Source: Oscillospiraceae bacterium (lineage in GTDB: Bacteria > Bacillota > Clostridia > Oscillospirales > WRJC01). From it: DNA of 64,000 nucleotides. The notes below the pieces were generated by a model. That model worked only from the letters and a program-made list of their open reading frames with translations, was not told the DNA's origin and made no database searches. Position numbers and translations under genes: made by a program. The DNA lies in the NCBI GenBank assembly GCA_009783265.1, contig WRHM01000001.1, positions 558,001 to 622,000 on the forward strand, written 5' to 3'. Numbering within the stretch: position 1 is the stretch's first letter; every line of letters starts with the position of its first letter. Of this stretch, positions 1-64,000 are shown one piece after another.

Positions 1-1
1 G

Positions 2-1387
2 TTATATATAAACGGCGTTAAAATCGAAGACGAGAGTTTTATAATAAAAGAAGGCGAAAATATACTCGTTACTGCTATTAACGAAAAGACAAATGCCGCC
101 AGAGATTATGAAATCGCAGTCATGCCGCTTGACAACGGGTTGCCCGTGATCTCGATAAATATCGAAAATAACCGTCATGTCACAAGCAAAAACAAATATC
201 TTGAGGCCGAAATGACGATAACCGAAAGTATGCTTAATTCTTCTGAAGATTATATAGACGGGCTGTTCTCGGGTGAAATAGAGATAAAACTAAGGGGACA
301 TTCGTCGTCGGGTATGCCGAAGAAAAGCTATAATATAAAAATATCAGAAAAATCCGGGATTCTGGATATGGCCCCTGCGAAAAAATGGGCGTTTGTCGCT
401 AATTATTCCGACAAATCTTTGATGCGCAATTATATAGCCTATGAATTATACAGGGATATGGGGGCGTTTTTCTCGCCGAAATTCAGGTTTGTTGATTTAA
501 TAGTCAACGGCGAATACATGGGCAATTATATTATAGGCGAAAAAGTCAAAATCGGCAAGGGCAGGCTTGATTTGCCCAAAATAAAAACCGAAGAGACAGT
601 TAAAATAAAAAGAAAAGGCACTTTGACAATCCCCCCGACTTCAGGAAAAGATCTAAACGGAAGCTATGTGCTTGAAGTAAATTCGACGGATAAATATGAC
701 AAAGGCGAAATAATATTCGAGACAAAAAGAATTAACTGGCGCACAGAACATTTCTTTTCTATCAAACAGCCAAGCGAAAAAAATATGTCTGTCGAGGCTT
801 ATGATTATATATCAAATTATGTAAATGAAACCGAGGACGCTATTTTTGCCGAAAATTTCAAAGACCCGAAGAACGGCTACAGAAAATATATAGACGCGTC
901 TACTTTTATCGACTGGTACATAGTAAACGAGCTCTTCAAGAATGTCGACGCTGGATTTCATACAAGCGTATATATGTATAAACCAAGAGACGGGAAACTG
1001 TGCATGGGGCCTGTTTGGGATTTTGATATAGGCGCGGGAAATATAGATTATGCGGGTTGCGACGACCCGAAAGGGTGGTATGTGAGATATTCGGCATGGT
1101 TTTCAAGATTATTTGAGGACGAGGCGTTTGCCAAAGAATTCAAAGACCGGTGGAATGAAGTAAAAGCGAATTATTTTGGCAGAATATTTACCAGAATAGA
1201 CGAGACTGCGATGCTTTTGGAAAAATCTCAGGCGATGAATTTTGACAGGTGGAAAATACTCGGGGTTTATGTATGGCCCAACGCCGATGGCGTCGAATCG
1301 CGCAGGACATACGAGAGCGAAGTCGAGTATCTGAAAGACTGGCTGAATGCCAGAATCGATTGGATAGATAAAGAGATAAACAAGTAG
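2..1387 (+). CDS. CotH kinase family protein (5' partial; frame is open to the window edge)
   Basis: ORF with IKLRGHSSSGMPKKSYNIK, WAFVANYSDKSLMRNYIAYEL and FVDLIVNGEYMGNYIIGEKVKI motifs; in-frame extension upstream of 122 has no stop. Confidence 0.85.
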   Translation, partial: LYINGVKIEDESFIIKEGENILVTAINEKTNAARDYEIAVMPLDNGLPVISINIENNRHVTSKNKYLEAEMTITESMLNSSEDYIDGLFSGEIEIKLRGHSSSGMPKKSYNIKISEKSGILDMAPAKKWAFVANYSDKSLMRNYIAYELYRDMGAFFSPKFRFVDLIVNGEYMGNYIIGEKVKIGKGRLDLPKIKTEETVKIKRKGTLTIPPTSGKDLNGSYVLEVNSTDKYDKGEIIFETKRINWRTEHFFSIKQPSEKNMSVEAYDYISNYVNETEDAIFAENFKDPKNGYRKYIDASTFIDWYIVNELFKNVDAGFHTSVYMYKPRDGKLCMGPVWDFDIGAGNIDYAGCDDPKGWYVRYSAWFSRLFEDEAFAKEFKDRWNEVKANYFGRIFTRIDETAMLLEKSQAMNFDRWKILGVYVWPNADGVESRRTYESEVEYLKDWLNARIDWIDKEINK

Positions 1388-1407
1388 AATAAGCAATAAT
1401 ATAATAA

Positions 1408-1446
1408 AAAAAGCGTCTGCCGGGAAAAAAATCCCGGCAAACGCTT
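1408..1446. terminator. Rho-independent terminator-like hairpin between convergent genes
   Basis: aaagcgt(c/t)tgccggga-aaaaaaa-tcccggcaaacgcttt palindrome. Confidence 0.7.
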
Positions 1447-1472
1447 TAAAATTTTATTTATATAAAAATATC

Positions 1473-2804
1473 CTACAAATGCATCGCGCCCCAAAACAGC
1501 AAATCAGACTGCCCTGCGGCAATGCCGAGAGGTTTCATGCCATCTAAATTCGTGAACGGCACAAGCTCGCCGTTGCTGCCTGCCGTATAAAGCTGACCCG
1601 GTTTTAGATTATTATATAATCCCGGCAGATATTTTCCCGCCGTCTGTACCCTGATATTGCCGCTCACAGGCTGGTCAATGGCAACCCCTATGATATGATC
1701 CGGTTTAACGCAGTCAGTTTTGCGCCCGAACCAGAACGTCAAATTCGCAAGGGGAGCCGAATCGCAGGACTGCATAAATAAAAATTCTCCCGGATTATCC
1801 GGATTTTCGTAAAATGAATTTTTTATACGGGTCATAGCATAACTTTCGTTGGCTATTTCCAGCGACTGGAACGGCCTGAATTTTTTTATATTTGCATCTG
1901 TGCCGTCTAAAGTAAATTCCAGCAGGCATGTATCCCTTGGGCTGATTTCATAATCGATTCCCGTAAGATATATCTTGCCGCTTTTGCTGTATGCCAAACA
2001 TGAAGAACCAAGATAATTATTAGTATTAAATACCGGAAGATTCTGAACCGGGCTTTTTGACACAATACCCGATGAATCTACGCTTAGTATCTGAAACCGG
2101 GCTGGTCCGTAGCCGCTGGCTGAATTTGCGGCAAGTATGATCGTCCCGTCGGCGTCAGAGCAGTTCGGTCCTGCTGGCATATATGCCTGACCCGACGGAA
2201 ACGCCATACTTGAAGTCGCTCCCAGAAGCTGAGGCGAGCCAAATGATATATTATTGCCGTTTACTGTGACGGTAATTGCGTATATATTCGCCGAAGTGCC
2301 GTAGATTAATATATATTTATTATTATTTTTATCGTAACTGAACAGAGTATGATGCATTATTGCCGACGTCACTCCGGGTATCTGGACCTGTGTCGTCATA
2401 GCAGCCGCGCCGGTTTCGCAATTAAACAGCGTGGCATAAGATAGGGTGCCGGCGGAACTGCATATCAGCATTGAAGAATTTCCGACTTTGACCGGATTTG
2501 TTATATATGTATGCGTATACGGGAAATTATACCCGGTCCCGGCTGAAGATATTATATCCCCGGTTATTGAAAATACCACGGGAAAATAGTTGGGAGACGA
2601 CCCCGCCGTATTTTGCATGACAGCGCAAAATAAAGCGGCGGAATTTTCGTCATAACCGCGTAATATTATCCCGTTGCCTAAAATCTGGCTTGAGCCGTAA
2701 GTTCTGTACGCGCCGAAAGATACTGTTTTGTTGTTAAAATCCACGGTTGCGACTGTGCATCTGTCATAATATATAATCAGCAGTTTTGTGTCTGACAGTC
2801 TCAA
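1473..2804 (-). CDS. Phage-remnant structural/beta-propeller-like protein; frame continues upstream without ATG into the capsid ORF
   Basis: Adjacent to capsid gene; repetitive beta-rich sequence; reading frame open upstream to about 3020 (SFQEGRYVSGNIALPAGSPEETRAGDILSLTPDGVIPAKTKRNIAAQGLSYATSSFNYGL). Confidence 0.4.
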   Translation of the reverse strand: MRLSDTKLLIIYYDRCTVATVDFNNKTVSFGAYRTYGSSQILGNGIILRGYDENSAALFCAVMQNTAGSSPNYFPVVFSITGDIISSAGTGYNFPYTHTYITNPVKVGNSSMLICSSAGTLSYATLFNCETGAAAMTTQVQIPGVTSAIMHHTLFSYDKNNNKYILIYGTSANIYAITVTVNGNNISFGSPQLLGATSSMAFPSGQAYMPAGPNCSDADGTIILAANSASGYGPARFQILSVDSSGIVSKSPVQNLPVFNTNNYLGSSCLAYSKSGKIYLTGIDYEISPRDTCLLEFTLDGTDANIKKFRPFQSLEIANESYAMTRIKNSFYENPDNPGEFLFMQSCDSAPLANLTFWFGRKTDCVKPDHIIGVAIDQPVSGNIRVQTAGKYLPGLYNNLKPGQLYTAGSNGELVPFTNLDGMKPLGIAAGQSDLLFWGAMHL

Positions 2805-2814
2805 AAGGCCGTAA

Positions 2815-3777
2815 TTAAACGAAGAAGTAGCATAAGACAGCCCCTGCGCGGCTATATTTCTTTTTGTTTTTGCGGGTATTACGCCGTCCGGGGTCAGCGA
2901 TAATATATCTCCTGCGCGCGTCTCTTCCGGAGAGCCTGCGGGCAGCGCTATATTGCCCGAAACATAACGCCCTTCTTGAAACGAGTATATCGTCCGAAGC
3001 CAGAGCGTCGCGGCTCATTTCTACGGGAGTGAGCGAATCCGGCACGCCGTCGCCCCTCCCGAAAACCCCGTCGGCGAAAAGATAAGTGCTGTAAACTCCA
3101 TCGACAGGGATTATACCGTCGTCAACGATGACTTTATATCCCAAATAAACCGGAAATTCTACTATTCCCTCAGAATTCGGGATATATTCGATAAGATTTT
3201 GCTTTTGCAAAGTCGTGAATACAGCCGAATGCATTGCGATCGCCTTTAAGTCAGACGCGGCGTCGCCCAGTAATTGCTTTGTATCAAGCAGGGCGTTCGC
3301 GCTTATGATTGCATCGTCGTCGTCTTCTTCTGAAATGTCGTTGCAGTGGGAATCTGCGAGTGCTTCGGCAAATATCCCGTTTAAAATCGCGATTAAAATT
3401 TTCTGTTCCTGAACGTTCCACCATTTCGCGATCTGTTCCCCGGCCGCGCTCATCGGATCGTTTCCGGCGAGAGCTCCCGCGAGTTCGTTTGCGCTCCACG
3501 CCTTGCCCCTGATCAAAACAGGCGCAACGTCTTTGTCCGCGCTGATTTTTTCCGGGACAAGCGGCTCAGAATCACTCAAAACTTCGTCTGAACCTGTCAA
3601 TGCTTTCATAAAAGGCATATTAACTGTCTTGCCGCCTTTTTCGATAAGAGAATCAAGCAGCGGATTGCTCTGGGCGATCCCGCTGTTGATAAGATTAGAT
3701 AATTCTTTTGTTTGATTTATAACATACGGCGCAAAAAGCTCCGGTACGATTAAATCAGCTATTTTTGTTTTTGCCAT
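2815..3777 (-). CDS. Phage major capsid (coat) protein, C-terminus apparently out of frame/truncated
   Basis: MAKTKIADLIVPELFAPYVINQTKELSNLINSGIAQSNPLLDSLIEKGGKTVNMPFMKALTGSDEVLS and TPVEMSRDALASDDILVSRR typical of phage coat proteins; tail rich in R/K suggests wrong-frame extension. Confidence 0.8.
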   Translation of the reverse strand: MAKTKIADLIVPELFAPYVINQTKELSNLINSGIAQSNPLLDSLIEKGGKTVNMPFMKALTGSDEVLSDSEPLVPEKISADKDVAPVLIRGKAWSANELAGALAGNDPMSAAGEQIAKWWNVQEQKILIAILNGIFAEALADSHCNDISEEDDDDAIISANALLDTKQLLGDAASDLKAIAMHSAVFTTLQKQNLIEYIPNSEGIVEFPVYLGYKVIVDDGIIPVDGVYSTYLFADGVFGRGDGVPDSLTPVEMSRDALASDDILVSRRALCFGQYSAARRLSGRDARRRYIIADPGRRNTRKNKKKYSRAGAVLCYFFV

Positions 3778-3920
3778 AAAATTTTTTCTCCTTTTTTATT
3801 TAAAATTAAATTATTATAATAAATTTATAATAAAAAAGAACGCCTCTGCAAAATTTTGCGAGTGTTCTTATTTATATTATCTTTTATTATTTTTTTGTTT
3901 TTGAAAATTTTCGCCTGATT

Positions 3921-5186
3921 TTATCCAAGTATTATCTTATAGTCATATTCTTCCTCCGCTTTTTTGAAAACTTTTAAAATTTTCTGCATCTCTGGGAGTA
4001 ACTGTTGTGAAACTTCGTTCAGTCCTTTTAAATGGATTTCCGACGGATTTGTGCGGTTCGCTAATAAATCCCATAAAGCGTCAAGATTTTCCCCGTACCA
4101 ATCCGGGAAATTCAATGTTTCTTTCAATCGCAAATGAACTTCGCTTAAATATTTACAGCCCGTAAAATCTATTGTTTTCACGTTTATTTCACGAATCCAT
4201 ATATCGTACTCTTCGCCGACTGCATAAAATATGTTTATAATTTGATTCATGTATCTTGATATATTAGAAGATATAATATTTCTTCCTATGAAATGTATTT
4301 CGCATGGCTCTAATCCTGTCAGCAGCCTAAATAAATCGTCAGGCTTGTTGTCGTCCCATTCGGGCAGATTAAGTTTTTTTGCTAATAAATCGCGGATTTC
4401 ATCTGCGGTTACGCAGTTTCTGACGTCTATTTCTATTGGGTCCGGTTCTTTTATATAAAATCCATATACGCCGTTACTAAATTCTCCCGCCGCAAATATA
4501 AAAATTTCTTTTCCTATATTTACTTTGTAGACAGTCATTATATGTTTTTGATTATATATAGGGTCTAATACGTTAATCTTTTGCCTTGTATTTTCCCACT
4601 TATAATCAAATATGTTAATATTAAATAACTTGCAATTTCCCTCAATGCCTGAGTTGACAAATTTCCACAAACTGTCTTCGGGTTCGGGCGGATTAAGAAG
4701 TATTTCTTTTTCTAAGCGAATCCTCTCTCTGTCTGCGCGATTTACGGTGCTTTTTGGTATTTTTCTTATCGGATGGCTTTCAGGCACATCATCTACAAGA
4801 TAAACATTAAAAGGTTTTGCTTTGCCTTCTGCGACACACTTTATAACTTCCGTTTCCCACCATGGCAATACAAAATCAATAAAGTTTTCTATGATATGAT
4901 TTTTAGCTTTTAAATCATCTTTAATAAATTCATTGTAATTATAGATAATTATTGCATAACTATCTTTTTCAAGCCAATCAAGATCTCCAATCCAATCATT
5001 ATGTGAACCAAACGATTTGGAAATTGTTGGAAAGTTGCATATATCACTTATTTTGTTAAAATAATCCTGTTCATTTTTTATCTCTCTTCCGTCAATTTCT
5101 GCAACAAACAAATTTTTATCTTTCCTAAATGCATTTTCTGTTTCTATAAAATCTTCATATCTTAAATTGTATATTTTGTTTTTCAT
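3921..5186 (-). CDS. Multi-domain barstar-like immunity protein (C-terminal canonical barstar)
   Basis: IDFTGCKYLSEVHLRLKETLNFPDWYGENLDALWDLLANRTNPSEIHLKGL = barstar signature; second repeat IDVRNCVTADEIRDLLAKKLNLPEWDDNKPDDLFRLL. Confidence 0.85.
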   Translation of the reverse strand: MKNKIYNLRYEDFIETENAFRKDKNLFVAEIDGREIKNEQDYFNKISDICNFPTISKSFGSHNDWIGDLDWLEKDSYAIIIYNYNEFIKDDLKAKNHIIENFIDFVLPWWETEVIKCVAEGKAKPFNVYLVDDVPESHPIRKIPKSTVNRADRERIRLEKEILLNPPEPEDSLWKFVNSGIEGNCKLFNINIFDYKWENTRQKINVLDPIYNQKHIMTVYKVNIGKEIFIFAAGEFSNGVYGFYIKEPDPIEIDVRNCVTADEIRDLLAKKLNLPEWDDNKPDDLFRLLTGLEPCEIHFIGRNIISSNISRYMNQIINIFYAVGEEYDIWIREINVKTIDFTGCKYLSEVHLRLKETLNFPDWYGENLDALWDLLANRTNPSEIHLKGLNEVSQQLLPEMQKILKVFKKAEEEYDYKIILG

Positions 5187-5204
5187 AATTATAATCCCCT
5201 TTCT

Positions 5205-5516
5205 CTACTTTATTTTTACAAAATCCGGTAAATTATTTAAGCTGTCTCCTTCACCATAGTGGCTGTCAGTATAGTAAATTGAACCATCGCTCCCAACAAC
5301 AAACCTTTCACCGTCTCGCTTAACTCCCGGAACTTTATTATTAATATCAAATTCACGGTATGTTATTGTGTTTCCTGATGAATCTGTTGTGGATAGTTGA
5401 TTTTTATCATTATCCCACCCACCGCCGGCACCTGTCCCCGGTGTTGCACCCGAAACTTGCCCTTTCCAGCCATGAGCCTCATAAGCACTATAAGCGTTTA
5501 CTACGTTTGCAGGCAA
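5205..5516 (-). CDS. Orphan ribonuclease toxin tip (N1/T1-type RNase-like)
   Basis: NAYSAYEAHGWKGQ...ITYREFDINNKVPGVKRDGERFVVGSDGSIYYTDSHYG resembles bacterial guanyl-specific RNase toxin tips; TTG start or displaced C-terminal tip. Confidence 0.65.
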   Translation of the reverse strand: MPANVVNAYSAYEAHGWKGQVSGATPGTGAGGGWDNDKNQLSTTDSSGNTITYREFDINNKVPGVKRDGERFVVGSDGSIYYTDSHYGEGDSLNNLPDFVKIK

Positions 5517-5529
5517 ATCGTTGACATAA

Positions 5530-5575
5530 TATAGTTATTCCCTACTTTGATAAACGTCCTGTAATCATATCGTAT
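5530..5575 (-). pseudogene. Barnase C-terminal remnant (NIRYDYRTFIKVGN)
   Basis: Minus-frame translation matches the HYRTFIEIGR C-terminus of the barnase domain in the 5950-6639 ORF. Confidence 0.55.
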
Positions 5576-5586
5576 ATTGCTCTATT

Positions 5587-5658
5587 TTACTTCAATTTTA
5601 TCGATTTAATGTAATTTAAAGTAAACTCTTCATTTCCAATAAGCGTAATCCATTTCAT
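5587..5658 (-). pseudogene. Truncated immunity-like ORF (MKWITLIGNEEFTLNYIKSIKLK*)
   Basis: 23-aa ORF with ATG and stop inside the toxin/immunity array; looks like only the start of a larger protein. Confidence 0.35.
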
Positions 5659-5667
5659 ATTATTTCC

Positions 5668-5934
5668 CTACATATTTTTATTTTTTTCTGCTTCTTCTTT
5701 TATATCCCATTCGAATATTTTGTTAAAATCCTTAAAGCAACGCTCACAAATCCAATGATACTTGTCAGTTGTGCAATACGCTTTTTTTGTATCATTATCA
5801 ATCTTCCCTGAACAAAAAGAGCAATGCTCGTGTTCCCACCCTTTACGATAAGGTGTAAAAGGTATATGCAATAACTGTTTTCTGTATAAATAATTCATTT
5901 GATTTGTTAAACGCCAGTCATTATTTTTAATCAT
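5668..5934 (-). CDS. Small Cys-rich (CxxC...CxxC) candidate immunity protein
   Basis: HCSFC...YCTTDKYHWICERC; located directly downstream of the MuF-toxin ORF. Confidence 0.6.
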   Translation of the reverse strand: MIKNNDWRLTNQMNYLYRKQLLHIPFTPYRKGWEHEHCSFCSGKIDNDTKKAYCTTDKYHWICERCFKDFNKIFEWDIKEEAEKNKNM

Positions 5935-5949
5935 TATTATTATCCTTTC

Positions 5950-6639
5950 TTACTTTGGTTCTATTCTGCCATCTGGAAAAACACGAAACGAATTTCCATC
6001 TTTATCAGTATAATCCCAATGGGGACCAATAGGGGCATTATGATCTATATCTGGATTCCATTTTTCACCGGTTTGGGGATTATACCAATTTCCTCTCCCG
6101 GAATTTGGGTCGCCGGAACCTTTCCATTCAAATCCTTCTCCGGGAGATTTTGAGGGAGCATTACCCGGATATTTCAATTCAATTCCCTCATATTTTTCCG
6201 ACATTACATCGTCGCTTCTCCCTATCTCGATAAACGTCCTGTAATGGTTACGTGTGACGAAAATCCAGCCGTCGCTTGAATATAATATTCTCTCTGTTAC
6301 TTTGTTTCCGTCGATGTTTCTTGTATCCGCTTCATACCATATTCTCCACGGCGCGCCGGGCAATTTCCCGCTGGCATTATCATATACGGTGTTGCCGGAT
6401 GCTACTATAGTATCTATATAATAATCCGCGTCCTTTTTTAAAACCACTTGCACTGCTTCGGTTCTGCACCTGCAATTCAAGTGTATGGGCGGTTCGGGAA
6501 TCCGGTCGGTTATTCCGAAAATTTTCCCGTCGAGATTTCTGCAGGCGACACAGGTTTTAAAATCCTGCTCGGATATCCATATTTTCCAATATTCGCTGCA
6601 AACTTCGTTAATTATATCACATCCTTTCTTAAAAAGCAA
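5950..6639 (-). CDS. MuF/SPP1 gp7-type phage head protein fragment fused to barnase-like and type-37-like polymorphic toxin domains
   Basis: CVACRNLDGKIFGITDRIPEPPIHLNCRCRTE (MuF Cys motif); LPGAPWRIWYEADTRN...ERILYSSDGWIFVTRNHYRTFIEIG (barnase); GNWYNPQTGEKWNPDIDHNAPIGPHWDYTDKDGNSFRVFPDGRIEPK (polymorphic toxin C-terminus). Confidence 0.8.
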   Translation of the reverse strand: MLFKKGCDIINEVCSEYWKIWISEQDFKTCVACRNLDGKIFGITDRIPEPPIHLNCRCRTEAVQVVLKKDADYYIDTIVASGNTVYDNASGKLPGAPWRIWYEADTRNIDGNKVTERILYSSDGWIFVTRNHYRTFIEIGRSDDVMSEKYEGIELKYPGNAPSKSPGEGFEWKGSGDPNSGRGNWYNPQTGEKWNPDIDHNAPIGPHWDYTDKDGNSFRVFPDGRIEPK

Positions 6640-6691
6640 ACGGCTTTCAAAAATATTGCAGGGGACGCCGGTTCCGGCGTCCTATATCATT

Positions 6692-7267
6692 CTAATCCTG
6701 TTTTCTTGCCGCAGCCGCCAGATATTTCGCAATCTCAGGGTTTTCTTTATATATTTTCGACTGCGCGGCCATATTCCAGCTTTCTTTATCAAACGGATTG
6801 ATTCCGGCCGAATCAGAAATATCTATATTTCCGCACGCCGGAAGTATTTTTGAAGCGTCGGCCGAATCTGAATTTTCACCGTAAATCATAAGACGGCTTT
6901 TTTTCCCCGATTCAGGCGTGAACAAATCCCAGATAAATTCCCCAGTTTCATCTGTGACTAAAGAATTAAGAATCTCGTCAAACGGCGTATCTTTGTTTTC
7001 CGGGTTAAATATCAGATTTTCGAAATCTTCGGCTATACTCTCCCGTGTCCGTTCGTTTACAAATTCTAAGCCCTTTTCGCGCAGATATAAATTAAAAGCC
7101 CGTTCTTTTTCAAATTCAGTGAGCATAAATAAAATTTGCCCGTCTGTCATTTCACAGCCGGACAATTTTGCTTTTTCTTTTAAACTTTCTTTTTTTTGCT
7201 CTGATTTATCGTCTAATTTTATATCATTAGAGTCTGGATAAATTTTATTTTCAATCGTCATGCACAT
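6692..7267 (-). CDS. Putative phage scaffold-like protein
   Basis: Acidic helical protein between portal and MuF/capsid genes; synteny. Confidence 0.5.
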   Translation of the reverse strand: MCMTIENKIYPDSNDIKLDDKSEQKKESLKEKAKLSGCEMTDGQILFMLTEFEKERAFNLYLREKGLEFVNERTRESIAEDFENLIFNPENKDTPFDEILNSLVTDETGEFIWDLFTPESGKKSRLMIYGENSDSADASKILPACGNIDISDSAGINPFDKESWNMAAQSKIYKENPEIAKYLAAAARKQD

Positions 7268-7293
7268 TTTTACTCCTTTCCTGTTTTATAAAT

Positions 7294-8760
7294 TTATAGA
7301 TTTTCTTCTATACTTTCTGTAGGGCGCGCAGCCCCCGGCGCGCCGCCGAATACATCGTTCGGCGAATGTTTTATAAGCGATTTCGCAGTCTCCCTGTCCT
7401 CGTTGAATAAATACATACGCAGCTCTTCAAGTTTTACCGCTCCCGCGTTATATCCTTCAAGATACTGATTCCATGTCTCTGCGCTGTCCTCAAGAAGCCC
7501 GTAATTCCAGTCGAATTTTACCGAATATTCTTTTGTGCTTTTAGAGCATAAATCAAAAGCGTCCGCAATTATCCCGAATGCGTAAATAAGCTGCCCCGCG
7601 GCGACTTCTATATTTTTTCTCATAGCGTAAACAGTGGAAAACGTATCGAGGGTGCTGCGTTTTATCGCTGTAGCCGTAGCGTTTGAAACATTCATATCCG
7701 TAAGTATGCCTTTATTTACCGAAACGGCTTTTTCAAGCAGCCCGAATAAATAATCCAGCCCTTCAAAGTAAGACGCGTGCCGTATCTCCGGAGAGAATAT
7801 CTCCCAGAAAGACTGCGTGTCGATCCCGCCGCCTGACCTGAAGAGTTTATATAAACCGCTCTCAGGCAGTTTGCTGTCTTTGTCAAATAATAAATCGTCT
7901 GCGCCGATAAACGCTTTTTTGTTTTTGTATTCTTCCGGTATCTCGTTAAGCAAATCAAGAATCATTTTTATCAGTTTATCCTGACCGTAAGTTATAGGCG
8001 CGCCGTATATCGCGCTGCCGGCGGCGCAGGATTCTTTTTTGTTGTCCGACGGGCATTTTACAAAAGCGAACAGCATTTGTTCGACGTTAGTTATAATAAC
8101 GCGCTGCGGCATGTCGGCCCAGATTGTTTTAGATAACGCAATTTCTTCGTAATCTTTGTTTTTGGCCCACTTTTGAAATGGGGTGGTACTCGTAGGGCGC
8201 GACGCACCCGGCGCGCCGTAGCCGCTGACGGGTGTTTGCGCGACAATTTTGTTTTCGATTGTGTAAATATTATTGGAATCAAGCGAATGATATTCGATTC
8301 TGACATATTTCTTTTTTGCTTTCTCATCACAGAAAACATCGGCGATAAATCCCGCTTTTGTGATAATTTCACCGTGCTGTTTAATAATAAAAAATCGATT
8401 CTGCGGGATAATATCAGTATAAATCTTATTGTCATAAATATAGGGCTTTAAGATAACCCCGCCTATCCCGAACGCTCTTACCGCAATCAAATGCAGTTTA
8501 GATACGCATTTCTGCAACGCATTATCTAAAAAATCAATCTTCCCGTTTTTATTTTCCGAATTTGCGGGAACGACTTCCGCGCTTACTTCAGAGCATACGA
8601 TATTAGAGAGCTTGTTTGCAATTATCGAAATAATATTAAACTCGGTTACGTCCTCATATTTGATAACGTAACCGAGTTCTTCTGCCTGTTCAATCTCTGA
8701 TTTTTTTATTGACTCTTTCCCGAAAAGTTTTTTCAGCCGGTTTATGACGTCTGTAAACAT
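7294..8760 (-). CDS. Phage portal protein (contains repeat-derived inserts)
   Basis: Position after terminase, FGIGGVILKPYIYDNKI, TAIKRSTLDTFSTVYAMRKNIE motifs. Confidence 0.8.
   Translation of the reverse strand: MFTDVINRLKKLFGKESIKKSEIEQAEELGYVIKYEDVTEFNIISIIANKLSNIVCSEVSAEVVPANSENKNGKIDFLDNALQKCVSKLHLIAVRAFGIGGVILKPYIYDNKIYTDIIPQNRFFIIKQHGEIITKAGFIADVFCDEKAKKKYVRIEYHSLDSNNIYTIENKIVAQTPVSGYGAPGASRPTSTTPFQKWAKNKDYEEIALSKTIWADMPQRVIITNVEQMLFAFVKCPSDNKKESCAAGSAIYGAPITYGQDKLIKMILDLLNEIPEEYKNKKAFIGADDLLFDKDSKLPESGLYKLFRSGGGIDTQSFWEIFSPEIRHASYFEGLDYLFGLLEKAVSVNKGILTDMNVSNATATAIKRSTLDTFSTVYAMRKNIEVAAGQLIYAFGIIADAFDLCSKSTKEYSVKFDWNYGLLEDSAETWNQYLEGYNAGAVKLEELRMYLFNEDRETAKSLIKHSPNDVFGGAPGAARPTESIEENL
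7319..7347. repeat. Family-A repeat at 3' end of portal ORF (GGAPGAARPTE)
   Basis: gtagggcgcgcagcccccggcgcgccg. Confidence 0.85.
8166..8239. repeat. Composite: family-A repeat nested in family-B repeat inside portal gene
   Basis: cccacttttgaaatggggtggtact[cgtagggcgcgacgcacccggcgcgccg]tagccgctgacgggtgtttg. Confidence 0.85.
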
Positions 8761-8847
8761 TTTTCAATCACCTCCTTTCAATTTTAACTGTTTGGCTTTT
8801 TCACTGCTTAAATTTTGCGATTTTTTCACGGTATTTTCTTGTTTTAT

Positions 8848-8949
8848 CCTGACTGACAATTTCTTGATGATACTATTATAGCACATTCCCAACAAACATA
8901 CTATTACATTTATAATCATCTTTTTATTTTTTTTGAAATTTTTTTATTC
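8848..8949. repeat. ~100-bp direct repeat, left copy flanking barnase/barstar cassette
   Basis: cctgactgacaatttcttgatgatactattatagcacattccc...catctttttattttttttgaaa..tttttttattc, near-identical to 10210-10313. Confidence 0.9.
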
Positions 8950-9750
8950 TATTATTATTTTATGAGCATCATATTCTGATTCTGCCTTTTGAAATATTTC
9001 GACGATTTTCTGCAGATATGAACCTTCTTCAACATCTTTTGTGCCTTTTAAATGTATCTCATACGTAATTATATATCCTGTCAGCAAATCCCACAGAGCG
9101 TCAAAATTTCTGCCGTACCATTCGGGAAAGTCCAATGCGTCGCTTATTATGTCATGAATATCGTAAACGGTTTTGGCGTTAGTAAAGTCTATCGTTATCA
9201 CATCCCTGACATATATTATTATATTATCATACATATCTTCGATTTTATTAAATATGTCAATAATCTGCTTCATATAGCCGTAAATATTATCCGGCATAAG
9301 ATTTGTCCCTACGAAATATATTCTGCTTGGCTCAAATTCTTTCAGCGCCCTTAATAAATCGTCGGGCTTTTTATCGTTCCATTCGGGTAAATTCAAATGC
9401 TTTTTCAGCAACTCGCGGATTTCGTCCGTACTTACGCAATTTCTGAAGTCTATTGGTATTTTTGTTCTTTCTATCATTAGAAAAAACCTTATATTATCAT
9501 ACATATTTCCGGCATTTTTGAATATGTCAATCATTTGGTTCATATAGCCGGATATGTCTTTTGAAACAAGATTTGTTGCTTTGAAATATATCTTGCATTC
9601 CTTTAATTCTTTAAGCTGCATTAACAAATCATCAGGATTTTCGTCGTCCCATTCGGATAAATTCAGATTTTCTTTCAGCAAATTTCGAATATCGTCCGTA
9701 CTTACGCAGTTTCTAAAATCTATTGGTATTACCGGTATTTCTTTCAACAT
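8944..9750 (-). CDS. Triple tandem barstar-domain immunity protein
   Basis: Three repeats IPIDFRNCVSTDDIRNLLKENLNLSEWDDENPDDLL / IPIDFRNCVSTDEIRELLKKHLNLPEWNDKKPDDLL / ITIDFTNAKTVYDIHDIISDALDFPEWYGRNFDALWDLLTG. Confidence 0.85.
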   Translation of the reverse strand: MLKEIPVIPIDFRNCVSTDDIRNLLKENLNLSEWDDENPDDLLMQLKELKECKIYFKATNLVSKDISGYMNQMIDIFKNAGNMYDNIRFFLMIERTKIPIDFRNCVSTDEIRELLKKHLNLPEWNDKKPDDLLRALKEFEPSRIYFVGTNLMPDNIYGYMKQIIDIFNKIEDMYDNIIIYVRDVITIDFTNAKTVYDIHDIISDALDFPEWYGRNFDALWDLLTGYIITYEIHLKGTKDVEEGSYLQKIVEIFQKAESEYDAHKIIIE

Positions 9751-10082
9751 TATTCTTCCTCCTCTTCATTTGTGTCAGATGTTTTTTTAATTATTTCAAT
9801 AAATGTATCAAAATGATCGTATGTGACAAATATCAAGCCGTCGTTTGAATATACAACTCGTTCTGTGTTTCTTTTTCTGCCCATATAATTTATATCGGCT
9901 TCATACCATGTTCTTCCCGGCGCGTCAGGCAAATGTCCGTTGCCATTATCATACACATCACCGCCAATCATTTTTCCCGGTGCTTTTCCGCCTATAGTAT
10001 TTTTTCGGGGATTCCATTTGTAATCATTTTCGGCAACTTTCTTTGTAATATAATAATCGGGCAGTTTATTGTTATACGCCAT
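9750..10082 (-). CDS. Barnase-family ribonuclease
   Basis: LPDYYITKK...GKAPGKMIGGDVYDNGNGHLPDAPGRTWYEADINYMGRKRNTERVVYSNDGLIFVTYDHFDTFIEI closely follows barnase architecture. Confidence 0.9.
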   Translation of the reverse strand: MAYNNKLPDYYITKKVAENDYKWNPRKNTIGGKAPGKMIGGDVYDNGNGHLPDAPGRTWYEADINYMGRKRNTERVVYSNDGLIFVTYDHFDTFIEIIKKTSDTNEEEEE

Positions 10083-10166
10083 GTTTCCAGTTTTCGCTTT
10101 TTTCTAATAAAATTATATCACTTCCTTTCAAAAAAATATTAATAAAATATTAACTGCGCGAAATAA

Positions 10167-10201
10167 AAAACCGCGAATTTATAATAATTCACGGTTTTTT
10201 C
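10167..10201. terminator. Terminator-like palindrome upstream of barnase
   Basis: aaaaaccgcgaatttataataattcacggtttttt. Confidence 0.5.
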
Positions 10202-10209
10202 ACGGTTTT

Positions 10210-10313
10210 CCCTGACTGACAATTTCTTGATGATACTATTATAGCACATTCCCAGCAAACATACTATTACATTTATAATCATCTTTTTATTTTTTTTGAA
10301 AAATTTTTTTATT
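10210..10313. repeat. ~100-bp direct repeat, right copy flanking barnase/barstar cassette
   Basis: Near-identical to 8848-8949. Confidence 0.9.
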
Positions 10314-11820
10314 CCCCGTATCTCCTGATTACGGCTGACATACTGTAACGCACCGCATCGATATGGTGATTGTTCTTGTCGGGATACGATGTTATAATTT
10401 CGCCGTCGCTGCTCTTTTCATATTCGTAGGCTGTAAATTCCCCGGCTGTATGCGGACACCTGACGGGGTCAATCACAATTTCCTTAAGCGACTGCAGCCA
10501 CTTCATTCCCATCTGGACGCTGCCCTGACCTTTCATGGCTCCTCTGACGCATATTTCAACCCCCCTTAAATCCGCTATATCCTTCGGGTTCGCCGAATCC
10601 GCGATAATATCGCAGTTTCCCCAAGGCTTTAATAATTTTGCCAAATCCCTGTTTGCCGTTTTATACCCGTGCAGCTCATTAAATATATAAAGCGTCAGGC
10701 GGTTCGGATCGTAGCATACGCAATTAAACGCGAACGGGTCGATCCATCCAAAGTCAAGTCCATAATATAAAGCTCCGAATGTTTTTATCTCAGCGTCCTT
10801 TATCTCCCTGATGCTGACATTATCAAATACATTCCCGCCCTCGCCGACAGCTTCGCCCAGATATTCGTGCCTGTATGCTTTCTCGTTGGTTTCTTTTAGA
10901 TATTCAGCTTCGTCCAGAAAAGGCTGTCCTAACCATTCCGGCGGCGAATCATAATAAAAACTGTGATGTATTATCCGGTTAGCTAAGCCCCCTTTTGAAA
11001 GGGGGCTTTGATGAGTTTCTTCCAAATTCAAAAAGTGCCTGCGGCTTATCGGCGTGTTATAACTTGACAAAACTATTATATCATCTCCGCCTCTCATGAC
11101 TGATTGCAAAATATTCCTGACAGATTCCGGCCCTTTTAACTGGTCTTTTTCTTCAAACCATATCACTCCGATATACATGTCTCCCGGCGGCTTGATTGAT
11201 TTTATTTTTACAGGCTCGTCGCACCCCCTGAAATAAATTATCTGCCCGGTATCGGTTCTTGTAATTTGCATGGGCGAACTTTCAGTGCATTTAAAATATT
11301 CCGAAAATCCCAGCTTATCAATAGCCCATATAAGCTGCGAATAAACGCTGTCTTTGAGCGTATCTTTGACCTGCCTCAACGCTATCCCGCAGAAATGCGA
11401 ATTGCGCATTATCTCATCTATCATGACAAGCGCGCAAAACGAAGATTTTAAAGAGCCGCGCCCCCCTTTGAAATCATAAAATCTATGCCGGCGTTCTGTT
11501 ATATCCCTGTAAATATCAACGTATGTCTTACCCAAAAGATACCCCGGAATACCCGAATATCCCGGAATTTTTTCTGAAGACTGGCGCAAACCGAGCATTT
11601 CTATGATCCATTCCAGCGATTTCAAGTCGCCGGACATGCCTTTTTTCGCAGTCCCCGCAAGCATCGCGGACATGATATTTATTTTATTCTCCGGCAGTTC
11701 CGTATTTTTCAGCAATTCGATAATATTGCCTTCAGGATCCGGCACTTTAGATTCAGTTATAAATTTCAGCATGTCAAAAATACTTTCGGCCTTTTTGCTT
11801 TTTTTTGATGATATTGCCAT
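10309..11820 (-). CDS. Phage terminase large subunit (PBSX-like)
   Basis: FKGGRGSLKSSF Walker A-like, IGVIWFEEKDQLKGPESVRNILQSVMR Walker B region, LDFGWIDPFAFN nuclease motif. Confidence 0.9.
   Translation of the reverse strand: MAISSKKSKKAESIFDMLKFITESKVPDPEGNIIELLKNTELPENKINIMSAMLAGTAKKGMSGDLKSLEWIIEMLGLRQSSEKIPGYSGIPGYLLGKTYVDIYRDITERRHRFYDFKGGRGSLKSSFCALVMIDEIMRNSHFCGIALRQVKDTLKDSVYSQLIWAIDKLGFSEYFKCTESSPMQITRTDTGQIIYFRGCDEPVKIKSIKPPGDMYIGVIWFEEKDQLKGPESVRNILQSVMRGGDDIIVLSSYNTPISRRHFLNLEETHQSPLSKGGLANRIIHHSFYYDSPPEWLGQPFLDEAEYLKETNEKAYRHEYLGEAVGEGGNVFDNVSIREIKDAEIKTFGALYYGLDFGWIDPFAFNCVCYDPNRLTLYIFNELHGYKTANRDLAKLLKPWGNCDIIADSANPKDIADLRGVEICVRGAMKGQGSVQMGMKWLQSLKEIVIDPVRCPHTAGEFTAYEYEKSSDGEIITSYPDKNNHHIDAVRYSMSAVIRRYGE
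10986..11007. repeat. Family-B half element inside terminase ORF (HQSPLSKGGLAN)
   Basis: agcccccttttgaaagggggct. Confidence 0.8.
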
Positions 11821-12345
11821 TTAATTCTCAGCTCCAATCGCGATCTCGCTTATTCTTTTCAGGGCTTTCGGGTGGAGCCGGTTTACTATGTGAACATAGC
11901 TGTAACCCATAGAATCCGCGACTTCGTACCATGTTTTGTCGCATATATATCTGTGTATAAGAAGGCTCTTGTATTCCGGCACGTCCATTTTGTCGATTAT
12001 GCGCATTGCTTTTTCTTTTAATGCGATAAGATCGTCCATATCTGTTTTTAACGATTCTTCTATATCAATGATTTTGCACACGCATTCCTCGACTCTGCTC
12101 GTGCTTTTTCTCGCGCCTCGCGTATTTACCTCGCTGAAAACCTGCTGCGCTTTTGAGGCAAGATGCCTCCAGTATGAAATCTCTTCGATTTTGGCGTTTA
12201 TCTGCATATTTATATGCGTGGTCTGCCTGAAAATTTCCCTGACGTCGGTTATATCTGATTTTTTATTTTTATAATTATAATTATCGCTATGTTTTTTGGT
12301 TGGATACTTCTCCTTTTCTTTTTGAAATCCTGTGTCCAATAACAT
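11821..12345 (-). CDS. DUF1492/ArpU-like phage transcriptional regulator
   Basis: DVREIFRQTTHINMQINAKIEEISYWRHLASKA...LLIHRYICDKTWYEVADSMGYSYVHIVNRLHPKALK. Confidence 0.7.
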   Translation of the reverse strand: MLLDTGFQKEKEKYPTKKHSDNYNYKNKKSDITDVREIFRQTTHINMQINAKIEEISYWRHLASKAQQVFSEVNTRGARKSTSRVEECVCKIIDIEESLKTDMDDLIALKEKAMRIIDKMDVPEYKSLLIHRYICDKTWYEVADSMGYSYVHIVNRLHPKALKRISEIAIGAEN

Positions 12346-12659
12346 TTTAATATACCCCTCTTTGAAAATATAAATATTTCTGTTTTGTTTTTATCAAGAA
12401 ATCATCACAGGATATTATATCTTCACCGTTAAATTATATCTTATATCAGCAATTATTTAAAATAAACAGTATTTATTGATTAAAAAATTAATTTTTCAGC
12501 TTCCATATTGTGTTATAATAAGCCGAAAGCTGGAAAAAGCCGCCGACTTGTTTCAGCACTGTTGAAATTCTGTTTATAAATCATGAATTTTAAAGCTTTT
12601 TGCTTGCTTTTTTAAGTTTTATATATTATACTCTATACTGGTTTAATATTTGATTTAAC

Positions 12660-15002
12660 TTGTTTCGTATAAAAATTTATATGAATTTTGAATTAAGTTA
12701 TAAAAAAATTAGCCGAAAGGAGTTTGATTTGATGAGTCAAACGCAAACGGGAAACGAACTTGACCGACGAAGTCAGCCGCGGACGTCTTCAAAAAATGTG
12801 CCGCCGCTTAATAATAATATTCAAGTAAGTCAAAGTCAAAATCAAGTTCAAATGACAAATAACGAACCCAACAGTACTTTATATATATTTACCCCGGCAA
12901 ATAACGCCAAAACAAGCCCTCAGCCGCAAATGCGGCGAAATGGGGACAATTCTAATTCGCAGGTGTATTTGTCTAAACCTCAGGCTCAGCCGCCGCCGCA
13001 GTCTAAAGCAATATCAAAATCCACGGCTGTGACTGCCGTTAAACCGGCGCAGAATCCAAAAGTTCCGGGTAATAAATTAAATAATAATAAAAATCAAAAT
13101 AACGCAAACGCAAACACACAGCCCCCCGTTAAACGTCTGGCAGATAAATTCAAGAAAAGCGGGCTGGGCATAATAGATTCTTATTTTAACGCGTATTATT
13201 TTTATTACAACTGGAAAAGCGAGAAAAATGGCAGAAAGCCCAAAGCCTGTCTGGCGACGATAGCACAACATCCCAGAGGCTGGGGGAGAAACAGGGGCAA
13301 CTCTGAAATTTACGAGAATAATACATACGATAAATATATGGCTTTTCTCACGTTTATCGCAAAACTATGGGGATTTGTCTGTGTTCTCTTAAAACCGGTA
13401 AGTAATTTTTTAAAATCTGTCAGGGATTTTTTCGCCATTTTCTCAAACGCGTCGAAAGCGTCCAAAAATATAGGATATATCGCGCAAAAATCATTCGCGT
13501 TTATGCTCCCCGTCGCCTCTGTTGTCTTTACGGTTATGATGATATTAAATATAAATTCTTTTAAGCCCGAATTTGAACTTTCGTTCAACGGTGAAAATAT
13601 AGGGTTCGTGGACTCAAAAGAAACGGTCGGGACTGTTGTGTCTCTTCTTGAAAACAACGTATCTTCGGTTTTGGGTGAACAGTATGAATTTACAGGGGAT
13701 TTAAGCTATAAAATAGTGCTGACGAATAATAAAGCTTATGTCTCGGAAAGCGAGCTTTATAATCTTATGTATAGTTCATGTCAGGTACAGAACGCGATAA
13801 CTACGGCGTACGGGCTTTATATCGACGGTGAATTGATCGGCGCCGCAGAAAACGCAAGCGATATAAACAAAGTGCTTAACGAAATTCTTGAAGAAAATTC
13901 AGGCGATATAGGCGACGACGGAACAATAGGCTTCGCCAACGAAATAGAAATAATAGAAAATAAATACGCAAAGCGCGACGTTGTCACTCAGGACGAGCTT
14001 AAAGATATTATAACTTATACTCCCGAAAACCCGGTCGTCGCAGGTGTAATTTATAACAGTGCCGAAAGCAAAAACGCAGAGGCTGAAATTGATTCTGATT
14101 CAGGCGGCGGAAGTGTCGGATCCGAATATATAATAGAAGACAGTGAAGTCCCGTTAGCTGGTATAAACGCAAATTCGCTCATGTCCGGCGAATATCCGGA
14201 AGATATGTCAATAGGCTCAGAAGATATTGCGTCAATAGCGGCCGGTTCGTCGATAGATCTTACCCCCGAAGCGATAAATACTATTCCGCGCGGGTTTTTG
14301 AGTTCAGACGAAAATAATAATATGCAGGACGCGGTTTTATCGAGGCTTTCAAAAACTTCCGGAAGCACTACGGCAGGGTCGATTTTATTTAAAAAAGTCA
14401 AAACTGAAATTTATACCGAAGATATGCCGTTTGAAGTAAAATACGTAGAATCGAGCCAGTACTACACAGGGACGCAAACAGTCCAGACTAACGGCGCATA
14501 CGGTGAAAAAATGATAACTGCCGACGTTACGTACATAAACGACAACGAAGTATCAAGGGAAATAAAAGAAGTCGAGACAATAAAAGAACCGGTAGACAAA
14601 GTCGTGCTTGTAGGGACAAAAGTCAAACCTCTCCCGGGGCCGACAGGCGGATTTATACGCCCCGTCAAAGGGGGATATATCAGTTGTTATTTCAGCGGCG
14701 GGCACCGCGCAATCGACATACCGCTGCCTTACGGCTCTAAAGTTTCGGCTGCAGACGGGGGAACTGTGATACATGCCGGATTCGGCGGCTCTTACGGCAA
14801 CTATGTGAAAATAAGGCACAGCGACGGGTATGTGACTTTGTACGCTCATTTAAGTTCAATAAGCGTAAGTTACGGGGACAAAGTATTTCAGGGGCAGGAA
14901 ATAGGCAAAGTCGGCTCAACAGGTTACAGCACGGGGAATCATTTGCATTTTGAGATTATAAAAAACGGCGTTCAGGTAAACCCTCTGTCTTATCTTAATT
15001 AA
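12660..15002 (+). CDS. M23 family metallopeptidase with G5 domain, TM segment and long disordered N-terminus
   Basis: GHRAIDIPLPYGSKVSAADGGTVIHAG...GNYVKIRHSDGYVTLYAHLSS...GYSTGNHLHFEI; likely start further in at the M of MSQTQTGN. Confidence 0.9.
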   Translation: MFRIKIYMNFELSYKKISRKEFDLMSQTQTGNELDRRSQPRTSSKNVPPLNNNIQVSQSQNQVQMTNNEPNSTLYIFTPANNAKTSPQPQMRRNGDNSNSQVYLSKPQAQPPPQSKAISKSTAVTAVKPAQNPKVPGNKLNNNKNQNNANANTQPPVKRLADKFKKSGLGIIDSYFNAYYFYYNWKSEKNGRKPKACLATIAQHPRGWGRNRGNSEIYENNTYDKYMAFLTFIAKLWGFVCVLLKPVSNFLKSVRDFFAIFSNASKASKNIGYIAQKSFAFMLPVASVVFTVMMILNINSFKPEFELSFNGENIGFVDSKETVGTVVSLLENNVSSVLGEQYEFTGDLSYKIVLTNNKAYVSESELYNLMYSSCQVQNAITTAYGLYIDGELIGAAENASDINKVLNEILEENSGDIGDDGTIGFANEIEIIENKYAKRDVVTQDELKDIITYTPENPVVAGVIYNSAESKNAEAEIDSDSGGGSVGSEYIIEDSEVPLAGINANSLMSGEYPEDMSIGSEDIASIAAGSSIDLTPEAINTIPRGFLSSDENNNMQDAVLSRLSKTSGSTTAGSILFKKVKTEIYTEDMPFEVKYVESSQYYTGTQTVQTNGAYGEKMITADVTYINDNEVSREIKEVETIKEPVDKVVLVGTKVKPLPGPTGGFIRPVKGGYISCYFSGGHRAIDIPLPYGSKVSAADGGTVIHAGFGGSYGNYVKIRHSDGYVTLYAHLSSISVSYGDKVFQGQEIGKVGSTGYSTGNHLHFEIIKNGVQVNPLSYLN

Positions 15003-15036
15003 AAAATTAAAAATAAATATATAAATAATAAAATAC

Positions 15037-15073
15037 AGGTTGGGGATGGATTTCATCCGTCCCTGATTTTTTT
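15037..15073 (+). terminator. Rho-independent terminator-like hairpin
   Basis: ggggatggatttcatccgtccctgattttttt. Confidence 0.6.
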
Positions 15074-15310
15074 ATAAATCAGTTTTTTCGGGGCTATTAA
15101 ATTTTCAAAGTTCAGAAAATTCTCTATATACGCCAAATTGCGTATATACGCATATATTATACAACGGGGAATATATTCTGTCAAGAGATATTTCACAAAA
15201 ATATGTAAATTTTTATTATAATAACTAAAATTAACCGGTTTTTTATTGTAACTTTAGTTATCATGTGATATAATAAAATAAAAATAATAAACAAAAAAGG
15301 AAAAATTAAA

Positions 15311-15907
15311 ATGAGAATAAAAAAATTATTAGTATTATTTCTTGCGGTTATTATCGCGGGCTCTTTCACGGCATGCAGTAAAAAAGGCAGCGGTGCGGCG
15401 GAGGAATTTATAAAATTGTTTTCATCAGGAAATTTTTATATACAATTAATAGTTGAAGAAGACGGAATTTCGCAGCCTGTAGATGTTTATCTATATAACG
15501 GTATGTCGGCTATGTATATTAAAGAAGATGAGGCTGGCACGATGCGCATTATTTGGCGGGACGGCAAGACGTTTTTAATTTTTGAAGATATGAAAATGTA
15601 TATGGTTGAAAATTATATAGAAGATGAATTTAATTTTGATTTTGCGATTGAGGGCGAAACAAAATATACAAAATCCGGAAAGGCGGAATTCAACGGAAAG
15701 AATTTGTCTTACGACGAATATATTGACGAAGACGGCATCGGCATGATGATTTTTACTGAAAATGGCAAACTCGCGGGGATAAGAACGCTTGATAAAAACG
15801 GCAATCCGGAAGAAGATACTGTAATTCTCGCGTTTACGGGGATTGAGGAAGGCGTTGCTTTTACTGTGTTCGATTTTATTCCGGACGATTATGAATTGTT
15901 TAGTTAA
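15311..15907 (+). CDS. Putative lipoprotein
   Basis: Signal peptide with lipobox SFTAC. Confidence 0.65.
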   Translation: MRIKKLLVLFLAVIIAGSFTACSKKGSGAAEEFIKLFSSGNFYIQLIVEEDGISQPVDVYLYNGMSAMYIKEDEAGTMRIIWRDGKTFLIFEDMKMYMVENYIEDEFNFDFAIEGETKYTKSGKAEFNGKNLSYDEYIDEDGIGMMIFTENGKLAGIRTLDKNGNPEEDTVILAFTGIEEGVAFTVFDFIPDDYELFS

Positions 15908-15937
15908 ACAAAAATTATAATAATATATAAAAAATTA

Positions 15938-15964
15938 AAGGGCAGATTGAATAACTGCCCTTTA
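15938..15964. terminator. Bidirectional terminator-like hairpin
   Basis: aaagggcagattgaataactgcccttt. Confidence 0.7.
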
Positions 15965-15976
15965 CGCATATAATTT

Positions 15977-18900
15977 TTAAATTTCCCGTTCTATTATATC
16001 CCAGACTTTATCCGGAGAAAATAAAACCGAATTTTTTTTGTTTGAGTCATTTTCTTCAAACCTGCATATTCTCTTCATTTCACAGAACGCGCAGCTGTCA
16101 AGCTTGCCTTTAAACGGCAGAACATAAGCTTTACCCGCCGAAAGTTCAGACGCTATATCCGCGAGCGAATTTGTCACATAACGCTCAAGTTTGCCTATTT
16201 GCTCAAGCGAAGCCAAAACCCCCGAAGCCGTGCTCTTTTTAAAATTTATATTCTTGTCGGATTTTAATTTTATGGGAATATACCTGCCTTCAAGATTATG
16301 CTCCATAGCGTTCAGTATTTTTTCGTCGCGTAAAAATAACCCGCTCCGCGTGAAGTTTTTGCCCTTTTCTTCATGGATTTCAGAATCAGACATTTTAGCT
16401 TTTCTTTCGTATTGCGGGATTCTTGACGGCATATATAAAACCCCCGCCGGGATATTTTCGGGTTTGGATTCTGTTCCCGTTTCCTGTTCCAGAGGCTCCT
16501 TTTGAAAGGAGCTGTCAGCGAAGCTGACTGAGGATTGCACTCCTCCATCGTCCCCTGCGCCGCCGCCATACCGTCCCTGACCGTTATGCCATACCGAAAA
16601 CAAATATATAAACATCTGCAAATTAATCCCCGCCAATATATCAGACAAATTAAATTTTTTCGCGCCGGTTTTATAATCCACGATTCTTATATAAACATCT
16701 TTGCCTGCTTTATATATGTCAACCCTGTCGATAATCCCCGTAACTCTGAGCGATCCTTTACCGGGAATTTTTATTTCTACAGGTTTTATTGAATTATCAG
16801 GTTTGTCTTTTTCTTTCTCTTTATTTGTGATGTCAGTTACCCCAAGCTCAAAATCTGCGGGAATAAAATCGCACGTCTTAAACTCGTCGCGCAGGTTTTT
16901 TATTATCTCGAATATTATCTTGTTCAGCCGCCTCAAGAGATACCTGAACCTGTCTGTTTTAAACTCATAGTCTTTTATAATAGAGCTAAGATAAGCGTCT
17001 ATGATTTTTTCGGCTTCGTCTCTTATAAAATTATCGCTTATATTCTTAAATTCTATATTCTCATCGCGTATTTTAAGCATGAAAATCTCTAAAATCTTGT
17101 GAATAAACCTGCCTATGTCGTTCATCTGCATTTTAGGGCTGCTCTCGGATTTTAACCCAAGCACATATTTGCAAAAATACGAAAACGGGCAGTTCACATA
17201 AGAATCAAGCTTCGTCGAGGACATATTTAAATTATAAAATAATTTATCTGTGAGATTTTTATCTATTATAATTTCGCCGTCTTTTAATCCAGAAGCCCCC
17301 TTTTGAAAGGGGGTGGCAGCGACAGCGTCGCTGACGGGGGTTTGCAAAAAATAATTTTCCAACGCCGATTTTAAAATTTCGTCCTGAGTGATACCCATTT
17401 CTATATAGCCGTTTTCTTTGCCTTCGAGATTAAAAAACATATCCCCGAAAACTTCGTCCTGCCTGTAAGTTTCAAGATTGGGATATATGCTCCTGACTTT
17501 CTCTACTGCCATAGACGGCAGCATAGCCTCGCCGTTTATATCGGCTTTTCTGTACATTAATATTACGCACTGCGAAGCCGAAGTGACGGCGTTATAAAAA
17601 TAATAAAGCTGGTCGTAAGATTTTTGCATAGAATCAAAAGAAAAATCAAGCCCGTATTCTCTGAGTATCTGTTTTTCCCTGTCGCCCAGCAAATCATCAT
17701 CTGCGGGGGATTCCGGGAAAATATCTGTGTTGAGCCCGAAAACGATCGTGCATTTTCTGTCCCCGTCGCGCATTAAATTCGCGTTTAACGCCGTGACTTC
17801 ATCTATCGACGTGGGGATTTTGCCAATATCTATATCGTTTAAAATAAACCTGAACAATTCAGAATATCTTTTCAGGTCAACAATTTCGTCGCCGCACACA
17901 AGCACGATTTTTTGCAGCAAATCCATTAATATATTCCAGATCTGCACAGTTTCGGCGGCTTCTGTTATCTCGCCGTTTTCTTTTTGTTCGTTCCGGAGTT
18001 CTGCAAGTCTTTCGTAAGTCTTGATTTCTTCGAGAAAATCTATAACCGCAACCGTGATATTTTTGACTGAAGCCCCCTTTTGTGTAGGGGACGGCGTCCT
18101 CGACGTCCCGCCATCGGCAAAGCCGCTGACGGGGGTTTGCTCTTCGAATTTCTTCAGGTTTTGCATAAAATTATAAACCGGTCCGATAAATTTTCGTTTC
18201 GTCGCGTTTATTTTAGAAAGCGTCTCTTTTATATTTTCGTCAGTCTCGTCGTATTCGACATAACCGTCCGGGTGCATGTTCCAGTCTTTGCCCAAATATC
18301 TCTTTATCCCGTTTATCTGCCACGCGGTTATATATATTTCTATATCGTCTATTTCTCTATAGCTCAGTCCGCACAGGCCGTTTTTGATATAACTGTGTAT
18401 ATTCTGCAACCTGAAATCATATATAATCATGTCAAACAGCGATAATAACATAGACATCAGCGGCTTTGTGCTTAACTGCGTGCGTATTGACATAAACAGC
18501 GGGATATTATATTTCTCAAAAACAGAATCTAAAATCCCCTTGTACGACGATACGTCAGCGGCGATTATCTGAATATCAGAATATTTATAATTTTTTTCTC
18601 TTGTTAAATATAATATTTTTTTAGCGGCGGTTTCAGCCTCGTCGAATATTTTTTCGCATTCATAAATTTCGAGCTTATTTTTAAATTCATCAGACAAAAA
18701 CGCGAGATTTTTCTTGTTTCTCCAGAGATTTTTCTCAAGATAGCTTAGAATATTATTGTCAAATCTTTTCGATTCGCCGAGAATATAATCAACCAATCCG
18801 ATATTTTTGTCTTTGCATAAATTTTTGATAAATTCTGAGGTATCTTTAATCCTGTAAAAGATATTTTCCTCTTCGTAATTTTCGCCGCGCTTTGAAATAT

Positions 18901-19813
18901 CTCCTGTAGGGCGTGACGACCCGGCACGCCGTTCGTCCCCATTTATTTGTATAAGCGGCGCGCCGAGGTCGTCGCGCCCTACAGGTGCGCCGGCATTATA
19001 TTCCACACCCAGATCAAACGGCAGGCACTTGCAGGTTATATAAATATTTTCAGCCTGATTAAAAATCCTCGACAAAACGGCTTTCTGCCCGTTTGAGAAC
19101 GAATCAAACGAATCTATAAAAACATTTGCGTTATTAAAAAATTTTCGCTTTTCAAGATTTATATTTGCCTTGTCTGTATAATCTATATATTCTGTGTCGA
19201 GAAGCGAGCATAAATAACCCATTTCGTCTGAGACGTCGCGCAAAATATTATTCTTGCCCTCTTCTCCTTTGAAATTTTTTTCGTATGCCGCGTATATAAG
19301 CCCGATTTCGTTGATTTTACGCGCCGTTTCTTTATTAATATTATTAATATCCGGATCAGATGAACCCACCGTAATTTCTTGCGATGTTTTTTCGAGCATA
19401 AGAGGGGAAACAAAACCGAGTTTCATCTCATCGACTGTTTTGACTAATTTTTCGACAAATTCCATATTTGACGAGACTTTTGAATAAAAATTTAAAATCG
19501 GCTCCAAAACCCTTAGGGTTTTATTCATCACTAATTTTTTCAGCGTGGAATCGGCGTAATCATACGACATTCCCCCAGTTTTCCGCGAGACTCTGTTTGA
19601 CATTCTGTCAAAGCTCAGAACTTCGACTTTGAGATTTGCGGTATTGCCGAAACGCTCTATAATTTTGCGCTCTGTAACAAGCGTCTGCTGTTCCGGGACG
19701 ATAAGAAATATATCAAACGTGCGGTCAGGATTTTCACTGATTTTTTCTTTTATTTTAGCATATAAATATTCGCTTTTGCCGTAGCCGCTTTTCCCAAAAA
19801 TTCTGTAAACCAT
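15977..19813 (-). CDS. addB: AddB-like ATP-dependent nuclease subunit (RexB/AddB)
   Basis: MVYRIFGKSGYGKSEYL, LIVPEQQTLVTERKIIE, VLSFDRMSNRV, PD-(D/E)XK region VRIVDYKTGAKKFNLSDILAGINLQMFIYL, C-terminal Cys cluster. Confidence 0.9.
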   Translation of the reverse strand: MVYRIFGKSGYGKSEYLYAKIKEKISENPDRTFDIFLIVPEQQTLVTERKIIERFGNTANLKVEVLSFDRMSNRVSRKTGGMSYDYADSTLKKLVMNKTLRVLEPILNFYSKVSSNMEFVEKLVKTVDEMKLGFVSPLMLEKTSQEITVGSSDPDINNINKETARKINEIGLIYAAYEKNFKGEEGKNNILRDVSDEMGYLCSLLDTEYIDYTDKANINLEKRKFFNNANVFIDSFDSFSNGQKAVLSRIFNQAENIYITCKCLPFDLGVEYNAGAPVGRDDLGAPLIQINGDERRAGSSRPTGDISKRGENYEEENIFYRIKDTSEFIKNLCKDKNIGLVDYILGESKRFDNNILSYLEKNLWRNKKNLAFLSDEFKNKLEIYECEKIFDEAETAAKKILYLTREKNYKYSDIQIIAADVSSYKGILDSVFEKYNIPLFMSIRTQLSTKPLMSMLLSLFDMIIYDFRLQNIHSYIKNGLCGLSYREIDDIEIYITAWQINGIKRYLGKDWNMHPDGYVEYDETDENIKETLSKINATKRKFIGPVYNFMQNLKKFEEQTPVSGFADGGTSRTPSPTQKGASVKNITVAVIDFLEEIKTYERLAELRNEQKENGEITEAAETVQIWNILMDLLQKIVLVCGDEIVDLKRYSELFRFILNDIDIGKIPTSIDEVTALNANLMRDGDRKCTIVFGLNTDIFPESPADDDLLGDREKQILREYGLDFSFDSMQKSYDQLYYFYNAVTSASQCVILMYRKADINGEAMLPSMAVEKVRSIYPNLETYRQDEVFGDMFFNLEGKENGYIEMGITQDEILKSALENYFLQTPVSDAVAATPFQKGASGLKDGEIIIDKNLTDKLFYNLNMSSTKLDSYVNCPFSYFCKYVLGLKSESSPKMQMNDIGRFIHKILEIFMLKIRDENIEFKNISDNFIRDEAEKIIDAYLSSIIKDYEFKTDRFRYLLRRLNKIIFEIIKNLRDEFKTCDFIPADFELGVTDITNKEKEKDKPDNSIKPVEIKIPGKGSLRVTGIIDRVDIYKAGKDVYIRIVDYKTGAKKFNLSDILAGINLQMFIYLFSVWHNGQGRYGGGAGDDGGVQSSVSFADSSFQKEPLEQETGTESKPENIPAGVLYMPSRIPQYERKAKMSDSEIHEEKGKNFTRSGLFLRDEKILNAMEHNLEGRYIPIKLKSDKNINFKKSTASGVLASLEQIGKLERYVTNSLADIASELSAGKAYVLPFKGKLDSCAFCEMKRICRFEENDSNKKNSVLFSPDKVWDIIEREI
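16491..16545. repeat. Family-B palindromic repeat inside addB (GVQSSVSFADSSFQKEPLEQE)
   Basis: aggctccttttgaaaggagctgtcagcgaagctgactgaggattgca. Confidence 0.8.
17294..17345. repeat. Family-B palindromic repeat inside addB (LQTPVSDAVAATPFQKGASG)
   Basis: agcccccttttgaaagggggtggcagcgacagcgtcgctgacgggggtttg. Confidence 0.9.
18071..18140. repeat. Composite: family-A repeat nested in family-B repeat inside addB
   Basis: agccccctttt[gtgtaggggacggcgtcctcgacgtcccgcc]atcggcaaagccgctgacgggggtttg. Confidence 0.85.
18906..18982. repeat. Inverted pair of family-A repeats inside addB (REPIN-like)
   Basis: gtagggcgtgacgacccggcacgccg ... ggcgcgccgaggtcgtcgcgccctac. Confidence 0.9.
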
Positions 19814-20056
19814 TTATTTATCTTTTCTCCGGGTATTTTTAGTATTGTTTTTATATATTTTATCATAATATAAAATATTATTCAATTATTAATTTTTTTA
19901 TATTCATGAAAAAATTTATCCAATTATTAAATATAATTTAAAGAAAACATATAAAATCTATTGCAATTTCGTGCAAAATATTATATAATAGCTTTATTAT
20001 GTATAAATTTTTAAATACAAGTATAAAATTAACGGATTAACGGAGGAATATTATTG

Positions 20057-22153
20057 ATGGCAAACACTAAAGATATAAGAAACGTCTGCTTTATGGGCCA
20101 CGGCGACAGCGGTAAAACGTCGCTGGGTGAGGCGATATTATTTTTTACAAAAAATTCTGAAAGACACGGCAAAGTGACAGACGGCAACACCGTGAGCGAT
20201 TATGACCCCGAAGAAATAAGGCGCGGGTTTTCTATACAGTCGTCGCTGCTTTCTTTTAACTGGAAAAACGCGAAAATTAATATAATCGATTCTCCCGGAT
20301 TTTTTGACTTCGCGGGGGAAGTAAAACAGGCGGCAAGAGTAGCTGACTGCTCGCTTATTGTCGTAAACGCAAAATCGGGAATAGACGTCGGGACAGAATT
20401 CGGCGTGGATTATTCGACCGAAGCTGGAATACCCAAAGTTTTTTTCGTCAATAAACTCGACGAGGAAAACGTAAAATTCGACGAGATTTTCGATGATGCG
20501 CGGGAAAAATTCGGGGTCGCCGTATGCCCGGTGTTCGTCCCCTTTATCGAAGACGGCAAAACGTCGGGATATATAGATTTGATTAAATCAAAATATTTTG
20601 TCCCCGATAAAGCCGGGATTATGAAAGAAGCTCCGGTTCCGGCTGATTTTGAGTCAAAAGTCACAGATTACAGGCATATATTATTTGAATCTTTGGCTGA
20701 AACAAGCGACGAACTTATGGAAAAATATTTCGCCGAAGAAGATTTCACGGACGAAGAAATAGAGACGGCTCTTAATACCGGAATAAAACACGGAAATATT
20801 ATCCCAGTATTTTCAGGCTCTGCGACTACTCTTGCCGGAATCGAATATATTGCCGACAGTATAGTAAAGTATTTCCCGAACCCGCTTGATAAAATAAACG
20901 AAAAAATTTATGACGGCGAACCTGACGAAGACGGCGTAAGAAAAATTTCTGACGTAAAGATAGACGAGACCGGGGCGGCGGCTATATTCGTGTTTAAAAC
21001 AGTCGCCGACCAGTTCGGGAAAATGTCGTATTTCAAAGTGATGAACGGCACTCTCAAAAGAGATATGATTTTAAAGAACGCAAACAGCGGCCAAAACGAA
21101 AAATTCGCGCATATATATGTTCTAAGGGGCAAAAAACAAACCGAAGTAGATGAGCTTATCTGCGGCGACGTCGGGGTTACGGCAAAGCTTGCCGCAACTA
21201 ACTCAAACGATACGCTCTCTGTTTCCGGAAACACGGAGTATGTCAAAATTAATTATCCGGAGCCCTTCCTGACTTACGCGATTATCCCCAAGGCAAAAGG
21301 CGACGAGGATAAAATTTCTACTAATATATCAAAACTTCTCGAAGAAGATTTAACTATAAGATACGAGAATAACGCTGAAACCCGCCAGATTCTTTTGTCC
21401 GGACTGGGCGAAATGCATATCGACGTAATAACTTCTAAGCTTAAAAACCGTTACGGCGTATCGGTCGAGTTTTCTATACCGAGAATGGCTTACAGAGAGA
21501 CGATCAAGAAAAAAATCGCCGTCGAAGGTAAACACAAGAAACAGTCGGGCGGTCACGGGCAGTACGGGCACGTTAAAATTACGTTTGAGCCCTGCGACGA
21601 AAATCCCGGCCTTACGTTTACAGAAAGCATATTCGGAGGCTCTGTGCCAAAGAATTATCACCCTGCGGTCGAAAAAGGCCTGCTTGATTGCATGGGCAGG
21701 GGAGTTCTCGCAGGATTCCCGGTCGTGAATCTAAAAGCCGATCTGTTCGACGGCTCATATCACGACGTCGACTCAAACGAATTGTCGTTTAAACTCGCGG
21801 CAAGGCTCGCGTTTTTGCAGTTGACGGGCGCGTCCCCGGTAATTCTTGAGCCTATCGGCGAATTAAAAGTCACGATCCCCGATACAATCGTGGGAAATAT
21901 AATGGGCGACATGAGCAAACGCAGGGGAAGGGTTCTCGGCCAGAGCGCGCACGAACACAAAAAAGCATACACGATTATAGAAGCCGAGGTTCCCATGAGC
22001 GAAATGCAGACTTATTCGATACAATTAAGGGCAATGTCACAGGGGAGAGGCTCTTATGAATTCAGGTTTGTAAGATATGAAGAACTGCCTAACGCCTTAT
22101 CGCCGAAAGTCATAGAAGAAGCCAAGAAATATCTGAGCGACGACGAAGAATAG
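20057..22153 (+). CDS. Elongation factor G-like translational GTPase (EF-G paralog type)
   Basis: GHGDSGKTSLGEAILF, DSPGFFDFAGEV, VNKLDEENVKFDE, EF-G IV/V domains GHGQYGHVKITFEP. Confidence 0.85.
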   Translation: MANTKDIRNVCFMGHGDSGKTSLGEAILFFTKNSERHGKVTDGNTVSDYDPEEIRRGFSIQSSLLSFNWKNAKINIIDSPGFFDFAGEVKQAARVADCSLIVVNAKSGIDVGTEFGVDYSTEAGIPKVFFVNKLDEENVKFDEIFDDAREKFGVAVCPVFVPFIEDGKTSGYIDLIKSKYFVPDKAGIMKEAPVPADFESKVTDYRHILFESLAETSDELMEKYFAEEDFTDEEIETALNTGIKHGNIIPVFSGSATTLAGIEYIADSIVKYFPNPLDKINEKIYDGEPDEDGVRKISDVKIDETGAAAIFVFKTVADQFGKMSYFKVMNGTLKRDMILKNANSGQNEKFAHIYVLRGKKQTEVDELICGDVGVTAKLAATNSNDTLSVSGNTEYVKINYPEPFLTYAIIPKAKGDEDKISTNISKLLEEDLTIRYENNAETRQILLSGLGEMHIDVITSKLKNRYGVSVEFSIPRMAYRETIKKKIAVEGKHKKQSGGHGQYGHVKITFEPCDENPGLTFTESIFGGSVPKNYHPAVEKGLLDCMGRGVLAGFPVVNLKADLFDGSYHDVDSNELSFKLAARLAFLQLTGASPVILEPIGELKVTIPDTIVGNIMGDMSKRRGRVLGQSAHEHKKAYTIIEAEVPMSEMQTYSIQLRAMSQGRGSYEFRFVRYEELPNALSPKVIEEAKKYLSDDEE

Positions 22154-22219
22154 CGGCTGCGCCGCGGCATCCATGGCAAATAGAAATTTGCGTTGATGTA
22201 AAATTTGTATATATTATAA

Positions 22220-22262
22220 ATCTCCGTAACAGTATAACATCTGTGTACGGAGATTTTTTTAT
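22220..22262 (+). terminator. Terminator-like hairpin downstream of EF-G-like gene
   Basis: aaatctccgtaacagtataacatctgtgtacggagattttttt. Confidence 0.7.
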
Positions 22263-22266
22263 CCGA

Positions 22267-22430
22267 AAACCCTCTTTCGTAAAGAGGGTGGCACGCGAGA
22301 ACCTGAACTTGTCACTATAAAATTATATACAAATCCGCGTGACGGGTGTTTTCAAGATTTGATGTTATGAAAAAACAAAACACCCGCCTCTGCGGAGGCA
22401 CCCTCTTTAACTAAAGAGGGTAAAAAGTAA
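22267..22430. repeat. Pair of family-B repeats, intergenic
   Basis: accctctttcgtaaagagggtggcacgcg...cgcgtgacgggtgtttt and aaaacacccgcctctgcggaggcaccctctttaactaaagaggg. Confidence 0.85.
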
Positions 22431-22444
22431 ATTTTTAATTTTTA

Positions 22445-22891
22445 TTATAAAATTTTCGCTACCCAATATCCCCGGCCGTCATCTTTTTTCGGTTCATCGT
22501 CGTAATAATCATGCGGACATAATCCATAATTTAATTTGTGCCACATATTTATCGCTTCGACGGCTTGGTTATTGCTGTGAGTGCGGATTTGCTTAAAGCC
22601 AGCTTTTCTTGCCCATTTTTCACAACATTCAATCAAATGTTGCCCTATACCCTGCCGCCTGCAATTTTCGTGAACTCCGAGAACTTCAATAAATGCGTCT
22701 TGTAAATTTTCAAGCGGATAATCTAAAGCCCGCGGAGTTACGCAAACATAACCTGCCGGAAAATCGCCGTCCATAGCCGCAAGCGGCAGTGTATCGTCTC
22801 TGATATAGATATATTGCTTAACCCATTCGCCGTATATATCAATAAGTTTGTTTAAAATTACATCGTCGATTTTTTTATATTCTATTTTCAT
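22445..22891 (-). CDS. GNAT family N-acetyltransferase
   Basis: IEVLGVHENCRRQGIGQHLIECCEKWARKAGFKQIRTHSNNQAVEAINMWHKLNYG. Confidence 0.85.
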   Translation of the reverse strand: MKIEYKKIDDVILNKLIDIYGEWVKQYIYIRDDTLPLAAMDGDFPAGYVCVTPRALDYPLENLQDAFIEVLGVHENCRRQGIGQHLIECCEKWARKAGFKQIRTHSNNQAVEAINMWHKLNYGLCPHDYYDDEPKKDDGRGYWVAKIL

Positions 22892-23046
22892 GTTTTCCCC
22901 TTATTTTATATAATTATATAATAATATTTATTTTTATTATATCTTAACCGCAAATCATTGTAAAGAGAAAGATTTATTATAATTAAAATTTCTAAATCCG
23001 GGAATAATAAAAATCAAAAAAGTAAAAACCGAGGTAATATATTATT

Positions 23047-23832
23047 ATGAAAAAAACAACAAAATTTCTTTTGGCTGCCGCCGCGATTATTTTTGTCTTA
23101 AACGCGATTATAAGCGTTTCCGCGCATGAAATACTCGCGGACAGTAAAAATTACAGTTGGTATTTTGTCCCCGTTAAAGATAACGGGCAGCCGTCGTTTG
23201 ATATTAATTTAGACGATATAAAAAACTACGGGGCTTATGCCATAGGCAATAAAAACGATAAAGTTTTATATCTGACGTTTGATTTCGGCTATGAAAACGG
23301 CAACGTGAAAAAATGTCTCGACGCGTTAAATAAAAATAACGTAAAAGGCACGTTTTTTATACTGGATAACGTAATCAAAAGCAATCCGGAATTATTAAAA
23401 GAAATGATCGAAACAGGCCATACAGTCGCAAATCACACTATGAAACACAAAAATATGTGCAATATCAAAAATTTTAACGAGTACGAAAAAGAAATAACCG
23501 GTCTTGAAAAATTATTTGAAGAAACTATAGGGCATAAAATGGCGAAATATTACCGCCCGCCCAAAGGAGAGTTCACAAAACAAAATTTAGAATATAACAA
23601 ACAGCTCGGATATAAAACTATATTCTGGAGTCTGGCTTATAAAGACTGGGACAACGACAGCCAGCCCGACAGAGCCGCGACAATAAAAAAGATGCTGGAC
23701 AGGACGCACAACGGAGCGGTTGTTTTGCTCCACCCGACATCGGCGACAAACGCGGCGATTTTAGACAATCTTATTCAGGAATGGAAAGCTCTTGGATATA
23801 GATTTGGCTCTCTTGACGAACTGACGAAATAA
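23047..23832 (+). CDS. Polysaccharide deacetylase (PdaA-like)
   Basis: LYLTFDFGYENGNVKKCLDALNKNNVKGTFFILDNVI...GHTVANHTMKHKN...YRPPKGEF. Confidence 0.9.
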   Translation: MKKTTKFLLAAAAIIFVLNAIISVSAHEILADSKNYSWYFVPVKDNGQPSFDINLDDIKNYGAYAIGNKNDKVLYLTFDFGYENGNVKKCLDALNKNNVKGTFFILDNVIKSNPELLKEMIETGHTVANHTMKHKNMCNIKNFNEYEKEITGLEKLFEETIGHKMAKYYRPPKGEFTKQNLEYNKQLGYKTIFWSLAYKDWDNDSQPDRAATIKKMLDRTHNGAVVLLHPTSATNAAILDNLIQEWKALGYRFGSLDELTK

Positions 23833-23849
23833 TATTATATAATAAAAAA

Positions 23850-23881
23850 GAACGCTAATAAATTTTTAGCGTTCTTTTTGT
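23850..23881 (+). terminator. Rho-independent terminator
   Basis: aaagaacgctaataaatttttagcgttcttttt. Confidence 0.75.
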
Positions 23882-23918
23882 TTTTATTTTGAAAATATAG
23901 TAATATAAGTTGAAAAAA

Positions 23919-24039
23919 GACCACCCCGTCAAGCTACCGCTTGCCACCCCTCCACGGAGGGGAATTTTCCCGATATTTCAGCGTTTTATCTAATTCCCCT
24001 CCGTGGAGGGGTGGCAAGCGGTAGCTTGACGGGGTGGTC
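23919..24039. repeat. Perfect 48-bp inverted repeat built of paired family-B units, 25-bp loop
   Basis: gaccaccccgtcaagctaccgcttgccacccctccacggaggggaatt and its exact reverse complement at 23992-24039. Confidence 0.95.
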
Positions 24040-24073
24040 AAAACAGCCTCTTTTATACTTGTTTTATTATAAT

Positions 24074-24664
24074 TTACAAAATCCTCAGTTCCACAGCTTT
24101 TTCCCGCACGGATTTAAAATCAATAACAGCGTCGGCTTTTTTTTCTGAATCTCTTAACAGAGCCGACGGGTGATAAATCGCAGTCATATATATACTGCCT
24201 TTTCTGAACCATGCACCGTGTTCGGAAGTTATCCTGAAATCAGGTTTTATAATGCGCATTGCCGCGATTCTGCCTAAACAAACTATAATTTTCGGGTCTA
24301 TAAGTTTAGTCTGCAGCCGCAGATAATCAATGCAATTATCCTGTTCTGACTGGTCTGGGTCACGGTTCTGAGGCGGTCGGCACTTTAATATATTAGCTAT
24401 GTAAACGTTATCGAGCGTAAAATCTGCAAAAGTCATGTATTTATCAAGCAGTTTCCCGGCCCTGCCGACAAAAGGCAATCCCTCGCGGTCCTCGGATTCG
24501 CCCGGAGCTTCGCCGATAAACATAATTTTAGCCTCGTGAGAGCCTTTGCCGAACACTACTTTATTTCTGGTATTATGCAATACGCATTTATCGCAGCTTA
24601 AACAATCTTTCAAAAGTTCCTGCCACTGTTCTTCTTTTTCATTCAGAATTGTTTCAATACCCAT
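24074..24664 (-). CDS. Type 4 uracil-DNA glycosylase
   Basis: CDKCVLHNTRNKVVFGKGSHEAKIMFIGEAPGESEDREGLPFVGRAGKLLDKY. Confidence 0.9.
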   Translation of the reverse strand: MGIETILNEKEEQWQELLKDCLSCDKCVLHNTRNKVVFGKGSHEAKIMFIGEAPGESEDREGLPFVGRAGKLLDKYMTFADFTLDNVYIANILKCRPPQNRDPDQSEQDNCIDYLRLQTKLIDPKIIVCLGRIAAMRIIKPDFRITSEHGAWFRKGSIYMTAIYHPSALLRDSEKKADAVIDFKSVREKAVELRIL

Positions 24665-24677
24665 TTTATTATTATAA

Positions 24678-25268
24678 TTACCTCTTGAATATCTCCGAAA
24701 AAGTTTTTACAGCGTCCGAAGATATTATTTTTTTTGTATGTTCATCTAAATAAAATCCGAAAAAAGGATAGTTTATTAAAATTCCGTATTCGCTTATAAG
24801 TTCGATAGCCTGTTCTTTGTTGTCCTCTATGTATAAAAAATATCTGTTTTCGTCGGCGTATAAATCGCTTTTGCCGGTATATCCTGTCAAATTTAACTGG
24901 TCGCAGGCTTCGAGCAAAATCTCTGAATTTTCGAACATATATAAAAGCCGCTTCTTTTTTGCTCCGGTTATAACTTTGGATTTGTATTTTTTTTCGTATG
25001 TATTATATGTATTAACGCTTTTTTGAACGTCTTTGGTCACATACATCATGCATCCGCCGTTTTTGTCGGGATATACCTGAACAAATAATTTTTCAGAGCC
25101 CGCGTCAAATCCGATCTGATGTTTCGCATTGTCGAGAATCTCCCAGAAAATGCGTTTTGTGCCGGTATTGTCATAATCCATTTCTTCGGGGGTTATGTCT
25201 AACAAAGCCATATCTTCGTTTGTAAGTATGATTTTAAGCTTGTTTTCGTTTACTAACTTATATTCCAT
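24678..25268 (-). CDS. mecA: Adaptor protein MecA
   Basis: MEYKLVNENKLKIILTNEDMALLDITPEEMDYDNTGTKRIFWEILDNAKHQIGFDAGSEKLFVQVYPDKNGGCMMYV. Confidence 0.85.
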   Translation of the reverse strand: MEYKLVNENKLKIILTNEDMALLDITPEEMDYDNTGTKRIFWEILDNAKHQIGFDAGSEKLFVQVYPDKNGGCMMYVTKDVQKSVNTYNTYEKKYKSKVITGAKKKRLLYMFENSEILLEACDQLNLTGYTGKSDLYADENRYFLYIEDNKEQAIELISEYGILINYPFFGFYLDEHTKKIISSDAVKTFSEIFKR

Positions 25269-25657
25269 TTAATAAAACACGATCCTTCCATGCGTGAATG
25301 TTATTTTGCAGGGGATAATTAACCTCTGCGGGATAATTTAATTATATTATACTTAATCCACCTGAAAAATACAAATCGTAGGGGCGCGCATTGCGCGTCC
25401 GCGAGTGCCCATTGGGCATCCCCTGCTATCTATTTATATTATATATAAAAAAATATAAAATGTCACGTATAAAAATATGGTATTTTTATTATAAAATATA
25501 AATATTATTAACATATATACGCAAATGTAAAAAAATTATACGGCTTACTTTTTTTCTGTTAATTTATATTAATTTCGCTTGACTTTAAAGGATAAATTGT
25601 GTAAAATTGAAATAAGAATAAACATAATGAAAAATAAAAAAGCGGGGGAATATAATA

Positions 25658-26515
25658 ATGTTTTACGGAAACTGCATATCATATAAAAATTTAAAACATA
25701 TAAAAATTTTAAAAGAAACAGGTTTTGACTATATAGAAACTTCGCTTGCACCGTTATATACGGCGGCAAAATCGGAAATAACGGATTTTTTATCGGCTCT
25801 CGGCGACAATAATATAAAATGCGGGGCGGTAAACGTGCTATTTCCGGGGGATATATCGCTCACAGGTGATAACACAGATCAAAACAAAATAAAATCTTAT
25901 ATAAGCGAAGTCTTTGAAAAAACGAAAGATTTCGGGTTCAAAAGCGTAGTATTCGGGAGCGGCGGCGCAAGAAAAGTTCCGAACGGTTTTGACAGACAAA
26001 AAGCAACAGGGCAAATTATTCAGGTTATATATGATTATTTGATCCCGGCGGCTGAAGCATATAATTTTACTCTGGCAATAGAAGAATTAAATAAAACAGA
26101 GACTAATATATTAAATTCTGTCGGCGAAGTCGAATATATAATAAATCAGATAAATAACCCAAGGGTAAAACTTCTCGCGGATTTATATCACATCGCGCTC
26201 GAAAACGACGACGTGGCAGAATTATCCCAAAAAGGCGGTATACTCGAACACTGCCACATAGCGAACCCGTATAATAACAGATTTTATCCCCAGATAACAG
26301 ACAGTGAAGAGTCAATAAATTTATATAAAAAGTTTTTCGGTAGCCTGAAATCGGCGGGATATAACAAAAAAATATCTATAGAGGGCGCAGTCGGCAGATT
26401 TGCGGATTCAGAAGAAATAAAAAATACAGAAATTCCCGGCTGGGTAGACGACGGGGATAAATTATTTTACACAGAGTCAAAAAATTCTCTTGAATTTATG
26501 AAAAATCTGGAATAA
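25658..26515 (+). CDS. Sugar phosphate isomerase/epimerase family (TIM barrel)
   Basis: ETGFDYIETSLAPLY, FGSGGARKVPNGF, LLADLYHIALENDD, IEGAVGR. Confidence 0.8.
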   Translation: MFYGNCISYKNLKHIKILKETGFDYIETSLAPLYTAAKSEITDFLSALGDNNIKCGAVNVLFPGDISLTGDNTDQNKIKSYISEVFEKTKDFGFKSVVFGSGGARKVPNGFDRQKATGQIIQVIYDYLIPAAEAYNFTLAIEELNKTETNILNSVGEVEYIINQINNPRVKLLADLYHIALENDDVAELSQKGGILEHCHIANPYNNRFYPQITDSEESINLYKKFFGSLKSAGYNKKISIEGAVGRFADSEEIKNTEIPGWVDDGDKLFYTESKNSLEFMKNLE

Positions 26516-26560
26516 AAAATAATTATAAACACAAAAAAAGCAAACAAAGGAGAAAGAAAA

Positions 26561-27343
26561 ATGATATTAGGAGTATGCAGCGGAACCGACGAAAACACGG
26601 TAAAAATGATGAAAGAAATAGGCTACAGGTATCTCGAAGGGGGGATACGCGGATTTTACGAGAACAAAGCGAGCCTTGAAACGACCCTTAACGCCCTCGA
26701 CAAATACAAGATAAGGCTGGAAGTGGGGCAGCACCCGTTCCCTGGGGAATACGACCCGTCGGGCAGGCAGTCAGAAGAAGCGCTCGCAAAAGTCAGGGAT
26801 TATATGTACGCGCTGATAAGCGCGACGTCTGACTTGAATATGTCGACGCTTGTCATGGGAGCGGGAGGAGCGAGGGTACTGCCGTCGCCTGACAAATATG
26901 ACAATGTAATAGAACAGATGGCAGATATATGCAGATACGCTATTTCGCCGGCGCTGGACGAATACGGCATAATACTCGCCCTTGAGGGCTTGCGCAAAGA
27001 CGAAACGCCGATGATGAACAGAACTGATGAGAGCGTAAGAATCGCGAAACTGGCGAATGTGCCGAATATAAAAGTCATGGCCGATTTATATCACGTCGCG
27101 GCAGAGGACACAAGTCTCGATGATTTCGTGAACTACAAAGGCTATATCAGGCATTCGCATATAGGCAAGCCGTCACCGAGGGTAATGCCGTCAAATGGCG
27201 ACGGATATGATTACAAGCCGTTTTTCGACGCATTGCGCTCAGCGAATTTTAATGGCAGGCTGTCAGTCGAAGCCGGTTCATCATGCGACGACTACAGGAC
27301 AAGTCTCGAACGCGCTTTTATTGCGCTTGAACCCTTGCTATAA
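26561..27343 (+). CDS. Sugar phosphate isomerase/epimerase family, tandem paralog
   Basis: MGAGGARVLPSPDKYD, VMADLYHVAAEDTS, SVEAGSS. Confidence 0.8.
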   Translation: MILGVCSGTDENTVKMMKEIGYRYLEGGIRGFYENKASLETTLNALDKYKIRLEVGQHPFPGEYDPSGRQSEEALAKVRDYMYALISATSDLNMSTLVMGAGGARVLPSPDKYDNVIEQMADICRYAISPALDEYGIILALEGLRKDETPMMNRTDESVRIAKLANVPNIKVMADLYHVAAEDTSLDDFVNYKGYIRHSHIGKPSPRVMPSNGDGYDYKPFFDALRSANFNGRLSVEAGSSCDDYRTSLERAFIALEPLL

Positions 27344-27383
27344 AAAAATCAAGATATAAAAAAAGTCAAGAGAGGGAAAACTA

Positions 27384-27794
27384 ATGAAAAAAATAACAGC
27401 CGCCGGAATAATTTTATTTATTATTCTGACAGTTTTTGGCTCGTGTAAAAAAGACGAACCGGTCACGCTCGAAAGCATGAAAAACGCTTTGACTGACGCA
27501 GGATATATAATCGATTACGATAATTCAGGTATTATTAGAGCTTTTTACGAAGATTCAACCGACGGATTTATATTTATTTATCCCGGTGCGCACGGCGAAA
27601 AAATGATACCCGTTATCGAATACAAAGACGAAAAATCCGCTGAAAATTTTAGAAAACTTGTAAATGAATCCGGCGGCTTACAGGAAGCGATCATAAACGG
27701 TAAATTTGTTACGATATATGACAGCGACGGGCATAATCACGGCAACGAAAAGGCTTTTCTTGAAGATCTTATAAACGGCAAAGCTCTTAAATAA
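27384..27794 (+). CDS. Putative lipoprotein
   Basis: Signal peptide with lipobox VFGSC. Confidence 0.6.
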   Translation: MKKITAAGIILFIILTVFGSCKKDEPVTLESMKNALTDAGYIIDYDNSGIIRAFYEDSTDGFIFIYPGAHGEKMIPVIEYKDEKSAENFRKLVNESGGLQEAIINGKFVTIYDSDGHNHGNEKAFLEDLINGKALK

Positions 27795-27818
27795 ATTAAA
27801 TCCAAAAACCGTGAAAAA

Positions 27819-27850
27819 AAGGCGGGGGTTATTTTAAACCCCCGCTTTTA
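27819..27850. terminator. Bidirectional terminator-like hairpin
   Basis: aaggcgggggttattttaaacccccgctttt. Confidence 0.75.
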
Positions 27851-27863
27851 TAATATTTAAATT

Positions 27864-29234
27864 CTATTCGGCATCATCGATATTATCATCAATTTCTTCT
27901 GGTAAAATGTCATCTCCGTTATTATTAATATCATTCTCACCGCCATCACCGACATCGTCAGGTTTATCTTCGGGATAAACCATTTTGCCTAAATTCCACC
28001 AGCCCTCATAACTGCGGCCGCTTGTCCAGTAATACGTTCCCCAGCCGTGTAAAGTATTATGATTAAAGTCCCCTTCGTAATAATCGCCGTTTGCCCAGAT
28101 AAATTTACCTTTGCCTTTATATAAATCATTAACAAAATCGCCCTCGTAAACATCGCCGCTCGCCCATGTATATTTACCGTTGCCCTGTTTTACGTCGTTT
28201 ACATAATCTCCTTCATATACAGACCCGTCGGCAAAAGTATTTATACCCCAACCGTTTTTCATATTGTCTTTAAAAGTTCCTGTATATATAGTCCCGTCGC
28301 TCCATTTAAAAACGCCCTCGCCGTTTTTTTTGCCGTTTTCAATATCTCCGGAATAACTGTCCCCCCGGTCTGAAAACAGCTCGCTTTTACCGGTCCTCTC
28401 GTTTTTTATAAAATCCCCGTAATATATATCCCCTGTTTTAGAATAATATAACCCATTTCCGTTTTTCTGAAAACTGCCGTTTATTTTGCCTATATATAAT
28501 TCCCCTTTTAACGGGCCTTTATCATAACTTATCCTGTATATATCGTCAGGCGCGGAATATAAATTTATATAATTCCCGTTTGAAAATACAAACGAAGCAA
28601 AATGTATATCTTCTTTTTGTATAAAACTTAAAATATCGCCTTTATATTTTTTCGCGCTGTTCTCAGCCTGCAAAATTTCAAAATCCGTATAAAACAGCGG
28701 CTTATCTAACTTATCCGACGGCAAATTCAAAACCCATTTGACGCCGTTTGAAGTATATATCTCGCCGCCTAAAAGTTTATTCCCGTCATTTTCGTAATCA
28801 GTCAGCAAAACATCAAAAGGCCCGGTTCTTAAAAATATACCGGAGTCAGACTGATTAAATATAAAATTATTGACCGGATACAAACCCGTGATTTCATCAG
28901 GCAGCGAAGAATTGATAATCTCCGGGACGTCGTTATTATAATTTGCCGAAAAAGTTGACGCGTCGGGCAAATAAGAAATAAACCGGGAGTCTTTTATTTC
29001 GACTATATAAAATTTTTGCAGATCTATATTAGCAGAATCGCTTTCAAACCAAATCCTGCCGTTAATTATATTATCGTTTTTATCAGTATTCCCGAAAAAT
29101 TTTATGCCCTCGTCAGATTTTATATATCTCAGCCCGTTCTGATAAATAATAAAAACAATTACGCCCACGCACAATAAAGCAATTATAAATATCCCAAGAA
29201 TCACAGAGCCGGTCCTGCGGTGTTTTTTCCTCAT
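27864..29234 (-). CDS. MORN repeat-containing membrane-anchored protein
   Basis: Tandem YEGDFVNDLYKGKGKFIWANGDYYEGDF-type repeats; N-terminal TM. Confidence 0.85.
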   Translation of the reverse strand: MRKKHRRTGSVILGIFIIALLCVGVIVFIIYQNGLRYIKSDEGIKFFGNTDKNDNIINGRIWFESDSANIDLQKFYIVEIKDSRFISYLPDASTFSANYNNDVPEIINSSLPDEITGLYPVNNFIFNQSDSGIFLRTGPFDVLLTDYENDGNKLLGGEIYTSNGVKWVLNLPSDKLDKPLFYTDFEILQAENSAKKYKGDILSFIQKEDIHFASFVFSNGNYINLYSAPDDIYRISYDKGPLKGELYIGKINGSFQKNGNGLYYSKTGDIYYGDFIKNERTGKSELFSDRGDSYSGDIENGKKNGEGVFKWSDGTIYTGTFKDNMKNGWGINTFADGSVYEGDYVNDVKQGNGKYTWASGDVYEGDFVNDLYKGKGKFIWANGDYYEGDFNHNTLHGWGTYYWTSGRSYEGWWNLGKMVYPEDKPDDVGDGGENDINNNGDDILPEEIDDNIDDAE

Positions 29235-29284
29235 AATAAATAATTTTATAAACCCTTCGAATTTATATTATATATTTTATATTT

Positions 29285-29728
29285 TTAACTTCCAAAACCA
29301 AAAGACGAAACCTGATTCAAAACGGCGGGCATGCACATTATAACAATAGCGTAAAAAATAAACAAAACGATAATCACAGCCGCAACCATAAGCAAATCAA
29401 CGTCTTTTCCCCCGTAAAGCCTTCCTGCCCTGTATAATTTATCTTCAGGGATATAAAAATAGCCTTTTTTATCTTCGTCGTCGAGTTCAAACACAAATTT
29501 ACGCAGCATGCCTTTTGTCCTGAGAGCATAATTCACAAACAAATTCTTTTTGACTCTAAGCTGGTCAAAAGATTTGGCGAAAGCAGGGTGAACCGCTTCG
29601 GCTTTTATTAAAGCTTTTACAAATTTCCCGATGACAAGTTTATTATACGCCACGGCAAGAACAGCAATTATCACCCCAATAAAAATACCGGAAAGCACAA
29701 TATCAACAGTTATAGTTTGTTCAGGCAT
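29285..29728 (-). CDS. Hypothetical membrane protein
   Basis: ORF with two hydrophobic segments. Confidence 0.5.
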   Translation of the reverse strand: MPEQTITVDIVLSGIFIGVIIAVLAVAYNKLVIGKFVKALIKAEAVHPAFAKSFDQLRVKKNLFVNYALRTKGMLRKFVFELDDEDKKGYFYIPEDKLYRAGRLYGGKDVDLLMVAAVIIVLFIFYAIVIMCMPAVLNQVSSFGFGS

Positions 29729-29831
29729 TTATAATACCACCTTTCTAATTTAATTATATTTAATTATAAAAAAATATTAACTATTATTCTTTTATACAAA
29801 TAATAATATATACAAAAAAATATATACAAAA

Positions 29832-29847
29832 TGTTTCACGTGAAACA
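29832..29847. promoter_or_regulatory. parS centromere-like site
   Basis: TGTTTCACGTGAAACA, perfect 16-bp palindrome matching the B. subtilis-type parS consensus. Confidence 0.93.
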
Positions 29848-29865
29848 TTTATTGATTTTTAATCG

Positions 29866-31158
29866 CTATTTCCTGCGTTTTTCTATTATTTTTTGACCGC
29901 CCATATAAGGTCTTAAAACTTCCGGGACTGTAATTGTGCCGTCTGCGTTCTGATAATTTTCGAGAATACACGCCGTCGTTCTCCCGACGGCGACTCCGGA
30001 GCCGTTTAAAGTGTGAATAAACTGAGCTTTGTCTTTTACGTTTTTCTTATAGCGAATATTGGCGCGCCTCGCCTGAAAATCTTCGTAATTAGAACATGAC
30101 GAAATCTCGACGTAACGCCCGTAAGACGGCATATAAACTTCTAAATCATAAGTTTTGGCGTTGGAAAATCCCGTGTCTCCGGTGCATAACAGAGAAACCC
30201 TGTAAGCAAACCCTAATCCCTGTAAAACTTTTTCCGCGTCGTTTGTCAGCTTTTCGAGCTCTTCATAAGAATTTTCAGGCAGCGCGAATTTTACAAGTTC
30301 GACTTTATTAAACTGGTGCTGCCTTATAAGCCCTCTCGTGTCTCTGCCTGCGCTTCCGGCTTCAGACCTGAAACACGCAGTATAAGCGCAGTATTTTTTC
30401 GGCTCGTTGTCTTCAAATATTACTATTTCGTTGGCGTGATAATTAGTGACCGGGACTTCGGCCGTGGGGACGAGAAAATAATCGAACCCACTTAATTTAA
30501 ACGCATCTTCTTCGAATTTTGGAAGTTGCCCTGTCCCCGTCATTGATTTTCTGTTGACTATAAACGGCGGCAGGACTTCAGTATATCCTGATTTTGCGTG
30601 AGTGTCCAAAAAATAATTAATAACTGCGCGTTCAAGCCTCGCGCCGTCGCCCATGTAAAAATTAAATCTTGTCCCTGTGACTTTAGCGGCGTTTTCCGGG
30701 TCAAGAATCCCGAGTTTTTCGCCGAGTTCCCAATGGGGCAGAGGGTCAAAATCAAATTTTTTCGGCTCCCCGATAATTCTTACTATCTGATTGTCTTTTT
30801 CGTCTTTTCCCACGGGGACGGATTTATCCGGAAGATTCGGGATATTTAATAATATCGCCGTTATTCTTTCGTCTATATCTTTGATTAAAATATCTGCGTT
30901 TTTAATTTCTTCTGATAATTCTTTCATTTGATTTAAAAGAACAGCCGTATCTTTCCCGGCTTTTTTTAACGCCGGGACTTCTTTTGAAACCTGATTTTGT
31001 CTGGCCTTCAATAATTCGTTGTTATAAATAAGCTCGTTTCTTTTCGCGTAAAATTCAACCGCGTTGTCAATATCGGCTGAATATTTTTTTTCGTTCCGGT
31101 CGCTCAGCCGGGCTTTCACGTAATCTATATTATCTTTTATAAATTTTATATCAAGCAT
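29866..31158 (-). CDS. serS: Serine-tRNA ligase
   Basis: [63 protein letters not shown]. Confidence 0.95.
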
Positions 31159-31214
31159 AAAATTTTTCCTCCATTTCAAGCATTTCAGGCATTTCAAACA
31201 AATAAAAAAGTAAG

Positions 31215-32189
31215 TTAACTCTCAAATATATTGTTCCCGCCGCACAAAACTTTTATTATAGATTCAAGCTCTTCGTTGTTTTTATACTCTATTTCAAGTT
31301 TGCCGCTCTGCGCCCCGTTTTTATTATTTTTTGCCATGTTTATTATAATCTTTTTGCCGAAAATGCCGGATATTTTGTTTTGCAGGTTTTTTAAATAAAG
31401 CTCCTCGACTTTTTTTGAATTTGCCAGATCTTTATCTTTTATCCCGGCTTTTTCATCAGTAGACTCGCCGTAAATATATTCGTCAATATCAATATTATTA
31501 TCCCCCGAAAGGAAAGAGCTTTTTTTCGCCCTGACGATTTTTTCTGTTTCGCGCACAGACAAATTATTTTTGATTATCTTCTGCGCGATTTTTAATTGCT
31601 CCTCAGGGTCGTCCACAGATAAAATCGCGCGCGCGTGCCCTGAAGTAATATCGCCGTCTTCTATATATTTAAGCACTTCTTCCGGCAGGGACAAAAGCCT
31701 CAGGGCGTTTGCGACCACCGAACGGCTTTTTGCTACCTGACGCGATATTTCTTCCTGAGTCAAATTATAATGATCGACAAGATATTTATATCCTAATGCT
31801 TCTTCTATCGGGTTTAAATCTTCCCTCTGTAAATTTTCGACCATAGTCATTTCGGCGGCAGTTAATTCATCTACGTTTTTTATGACTACCGGCACTTCGT
31901 CGAGTCCCGCCATTTTAGCCGCCCTCCAGCGGCGTTCCCCGGCTATTATCTGATAATACCCGCTGGGCAGGCTTCTTACGATTATAGGCTGGATTATCCC
32001 GTGCTTGGCGATAGAATCCGCAAGCTCGGCGAGTGATTCTTTCCTGAAATCTTTTCTCGGCTGAGTTTTTTTTGGCTCTATATGGGTTATGCGTAAAACG
32101 CTTATATCGCCGTTGTTTACTGATATATCAAGGGCATTGTCTACAAAAAGTGAACTTATCCCGCTTCCTAATCCTGTTTTTCGTGCCAT
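31215..32189 (-). CDS. parB: Chromosome partitioning protein ParB (Spo0J)
   Basis: [69 protein letters not shown]. Confidence 0.95.
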
Positions 32190-32251
32190 TTTTATATATA
32201 AACTCCTTTTCTGAATTTGCATTTAATATTTCTGCTTCTGTTAAATTATAA

Positions 32252-32357
32252 ATCCCCCTGCGGCTCACGCCGCTCCGCTTCCTTCTTAAAAAAAGGTTTG
32301 AATTTTAACCCAAAGCCCCCTTTTTGAAAGGGGGTGTCACGAAGTGACGGGGGATTT
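32252..32357. repeat. Family-B repeats between parB and parA (one degenerate half plus one full unit)
   Basis: aatccccctgcggctcacgccgc... and agccccctttttgaaagggggtgtcacgaagtgacgggggattt. Confidence 0.8.
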
Positions 32358-32361
32358 AAAC

Positions 32362-33132
32362 TTATAGTTTTATACAAACTTTATCGATTTCTTTTGCCAG
32401 TTCTATATAACAATCATTTGCTTTCGACGGCTTGTCAAAATAATAGATCGGCATTCTGTGAGACTGCGCCTCGGCGAGCCTGACTGTTCTGGGAACGAGG
32501 GTCTTTAATATCTTATCCGGCAATATTTTTTTAAGTTCGTCGAGTATCTGTATAGAGAGATTAAGCCTGCCGTCGTACATTGTTATTAATATTCCGGCAA
32601 TATCTATTTTAGGATTATATAATCTTCTGACCTGTTTCAGCGTATTAGTAAGCTGCGCCAGCCCCTCGACCGCGAAATATTCGCATTGCATGGGCACGAC
32701 GACATAATCGCTGCCGCATAGCGCGTTTACCGTAAGTATCCCGAGAGAGGGGGGACAGTCTATGATTATATAGTCATATTCTTCTTCAGCTATTGAAATA
32801 GTATTCTTAAACCTGAAAAAGCGTTCGGACGCGTTATCTTCGACAAATTCTATTTCCGCCCCGGCTAAATTTATATTCGACGGCAAAATCCACAGATTTT
32901 CATACTGCGTTTTTAATATAGCTTCTTTTGCCGTGCATCTGCCGATAATCACGTCGTATATAGACAACGGCACGTTTCTTTTGTTTATACCCACCCCGCT
33001 TGTCGCATTAGACTGCGGGTCTAAATCGCAGAGCAAAACTTTTTTCCCGAATAATCCGAGCGACGCCGCGACATTTATCGCGGATGTAGTTTTACCGACC
33101 CCGCCTTTTTGATTTGCAAACGCTATGATCAT
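32362..33132 (-). CDS. parA: ParA family ATPase (Soj)
   Basis: MIIAFANQKGGVGKTTSAINVAASLG; DLDPQSNATSGVG; YDYIIIDCPPSLG. Confidence 0.95.
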   Translation of the reverse strand: MIIAFANQKGGVGKTTSAINVAASLGLFGKKVLLCDLDPQSNATSGVGINKRNVPLSIYDVIIGRCTAKEAILKTQYENLWILPSNINLAGAEIEFVEDNASERFFRFKNTISIAEEEYDYIIIDCPPSLGILTVNALCGSDYVVVPMQCEYFAVEGLAQLTNTLKQVRRLYNPKIDIAGILITMYDGRLNLSIQILDELKKILPDKILKTLVPRTVRLAEAQSHRMPIYYFDKPSKANDCYIELAKEIDKVCIKL

Positions 33133-33294
33133 AACTTAAAAATCCTTTTAATTTATATAACATTTTATATTTTTATTCTATATCTTAAATTATAGTTATT
33201 ATTAGATTATATCAATATAAAATAAAAAAGTCAATAATTTTTATTTAAACAGTTGTAAATAAAAATTATTCACATAGAATATTGGAACAAAAAG

Positions 33295-33375
33295 CGTAGG
33301 GGCAACCCTCGCGGTTGCCCCTGAATTATATCGGTAAAAGATTTTTACAGGGCAACCGCGAGGGTTGCCCCTACG
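33295..33375. repeat. Inverted pair of family-A repeats (REPIN-like), intergenic parA/noc
   Basis: cgtaggggcaaccctcgcggttgcccctg ... cagggcaaccgcgagggttgcccctacg. Confidence 0.9.
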
Positions 33376-33389
33376 GTCAAAATTGTATT

Positions 33390-34289
33390 TCACGCTTTCT
33401 TTTTCGGGACTTCAAGATATATTTCTATATATTCGCCTTTGTCTGTTTTTTCGCTTTTTATATTTATGCCGCTCTGCGCGATTGTATCGACGACTTTGTC
33501 TATCGTGTTCAAGAACAGACGCACGTCTTTAATTATAAAAGTCGCTTTCTGGTTCGGATATTTTTTGAGTTCTTTTTCTTTTTCGTTTAATATTTTATCT
33601 ATATATTTTTCAGTTGACGAAACGTTCATAAATCTTTTTATAACCGTCGCTATAACTTTTTTGCGTTCTTCTTCGTCTGCAATTCTTATAAACGATCTTG
33701 CGTGGCGTTCTGTCAGCCCGTATTCTGCGATTATATCGCGTTCTTCTTCAGAAAGCTTTAAAATTCTCAGTTTATTAGCTATATAAGACTGGCTTACAGA
33801 TAATCTCCTTGCCGCCTGCTCCTGAGTATATTCAAAAAGCTCTATTAATTTCTGTATGGCTTTCGCCTGCTCGAAAAAATTCAGGTCTTCCCGTTGCAGG
33901 TTTTCTATTATCGCGATCTCAGCCGAAACCTGTTTATCCGCTTTTACTATAACGCACGGCACAGAATCCCAGAATAATAATTTAACGGCCCTTAGCCTTC
34001 TTTCGCCCGCGATAAGTTCATAAACCGGCGGCGATTTTTCGCTTTCCGGCAAAATTAATCGCACAGACAGCGGCTGTATTATCCCGTAATCTTTTATGCT
34101 CTGCGCAAGCCCGAAAAGAGACCTTTCGTCGAAATCTTTTCTTGGCTGATTCGGATTGGGATAGATATTTTTTACGGGGATATTATGTATTATAGAGTTC
34201 TGCAAATTCTGCATGTTATTTTTCTGCATAATTTTTGCGGCGCTATTTGCATTTGGTTCTTCTTTTTTTAATAAATCTGCATTTAACAT
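33390..34289 (-). CDS. noc: ParB-like nucleoid occlusion protein
   Basis: ParB fold (IYPNPNQPRKDFDERSLFGLAQSIKDYGIIQPL; LIAGERRLRAVKLL); adjacent to rsmG upstream of parAB. Confidence 0.85.
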   Translation of the reverse strand: MLNADLLKKEEPNANSAAKIMQKNNMQNLQNSIIHNIPVKNIYPNPNQPRKDFDERSLFGLAQSIKDYGIIQPLSVRLILPESEKSPPVYELIAGERRLRAVKLLFWDSVPCVIVKADKQVSAEIAIIENLQREDLNFFEQAKAIQKLIELFEYTQEQAARRLSVSQSYIANKLRILKLSEEERDIIAEYGLTERHARSFIRIADEEERKKVIATVIKRFMNVSSTEKYIDKILNEKEKELKKYPNQKATFIIKDVRLFLNTIDKVVDTIAQSGINIKSEKTDKGEYIEIYLEVPKKKA

Positions 34290-34426
34290 TGGTTTTCCAC
34301 ATACCTTTCTGTTATTTTTATCGCCTGCGAATGTTTTATGTTTATATCTGTATCGTATCATATTTTTAAGCATAATATTGTCGTAACGTATGCGAAAAAA
34401 TAATAAGAAAACAAAAAAAATCCCGT

Positions 34427-35272
34427 TTATAGGGGATTTTTTGTTATATGGGAAAAATTTCTGGGATATTTTGACGATGTTTTATTTAATTTTTTTATTT
34501 TTACAAGAACTCTTTTATTCTCGTTTTTGTTTTCGCCTATATTTTTATTATCAACGATATTGTCACAGATTCCGTCCCCTATAAAAGCCCCCTTTTGAAA
34601 GGGGGTGGCAAACGCGTCTGCGTTTGACGGGGGATTGCCTAAATTAAACTCAATTTTATTTTCTATACTCAAATCAAGTATTTCAAACGCTTTTTTGGCT
34701 TCGTTTATTTCTTCTTCGGCATTTTTGCTTTTATACGCTATAAAAAACCCTCCGGGAATAATAAACGGAGCGGCAAGCTCGCATAATATATTTAATCTTG
34801 CGACTGCCCTTGAAACCGCGAAATTATATTTTTCCCTGATATTTATATCTTTGCCGAAATCTTCAGCTCTGCCGCAATAAAAATCAAACGCCGCGTTATT
34901 AGTTTTGATGACATTGGCAGCAGCATTTTTAATAAAATTAATTTTTTTAGCCGAACTGTCCAGAAAAGCTATTTTTAAATCCCTGCGCATTATATAAACA
35001 GGCAGGGCAGGGAACCCCGCCCCGGTACCGACGTCTATTATTCTTGAATTTTCGGGTATGTCAAAATATTTTAAAATTATAACAGAATCTATATAATGCT
35101 TGACTATTATTTCGTCAATATCAATAATAGAAGTAAGATTATATTTTTTGTTTTCGGCTAAAAGATACTCAGTAAACAAATAAAAATCTTCTATAATCTT
35201 TTGATTATAATTTATATTATACCCGTTAAAATAAAATATAAATTTTTCTTTAAAGATATTATATTCAACCAT
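34427..35272 (-). CDS. rsmG: 16S rRNA (guanine-N7)-methyltransferase RsmG (GidB)
   Basis: NLTSIIDIDEIIVKHYIDSVIILKYFDIPENSRIIDVGTGAGFPALP; VSRAVARLNILCELAAPFI. Confidence 0.95.
   Translation of the reverse strand: MVEYNIFKEKFIFYFNGYNINYNQKIIEDFYLFTEYLLAENKKYNLTSIIDIDEIIVKHYIDSVIILKYFDIPENSRIIDVGTGAGFPALPVYIMRRDLKIAFLDSSAKKINFIKNAAANVIKTNNAAFDFYCGRAEDFGKDINIREKYNFAVSRAVARLNILCELAAPFIIPGGFFIAYKSKNAEEEINEAKKAFEILDLSIENKIEFNLGNPPSNADAFATPFQKGAFIGDGICDNIVDNKNIGENKNENKRVLVKIKKLNKTSSKYPRNFSHITKNPL
34586..34637. repeat. Family-B repeat inside rsmG (NPPSNADAFATPFQKGA)
   Basis: agcccccttttgaaagggggtggcaaacgcgtctgcgtttgacgggggatt. Confidence 0.9.
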
Positions 35273-35276
35273 AAAT

Positions 35277-35799
35277 TTAAAATCCCTGTATTGTTGATAA
35301 TTTCGCGTTAATTATAATATAACGCCTCTTTTTGCTTTCGACGGATATTTCTTGAATTATATCAAATTTATTTTCGCGTAAAAATTTTTTCAAAAAGTGT
35401 ATTTTACTGTTGGGCTGTAAAATAAAATTTATTTGTTTATTTTTTATAACCGGAGCTTTAGTTATAATCTCGGCAATATTTTCCCCGCCCATCCCGGCAA
35501 TTATTATATCTGTCAGCTCAGAAAAATCAAAATCAGAACCGGAATCAGAACCAAAGCACTCAAGCCCGTCAGATAAAACCGGGATTATAATATCCTGTGT
35601 AATATTATATTTTTTTATATTTTCTCTGATTTTTTTCACGCAGTTTTGGCTTATGTCCAGAGCGTAGGCTTTTTTTATTTTTTTATTTAGGCAAAGCCAG
35701 ACAGGCAAATAAGCGTGGTCGCTCCCAACGTCCGCGATTATATCGCCGCTTATTATATCAGAGATAGCTTTTAGCCTCGCGTCTATATTTATATGTATG
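35277..35799 (-). CDS. tRNA (adenine-N1)-methyltransferase TrmK-like (5' end uncertain, no canonical start)
   Basis: ORF plus in-frame upstream IDARLKAISDIISGDIIADVGSDHAYLPVWL; IIAGMGGENIAEII. Confidence 0.8.
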
Positions 35800-35820
35800 C
35801 TGATCTCTCCCTATTTTATA

Positions 35821-35848
35821 TGTAGGGGCGACCCTTGCGGTCGCCCTC
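35821..35848. repeat. Family-A repeat, single, intergenic
   Basis: gtaggggcgacccttgcggtcgccct. Confidence 0.85.
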
Positions 35849-35861
35849 GTGATTTTTTTCG

Positions 35862-36422
35862 TCACATTCCCCTCAAAGAATTTTCTATTATTTCAAAAAT
35901 TTTGTCTTTTTGAGGGTGGGAAACATAATAAACATAATTCCCGTAACTTCTTATTTCGGCGTTGTTAAATATCTCGGACATATTTACGTCAAAACTTGAT
36001 TTTATCGCGTAATCCTGCATTTTTAAGATTCTTGTCTGCGCCATTTCTTTTACATATTCTGAATTAACTTTGTCGTAAAGCTTAAATATGCCGATTTCGT
36101 CAGCGGAATTTTCACCGGCTTGTATTATAGAATATTTTTCGATTTTTGACATATCCACGGCTTTATTCTTATCGTTTGAATATAGCTCCGTCGCTTTTGA
36201 ATCTGATAATTCTTTTGATTTTTTGCAGCTTTCATAATCCGCGCCTTTACCGTATTTATCATATCCGGGAAATTCAGCAGCAATTTTCTTCATTATCTCC
36301 GCCGGTTCCGGCTTCGCAGCAGGTTCCCTTTTCTCGCATGAATAAACACATGATAAAAGAGTTAATATAATTATAAATATCAGCGAGTATCGGAGGGCAT
36401 ATAAAATCTTGTTTTTCTTCAT
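35862..36422 (-). CDS. DUF4358-like lipoprotein/hypothetical
   Basis: Signal peptide LLSCVYSC; small secreted protein. Confidence 0.5.
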   Translation of the reverse strand: MKKNKILYALRYSLIFIIILTLLSCVYSCEKREPAAKPEPAEIMKKIAAEFPGYDKYGKGADYESCKKSKELSDSKATELYSNDKNKAVDMSKIEKYSIIQAGENSADEIGIFKLYDKVNSEYVKEMAQTRILKMQDYAIKSSFDVNMSEIFNNAEIRSYGNYVYYVSHPQKDKIFEIIENSLRGM

Positions 36423-36568
36423 CTTTTGGTTTGTCCCTGTTCAGTAGTTTAATTATTTTGACTGTAAGCATAACTATAGCCGCCAATATTAATATTTTTT
36501 TCACTTTTTTCATATTTAATACCTTTCTTTATTTAATTTTTATTTTTAAATTTTTTAAAATAATAATT

Positions 36569-36904
36569 TTATTTTTTATTTTTATAATTATCGGGATTCG
36601 TGAGCTTTATAAGCAAAGCCGTGTTGTCGTCGTTAGCCGCCCTGTTGCGGACTTTTTCTCCGCATTTTTTGCACTTGAAAATTATTATATAGCCTTTTTT
36701 AATATCCGGGCTCGGCTCGGTCAAAACAGGCTCAAGCTTTCCCTTGCACGTATTATCCCTGTCGCCGGGATTTATATCAACATGCAGGGAAAAAAGGCAA
36801 TACGGGCAGTGATTTCTCGAAGTATATTTCAAAGTCCCGACTGATTTGCCGCAATTTACACATATAAATCCGCTGTCGTTTTTGATAAATTTTTTTGTTT
36901 CCAT
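36569..36904 (-). CDS. RNHCP domain-containing protein
   Basis: FICVNCGKSV...SRNHCPYCLFSLHVDINPGDR. Confidence 0.85.
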   Translation of the reverse strand: METKKFIKNDSGFICVNCGKSVGTLKYTSRNHCPYCLFSLHVDINPGDRDNTCKGKLEPVLTEPSPDIKKGYIIIFKCKKCGEKVRNRAANDDNTALLIKLTNPDNYKNKK

Positions 36905-37253
36905 ATTAATATATATTATTATATAACCTAAAATGCTTTTTATTATCTCAAAATATTCAAAAAAATCTAAAAAATTTTAATTATATAAAATCTTTCTGAT
37001 GAGACTTATCAAAATTTACGGTTTGACCGCAGTTATTAAAAAATAACTAAATTTAAAATTCAAAATGATAACACAAATAACATTATATTCTTCGTTTATG
37101 AAATAATTATTAAGGGGATAATACATTTTAGTTATAATTTATATTTCGCGGATTTATTTTTGCGTTAATTATAATAATTTATAACAGGAAGTTTAAAAAA
37201 TATAAAAATATAAAATTTTTAAAAGGAAATTAAAAACTAAGGAGAAATAAAAA

Positions 37254-39314
37254 ATGAAAAATAAAATAAACGAGAAATCTTCGGTTTCGATATTTATTTT
37301 GACATTTATAGCGATTATAACAGTTCTTTCTCTTGTTCTCTCAGTAATACCGGTAGTAAGCGCAGACGCGACTCCGGCAGAGGGTACGGTAACAGGTACC
37401 CGTTCAGGTTTGGTTGATAGCGCCAGAACCAGAACCGACAGGCTGAACAGGACAGGCAGAACCAGAACCGCAGGCGACACCGGCACAACAGCAACAACTA
37501 CAACAACTACCCCGACAACAACGGCTGAGACAACTACTTCACGCGTTGTAAGAAGAGCTAACGACAGAAGTTCTTTAACCGACAATGCCGATATAGGCGC
37601 GTTAAGCGGTTACGCCTCAGGCTTCAGCGCAGGTTATACAACCGGTTACACCACCGGTTATACTACCGGAGTGACCACAGGGCAAAATTTAAACAAAAGC
37701 GGCAGTAACAGCGTAGGGATCGCAGGTTCAGCTGCAATAATCGATAATACCGGAAGTTCCGGCACAGCCGTAAATACTGATTATATTATAAACAGCAGGC
37801 GCGGTAATTATAACAACGCCGGCACCGGCGTAAATACCGGAACAAGAGCTGCAACTGCAACTCCTGCGACCACTACAGGGTCAACCCATTACAGAGGATA
37901 CAGAAGCGGTTTGCGCAGCGATGTTTATAATAATAGATATAACAGAAGCAATACAGCAGGAACCGGCGTCACAGAAGACGTTAGTTCAAGATATAACCGT
38001 TTTACAATGCTTCCTTACAGAACTACTGACAGATCTTTAGGCACAACAAGAACTACGGGAACATCAGGAACAAGGGCAACTGAAGGGACAATAGGGATTG
38101 AAGGCACAGCAGGAGCGGCAGAAGCTAATTCAATGCAGACAGGCAGGGCAAACACAAACACAACGACGCGTGCTACCCGCGTAACTCGCGGAACCCGTGC
38201 TGCCACAGGCTCAAGAACTGCTGGCAATACTGGAACTACTACTACTCCCGCAATAAAATCAGGAGCGCGTACAGTAAAAAATACTTCAACAGTCGGCAGA
38301 AGTAATATTGCCGCAAATAAAGCAGGAACAAAAAGAACTCACGCGACAACAACCCGCGGCATAACAAGAACAAAGGCTCCAGCGGCTAAAACACGCGTAA
38401 CTCGTGCGACTGCGCGCACTGCGGCAACAACGCCTAAAAGAATAAGTACGGCGGCAACAACTAAAAGAACGCACACTGCGGCAGTTCCGAAAACAACAAG
38501 AATGCATACTTCAGCAAAAACCCGCGCAGGCGCTGCAACCCGTATGGCAAACAGAAATTATATGAATACAAACGTCAATAAAAATAATACTGCTTACAGA
38601 ACCAACCGTAATAATACCGCAAATGTACACTCAGGAACAGGTTATCAGCATCGTTACGGACAGAATCAAAATAATGCCTACAGAAGCGGCGGCATGAATA
38701 ACAACAACAGAAATAATATGAATTCTATGAATACTAATACTGCTAATACTGCGAACAGAAGCGGCAGCGCGGGTTATGGCTACGACGGCAATAATATAGG
38801 CAGAAATAGCTCTGTCAGCGGAAGCGATATGAGATACGGCAACGAAGGATATAACGCGAATTCTATGAACAGAAGCAGCAGCACAGGATATGGCTACGAC
38901 AATAACAATATGGGCAGAAGCAATTCTATGCACAGAGGCAACACAGGATTGGTAAACAGCAGAAACGCAGGAAACTACAGGACAGGATATAATATGACTT
39001 CACCTGCCGATTCAGCGGTAAGAAGAAGCTCCACACCCGCAACTGCTCAGGGTAAAATTTCTTCTGCAAGAAATACTGCGACTACCGGAAATAACAATAA
39101 AAACGCTGTAAGAACTACTAACTCAGCAAGAACCGGAATGGGAAGAACGACCAGATACAGGGACACAACGGCCGAAGCAAGAAATTCGACAATAACGTTT
39201 ATAGTTTTATTGTCTGCAATAGTAGCTCTTCTCGCGCTCGCGATTTACGCTTTAATGCGTCGTCCGAATCATGACAGAATATCAGACAACGAGAGTGCCA
39301 ACAGAAGAAGATAA
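37254..39314 (+). CDS. Thr/Arg/Asn-rich low-complexity secreted protein with C-terminal TM anchor
   Basis: Signal-like N-terminus, GYTTGYTTGYTTG repeat, Thr/Arg-rich body, C-terminal TFIVLLSAIVALLALAIYALMRR. Confidence 0.7.
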   Translation: MKNKINEKSSVSIFILTFIAIITVLSLVLSVIPVVSADATPAEGTVTGTRSGLVDSARTRTDRLNRTGRTRTAGDTGTTATTTTTTPTTTAETTTSRVVRRANDRSSLTDNADIGALSGYASGFSAGYTTGYTTGYTTGVTTGQNLNKSGSNSVGIAGSAAIIDNTGSSGTAVNTDYIINSRRGNYNNAGTGVNTGTRAATATPATTTGSTHYRGYRSGLRSDVYNNRYNRSNTAGTGVTEDVSSRYNRFTMLPYRTTDRSLGTTRTTGTSGTRATEGTIGIEGTAGAAEANSMQTGRANTNTTTRATRVTRGTRAATGSRTAGNTGTTTTPAIKSGARTVKNTSTVGRSNIAANKAGTKRTHATTTRGITRTKAPAAKTRVTRATARTAATTPKRISTAATTKRTHTAAVPKTTRMHTSAKTRAGAATRMANRNYMNTNVNKNNTAYRTNRNNTANVHSGTGYQHRYGQNQNNAYRSGGMNNNNRNNMNSMNTNTANTANRSGSAGYGYDGNNIGRNSSVSGSDMRYGNEGYNANSMNRSSSTGYGYDNNNMGRSNSMHRGNTGLVNSRNAGNYRTGYNMTSPADSAVRRSSTPATAQGKISSARNTATTGNNNKNAVRTTNSARTGMGRTTRYRDTTAEARNSTITFIVLLSAIVALLALAIYALMRRPNHDRISDNESANRRR

Positions 39315-39353
39315 TTATAGTTTTCTATAAAAAGATATAAAATAAAAATAAAT

Positions 39354-39385
39354 CATAGGGCGGATATTTATCCGCCCTTGATTTT
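39354..39385 (+). terminator. Terminator-like hairpin
   Basis: catagggcggatatttatccgcccttgatttt. Confidence 0.65.
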
Positions 39386-39492
39386 AAAATAAAATTTATT
39401 ATTTTTTTATATTTTTATTGAATTTTTATATATAATATGATATAATAGTCAAAAAAATCAAAAAATAAAATTATTTAAGGAGAATATATAAA

Positions 39493-39708
39493 ATGGCTGC
39501 TGAAACACTTACGATTACAAAAGATATGCTTATCGGGGATATACTTGAAATAGACATCGGAATAGCGCAGTTTTTGCTTGAAATCGGCATGCACTGTCTG
39601 GGATGCCCGTCCGCAAGGGGAGAATCTCTGGAAGAAGCGTGCATGGTTCACGAAACTGACGTAGACGAACTTTTAGAAAAAATAAACGCTTATATGGCTG
39701 AAAAATAA
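39493..39708 (+). CDS. DUF1858 domain protein
   Basis: [43 protein letters not shown]. Confidence 0.9.
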
Positions 39709-39755
39709 TTAAACTGGGATATTTTCAAAATTAAAAAATTAAAAAATTAATTATT

Positions 39756-39827
39756 TAGGGCGCGACTCCCTCGGCGCTCCGGGAATCCGGTTTGTTTTAA
39801 CGGCGCGCCGAGGGCGTCGCGCCCTAC
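39756..39827. repeat. Inverted pair of family-A repeats, intergenic
   Basis: tagggcgcgactccctcggcgctccg ... cggcgcgccgagggcgtcgcgccctac. Confidence 0.9.
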
Positions 39828-39879
39828 ATATAAATACATATAAAATATTAAAGTTCATATATTTTCAGGTAAAAATTTT

Positions 39880-41298
39880 ATGGTTTTTTCAAGCTTGGAA
39901 TTTATTTTTTTGTATTTTGCCGCCGCTGTTTTAATATATTTTATAACCCCGCTCAGATTCAGGAATTTTGCATTGCTGATTGTTTCGCTGATATTTTACG
40001 GCTGGGGCGAGCCGGTCTATGTATTTTTGATGGTTTTTACTATAATCGTAAATTATATATGCGGCTGGGGAGTTGAAAAATATAAACAACAAAATAAAAA
40101 TAATATTGCGAAGCTTTTTGTTTTAGCCGCGGTTATTATATGCCTTTCTTTGCTGGGGTTTTTTAAATATGCGAATTTTTTCATAAATAATTTAAAATTA
40201 ATTCCGGTTTTGTCTTTTATAAAACCATTAAATATAAATCTTCCCATAGGGATATCGTTTTATACTTTTCAAACTATGTCATATACTTTCGATATATATT
40301 TCGGAACGGCGAAAGCGCAAAAGAATATCACGTCTTTTGGGACTTATGTGACTTTTTTCCCCCAGTTGATCGCGGGGCCGATTGTAAGATACAAAGATAT
40401 TGACGAACAGCTTAGACACAGAAAAGAAAGCGTCGCAATGTTTGCGTGCGGGATACGGACTTTTATATGCGGCTTATGCAAAAAAGTTTTATTCGCGAAT
40501 ACTGCGGGGGCAATCTGGTCGTATATAAAAGCCCTGCCCGACGGGGATATTACGGTAGTGGGGGCATGGCTTGGGATATTGGCGTTCAGCTTTCAGATAT
40601 ATTTTGATTTTTCCGGATATTCTGATATGGCAATCGGGCTGGGTAAAATGTTCGGGTTTAAATTTCTCGAAAATTTCAATTATCCGTATATATCAAAATC
40701 AATCACGGAATTCTGGAGAAGATGGCATATATCGTTAAGCACATGGTTTAAAGAATATGTGTATATTCCGTTGGGCGGAAACAGAAAAGGTTTATTAAAA
40801 CAATACAGGAATATAACGATCGTATGGTTTCTGACAGGATTCTGGCACGGCGCGCACTGGAACTATATAATCTGGGGTTTATATTTCGGGATTATATTAA
40901 TGCTCGAAAAAGGGTTTATTTTAAATATATTAAAAAAGGCTCCGGGATTTGTCAGCCATATATATTCTCTTATATTAATAATATTCGGCTGGCTGATATT
41001 TACGTTTGAAGATACAAGCAAAGGCATGATTTTTTTTAAGCGAATGTTCGGAATATCATCAGTCAGGGGATTTATAGATAAAGGCGCAGTCTATGATTTA
41101 CTGCATTATCTGCCGTTTTTTATACTGGCTGTAATAGGCTCAACGCCGCTGCCGAAAAAATTATTTTATAAATATTTCGGCGATTCGAATAAATTAATCA
41201 GGATAGCTACTCCGGTCGTATCTGCCGTATTATTTTTGATTTGCGTGGCGTTTTTAATCGATTCGAGGTTTAACCCGTTTCTGTATTTCAGGTTTTAG
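39880..41298 (+). CDS. MBOAT family O-acyltransferase (AlgI-like)
   Basis: LPIGISFYTFQTMSYTFDIY; ITEFWRRWHISLSTWFKEYVYIPLGGNRKG; TGFWHGAHWNYIIWG. Confidence 0.95.
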   Translation: MVFSSLEFIFLYFAAAVLIYFITPLRFRNFALLIVSLIFYGWGEPVYVFLMVFTIIVNYICGWGVEKYKQQNKNNIAKLFVLAAVIICLSLLGFFKYANFFINNLKLIPVLSFIKPLNINLPIGISFYTFQTMSYTFDIYFGTAKAQKNITSFGTYVTFFPQLIAGPIVRYKDIDEQLRHRKESVAMFACGIRTFICGLCKKVLFANTAGAIWSYIKALPDGDITVVGAWLGILAFSFQIYFDFSGYSDMAIGLGKMFGFKFLENFNYPYISKSITEFWRRWHISLSTWFKEYVYIPLGGNRKGLLKQYRNITIVWFLTGFWHGAHWNYIIWGLYFGIILMLEKGFILNILKKAPGFVSHIYSLILIIFGWLIFTFEDTSKGMIFFKRMFGISSVRGFIDKGAVYDLLHYLPFFILAVIGSTPLPKKLFYKYFGDSNKLIRIATPVVSAVLFLICVAFLIDSRFNPFLYFRF

Positions 41299-41325
41299 AT
41301 CGCATAAATATTTTTATCCCCAAAA

Positions 41326-41444
41326 AGCCCCCTTTCGCAAAAGGGGGATGTCACCGCAGTGACAGGGGGATTCCGTTCCCCCGCGTCTCTGGCTGAATCC
41401 CCCGCCGCCTGCGGACGGCACCCCCATTTTGCTAAAGGGGGCTT
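41326..41444. repeat. Pair of family-B repeats, intergenic
   Basis: agccccctttcgcaaaagggggatgtcaccgcagtgacagggggatt ... aatcccccgccgcctgcggacggcacccccattttgctaaagggggctt. Confidence 0.9.
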
Positions 41445-41480
41445 AAGAAACGAATTTATTTCAAGAAAGCTCATAATTCT

Positions 41481-42737
41481 ATGAATAACGAAAAAAAAAG
41501 TAACAGATTAACTGATATTATAACAATAATAATATTTTTATGCCTGATTTTTATTCCGGCTGCTTTGTTCTGGATAACGCCGGATATAAAAGTCTCAGAA
41601 GATGAAAACCGGTCGTTACAGCAAATGCCGGAATTTTCGCTTGATAATCTTATATCAGGCAAATATACGCAAAACATTGGGAAATATTACGCCGACCAGT
41701 TCCCGTTCAGGAATGCGCTTGTCGGCGCGAAAACTTTGTTTTCTTACGGATTCGGGATAAACGAAAACAAAGGCGCGGTAATTGCGAAAAACGGCTATTT
41801 GATCCAGCGTTATGATAAATATTCCGAAAAATCGATCGCCGAAAAATCAGACGACGAACTTGGCGGCGATTTGACTTTTGACGAGAACATGCAAAATATA
41901 AAAGACAACTGCGGGTATATAAATCAATTTTATGAAAACATAATAGATTTATATCCGGATATAAATTTTACTGTCGCCGTACCGCCGAGAAAAATCGACG
42001 TGATGACAAATAAACTCCCTGCGTTTTTCCCGGTTGACAGGCACGAAAAATATTTTGCCGAACTTGAAAAATATATAAATAAAAATATATATTTTGATTT
42101 GCTTGATGTTTTAAAACAACACAACGAAGAATATATATATTACAGAACAGACCATCACTGGACGACGCTCGGCGCGTATTACGCGTACTTTTCGCTCGGC
42201 GAAAAAATAGGATATACACCAGTGATAAAAGAAGATTTCACAATCGAAACCGCAAGCGAAGATTTTTACGGCGTAACATGGTCTAAAGCGGGAGCAAAAT
42301 GGATCAAGCCTGATATAATAGAATATTACAGGATTTTGGGCGACGACGAAAAATTTATAACAGAAGTACACGGTACAAATAATTCAAAAATATTACATGG
42401 ATTTTACGACCGTGAAAAACTCGAAACAAAAGATAAATACGCTTCTTTTCTCGGCGGGATAAATTCGCGCATATCAATTTACAGATCATTGGATTATCAG
42501 CCTTATAAATTAATGGATTATAAGTTGGAAAAACTTTTATTAATCGCCGATTCGTTCGGGCAAAGCCTCGCGCCGTTTTTGGCGCGGCATTATGATATAG
42601 AAATAATAGACACGCGCTTTTTCAAAGATAACATTTATGATTTTATAAAAGAATATAATATAACTGATATTCTGGTATTGGTAAATATGGAAAATCTGTC
42701 AACACAGAATAATCTTAGAAAACTTATGGCAAAATAG
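41481..42737 (+). CDS. DHHW family protein (AlgJ/AlgX-like partner of MBOAT)
   Basis: YRTDHHWTTLGAYYAY; LLIADSFGQSLAPFLARHYDIEIIDTRFF. Confidence 0.85.
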   Translation: MNNEKKSNRLTDIITIIIFLCLIFIPAALFWITPDIKVSEDENRSLQQMPEFSLDNLISGKYTQNIGKYYADQFPFRNALVGAKTLFSYGFGINENKGAVIAKNGYLIQRYDKYSEKSIAEKSDDELGGDLTFDENMQNIKDNCGYINQFYENIIDLYPDINFTVAVPPRKIDVMTNKLPAFFPVDRHEKYFAELEKYINKNIYFDLLDVLKQHNEEYIYYRTDHHWTTLGAYYAYFSLGEKIGYTPVIKEDFTIETASEDFYGVTWSKAGAKWIKPDIIEYYRILGDDEKFITEVHGTNNSKILHGFYDREKLETKDKYASFLGGINSRISIYRSLDYQPYKLMDYKLEKLLLIADSFGQSLAPFLARHYDIEIIDTRFFKDNIYDFIKEYNITDILVLVNMENLSTQNNLRKLMAK

Positions 42738-43338
42738 CTTCTAAATAACATATCGGAATATTTTGCAATATAAAAATTTTTTCGTATTCTGTCTGGATAT
42801 TGTTATCTATAAATTCACTGTTGTATAAATCATAAGTTTTATGTTTTATCTCAAAGCCATTGGATGATAAACTTTTAACGGAAAAATCGAAAAAATCTTT
42901 ATTATCTGTTTTTAATATTATTTCTGCGTTGGATTTTATAATTTTTTTATAAATTTCAAGAAAAACCGGGGAAGTCAATCTTTTATTATGCTGATAACGT
43001 TTGTGCCACGGGTCAGAAAAGTTTAAATATATCCGGGAAATTTGCCCGGGAGCAAAATAATCCGAGAGATTTTTTGCGTCAACTATCATAAATCTTAAGT
43101 TTGGCAAATCTAAACTTTTAGCTTTCTCTGTCGCAATTACGATAACATCAGAAATTTTCTCGACAGCTATAAAATTTATATCCGGATATTTTTGAGCCGT
43201 CGCGCAAATAAAATCCCCTTTTCCGCACCCGATTTCCAAATAAATCAACTTATTTTTTATAAACATATCATTCCAGTGCATATATTCGCTGCAAGCCTCT
43301 ATTCTTTCGTCGGTATGCTTCTTTTTCCGCATTCGCAT
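42724..43338 (-). CDS. trmB: tRNA (guanine-N7)-methyltransferase TrmB
   Basis: LEIGCGKGDFICATAQKYPDINFIAVEK; IYLNFSDPWHKRYQHNKRLTSPVFL. Confidence 0.93.
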   Translation of the reverse strand: MRMRKKKHTDERIEACSEYMHWNDMFIKNKLIYLEIGCGKGDFICATAQKYPDINFIAVEKISDVIVIATEKAKSLDLPNLRFMIVDAKNLSDYFAPGQISRIYLNFSDPWHKRYQHNKRLTSPVFLEIYKKIIKSNAEIILKTDNKDFFDFSVKSLSSNGFEIKHKTYDLYNSEFIDNNIQTEYEKIFILQNIPICYLEAILP

Positions 43339-43367
43339 AAAATAATATAACCTCCGGCCTTGTTCTT

Positions 43368-43415
43368 GCCCTCTTTCGTAAAGAGGGTGGCAACACGAAG
43401 TGTTGACGGGTGTTT
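43368..43415. repeat. Family-B repeat adjacent to second parS
   Basis: ccctctttcgtaaagagggtggcaacacgaagtgttgacgggtgtttt. Confidence 0.9.
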
Positions 43416-43430
43416 TAATTTCTAAAAGAG

Positions 43431-43446
43431 TGTTTCACGTGAAACA
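43431..43446. promoter_or_regulatory. Second parS site
   Basis: TGTTTCACGTGAAACA. Confidence 0.93.
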
Positions 43447-43461
43447 TTTTTTTTATTTTAC

Positions 43462-44406
43462 TTAAATATATTTTATAGCCGATTCAAATGATTCGCTGTC
43501 CTGAACATTCAGAAATTTCGCGTTTTCGCATGTTCGTTTGACAAATCCGGATAATGTTTTCCCTGCGCCGATTTCTATAAATAAATCGCAGCCGTCCGCC
43601 GACATATTTTCAAGCTCCGCGCGGAATCTGACCGGGTTTGACATTTGTTCCGGGATATAATTTATCATAAATTCTTTTATATTTTGATTTATGTTAAAAT
43701 CAAATTTTTTCCCGGTGATATTTGAATATAAATCTGTTTTTGGCAGATTAAAATTTAAAGTCTTAAGAAAATTAATTAAATCGTTTTGTTTATATCGCAT
43801 GATTTTACTGTGAAACGCGCCGGCTACGTTTAATTTAATTACCCGGATTTTCTTTTCGGCAAATATTTTTACGGCTTCTTCAACAGCTTTGGTTTCGCCG
43901 CTTATCGCGATTTGTCCCGGACAGTTATAATTCGCCGCGATTACATATCCGTTTGATGTTTTTGAGACAGTTTCGCAGATTTCTTCGACGAGTTTATCTT
44001 CTGCTCCTATTATACTGTACATTAAGCCCGGCGTATAATCGCACGCAGACTGCATTACTTCGCCGCGTATTTTTATTAAATCAAGCGTATTTTTAAAAGA
44101 TAAAATTTCAGAAACTGCAAGCGAAGTTATTTCACCCAGCGAAAAACCGGCTATGCAATCCGGGTTGATATTGCGTGATTCAAATAATTTATATATCCCG
44201 TAAGATACTGTGAAAATCACGGTCTGCGCGTTGTAAGTTTTTGACAATCCGTGTGAATCGCCGCAAATATATAATAAATCTGTTTTTAAATAATCGCTCG
44301 CTTCGTCAAATATTTTTTTGAACAGATCATATTTTTCGTATAAATCTTTTCCCATTCCTGCGTACTGCGCGCTCTGTCCCGTAAATAAAAATGCGCGTTT
44401 GCCCAT
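43462..44406 (-). CDS. fabD: ACP S-malonyltransferase
   Basis: FLFTGQSAQYAGMGKDLYE; IAGFSLGEITSLAVSE; NVAGAFHSKIM. Confidence 0.93.
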   Translation of the reverse strand: MGKRAFLFTGQSAQYAGMGKDLYEKYDLFKKIFDEASDYLKTDLLYICGDSHGLSKTYNAQTVIFTVSYGIYKLFESRNINPDCIAGFSLGEITSLAVSEILSFKNTLDLIKIRGEVMQSACDYTPGLMYSIIGAEDKLVEEICETVSKTSNGYVIAANYNCPGQIAISGETKAVEEAVKIFAEKKIRVIKLNVAGAFHSKIMRYKQNDLINFLKTLNFNLPKTDLYSNITGKKFDFNINQNIKEFMINYIPEQMSNPVRFRAELENMSADGCDLFIEIGAGKTLSGFVKRTCENAKFLNVQDSESFESAIKYI

Positions 44407-44595
44407 AAAATTCAACACCCCGGTTTAAGTTATTTTATATTATATTATATAATATTATACAAAAAAACGCAACAGGATTTTGTATTTATTTGAATTTTTT
44501 GAAATTAACGGGTTATTATTAGATTTTTATTCAAGTTTTGCTAATATATACGGCATATAATATATTTTACGGCAAATAAAAATGGGAAGTGAAGA

Positions 44596-45639
44596 ATTAT
44601 AAAAAATATAAATTCAGTTATAACGGGAACAGGGGCGTATCTGCCCGGTTTTGTTCTGGATAACTCTATGTTTGAACAGATAATAGAAACAAGCGACGAA
44701 TGGATTGTTTCGAGAACAGGCATAAAAGAAAGGCGCATAGAGCAGGAAAAATATAATTATGAGATGATAGGCGAGGCATGTAAACGCGCCCTTGAAAACG
44801 CGGGGATTTCGGCAGATAAAATAGACATGATAATCGTCAGCACAGTCACTCAGGATTATAATTATCCGTCGGCGGCATGTCTTGTTCAGAATTATATAAA
44901 AGCCGGTAACGCCGTATCGTTTGATATATCGGCCGCGTGCGCGGGATTTGTGTTCGGGCTTGATATTGCCGACGCTTATATAAAATCCGGCAAGGCGAAA
45001 AATATATTAGTCGCTTCCGGGGATTTAATGAGCCGCGAGACTGATTATTCAGACAGGAGCAACTGTATTTTATTTGGCGACGGGGCAGGGGCGGCTGTTG
45101 TTTCGGCTTGTGGATATGATGATGTAGGGCGCGACGACCCCGGCGCGCCGCTGCCCGGAATTCTCGCAAGTTATATTGCGGGCGAGTGCGACGGGGAAAA
45201 GCCGCTGTTTATTAAATCGCAATTATATAAACCCAATGAAATTTTCGATAAAAACACAAAACGATTTAAGGGCAACGCTGTAAAACAACAAAATTATTTA
45301 TGGCAGAACGGGCGCGAAGTTTTAAAGTTTGTATCAAGGATTGTGCCGATAGCGTTGGACGAAGTTTTGAAAAGAGCCGGGAAAAATATAAGCGATTTGA
45401 AATATATAATTTTACATCAGGCAAACAAGAGAATAATAGATCATGTGATAGAAAAATATAATCTCGACCCTGAGAAAGTGCCGATAAATATAGATAAATA
45501 CGGCAATATGTCGAGCTGCACAGTGCCTGTATTATTACACGAGTTAAACATGGCGGGTAAATTAAAAAAAGGCGATTTGATTGCTCTTGCGGGATTTGGC
45601 TCAGGGCTTGTGTACGGCGCGGCCGTGATAAGATGGTGA
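44596..45639 (+). CDS. fabH: Beta-ketoacyl-ACP synthase III; conserved N-terminus upstream of the first ATG (44668)
   Basis: In-frame upstream INSVITGTGAYLPGFVLDN then ETSDEWIVSRTGIKERRI; SAACAGFVFGLDIADAYIKSG; ILHQANKRIIDHV. Confidence 0.93.
   Translation: MIKNINSVITGTGAYLPGFVLDNSMFEQIIETSDEWIVSRTGIKERRIEQEKYNYEMIGEACKRALENAGISADKIDMIIVSTVTQDYNYPSAACLVQNYIKAGNAVSFDISAACAGFVFGLDIADAYIKSGKAKNILVASGDLMSRETDYSDRSNCILFGDGAGAAVVSACGYDDVGRDDPGAPLPGILASYIAGECDGEKPLFIKSQLYKPNEIFDKNTKRFKGNAVKQQNYLWQNGREVLKFVSRIVPIALDEVLKRAGKNISDLKYIILHQANKRIIDHVIEKYNLDPEKVPINIDKYGNMSSCTVPVLLHELNMAGKLKKGDLIALAGFGSGLVYGAAVIRW
45124..45150. repeat. Family-A repeat inside fabH (VGRDDPGAP)
   Basis: gtagggcgcgacgaccccggcgcgccg. 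Confidence 0.9.
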
Positions 45640-45675
45640 AAAATTTGATAAAATAAAAAAGGGGAAAAGTTTTTA

Positions 45676-46416
45676 ATGAGCGAAAAAAAAGCGGTTTTAA
45701 TCACCGGAGCGGCGCAGGGAATAGGCGCGTGTATCGCCGAAACTCTCGCGGCAGAAAAATATAATATAATAATAACGGATATTTTTCCCGAAGAAAAAGC
45801 GATAAATATTATAAATAAGTGCAAAGAAAAAGGCGCGGACGTTTTGTTTATACAAAGCGACGTTTCGGCTTATTCTTCGTGCGAAGAAACCGTAAAACAG
45901 GTTATAGAAAAATTCGGCGGGATATACGCGCTTGTAAATAACGCCGGGATTATACGCGATTCGCTGTTAATGCGCATGACCGAAGAACAGTTTGACAAAG
46001 TTATTTCTGTAAATCTAAAAGGCGTGTTTAATATGTCAAGGCATGTCGTCTCTCAGATGGTCAGGGCAAGAGAGGGCAGGATAATTAATATATCGTCGGT
46101 TTCGGGGATATATGGCAACATCGGGCAGGCAAATTATTCGTCGGCGAAAGCCGGGATTATCGGGTTCACGAAATCGCTCGCAAAAGAAATCGGCGGCAGG
46201 GGGATAACGGTCAACGCAGTCGCCCCGGGATATATAATGACAGAGATGACCGCAAATCTGCCTGAAAATGCCGTCGAGGAGATAAAATCGAGAATTTCGC
46301 TTAAAACTCTCGGCGAGCCAAAAGACGTCGCGAACGCCGTGAGTTTTTTAATAAGCGAAAAAGCCTCTTATATTACAGGGCATGTATTGTCGGTTGACGG
46401 AGGTATGAGTTTGTAA
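45676..46416 (+). CDS. fabG: 3-oxoacyl-ACP reductase
   Basis: LITGAAQGIGACIAETLA; NNAGIIRDSLLMRMTEEQFD; ISSVSGIYGNIGQANYSSAKAGIIGFTKSLAKE. Confidence 0.95.
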   Translation: MSEKKAVLITGAAQGIGACIAETLAAEKYNIIITDIFPEEKAINIINKCKEKGADVLFIQSDVSAYSSCEETVKQVIEKFGGIYALVNNAGIIRDSLLMRMTEEQFDKVISVNLKGVFNMSRHVVSQMVRAREGRIINISSVSGIYGNIGQANYSSAKAGIIGFTKSLAKEIGGRGITVNAVAPGYIMTEMTANLPENAVEEIKSRISLKTLGEPKDVANAVSFLISEKASYITGHVLSVDGGMSL

Positions 46417-46420
46417 TTTT

Positions 46421-46445
46421 GTAGGGGCGCGCATTGCGCGTCCGG
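46421..46445. repeat. Degenerate family-A-like repeat between fabG and transposase
   Basis: gtaggggcgcgcattgcgcgtccgg; similar at 25379-25400. Confidence 0.6.
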
Positions 46446-46497
46446 GTGATAAATAAATTGCATCATAGAATTTTATATTAGCAGGATTGATGAATAT

Positions 46498-47022
46498 ATG
46501 GAAAAGGAATTGCCGGTAAGAAAACATCCAAGATTGAAAAATTATGATTACAGCAGCAACGGGGCATATTTTATAACGATGTGCGTTGAAGGCAGACATG
46601 AGATGTTAGGGCAAATCGTAGGGCGCGACGCCCCCGGCGCGCCGTTCGTCGAATTAACGGAATACGGAAAAATTATACGCAAGGAAATCGGGGATACACA
46701 TTTACACTATAAAAATGTTATTATTGACAAATTTATAGTTATGCCAAATCATATACACATGATTATTCTCATTCAAAATGAAAATAAAATTAATGAAAAC
46801 GGCGCGCCGAGGGCGTCGCGCCCTACGAGTGCGTTAATTCCTAATGTTATCGGAATATTGAAGCGCAAAACGAATAAAAAATATGGTTTTCAAATGTGGC
46901 AGGATAGTTATCACGATCATATCATTCGTGACAGAGAAGATTATCGTATAAAATGGCAGTACATCGACACTAACCCCGCAAAATGGGCGGAGGACGATTA
47001 TTTTATCAATGAATCAAATTAA
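46498..47022 (+). CDS. RAYT/IS200-like (Y1, HUH) transposase, REP-associated type
   Basis: SNGAYFITMCVEGRHEMLG; VIMPNHIH-type motif IVMPNHIHMIILI; LKRKTNKKYGFQMWQDSYHDHIIRDREDYRIKWQYIDTNPAKW. Confidence 0.92.
   Translation: MEKELPVRKHPRLKNYDYSSNGAYFITMCVEGRHEMLGQIVGRDAPGAPFVELTEYGKIIRKEIGDTHLHYKNVIIDKFIVMPNHIHMIILIQNENKINENGAPRASRPTSALIPNVIGILKRKTNKKYGFQMWQDSYHDHIIRDREDYRIKWQYIDTNPAKWAEDDYFINESN
46618..46644. repeat. Family-A repeat inside transposase ORF (VGRDAPGAP)
   Basis: gtagggcgcgacgcccccggcgcgccg. Confidence 0.93.
46800..46826. repeat. Family-A repeat inside transposase ORF, inverted (GAPRASRPT)
   Basis: cggcgcgccgagggcgtcgcgccctac. Confidence 0.93.
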
Positions 47023-47044
47023 ACAAAAAGGAGAAAAAATACAG

Positions 47045-48289
47045 ATGAGCAGCAGAGTTGTTGTTACGGGAATGGGAATGATAACGGCCGCCGGAAAAAA
47101 CGTCGGTGAGACATGGCAAAAAGTCACAAGCGGCGAAACGGCGATAGATACTATTACAAGATTTGATATATCTGATTTTAAGGCGTCGCTTGCCGCCGAG
47201 ATAAAAGATTTTGACCCTGAGCAGTTCGTCGAGGAAAAAAAAGATGTGCGCCGACTTGACAGATATTGCCATTATTCGCTCGCCGCAGTTCACGAAGCCG
47301 TGGTTTCTTCGGGGATAGATTTTAAAAATGATAATAATCTGGATAAAACGCGCTGCGGCGTTATTTTTGGGTCTGGAGTCGGCGGTATCGAAACTCTGGA
47401 GACTGAGATCACAAAATATAACGAAAAAGGCCCGTCGAGGGTTTCGCCGCTTTATGTGCCTATGCTTATCGCTAATATGGCGGCGGGTTATATTTCTATA
47501 AAATACGGGCTTGAGGGATACGGGTTCTGTCCGGTTACGGCATGCGCGACAAGCGCGCACGCTGTCGGCGAGGCGTTCAGGGCGATAAAACACGGCTACG
47601 CCGATATTATGATCGCCGGAGGGGGCGAAGCCGCAATCACCCCAAGTTCTATCGCGGGATTTCAGAACATGACGGCTTTATCTAATTCAAGCGATAAAAA
47701 CACAGGGCTTATAGCGTTTGATAAGCGGCGCAGCGGATTTGTAATGGGCGAGGGCTCTGGAGCGTTGGTTCTGGAAAATTACGAAAATGCGAAAAAACGC
47801 GGGGCTGTTATATACGGCGAAGTAGTCGGATATTGCGCAAATTTTGACGCGTATCATATAACCGCGCCCGAACCAAACGGAAAAGGCGCGGTAAACGCGA
47901 TTATAAGCGCGTTAAAAGACGCTGGGCTTGATAAAAATCAAATAGGGTATATTAACGCACACGGCACAGGCACGCAGATAAACGACAGGACAGAGACTAC
48001 AGCGATAAAAAACGTTTACGGCAAAGACGCATATAATATCCCTGTATCTTCGACAAAAGGCGTGGTCGGTCACATGCTCGGCGCGGCGGGAGCGGTCGAG
48101 ACGATATTTTGCTTAAAGGCAATATCTGATAATTTATTGCCGCCCACGGCTAATCTGCGCGAAAGCGACCCGGACTGCGATTTGGATTATATCCCGTTAT
48201 ACGCGAGGGAAAAGAAAATAGATTACGCATTGTCTACTTCTCTCGGTTTCGGCGCGACAAACGCGGTGCTGATTTTGGGTAAAATTTAA
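47045..48289 (+). CDS. fabF: Beta-ketoacyl-ACP synthase II
   Basis: SSRVVVTGMGMITAAGKNVGETW; TACATSAHAVGEAFRAIKHGYADIMIAGG; NAHGTGTQINDRTE. Confidence 0.95.
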   Translation: MSSRVVVTGMGMITAAGKNVGETWQKVTSGETAIDTITRFDISDFKASLAAEIKDFDPEQFVEEKKDVRRLDRYCHYSLAAVHEAVVSSGIDFKNDNNLDKTRCGVIFGSGVGGIETLETEITKYNEKGPSRVSPLYVPMLIANMAAGYISIKYGLEGYGFCPVTACATSAHAVGEAFRAIKHGYADIMIAGGGEAAITPSSIAGFQNMTALSNSSDKNTGLIAFDKRRSGFVMGEGSGALVLENYENAKKRGAVIYGEVVGYCANFDAYHITAPEPNGKGAVNAIISALKDAGLDKNQIGYINAHGTGTQINDRTETTAIKNVYGKDAYNIPVSSTKGVVGHMLGAAGAVETIFCLKAISDNLLPPTANLRESDPDCDLDYIPLYAREKKIDYALSTSLGFGATNAVLILGKI

Positions 48290-48313
48290 AAATTTGAAAA
48301 GGAGAAAATCAAT

Positions 48314-48820
48314 ATGGCGATATTTGAAAGCAAAGACGATATATTTGAGCTTATAGATAAATTTGAAAAGAGCGCGCTGTCTGAACTGCAAATTTCTACA
48401 GGCGCGGATTTTCACATAAAACTGTCTAAATCCGGCGTTAATATTAATAATCATAAAGTGTGGGATTCTAATGACAGTCAGCCGGATATAATCCCTGATA
48501 TTTATGAAGAAGCCCCTGAAGTTTTTGAAAATATGAACATGAATATAGGGCGTGGCGATTCTGGCGCGCCGTCGCCTGAAAAAGACAATAAAATAATAAA
48601 ATCGCCGCTGGTCGGGATTTTTTATTCTTCGCCGTCGCCCGATACTGAGCCGTATGTAAAAATCGGGGATAAAATATCAAAAGGCATGGTTATATGTATA
48701 ATCGAAGCTATGAAAATCATGAACGAGATAGAGGGCGACGCAGACGGTGAAATCGCCGAGATTTTAGTAAGCAACGGCCGCCCCGTAGAATACGGCCAGC
48801 CGTTGTTCAGGTTAAAATAA
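48314..48820 (+). CDS. accB: Acetyl-CoA carboxylase biotin carboxyl carrier protein
   Basis: VICIIEAMKIMNEIEGDADGEIAEILVSNGRPVEYGQPLF. Confidence 0.95.
   Translation: MAIFESKDDIFELIDKFEKSALSELQISTGADFHIKLSKSGVNINNHKVWDSNDSQPDIIPDIYEEAPEVFENMNMNIGRGDSGAPSPEKDNKIIKSPLVGIFYSSPSPDTEPYVKIGDKISKGMVICIIEAMKIMNEIEGDADGEIAEILVSNGRPVEYGQPLFRLK
48545..48571. repeat. Family-A repeat inside accB linker (IGRGDSGAP)
   Basis: atagggcgtggcgattctggcgcgccg. Confidence 0.75.
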
Positions 48821-48852
48821 AAAAGATAAGAATTAATATGGAGTTTATATAA

Positions 48853-49281
48853 ATGCTGTATAATCAGGAACAGATAAAAGAAATAATACCCCATCGCGAC
48901 CCGTTTTTGTTAATTGATGAAATCGAGGAATATACGGAAAAAGAAAGCGTTGTCGCGATAAAATATGTGACCGGCGAAGAAGATTTTTTTAAGGGGCATT
49001 TCCCGGGATATAAAGTAATGCCGGGCGTTCTGATACTTGAAGCGTTGGCGCAGGCGGGGGCGTTTATTGTTTTAAATATTGACGAGTATAAAAATAAAAT
49101 CGCGTTTTTCGCGGGCGCGGACGAGGTGAAATGGCGCAGGCAGGTAAAACCCGGAGATATTCTAAGGCTTTGCGTAAAAGTCGAAAAGTTTAAGTTCGGC
49201 ATGGGAATCGCCGACGCCGCGGCGTATGTCGGGGAAGAAATCGCGTGTAGCGCGAAGATAAAATTTGCGGTGCAAAAATAA
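48853..49281 (+). CDS. fabZ: 3-hydroxyacyl-ACP dehydratase
   Basis: IIPHRDPFLLIDEI; FFKGHFPGYKVMPGVLILEALAQAGA. Confidence 0.95.
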   Translation: MLYNQEQIKEIIPHRDPFLLIDEIEEYTEKESVVAIKYVTGEEDFFKGHFPGYKVMPGVLILEALAQAGAFIVLNIDEYKNKIAFFAGADEVKWRRQVKPGDILRLCVKVEKFKFGMGIADAAAYVGEEIACSAKIKFAVQK

Positions 49282-49362
49282 AAAAATAAAATCGCAGGGG
49301 GCGGATTTTGTGCGGCTCCGTGAAAATAGAAATAATAATAAAATAAAAAAGGTTAAAATTTT

Positions 49363-50274
49363 ATGGGAAGATTTATCAAAAATATATGGAAGATTATATG
49401 TTACCCGTTGATGTATATCGGAATACAGGTTGCCGTCACTTTTATTTATATGATTGTGTTTTCAATAGCGGTAGGGCTAAAAATCGGGATAGAAAGCTCT
49501 GTGACTGGCGAGCCTTTTCAGATGGATAATATATACGAAAATATTTATGATTTGATTATGTCGCAGATGATGATCCCGGTAGTTATAAGCGTTTTTGTCA
49601 CTGTTTTGATTATATTTCTGATTTTGAGAAAAGAATGGGCGGCAGAAAAATTCTGGAATTTTGCCAGATTTAAAATCTCACCGTTTTTATTATGCATAAG
49701 CCTCGGCGCGGCTCTGAATGTTTTGACTATATGTATTATCGCTATGATTCCGATACCGCCGCAGCCGTCGCCTATTGATGAAATAGTAGGAAATAACATG
49801 ATAATAGATTTATTGATTATTTCTGTGTTTACGCCGGTTCTGGAAGAGATTATTTTCCGGGGGATTGTTTTAAAGCGTCTGAACAAAATGATGAGGCGGC
49901 ATACTGCGGTGTTTTTGCAGGCGTTAATTTTCGGGATTATACACCTGAATCTTTTACAGGGCATATACGCGTTTTTTCTTGGGGTTATAATAGGATATAT
50001 TTATTTATGGTTTGATTCTATTTATGTCGCAATCGCGGTTCATTGCGCGTATAACGCGACGTCGCTTATTTTGTTTTATATCTTCGGCGACTCAGACGTA
50101 AATATATTTTATTTTCTGGTTATATCTGCGTTGGTTTTTATAATTTCTATTGCGAGTCTGGTTGCTTTGGCCGAAAGGCAGGAAAAAAAGGCGTATTCAC
50201 ATAACCTGACCGGAGGCAATGGCAATAATAATAACGATGATAATAATGATTCTGATAATCGCTGGCAATTATAA
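49363..50274 (+). CDS. CPBP family intramembrane metalloprotease
   Basis: TPVLEEIIFRGIVLKRL; FGIIHLNLLQGIYAFFLGVIIGYIY; VAIAVHCAYNATS. Confidence 0.9.
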   Translation: MGRFIKNIWKIICYPLMYIGIQVAVTFIYMIVFSIAVGLKIGIESSVTGEPFQMDNIYENIYDLIMSQMMIPVVISVFVTVLIIFLILRKEWAAEKFWNFARFKISPFLLCISLGAALNVLTICIIAMIPIPPQPSPIDEIVGNNMIIDLLIISVFTPVLEEIIFRGIVLKRLNKMMRRHTAVFLQALIFGIIHLNLLQGIYAFFLGVIIGYIYLWFDSIYVAIAVHCAYNATSLILFYIFGDSDVNIFYFLVISALVFIISIASLVALAERQEKKAYSHNLTGGNGNNNNDDNNDSDNRWQL

Positions 50275-50287
50275 GGAGATAAATATT

Positions 50288-51652
50288 ATGTTTAAGAAAA
50301 TACTTATCGCCAACAGGGGCGAAATTGCCGTGCGCGTGATTCGAGCGTGCAGGGATATGGGGATAATAAGCGTCGCGGTTTATTCAGAGGCCGACAGGGA
50401 TTCTATGCACTCGAATATAGCCGACGAAAGTTTATGCATAGGCGGGGCTATGGCAAAGGATAGTTATTTAAATCTTCGGGCGATTATAACAGCCGCGCAA
50501 ATATCAGGCGCGGACGCTATTCACCCCGGGTATGGTTTTTTATCTGAAAATACTGTTTTTGTCAAATTGTGCGAAGAAAATAATATAAAATTTATAGGGC
50601 CGAATGCAAAATCTATCGCGTTGATGGGAAATAAAGCCGAGGCTAAAATCATGATGCAAAAATCCGGCGTTCCTGTGATTCCCGGCTCAGACGGGGCAGT
50701 TTATAATCTGCCTGAAGCCGAGGATATATGCGATAAAATAGGCTATCCAGTGATGATTAAAGCGTCCGGAGGCGGTGGCGGACGGGGTATAAGGCTTGTA
50801 TCTGATAAAAACGCATTAAAAAACGCTTATAACATGTGCAAAGCCGAGGCTAAAGCTTCGTTTGGCAATGATGATATATATATAGAAAAATTTATTGAAA
50901 ATCCGAGGCATATAGAAATACAGATACTCGCCGACGAACACGGCAAAATTATATATTTATTTGAGCGCGACTGTTCGCTCCAGAGACGGCACCAAAAAAT
51001 AATGGAAGAAGCCCCCTCTGTTTTTATGGACGAAAATCTCAGGAGAAAAATGGGCGATGCGGCTATAAAAGCCACAAAAGCCGCAAATTATTTTAACGCC
51101 GGAACGGTAGAATTTTTAGTTGATAAAAATAAAAATTTTTATTTCATGGAAATGAACACAAGAATACAGGTAGAACATCCCGTGACAGAATTTATTACGG
51201 GGATAGATATAGTCAAACAGCAGATAAAAATAGCCGCGGGCGAGCCTCTTGAATTAGCTCAGAGCGACGTGAAATTATTGGGACACGCGATAGAGTGCAG
51301 AATAAACGCCGAGGATCCGGATAAAAACTTCGCGCCTTGCCCGGGAAAGATAACTGAATTAAACGTTCCCGGAGGTCCGGGAGTGAGGGTAGACAGCGCG
51401 GTTTATCAGGGATATAATATCCCCCCGTATTATGATTCGATGATTTCTAAATTAATAGTGTTCGGAAACAACAGGGACGAGGCAATCGCGAGAATGCGCC
51501 GCGCATTGGCTGAATATTTATTTGAGGGAATAATTACAAACGTTGATTATCAGATAGAATTGCTGTCAACAGAAGAATTTCAGACCGGGGATTTTAATAT
51601 AAATTTTGTGGACGAATATAATAAACGCAGGAGGGAAAATATTAATGGGTAA
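50288..51652 (+). CDS. accC: Acetyl-CoA carboxylase biotin carboxylase
   Basis: MFKKILIANRGEIAVRVIRACRDMGI; GFLSEN; MEMNTRIQVEHPVTE. Confidence 0.97.
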   Translation: MFKKILIANRGEIAVRVIRACRDMGIISVAVYSEADRDSMHSNIADESLCIGGAMAKDSYLNLRAIITAAQISGADAIHPGYGFLSENTVFVKLCEENNIKFIGPNAKSIALMGNKAEAKIMMQKSGVPVIPGSDGAVYNLPEAEDICDKIGYPVMIKASGGGGGRGIRLVSDKNALKNAYNMCKAEAKASFGNDDIYIEKFIENPRHIEIQILADEHGKIIYLFERDCSLQRRHQKIMEEAPSVFMDENLRRKMGDAAIKATKAANYFNAGTVEFLVDKNKNFYFMEMNTRIQVEHPVTEFITGIDIVKQQIKIAAGEPLELAQSDVKLLGHAIECRINAEDPDKNFAPCPGKITELNVPGGPGVRVDSAVYQGYNIPPYYDSMISKLIVFGNNRDEAIARMRRALAEYLFEGIITNVDYQIELLSTEEFQTGDFNINFVDEYNKRRRENING

Positions 51653-51995
51653 TCCGGTTAATTTTTTATGGATAGCGGTTATGTTCCCGATAGTTTTTTT
51701 TATAGTTTTAGCCGTTATATTATCTGTGCGGGGAATTATAAACTGGCGTAAATATAAAAATTCGCCGAGAATGTCGATTGAAACTATGATTGTAACGAAA
51801 CGGGTTCTTGGGCTAAGAGAAGCCGGCGGTTTTAATAATACGCCGTATTACGCGACTTTTGAATCTTTATCGGACGGCGACAGGCAGGAGTTTAATCTTT
51901 CGTCCGGCGAAGAATACGGCTTGCTTGCCGAGGGCGATATTGGCACTCTCACGTTTCAGGGGACAAAATACATAAGCTTTGAGAGAAAGATATAA
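51645..51995 (+). CDS. DUF2500-like membrane protein
   Basis: N-terminal TM, YYATFESLSDGDRQEFNLSSGEEYGLLAEGDIGTLTFQGTKYISFER. Confidence 0.75.
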   Translation: MGNPVNFLWIAVMFPIVFFIVLAVILSVRGIINWRKYKNSPRMSIETMIVTKRVLGLREAGGFNNTPYYATFESLSDGDRQEFNLSSGEEYGLLAEGDIGTLTFQGTKYISFERKI

Positions 51996-52002
51996 AGAAA
52001 AA

Positions 52003-52047
52003 AACACCCGCCGCCGGCGGGCGGCACCCTCTTTAAATCAAAGAGGG
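52003..52047. repeat. Family-B repeat, left of DUF559 gene
   Basis: aacacccgccgccggcgggcggcaccctctttaaatcaaagaggg. Confidence 0.92.
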
Positions 52048-52079
52048 GAAGGAGATTAGGATAAGAGGGGTTAAAGAAT

Positions 52080-52433
52080 ATGATACTGCCATATAACCGA
52101 AAAATGAAACCGAGAGCGCAGGAACTGCGAAGATATGCTACTCCGCAGGAAAACGAATTATGGTATAAATTTTTGCGCAAGCATACCTGCCATTTCGCGA
52201 GACAAAAAACCATAGATAACTATATAGTTGATTTTATATGCCGTTCTAAAAAACTTGTCATCGAAGTCGACGGGAGTCAGCATTATACGGACGACAACTT
52301 GGAATACGACCAAATACGGACAGAATTGCTTGGGAGTCTGGGACTACACGTAATGAGATTTACCAACACCGAAATAGATACTTCGTTTGATAAAGTATGC
52401 TCAGTAATACAAAATTATTTAGATTCACATTAA
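52080..52433 (+). CDS. DUF559 (Vsr-like PD-(D/E)XK fold) endonuclease
   Basis: LRRYATPQENELWYKFLRKHTCHFARQKTIDNYIVDFICRSKKLVIEVDGSQHYTDDNLEYDQIRTELLGSLGLHVMRFTNTEI. Confidence 0.93.
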   Translation: MILPYNRKMKPRAQELRRYATPQENELWYKFLRKHTCHFARQKTIDNYIVDFICRSKKLVIEVDGSQHYTDDNLEYDQIRTELLGSLGLHVMRFTNTEIDTSFDKVCSVIQNYLDSH

Positions 52434-52455
52434 CCACTGTAATCGTTCCTGCCCC

Positions 52456-52503
52456 TACCCTCTTTGATTTAAAGAGGGTGGCTCCGCAGAGCCGGGTGTT
52501 TTT
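52456..52503. repeat. Family-B repeat, right of DUF559 gene, inverted relative to the left copy
   Basis: accctctttgatttaaagagggtggctccgcagagccgggtgttttt. Confidence 0.92.
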
Positions 52504-52550
52504 GTAAATATATAAACAAGACAATAAAAGTATTATATAAAATCAAGTGA

Positions 52551-53432
52551 ATGGGTGAACAAAAAATGCTTAAAGATTTATTTAAAAAGGCGAAATATAT
52601 ATCTGTGCCCATAGCGAAACGCGCAATAAACGAAATGGGCGACAAGGATAATATTCAGGATTATTTGATCTGCGCGAAATGCGAGAAGAAAATCTCGGCT
52701 GAAGAATATGAAAATTTATTAAAAGTCTGCCCCCTGTGCAGTCATCACACGAGGCTTTACGCGCCCGAACGCCTCGAATATACTATTGACGGCGGGACTT
52801 TTGAGGAAAAATATAATAATTTGCAGACGCTGAATCCATTGGAATTTGAGGGTTATCTCGAAAAAATAGAAAAATTGCAGAGGATAACTGGCCTTGACGA
52901 GGCGATTTTGACCGGCTTCGGCAAAATCGGCGATGAAAATACTGGCATAGGCATTATGGACAGCTCTTTTCTTATGGCTTCTATGGGGTCGGTCGTCGGG
53001 GAAAAACTGGCGCGGTTATTTGAAGAAGCGACGGAAAAAAGATTGCCGGTCGTTATATTCACGGCTTCGGGCGGCGCGAGAATGCACGAGGGGATAGTTT
53101 CTCTTATGCAGATGGCGAAAGTATCGGCGGCAGTGGGGCGGCATTCGGACGCGGGGCTTTTATATATAACAGTCCTGACCGACCCGACGACGGGCGGCGT
53201 GACTGCTTCTTTTGCGAGCCTCGGTGATATAATACTTGCCGAACCGGGCGCGATAGTTGGATTTACAGGGCGCAGGGTCATAGAGGGGACGATCGGGCAT
53301 AAACTGCCGGACGATTTCCAGACGGCTGAGTTTTTGCTTTCTCACGGATATATAGATAAAATCGTGCCGAGAATTGACATGAAAAAAACGCTGTCGATGT
53401 TATTGAAAATGCACATGAGAGGGGAGGGATAA
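52551..53432 (+). CDS. accD: Acetyl-CoA carboxylase carboxyltransferase beta
   Basis: CAKCEKKISAEEYENLLKVCPLCSHHTRL; SGGARMHEGIVSLMQMAKVSAA. Confidence 0.95.
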   Translation: MGEQKMLKDLFKKAKYISVPIAKRAINEMGDKDNIQDYLICAKCEKKISAEEYENLLKVCPLCSHHTRLYAPERLEYTIDGGTFEEKYNNLQTLNPLEFEGYLEKIEKLQRITGLDEAILTGFGKIGDENTGIGIMDSSFLMASMGSVVGEKLARLFEEATEKRLPVVIFTASGGARMHEGIVSLMQMAKVSAAVGRHSDAGLLYITVLTDPTTGGVTASFASLGDIILAEPGAIVGFTGRRVIEGTIGHKLPDDFQTAEFLLSHGYIDKIVPRIDMKKTLSMLLKMHMRGEG

Positions 53433-53438
53433 AATTTT

Positions 53439-54278
53439 ATGGCAAACGAAGCAAATCAAATAATTTTAACGCCGAAAGAAGAAAATATAATAAAGCGTTA
53501 TGAAATATCAAAACATAAAAACAGGCCTACTGTTAATGATTATATCCCGAAAATATTCGAGGATTTTATTGAGCTTCACGGAGACAGGGGATATTCGGAC
53601 GACAAGGCTATTTTAACCGGGCTTGCGCGTTTTAACGGCGTTGCGGTGACTGTTATAGGACATGTAAAAGGCAAAAACACAAATGAAAATATCGAGGCTA
53701 ATTTCGGTATGCCGCACCCGGAAGGCTACAGGAAAGCCCTGCGCCAGATGCAGCAGGCAGAAAAGTTCAGGCGCGCTGTTATAAGTTTAATCGACACCCC
53801 CGGCGCGTATTGCGGGGTCGCCGCCGAGGAAAGAGGTCAGGGCGAAGCCATAGCGCGCAATCTTATGGAGATGTCGCGTCTGACAGTTCCCGTTATCGCG
53901 ATAATAACCGGAGAGGGGGCAAGCGGAGGGGCTTTGGGTATAGCGCAGGCAAATAAAGTTTTAATGCTTGAAAACGCGACTTATTCTGTCATATCGGCAA
54001 AAGGGTTCGCAAGTTTATTGTGGAAAGACCCGAAACGCGAAAAAGAAGCGATAATACGCCAGAAAATGACTTCTGAGGATTTGCTTGGGCTTGGTGTGAT
54101 CGACGGGATTATCCCGGAGCCTCCGGAAGGCGCGCATAAAGATATTGTTTTGACTGCCGCGGCGATAAAAGCCGCTCTTGAGGCAAATATCGCGCCCTTG
54201 CTAAAAATGTCGCCGGAGGAAATATATAATCAGAGATATAAAAAATTCAGGGATATAGGATTTTTTAACGAGACGTGA
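53439..54278 (+). CDS. accA: Acetyl-CoA carboxylase carboxyltransferase alpha
   Basis: HKNRPTVNDYIPKIFEDFIELHGDRGYSDDKAI; GEGASGGALGIAQANKVLMLENATYSVISAKGFASLLWKD. Confidence 0.95.
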   Translation: MANEANQIILTPKEENIIKRYEISKHKNRPTVNDYIPKIFEDFIELHGDRGYSDDKAILTGLARFNGVAVTVIGHVKGKNTNENIEANFGMPHPEGYRKALRQMQQAEKFRRAVISLIDTPGAYCGVAAEERGQGEAIARNLMEMSRLTVPVIAIITGEGASGGALGIAQANKVLMLENATYSVISAKGFASLLWKDPKREKEAIIRQKMTSEDLLGLGVIDGIIPEPPEGAHKDIVLTAAAIKAALEANIAPLLKMSPEEIYNQRYKKFRDIGFFNET

Positions 54279-54434
54279 TTTGGCGTTAATTATTAATTAT
54301 TAAATATTAAAAAATTGTAAATAATTGATTTTATTTGAATTTTGTGCAAAAATATATTTACTTTTGTTGATAATTTTTATATTATAGTGATTATAATGTT
54401 ATGATAAAAAATAAAAATCGGAGGTTTATACAAA

Positions 54435-54662
54435 ATGTTTGAACAAATAGTCGAAATTATATCAAAACAGCTTAAAGCAGATCCTGAGCAGATTACTCCC
54501 GAAACAAACATAATGGAAGATTTGGGCGCGGATTCTCTGGACGTCGTAGAGCTTCTCATGGCTATAGAAGAGACGTTCGGGGTTTCGGTACCGGACGAAG
54601 ATATTCCGGGCTTAAGGACGATAAAAGATATGGCGGATTATGTGGAAAGCCGTCAGGCGTAA
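54435..54662 (+). CDS. acpP: Acyl carrier protein
   Basis: EDLGADSLDVVELLMAIEETFGVSVPDEDIPGLRTIKDMADYVES. Confidence 0.97.
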   Translation: MFEQIVEIISKQLKADPEQITPETNIMEDLGADSLDVVELLMAIEETFGVSVPDEDIPGLRTIKDMADYVESRQA

Positions 54663-54769
54663 AAATCAAAGATTATAAAATTATAGAAGATTATGCTTGA
54701 AATAAATAAAAATTTCTGATATAATATATATATAAATAATAACAGAAAAAATGATGTATAATATATTTA

Positions 54770-55080
54770 CAGCAAGTGCGAAAATAAAGCCGTACTAACC
54801 GGGGAGATAGCGGTGCCCTGTAACCTGCAACCCGCTACAGCAGGGGATAATTCCGTCAATTAGGGCTGTGCTTGTATGGACTGGGCTGTATTTTCTCATG
54901 ATGAAGAATGGGTCTCGCGCAATCGTGAGCCGTGAACCATGTCAGGCGGGGAACCGAGCAGCATTAAGCGGATTTCTTCGATGTGCCGCGAGGCTGCCTG
55001 TTCTGAATGGGAGGTATAGTGTCCGCGTATAATCTCATGTTCGAGTTGCGGTGTACGGTTTTATTTTCGCACTTGCTTTT
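54770..55080 (+). ncRNA. ffs: Large-type (Gram-positive) signal recognition particle RNA
   Basis: Terminal stem AGCAAGTGCGAAAATAAAGCCGT / ACGGTTTTATTTTCGCACTTGCT; accggggagatagcggtgccctgtaacctgcaacccgctacagcagg; gaaccatgtcaggcggggaaccgagcagc (SRP core helix 8); position upstream of dnaX. Confidence 0.92.
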
Positions 55081-55103
55081 TTGTGCGATTAAACATAAAA
55101 ATT

Positions 55104-55156
55104 TAAGAGGTTGATAAAAAATGCCTGAGTATAAATATTTGTACAGAAAGCGATAA
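55104..55156 (+). pseudogene. Duplicated, truncated dnaX 5' end (RBS plus MPEYKYLYRKR*)
   Basis: agaggttgataaaaaatgcctgagtataaata matches dnaX start agaggttgataaaaaatgcctgaatacaaat at 55796. Confidence 0.85.
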
Positions 55157-55159
55157 AAT

Positions 55160-55621
55160 ATGAAAAAATTGAAAATATATTTGGATACGAGTATTATCGG
55201 TTATTTATATCAGGAAACTCAGCCTGAAAAAATGTATGACACACAAAAATTATGGGAACAAATCAAAAATGGATTTTATGATGTTTTAATATCTAATCTG
55301 CTTTTGGAAGAACTGAGCAATAATCCTAACGAAGAAATAAAAAATAAGTTATTAGGTTTTTTGGCTGAAATAGATTATGAAATCGTATCGGTTACTCCGG
55401 AAATAGAAAGGCTTGCAATTATGATAATTTCACAGGGGATATTGACTAAAAAGAGTTATGTGGATTGTCTTCATATAGCAACGGCGGTTGTCAATGACTG
55501 CAATTTGCTCGTATCGTGGAATTTCAGGCATTTAGTAAATATTAAAACTATTAATGGAGTACGCGCTGTGTCAAATCTTGAGGGTTATAAAAGTATTGAT
55601 ATTATGCAGCCACATTATTAA
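55160..55621 (+). CDS. PIN domain protein, candidate toxin
   Basis: MKKLKIYLDTSIIGYLYQE; LLEELSNNP; YVDCLHIATAVVNDCNLLVSWNFRHL. Confidence 0.85.
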   Translation: MKKLKIYLDTSIIGYLYQETQPEKMYDTQKLWEQIKNGFYDVLISNLLLEELSNNPNEEIKNKLLGFLAEIDYEIVSVTPEIERLAIMIISQGILTKKSYVDCLHIATAVVNDCNLLVSWNFRHLVNIKTINGVRAVSNLEGYKSIDIMQPHY

Positions 55622-55642
55622 TTCAGGAGGGGGAAGAATGAT

Positions 55643-55816
55643 ATGTCTATACAGGAAATCTGGAAGATAAAAGAGAGCTTGAGCGAAAAATTTTGGGGAA
55701 AATCAGCAGATGATATTAACAATATGATTAAACCTGATGTTGATGACATGAAACGCAGGATTGATGAATTGCGAAGAAAGAACGCGGAAAAACAGAGGTT
55801 GATAAAAAATGCCTGA
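55643..55816 (+). CDS. 57-aa candidate antitoxin (not in ORF track) overlapping the dnaX start
   Basis: MSIQEIWKIKESLSEKFWGKSADDINNMIKPDVDDMKRRIDELRRKNAEKQRLIKNA*, preceded by aggaggggg; stop TGA lies within dnaX ATGCCTGA. Confidence 0.75.
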   Translation: MSIQEIWKIKESLSEKFWGKSADDINNMIKPDVDDMKRRIDELRRKNAEKQRLIKNA

Positions 55817-57410
55817 ATACAAATCTTTATATATAAAATGGCGGCCGAAAATATTTACGGACGTTTACGGTCAGGAGCATATCACAAAAGTCCTGCAGAA
55901 TCAGGTCGCAAATCAAAAAGTCTCGCACGCCTATCTGTTCACCGGGACGAGGGGTACAGGCAAGACTACGTGCGCCAGAATACTGGCGAAAGCCGTAAAC
56001 TGCGAAAATCCCGATAACGGCAATCCGTGCAATAAATGCGAAACATGCACGGGAATCGAGAGCGGCAGGATTATCGACGTTATAGAGATAGACGCAGCTT
56101 CAAACAACGGGGTCGAGAATATACGCGATATACGCGACGACGTAGCGTTTACCCCCGGCGGCGCGGATAAAAAAGTTTATATAATAGACGAAGTTCACAT
56201 GATGTCAACGTCGGCTTTTAACGCTTTTCTTAAAACCCTTGAAGAGCCGCCGGCGCATATAATTTTTATACTTGCTACTACTGAGATAAATAAAGTCCCC
56301 GCGACTATATTGTCAAGATGCCAGCGGCATGATTTCAAAAGAATTTCCCCGGAAATAATCGCGCAGAGATTAAATTATGTCTGCAAAGAAGAAAATATAG
56401 AAATAGAAGAAAAAGCCGTGGATTTGATTTCGAGATTATCAGGCGGGGCATTGCGCGACGCTTTGAGCATCCTCGAAACGTGTTCAACCGTAGGGCGCGG
56501 CGACCCCGGTGCGCCGGAAGATAAATCAAATAATGAAATCATAACTTTTGAATATGTTTCTAAAGTTTCGGGATATTTTGACACAGAAAAAATGGTGAGT
56601 TTATGCGTGCGCATAAAAGACGGCGACGCTGAAAACGCCCTGCGTATTTTCTGGGAAATGTATGATAATTCTTTAGATTGCAATAATTTTTGCATGTCTC
56701 TGTTGGAGATGTTCAGGAATATTGAGGTTGCGAAAATTATACAGGAGCCGCTGCAGTATATAAATTTAGAGAAAAGCGAAGCCGAAAAGATTATCGAAAT
56801 AGCGAAAGGATTTGATAGTACTGAACTTTTGAGGTGCAATACTCTTATAAGCGAAGTTATAATAAATCTGGGAAGATATACAGTGAATAAAAGAGTCGCG
56901 GTCGAAGTTATGCTGGTCGAGATGTGCATGGAAAACGTGAATAAATTTGCAGGGCGCGACGCCCCCGGCGCACCGCAGCAACCCCCGTCAACTTCGTTGA
57001 CACCCCCTTCTGAGGAGGGGGTTTCTGCCGATTTTGCCAACCCTCTGCCCCCTTTCCAGAAGGGGGTGCCGTCCGCAGACGGCGGGGGTTGGGAAACCAA
57101 ACCCCGGAGATATTTTGATAAATACGCCGATTTAATCGAGGAAGTGAGCAAAGAAAACAAGATGATAGTGCCGTATTTAAAAAGCGGGAAATGCATAATC
57201 GACGGCGCGGTGAAAAAAGTTATAATATATGTAGACAGCGAATTTAAGGCAAATATTTTAAAAGACGAAAAAAATCTCTCTGTTATACAGAATAATTTGA
57301 TTAAATTTACAGGTCGGGAATATTCGGCTGTCATCGAACTGCAAAAAACAGAAAATCCGGAAGATAACAATAAAAACAGTATAGACGATATAATAAACAG
57401 CGCGAAATAA
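55809..57410 (+). CDS. dnaX: DNA polymerase III subunit gamma/tau
   Basis: LYIKWRPKIFTDVYGQEHITKVLQNQVANQKVSHAYLFTGTRGTGKTTCARILAKAVNC. Confidence 0.97.
   Translation: MPEYKSLYIKWRPKIFTDVYGQEHITKVLQNQVANQKVSHAYLFTGTRGTGKTTCARILAKAVNCENPDNGNPCNKCETCTGIESGRIIDVIEIDAASNNGVENIRDIRDDVAFTPGGADKKVYIIDEVHMMSTSAFNAFLKTLEEPPAHIIFILATTEINKVPATILSRCQRHDFKRISPEIIAQRLNYVCKEENIEIEEKAVDLISRLSGGALRDALSILETCSTVGRGDPGAPEDKSNNEIITFEYVSKVSGYFDTEKMVSLCVRIKDGDAENALRIFWEMYDNSLDCNNFCMSLLEMFRNIEVAKIIQEPLQYINLEKSEAEKIIEIAKGFDSTELLRCNTLISEVIINLGRYTVNKRVAVEVMLVEMCMENVNKFAGRDAPGAPQQPPSTSLTPPSEEGVSADFANPLPPFQKGVPSADGGGWETKPRRYFDKYADLIEEVSKENKMIVPYLKSGKCIIDGAVKKVIIYVDSEFKANILKDEKNLSVIQNNLIKFTGREYSAVIELQKTENPEDNNKNSIDDIINSAK
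56489..56516. repeat. Family-A repeat inside dnaX (VGRGDPGAP)
   Basis: cgtagggcgcggcgaccccggtgcgccg. Confidence 0.9.
56949..57092. repeat. Composite family-A + two inverted family-B repeats inside dnaX linker
   Basis: cagggcgcgacgcccccggcgcaccg then aacccccgtcaacttcgttgacacccccttctgaggaggggg...cccccttttc-type agaagggggtgccgtccgcagacggcgggggtt. Confidence 0.93.
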
Positions 57411-57464
57411 AATATATAAAATTAAATTTAATAAACTTAAATATACAGGAGGAAATATTAAAAA

Positions 57465-57821
57465 ATGAAAGCGAGAATACCCGATTCGATGAGGGGCGGT
57501 CCGCAGAATATGCAGGGCATGTTGAAACAGGCGCAGAAAATGCAGGACGATATGGCTGAATTGCAGGAAGAGCTTGATTCGCGCGAATATGAAGTGTCAG
57601 CCGGGGGCGGGGTCGTGACTATAAAAATCAACGGCAAAAAAGAAGTGCAGTCAATAGATATAAAGCCTGAAATAGTTGACCCTGACGACATAGAGATTTT
57701 ATCTGATATTTTGATTGCCGGAATCAACGAGGCTATAAGAAAAGTCGAGGATACAAATAACGAAGAAATGGGAAAGATAACCGGAGGGCTTAATCTTCCG
57801 GGTATGCCGGGGTTGTTTTAA
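57465..57821 (+). CDS. YbaB/EbfC family nucleoid-associated protein
   Basis: NMQGMLKQAQKMQDDMAELQEELDSREYEVSAGGGVVTIKINGKKEVQSIDI. Confidence 0.95.
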   Translation: MKARIPDSMRGGPQNMQGMLKQAQKMQDDMAELQEELDSREYEVSAGGGVVTIKINGKKEVQSIDIKPEIVDPDDIEILSDILIAGINEAIRKVEDTNNEEMGKITGGLNLPGMPGLF

Positions 57822-57827
57822 ATTTTT

Positions 57828-57912
57828 GTAGGGAACGCCGCCCTCGGCGTTCCGCGAATATAATTTTACGTTAATTTTTTATCAGCGGAACGCCGAGGGC
57901 GGCGTTCCCTAC
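57828..57912. repeat. Perfect inverted pair of family-A repeats (28-bp arms), between ybaB-like gene and recR
   Basis: gtagggaacgccgccctcggcgttccgc ... gcggaacgccgagggcggcgttccctac. Confidence 0.95.
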
Positions 57913-57940
57913 AATATTAAATTTTGAGGTTGTTTTAATT

Positions 57941-58636
57941 ATGAGCGGATATTCGCCGACGCTTGAAGCGTTAATAGAAAAATTCAGGTCTCTGCCGGGG
58001 ATCGGCGGCAAAACTGCCGTAAGGCTCGCCTTTCACATGTTAAACGCAAATGAAGAGTATGTCAGTGATTTCGCAGAGTGTATTTTGGCGGCAAAATCGA
58101 GGATAACAGTCTGCAAAGTGTGCCAGAATATTTCGGACGAGGAGATATGCCCGGTCTGTTCTGATATGAGCAGGGACCACGGGCTTATCTGCGTTGTCGA
58201 GAGCGCGAAAGATATTTTAACTTTCGAGAGGGTAAAAGAATACAACGGGGTATATCATGTATTGCACGGGCTGATTTCGCCTATGGACGGGATAAACGCC
58301 GAAGATATACGCGTAAAAGAACTGATAAGCCGTATAACCGGCGTGAATTTTAACCGGAATGTAGGGGACGGCGTTCTTGACGTCCCGCAGGACGGGGAAC
58401 CCGACGAAATGGCTGAGATATATAACGAGATCGCGAAAACAAAAGTAAACGAGATAATTCTCGCGACAAACTCAAATGTCGAGGGTGAAGTGACTGCTAC
58501 ATACATATCAAAATTAGTAAAGCCGTTCGGGGTCATAACTTCAAGATTGGCGTATGGGATACCGGTGGGCGGCGAGCTTGAATATGCCGACGCTATGACT
58601 TTGTTTAAGGCGTTGGAGGGACGCAGGGAGATATAA
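57941..58636 (+). CDS. recR: Recombination protein RecR
   Basis: LEALIEKFRSLPGIGGKTAVRLAFHML; CKVCQNISDEEICPVC; VHYH-like HVLHGLISPMDG; EIILATNSNVEGEVTATYI. Confidence 0.96.
   Translation: MSGYSPTLEALIEKFRSLPGIGGKTAVRLAFHMLNANEEYVSDFAECILAAKSRITVCKVCQNISDEEICPVCSDMSRDHGLICVVESAKDILTFERVKEYNGVYHVLHGLISPMDGINAEDIRVKELISRITGVNFNRNVGDGVLDVPQDGEPDEMAEIYNEIAKTKVNEIILATNSNVEGEVTATYISKLVKPFGVITSRLAYGIPVGGELEYADAMTLFKALEGRREI
58360..58390. repeat. Family-A-type repeat inside recR (VGDGVLDVPQ)
   Basis: gtaggggacggcgttcttgacgtcccgc; matches the nested copy at 18083-18111. Confidence 0.8.
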
Positions 58637-58680
58637 GTTAATTAATGTAGGGATTTTATATAATATACGGGGTATGAACC

Positions 58681-58755
58681 GTAGGGCACGACCACTGGGC
58701 GTGCCGCAAATTTACGCCAATACCGGACGCGGCACGTCGGGTCGTCGTGCCCTAC
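58681..58755. repeat. Inverted pair of family-A-type repeats, intergenic
   Basis: gtagggcacgaccactgggcgtgccgc ... gcggcacgtcgggtcgtcgtgccctac. Confidence 0.9.
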
Positions 58756-58809
58756 AAGCAACACTTCCACTAATAAGCATTTTCTTCGTATAGGTAAGAA
58801 AAAATTTTA

Positions 58810-58974
58810 ATGGAAATAGAATATAAAAAAGAATTTATAAAAAAATTAATAAAGTCATGGGATCCGGATTTTACAAAATTGACCTCAAAAGAATTGGAAA
58901 AGCCTGAATCGGCAAAAAAAACTGAAAGTATAAACGCCACAAATATTGATTGGGATAATTTTTATAAATATTAA
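58810..58974 (+). CDS. Small hypothetical ORF (54 aa, not in ORF track)
   Basis: MEIEYKKEFIKKLIKSWDPDFTKLTSKELEKPESAKKTESINATNIDWDNFYKY*. Confidence 0.4.
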   Translation: MEIEYKKEFIKKLIKSWDPDFTKLTSKELEKPESAKKTESINATNIDWDNFYKY

Positions 58975-58999
58975 AAACAAAACAGGTCATAAAAATCTT

Positions 59000-61333
59000 A
59001 TGGAACAATTACGCGGAGTTGTCGAGCGCATAACTTATGCCAACGAAGAAAAAGGATATAGCGTGATAAAAATCGCCGTGAAAAATTACGGCGATTTAGT
59101 CACTGTCGTCGGGAATATGGCGTCTGTCAGCGTTGGGACAGTCGTGACTGTAAAAGGCGACTGGACGCATAATCCCAAATGGGGCAGGCAGTTTAACGTC
59201 GAATCATGGGAAGAAAGCGTCCCCGCGACTGTTTATGGCATAGAAAAATATCTCGGCAGCGGTTTGATTAAAGGCATAGGACCGAAATTCGCCAAGCTTA
59301 TCGTGAGTAAATTCGGCGATAAAACGCTTGAGATAATCGAGGACGAGCCGGATAAACTGATTGAAGTCGAGAATATAGGCCATAAACGGGTCTATATGAT
59401 AAAAAAAGCGTGGCAGGAACAGAAAGAAATAAAAAACGTCATGCTTTTTTTGCAGGAATACGGCGTATCGACCGCGTTCGGGTACAGGATATATAAAGCT
59501 TACGGCGATAAAAGCATAGAAACAGTTAAAAATAACCCGTATAAACTTGCCGACGATATATGGGGCGTAGGATTTAAAACAGCCGATAATATCGCGGCAA
59601 AACTCGGCATTGAAAAAGAATCTTTTGATCGCTGCCGGAGCGGTATTTTTTATGTACTGAACAGGTTCGCGGACGATTACGGGCACTGTTATGTCCCGTT
59701 AGATGAACTATGCCAAAAATGCGTCGAAATGCTTGAAATAGAAGATACAAAAATTATTATGACGGTGGATAGTCTCGTGCAGGAAAGGGAATTGATTAGG
59801 GAACAACAGGACGCCGTCCCCTGCGAAAATAATAATCAATCCGATAATATCTATCTCCCGCCGTTTTATTATTCGGAAACTGGAACAGCCGCAAGGCTTA
59901 CGGCGATAATTTTAAACGAACAGGATAATATAATCCCTCCCGAAAACGCAAGAAAGTTATTACTTGATTTGATAGAAATGCAGAGACAGCAGGGGATAAT
60001 TTATGACGAGATACAGATAGAAGCCGTAAAAACGGCTGTCGCGTCAAAAGTTTTTGTTTTGACAGGCGGGCCCGGAACGGGAAAGACTACTATAACAAAA
60101 GCTATAATTCAAATATTTAAAAACGCCGGCAAAACAGTTTTGCTTGCCGCACCTACGGGACGCGCCGCAAAACGCATGAGCGAAGCGTGCGGAATGGAAT
60201 CCAAGACTATACACAGGCTGCTCGAGAGCAAGCCCCCCGAAGGATTTGCGCGCAACGCCGAAAATCAATTAGAGGGCGACGTTTTAATTTTAGACGAGGC
60301 TTCTATGATCGATATAATTCTCATGTATAATTTATTAAAAGCTATCCCCGATAAAATGACGCTTATTTTTGTCGGCGACGTTGACCAGCTGCCGTCTGTA
60401 GGGGCGGGGAATGTGCTTGGGGATATAATAAATTCAGAGTGCGTGCCGGTTTTAAGGCTCACGCGAATATTCCGGCAGGCGCTGGGAAGCAAAATCGTGA
60501 CGAACGCGCATAAAATAAACGCCGGGAAAATGCCTGATTTAACAGGCGGCAAAGACAGCGATTTCTTTTTTATACAGACTGTGGAGAATAAAAAACTCCC
60601 CCCGTCAACTTCGTTGACGCCCCCCTCGCAAGTATGCGAAGAGGGCAGGGAAAAGCCTCCTTCGTTTACGAGGGAGGTGGCACGAAGTGCCGGAGGTAGT
60701 GAGAATATTTCACAGGAAATAATAAATAAAATAGTCGAGTTGTGTTCTGACCGACTGCCGAAATATTATAAATTTAATCCCGTGACTGATATACAGGTTC
60801 TGACCCCTATGAAAAAAAGCGAGACTGGCTCTGATAATTTAAACAGGGTTTTGCAGGACGCTTTAAACAAAAACACGCTTATGTTAAGGCGCGGGGCGAC
60901 AGAATACAGGTTAAACGATAAAGTCATGCAGATAAAAAACAATTATGAAAAACAGATATATAACGGCGACATAGGTTATATATGCGATATAAACCTGACA
61001 GATAAAAATTTGTCCGTTAATTACGACGGCAATATAATCGAGTATGACATACTTGAACTTGACGAGATTGTTTTGTCTTACGCAATCACGATACATAAAT
61101 CGCAGGGCGGGGAGTTTCCGGCGGTTGTAATGCCGTTTTCGTTCAGCCATTTTGTCATGCTCGGCCGTAATTTATTATATACGGCTGTAACGAGGGCAAA
61201 AAAAGTCGTCGTCATGATAGGCGACGCAAAAGCTGTGAGCTATGCAGTCCGCAACAACGATTCACGCAAACGCAACACAACCCTTGCGGAGAGATTGCGG
61301 GAGAGGATTGATAAATCTTTGCAACAAATGTAA
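59000..61333 (+). CDS. recD2: RecD2-like ATP-dependent helicase
   Basis: MEQLRGVVERITYANEEKGYSVIKI; LTGGPGTGKTTITKAIIQIFK; APTGRAAKRMSEACG; ITIHKSQGGEFPAVVMP. Confidence 0.95.
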   Translation: MEQLRGVVERITYANEEKGYSVIKIAVKNYGDLVTVVGNMASVSVGTVVTVKGDWTHNPKWGRQFNVESWEESVPATVYGIEKYLGSGLIKGIGPKFAKLIVSKFGDKTLEIIEDEPDKLIEVENIGHKRVYMIKKAWQEQKEIKNVMLFLQEYGVSTAFGYRIYKAYGDKSIETVKNNPYKLADDIWGVGFKTADNIAAKLGIEKESFDRCRSGIFYVLNRFADDYGHCYVPLDELCQKCVEMLEIEDTKIIMTVDSLVQERELIREQQDAVPCENNNQSDNIYLPPFYYSETGTAARLTAIILNEQDNIIPPENARKLLLDLIEMQRQQGIIYDEIQIEAVKTAVASKVFVLTGGPGTGKTTITKAIIQIFKNAGKTVLLAAPTGRAAKRMSEACGMESKTIHRLLESKPPEGFARNAENQLEGDVLILDEASMIDIILMYNLLKAIPDKMTLIFVGDVDQLPSVGAGNVLGDIINSECVPVLRLTRIFRQALGSKIVTNAHKINAGKMPDLTGGKDSDFFFIQTVENKKLPPSTSLTPPSQVCEEGREKPPSFTREVARSAGGSENISQEIINKIVELCSDRLPKYYKFNPVTDIQVLTPMKKSETGSDNLNRVLQDALNKNTLMLRRGATEYRLNDKVMQIKNNYEKQIYNGDIGYICDINLTDKNLSVNYDGNIIEYDILELDEIVLSYAITIHKSQGGEFPAVVMPFSFSHFVMLGRNLLYTAVTRAKKVVVMIGDAKAVSYAVRNNDSRKRNTTLAERLRERIDKSLQQM
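60597..60701. repeat. Paired family-B repeats inside recD2 (LPPSTSLTPPSQVCEEGREKPPSFTREVARSAGGS)
   Basis: ccccccgtcaacttcgttgacgcccccctcgcaagtatgcgaagagggc...cctccttcgtttacgagggaggtggcacgaagtgccggaggt. Confidence 0.9.
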
Positions 61334-61384
61334 AGACATATATCTGTAAATCTTTTATAATAATACATGAAAGGCAGGAATTTT

Positions 61385-62272
61385 ATGGATTGGATTGAAA
61401 GATTGAATAAAGTTGTGGAATACATCGAGGAAAATCTGACGGACGATATACAGATAGAGTCGCTCGCAAGAATAGCATATTGTTCTGTATATGAATTTTC
61501 CCGTGTATTTTCGTTTGCGGCAGGTATGTCTGTTTCGGAGTATATCAGGCGCAGAAGATTGTCTCAGGCTGTTTTTGACATACAGAACGGCAACGGGAGT
61601 TTAATTGATATATCTCTGAAATACTGCTACGAATCGCAGTCGGCTTTTACGAGAGCGTTTAAAGATTTGCACGGGCAAACTCCGGCGGCGGCGAGAAATA
61701 AAAGCGTTCTCCTGAAAACATATCCTAAAATCACTTTCAAATTAATTATAAGAGGGGTAACAGAAATGGATTTCAGAATCGAACAAAAAGAAAGCTTCAA
61801 GATTATAGGTCAAAGAACCAAACACGCAGGAGGGCCGGACGACTGGGGAACTTTTTATGATACGTTCGGCAAACTATTTGACAATGCCGGCGGTAAAAGC
61901 TATTATAAAGCTCCGTTCTGGCATGTAGGCGCGTATAAATTTATTCCCGCGGGCAGTCATTATAAAGGTGATGACAGCGATAAACCTAAAGAAGTGATTT
62001 GCACTATCGGCGCGTTATATGACGGCGAACCGGTAGCGGACGGTTTAATACTTCAGGAATTTCCGGCGGGAACGTGGGCGGTTTTTCCGGTTGTTTCCGA
62101 CACGGATAACGATGCTACAGGCACGCATTACGTAAAAGCAATGCTCGAATGGTTTCCGGTGAGCAATTATAAAATAAACTATGATTTGCCGTATCTCGAA
62201 GTTTACGCTATTCCGACAGAGCCGGGGGCAGTGCATTACGACGAGGTATGGATTCCCGTCGTGGGTAAATAA
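61385..62272 (+). CDS. AraC family transcriptional regulator with GyrI-like effector domain
   Basis: MDWIERLNKVVEYIEENLTDDIQIESLARIAYCSVYEFSRVFSFAAGMSVSEYIRRRRLSQA. Confidence 0.93.
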   Translation: MDWIERLNKVVEYIEENLTDDIQIESLARIAYCSVYEFSRVFSFAAGMSVSEYIRRRRLSQAVFDIQNGNGSLIDISLKYCYESQSAFTRAFKDLHGQTPAAARNKSVLLKTYPKITFKLIIRGVTEMDFRIEQKESFKIIGQRTKHAGGPDDWGTFYDTFGKLFDNAGGKSYYKAPFWHVGAYKFIPAGSHYKGDDSDKPKEVICTIGALYDGEPVADGLILQEFPAGTWAVFPVVSDTDNDATGTHYVKAMLEWFPVSNYKINYDLPYLEVYAIPTEPGAVHYDEVWIPVVGK

Positions 62273-62296
62273 TTGCACAAAAATTATAAGTTCATA

Positions 62297-62325
62297 TTGA
62301 CATCTGTGAATAAATATGATATAAT
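62297..62325 (+). promoter_or_regulatory. Consensus sigma-A-type promoter for antisense RNA
   Basis: TTGACA - 17 nt - TATAAT. Confidence 0.85.
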
Positions 62326-62331
62326 AGGGTT

Positions 62332-62461
62332 ACAAATAATTGAGAGGGCGTTCGCAACACCCTCTCGCATACACACCGCTTTAAAGGCGGTAGGCTTGCC
62401 GATTTGATTAGAAAAAATAATCAGCTTACCCGTTTGCATTTAGGGGCTGATTATTTTTTTG
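62332..62461 (+). ncRNA. Candidate type I antitoxin (antisense) RNA with terminator
   Basis: Starts after TTGACA/TATAAT promoter, no ORF, hairpins gagagggcgttcgcaacaccctctc, ends with aataatcagc...gctgattattttttt overlapping the 3' end of the minus-strand toxin ORF. Confidence 0.7.
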
Positions 62462-62543
62462 TGTTTTTTCTGATGTATGTAATCAAGACTATAAGTAATA
62501 TCCCTGACTGAATCATTAGAGTTAATGCTTCAAATACCGTCAT
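62451..62543 (-). CDS. Putative holin-like/type I small hydrophobic toxin, 30 aa (not in ORF track)
   Basis: MTVFEALTLMIQSGILLIVLITYIRKNTKK*, RBS aaaggggtgag; single TM with basic tail. Confidence 0.8.
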   Translation of the reverse strand: MTVFEALTLMIQSGILLIVLITYIRKNTKK

Positions 62544-62674
62544 TTTGACTCACCCCTTTCAGATTGGATTGTTACCTCCTTTCTTCGAGTTAGGCAAGCC
62601 TGCAAAAAAATTCGCCCTTATGCGCTCATGTACTGTTTTAAATTATATAAGCTATATTAAATGTCAATAAATTT

Positions 62675-63922
62675 TTATTCTATGTCCATATATCTCTTCT
62701 GCGCGTCTGTCAAAACGTCGATTTTCGCCCCCATAGATTCAAGTTTAAGCGCGGCGATTTCCCGGTCGATTTCTTTCGGGACGTTATATAAAACAGGACT
62801 GAGATTTTTACCTTCTTTTTTTATATTCGCGATATACTCAAGAGATTTCGCCTGTATGGCAAACGACATATCCATGATTTCGGCAGGGTGGCCGTTCCCC
62901 GCCGCGAGATTCACAAGCCTGCCCTCGGCGAGCAGATTTAATATCCTGCCGTCGGGCATTTTATATCCCGTGATATTCTCTTTGCGTTCGATGATTTCTG
63001 TTGATAAAGCCGCAAGGCTTTTTTTGTTTATCTCAACGTCGAAATGCCCGGAATTGCACATTACAGCCCCGTTTTTCATCACTTTAAAGTGTTCTTCTGC
63101 TATAACGTCGCTGCACCCTGTGACTGTGATAAACAAATCTCCGAGTTTTGCCGCCTCAAGCATCGGCATGACTGTAAATCCGTCCATTCTCGCCTCGATT
63201 GCTTTTATATGATCTATTTCTGTCACGATAACAATCGCGCCCATGCCCTTTGCTCTCGTCGCGATACCCCTGCCGCACCAGCCGTATCCGGCGACTACTA
63301 CTGTCTGACCCGCTATAATTAAATTAGTCGTGTGCATGATCCCGTCAAGTGTAGATTGTCCCGTGCCGTATCTGTTGTCGAATAAATGCTTGCAGTTGGC
63401 GTCGTTGACGTTAATCATTGGGAATCGCAGTTTCCCGGATTTTTCTAAAGATTTAAGGCGGTGAATACCTGTCGTAGTTTCTTCGCAGCCTCCGATGAGA
63501 TTAATAGCTAAGCTTTTTTTATCGCCGTGTAATAAATTCGTAAAATCCCCGCCGTCGTCAATCATCAGATCGGGACAGCATGATAGAGTATCAACGAGAT
63601 GTTCTTCGTATTCATGCATAGACACGCCGTGAATAGCGTTGACTTCGAAGCCGTCTTTGACAAGAGAAGCGGCAACGTCGTCTCTTGTGGAGAGGGGATT
63701 GCACCCGGTGACAAAAACTTCGGCTCCGCCAGCGCGTAAGACATGCGCGAGATACGCCGTTTTAGCTTCAAGATGAATCGACATCGAGATTTTTTTGCCG
63801 AGAAACGGCTTTGTTTCGGCAAAATCTTTTTCTATGAGATTTAACACGGGCATATAACTTTTCACCCACGCGATTTTTTCATATCCGGTTTTCGCAAGAT
63901 TTATATCTTTTATTCTGCTCAT
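62675..63922 (-). CDS. ahcY: Adenosylhomocysteinase
   Basis: MSRIKDINLAKTGYEKIAWVKSYMPVL; VVAGYGWCGRGIATRAKGMGAIVIVTEID; C-terminal DAQKRYMDIE. Confidence 0.93.
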   Translation of the reverse strand: MSRIKDINLAKTGYEKIAWVKSYMPVLNLIEKDFAETKPFLGKKISMSIHLEAKTAYLAHVLRAGGAEVFVTGCNPLSTRDDVAASLVKDGFEVNAIHGVSMHEYEEHLVDTLSCCPDLMIDDGGDFTNLLHGDKKSLAINLIGGCEETTTGIHRLKSLEKSGKLRFPMINVNDANCKHLFDNRYGTGQSTLDGIMHTTNLIIAGQTVVVAGYGWCGRGIATRAKGMGAIVIVTEIDHIKAIEARMDGFTVMPMLEAAKLGDLFITVTGCSDVIAEEHFKVMKNGAVMCNSGHFDVEINKKSLAALSTEIIERKENITGYKMPDGRILNLLAEGRLVNLAAGNGHPAEIMDMSFAIQAKSLEYIANIKKEGKNLSPVLYNVPKEIDREIAALKLESMGAKIDVLTDAQKRYMDIE

Positions 63923-64000
63923 GGTTATTTTTCTCCTAATTGTGTTAAATAAAAATTTTCCTCTGCCATTTATTATACACAACATAACAGTCAAATACAA

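What the first reader, a model, noticed from the sequence alone, without database searches (positions are those of the whole stretch)
46421..47022. RAYT-like transposase inside the fab operon carries two inverted copies of family-A repeat within its own coding sequence
The Y1/HUH transposase between fabG and fabF belongs to the family that in other bacteria mobilises REP/REPIN palindromes. Copies at 46618-46644 and 46800-46826 are near-identical reverse complements and sit in frame in the transposase ORF, with a degenerate copy upstream at 46421. This links a plausible enzyme to family A and suggests self-invasion, or cis-marking of its own gene.
Basis: partly seen in the sequence, partly recalled or inferred. 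Interest (0 to 1): 0.75.

Follow-up and report, generated by a model that had tools for sequence, protein, structure and literature searches.

The report
Transposase gene carrying its own target repeats
A bacterial transposase gene sitting between two fatty-acid genes carries two inverted copies of the small DNA hairpin it probably acts on inside its own coding sequence, and dozens of related genes across the same class of bacteria do the same at the same two spots with different hairpins, so this is a built-in design and not an accident.

Summary
The two copies at 46618-46644 (+) and 46800-46826 (-) are real, in frame and not chance. The third claimed copy is misread: 46421-46444 is an exact copy of a different 38-copy family, found at the same fabG end in a sibling genome without a RAYT there.

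The gene encodes an intact-looking REP-associated tyrosine transposase (RAYT/TnpAREP, nearest to subclass 2.4). In 59 of 93 full-length homologs, mostly from the same bacterial class, the ORF holds an inverted pair of GTAG-headed hairpins above every shuffle. They sit in the same two surface loops and, in nearly all genes, the same reading frame.

Hairpin sequences differ between RAYT clades, but the two copies in one gene match each other. The GTAGGG codons are invariant far beyond codon usage, and stems change by compensation, so DNA hairpins, not peptides, are conserved. Cognate copies are about 10 times denser near a RAYT that carries them. Cognate REPs rarely flank these genes; they are internal.

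In-frame REPs inside RAYT genes are known (Quentin 2018, subclass 2.4). The paired, two-loop, concertedly evolving form that largely replaces flanking REPs is not described in the main texts I could read. Catalysis on these hairpins is inferred, not shown.

The parts
46498..47022 (+). RAYT / TnpAREP-like Y1-HUH transposase gene, 174 aa
   Evidence: NCBIfam NF047646 E=3.5e-18, 65.9 bits, below the 80-bit cut-off; AlphaFold model matches 4er8 E=7.8e-8; His85, His87, Trp134, Gln135, Arg144, Tyr155 invariant in a 12-sequence alignment
46618..46644 (+). In-gene REP 1 (family A), loop 1 between beta strands 38-44 and 48-53, read as VGRDAPGAP
   Evidence: folds as GTAG + 6 bp + 1x1 mismatch + 2 bp + 4-nt loop
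46800..46826 (-). In-gene REP 2 (family A, inverted), loop 2 between the strand bearing NHIH and helix 113-129, read as GAPRASRPT
46750..46758 (+). HUH motif His85-Ile-His87
   Evidence: translation; invariant columns H85 and H87
46960..46962 (+). Predicted catalytic Tyr155 (QYIDTNP)
   Evidence: invariant column Y155; position equivalent to E. coli TnpAREP Y115 from own knowledge
46421..46444 (+). REP of a different family (B), exact copy, just after the fabG stop; not family A
45124..45150 (+). Family-A REP inserted in frame in fabH (VGRDDPGAP); absent from fabH of siblings G001 and G002
48546..48572 (+). Degenerate family-A REP in accB (IGRGDSGAP); region unalignable or different in siblings
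7319..7345 (+). Dispersed family-A copy
8192..8218 (+). Dispersed family-A copy
18956..18982 (-). Dispersed family-A copy, in frame in a 786-aa open frame
39801..39827 (-). Dispersed family-A copy, not in a long open frame
56490..56516 (+). Dispersed family-A copy, in frame in a 533-aa open frame
56949..56975 (+). Dispersed family-A copy, same 533-aa open frame

Best explanation
The gene is a RAYT (TnpAREP, closest to subclass 2.4) that carries its cognate REP hairpin twice, in inverted orientation, as part of its own reading frame, in two loops that tolerate extra residues. Shown: the pair is conserved in position and frame across a large clade; it is conserved as DNA hairpins and not as peptide; the two copies in a gene change together and differ between RAYT clades; the same hairpin family is dispersed in the same genome. 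Inferred: the protein binds and nicks GTAG-headed hairpins of its own family in single-stranded DNA. Because the pair is inverted, each strand of the gene offers one hairpin in the recognised orientation. Carrying the substrate inside the gene keeps enzyme and repeat family together during horizontal transfer and divergence (an internalised REPtron), and enzyme-driven or recombinational conversion keeps the two copies and the dispersed population alike.
For: 59 of 93 full-length homologs have an in-gene inverted repeat scoring above all 930 codon shuffles (maximum 14.5); arms lie at about nt 96-156 and 253-340 in nearly all of them. Loop-1 GTAG is in the same frame in 63 of 64 genes. 55 of 55 loop-1 V-G codon pairs are GTA GGG against 3.6% expected from codon use; 45 of 46 loop-2 Pro codons are CCT against 17%. 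Arms within a gene differ at 2.4 of 26 positions against 7.7 between genes and about 9 for genes under 50% identical; 24-nt class 1.1 against 6.6 of 23; none of 10,000 permutations as low. Stem covariation in loop-1 hairpins: 35 double-changed cells against 7.8 shuffled, 0 of 500. Hairpin family follows RAYT clades on a tree built without the loops. Cognate hairpins are 10 times denser in a RAYT's own stretch than in other RAYTs' stretches. The in-gene hairpin rate is 3.62 per kb against 0.088 background, while flanking hairpins within 350 nt are found on the 5' side of 8, the 3' side of 5 and both sides of 1 of 53 genes. Host genome: four RAYT loci with four different in-gene families, each dispersed (52, 19, 15, 43 copies). 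GTAG-reading residues W, Q and R (PMC6006769) are conserved.
Against: No binding or cleavage data. Family members are not independent, so p-values overstate. At least 13 changes of the paired state are needed on a poorly resolved tree. Some REP populations have no matching RAYT: family A in G001, G116, G125, G177 and G188, and other families in G005. Most homologs from outside the class lack the pair. Family A inserts into many host genes in similar frames, so entry into the RAYT gene needs no special mechanism; only its conservation does.
Confidence: 0.66

Rival explanations
1. Family A is an aggressive intragenic REP (RPE-like) that inserts in many genes; the RAYT gene was hit twice by chance in permissive loops and the pair means nothing.
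For: Most of the 52 family-A copies lie in open frames of 150 aa or more, mainly in one frame, VGRDxPGAP; fabH has the same kind of insert, absent in siblings; the loops are a hairpin tip and a disordered linker.
Against: Same two sites, orientation and frame in dozens of homologs with different hairpin families; in-gene rate 41 times the background.
Confidence: 0.1
2. The two arms pair with each other in the mRNA (27-31 bp) as a regulatory or processing structure, and that pairing explains why they match.
For: 97% complementarity over 31 nt in the window; arms match within genes.
Against: Arms of one gene differ at 10 stem pairs, over the whole set, by changes that keep each hairpin paired but break arm-to-arm pairing (for example ACAG..CTGT against ACCG..CGGT in L150); arms also match the dispersed copies.
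Confidence: 0.08
3. The REP-encoded peptides are the conserved function, for example loops that help recognise the cognate hairpin.
For: Loops change together with the hairpin family.
Against: Codons are fixed far beyond amino-acid need; encoded peptides differ widely between clades; the second loop is predicted disordered.
Confidence: 0.07
4. The in-gene hairpins mainly auto-regulate the transposase: the protein or the ribosome meets the hairpin on the mRNA and expression is damped.
For: Loop 1 gives a GTAG-headed stem on the coding strand.
Against: Loop 2 gives the reverse complement on the mRNA, and E. coli TnpAREP does not act on inverted REPs (PMC8266576); no expression data.
Confidence: 0.09

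Closest known systems
TnpAREP subclass 2.4 (Quentin et al. 2018, PMC6006769), labelled (4) in that paper's table of RAYT groups
   Same: NHIH, WQ and YIxxNP motifs; variable region after the HUH strand; GTAG REPs with G-C-rich stem foot inserted in frame inside the transposase gene, mostly between HuH and Y
   Different: A second, inverted copy at a fixed site N-terminal to HUH; both copies match each other; flanking cognate REPs are mostly absent; the hosts here are a bacterial class not stressed in that paper (Cyanobacteria and Bacteroidetes are)
REPIN / BIME and classical REPtron (RAYT flanked by inverted REPs)
   Same: Two GTAG-outward inverted REPs, cognate to a RAYT, with dispersed copies, some as close inverted pairs
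   Different: The pair lies inside the coding sequence, about 150 nt apart, enclosing the HUH-coding part, instead of flanking the gene
Intragenic REPs and Rickettsia palindromic elements (Di Nocera et al. 2013, PMC3733652)
   Same: Short palindromes inserted in frame in many genes, including fabH here
   Different: Here the transposase gene itself carries the palindromes at conserved sites
E. coli TnpAREP (PDB 4er8)
   Same: Best structural match; GTAG-reading residues W, Q and R and the HUH/Y centre are conserved
   Different: 21% identity; no in-gene REP is reported for the E. coli gene; E. coli REPs carry a bulge of two mismatches, family A one 1x1 mismatch

Membership tests
TnpAREP / RAYT | Y1 HUH fold with HUH and single catalytic Tyr in YIxxNP | tested here: met
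   His85, His87 and Tyr155 invariant; fold match 4er8 E=7.8e-8
TnpAREP / RAYT | NCBIfam NF047646 curated score cut-off | tested here: not met
   65.9 bits against 80; none of six related genomes and only one of 14 control genomes passes it, so the model seems tuned to another branch
TnpAREP / RAYT | Association with dispersed GTAG-headed palindromes in the same genome | tested here: met
TnpAREP / RAYT | Binding and nicking of cognate single-stranded REP | not testable with these tools
   needs protein
TnpAREP subclass 2.4 | NH[IFV]H, WQ, YIxNNP motifs | tested here: inconclusive
   NHIH and WQ met; YIDTNP has T for the first N
TnpAREP subclass 2.4 | REP sequences in frame within the gene between HuH and Y | tested here: met
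   46800-46826
TnpAREP subclass 2.4 | Flanked by cognate REPs | tested here: not met
   only a family-B REP lies 5', none 3' within 350 nt; general in this clade
TnpAREP subclass 2.4 | Placement in the published subclass tree | not tested
   reference sequences not available here
REPIN | Two inverted REPs moving as one unit | tested here: inconclusive
   orientation and GTAG-outward polarity fit; no mobility of the enclosed gene segment was seen or looked for systematically

The most novel reading that the evidence does not exclude
RAYTs of this clade have internalised their REPtron: the cognate hairpin pair is a permanent part of the coding sequence. It is kept alike by ongoing conversion with the genome's REP population, so that enzyme specificity and substrate evolve as one heritable unit and each transfer of the bare gene can seed a new REP family in a new host.
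Probability: 0.4. Interest if true: 0.8.

Novelty: new variant of a known kind. Interest (0 to 1): 0.62.

Why it matters
How RAYTs stay matched to their REP families, and whether they spread them, is an open question. Here dozens of enzymes each carry a built-in record of the hairpin they go with. That gives a ready list of enzyme-substrate pairs, close homologs with different hairpins for swap tests, and a gene whose hairpins can be removed by synonymous recoding.

Tried and rejected
Chance: rejected. Family-A identity of 46421: rejected. Arm-to-arm RNA duplex as the conserved unit: disfavoured by compensatory differences inside arms. Peptide as conserved unit: disfavoured by codon invariance. 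phmmer against PDB found nothing and Pfam had no hit; NCBIfam and fold search were needed. Flanks of 50 family-A copies show only a pyrimidine at -1 and +1 and no longer target motif, so no conserved CT cleavage site was identified. Literature searches found no paper on paired in-gene REPs beyond PMC6006769 and PMC3733652; supplementary figures of those papers (including Figure S10) could not be read.

Full report
Observation. The window holds a 174-aa open frame at 46498-47022 between fabG and fabF. Two 27-nt palindromes lie in it, 46618-46644 on the plus strand and 46800-46826 on the minus strand, inside a 31-nt inverted repeat that is 97% complementary. Both are read through in frame. The family has nine copies in the window with none in shuffles and 52 in the 2.59-Mb genome with none for the reversed control. 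At that density two copies in one gene of 522 bp would be rare (p about 5e-5). The claimed third copy at 46421 is not family A: 46421-46444 is an exact copy of GTAGGGGCGCGCATTGCGCGTCCG, which has 38 copies here, 89 in sibling G001 and 24 in G002. In G001 a slightly shorter version of the same element provides the fabG stop codon, with an Uma2-like gene (named from own knowledge of the sequence) and no RAYT behind it. In G002 fabG and fabF are adjacent with neither. So the RAYT gene was either gained in this gap or lost in siblings, and the upstream element does not depend on it.

What the gene is. Pfam gives no hit. NCBIfam calls it REP-associated tyrosine transposase, E=3.5e-18, below the curated cut-off. 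The AlphaFold model (mean pLDDT 77.7) matches E. coli TnpAREP bound to a REP hairpin best (4er8, E=7.8e-8) and then IS200/IS605 transposases. His85, His87, Trp134, Gln135, Arg144 and Tyr155 are invariant in a diverse alignment; W, Q and R are the residues that Quentin et al. link to GTAG recognition (PMC6006769). Loop 1 is the tip of a beta hairpin; loop 2 is a low-confidence, probably disordered linker between the HUH-bearing strand and the next helix.

What the repeats are. Family A folds as single-stranded DNA into an unpaired 5' GTAG, a 6-bp stem, one mismatch, 2 bp and a 4-nt loop, at -11.7 kcal/mol; other in-gene families fold alike or as a perfect 8-bp stem. This is the canonical REP plan (PMC3733652, PMC8266576). 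Element ends are sharp, with a pyrimidine on either side. Most family-A copies lie inside long open frames, chiefly in the frame VGRDxPGAP. fabH is an example whose insert is missing in both siblings.

The wider pattern. I collected 93 distinct full-length homologs. In 59 the open frame has an inverted repeat above every one of 930 codon shuffles. In nearly all the first arm is GTAG-headed at nt 96-156 and the second is inverted at nt 253-340. Loop 1 is in one frame in 63 of 64 genes. More than 25 different palindromes occur. On a tree built without the loop columns, palindrome families follow RAYT clades. The two copies of a gene are far more alike than copies of different genes (2.4 against 7.7 mismatches of 26; 1.1 against 6.6 of 23). 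They are constrained as DNA: GTAGGG is used in 55 of 55 cases where codon use predicts 3.6%, and CCT in 45 of 46. Stem pairs covary. Ten stem differences between the two arms of single genes keep each hairpin but break arm-to-arm pairing, so the conserved unit is the single hairpin. Homologs without inserts exist, for example L052 with the short turn KDGEM in loop 1. Others carry a hairpin in loop 2 only.

Cognate relation. Copies of a gene's own hairpins are ten times denser in its own stretch (mostly 9-20 kb) than in the stretches of other RAYTs. In the host genome four RAYT loci, two of them broken, carry four different in-gene families, each dispersed: A 52, C 19, D 15, E 43 copies. In G001 the one RAYT found carries family B twice and B has 89 copies, most of them exact. 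In the class, family A occurs in 13 of 392 genomes, 9 of which have a RAYT (p=3e-5). Exceptions exist and are listed under evidence against. Flanking REPs, the usual sign of a REPtron, are rare here: within 350 nt, 8 of 53 on the 5' side, 5 on the 3' side, 1 on both; in-gene density is 41 times the background.

Interpretation. The best reading is a RAYT that carries its cognate hairpin pair inside its reading frame. The recognised orientation is present once on each strand. E. coli TnpAREP acts on REP and not on the reverse-complement hairpin (PMC8266576), so either strand, when single, would offer one target; that step is inferred. Concerted change of the two copies fits conversion with the dispersed population or co-replacement by the enzyme; which of these is not shown. 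The alternative that family A simply hit a tolerant gene twice explains one genome but not the clade.

Known and new. In-frame REPs inside tnpAREP genes, generally between HuH and Y, are reported as a unique feature of subclass 2.4 in addition to flanking REPs (PMC6006769). New relative to the text I could read are the second fixed site before HUH, the inverted pairing, the within-gene match with clade-specific families, the DNA-level constraint and the scarcity of flanking REPs. Figure S10 of that paper was not readable here and could reduce the novelty.

Limits. The homolog set was chosen by similarity to this gene, the sequences are related, many are from metagenome assemblies, and no biochemical activity was tested.

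Noticed in passing
L034/L035 (G000:C2:45669-46186): A RAYT paralogue with family-E hairpins in both loops is broken by a frameshift at or next to its loop-2 hairpin, although family E has 43 copies in the genome, 25 of them exact.
   Followed up: partly
46417-47047 and L183, L184, L193, L194: The fabG-fabF gap is empty in sibling G002, holds an Uma2-like gene in G001 and the RAYT here; a variable site inside an otherwise conserved fatty-acid operon.
   Followed up: partly
45124-45150 and genome-wide family-A copies: Family A behaves like an intragenic, in-frame palindromic element, found in many long open frames mainly as VGRDxPGAP; fabH of siblings lacks the insert.
   Followed up: yes
G005 (same order): Holds 22 family-B-like and 9 family-C REPs (three of the latter exact) but no RAYT by two searches, with a strand bias of family C (8 to 1).
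   Followed up: no
L057:4989-5597 (Thiotrichales): A RAYT with an inverted in-gene hairpin pair, both in the loop-2 region, plus cognate hairpins upstream of the gene: possibly an intermediate between flanking and internal arrangement.
   Followed up: no
G188 and G125: Many family-A copies (34 and 23) while the RAYT found carries another hairpin; either the cognate enzyme is missing from the assembly or it was lost.
   Followed up: no
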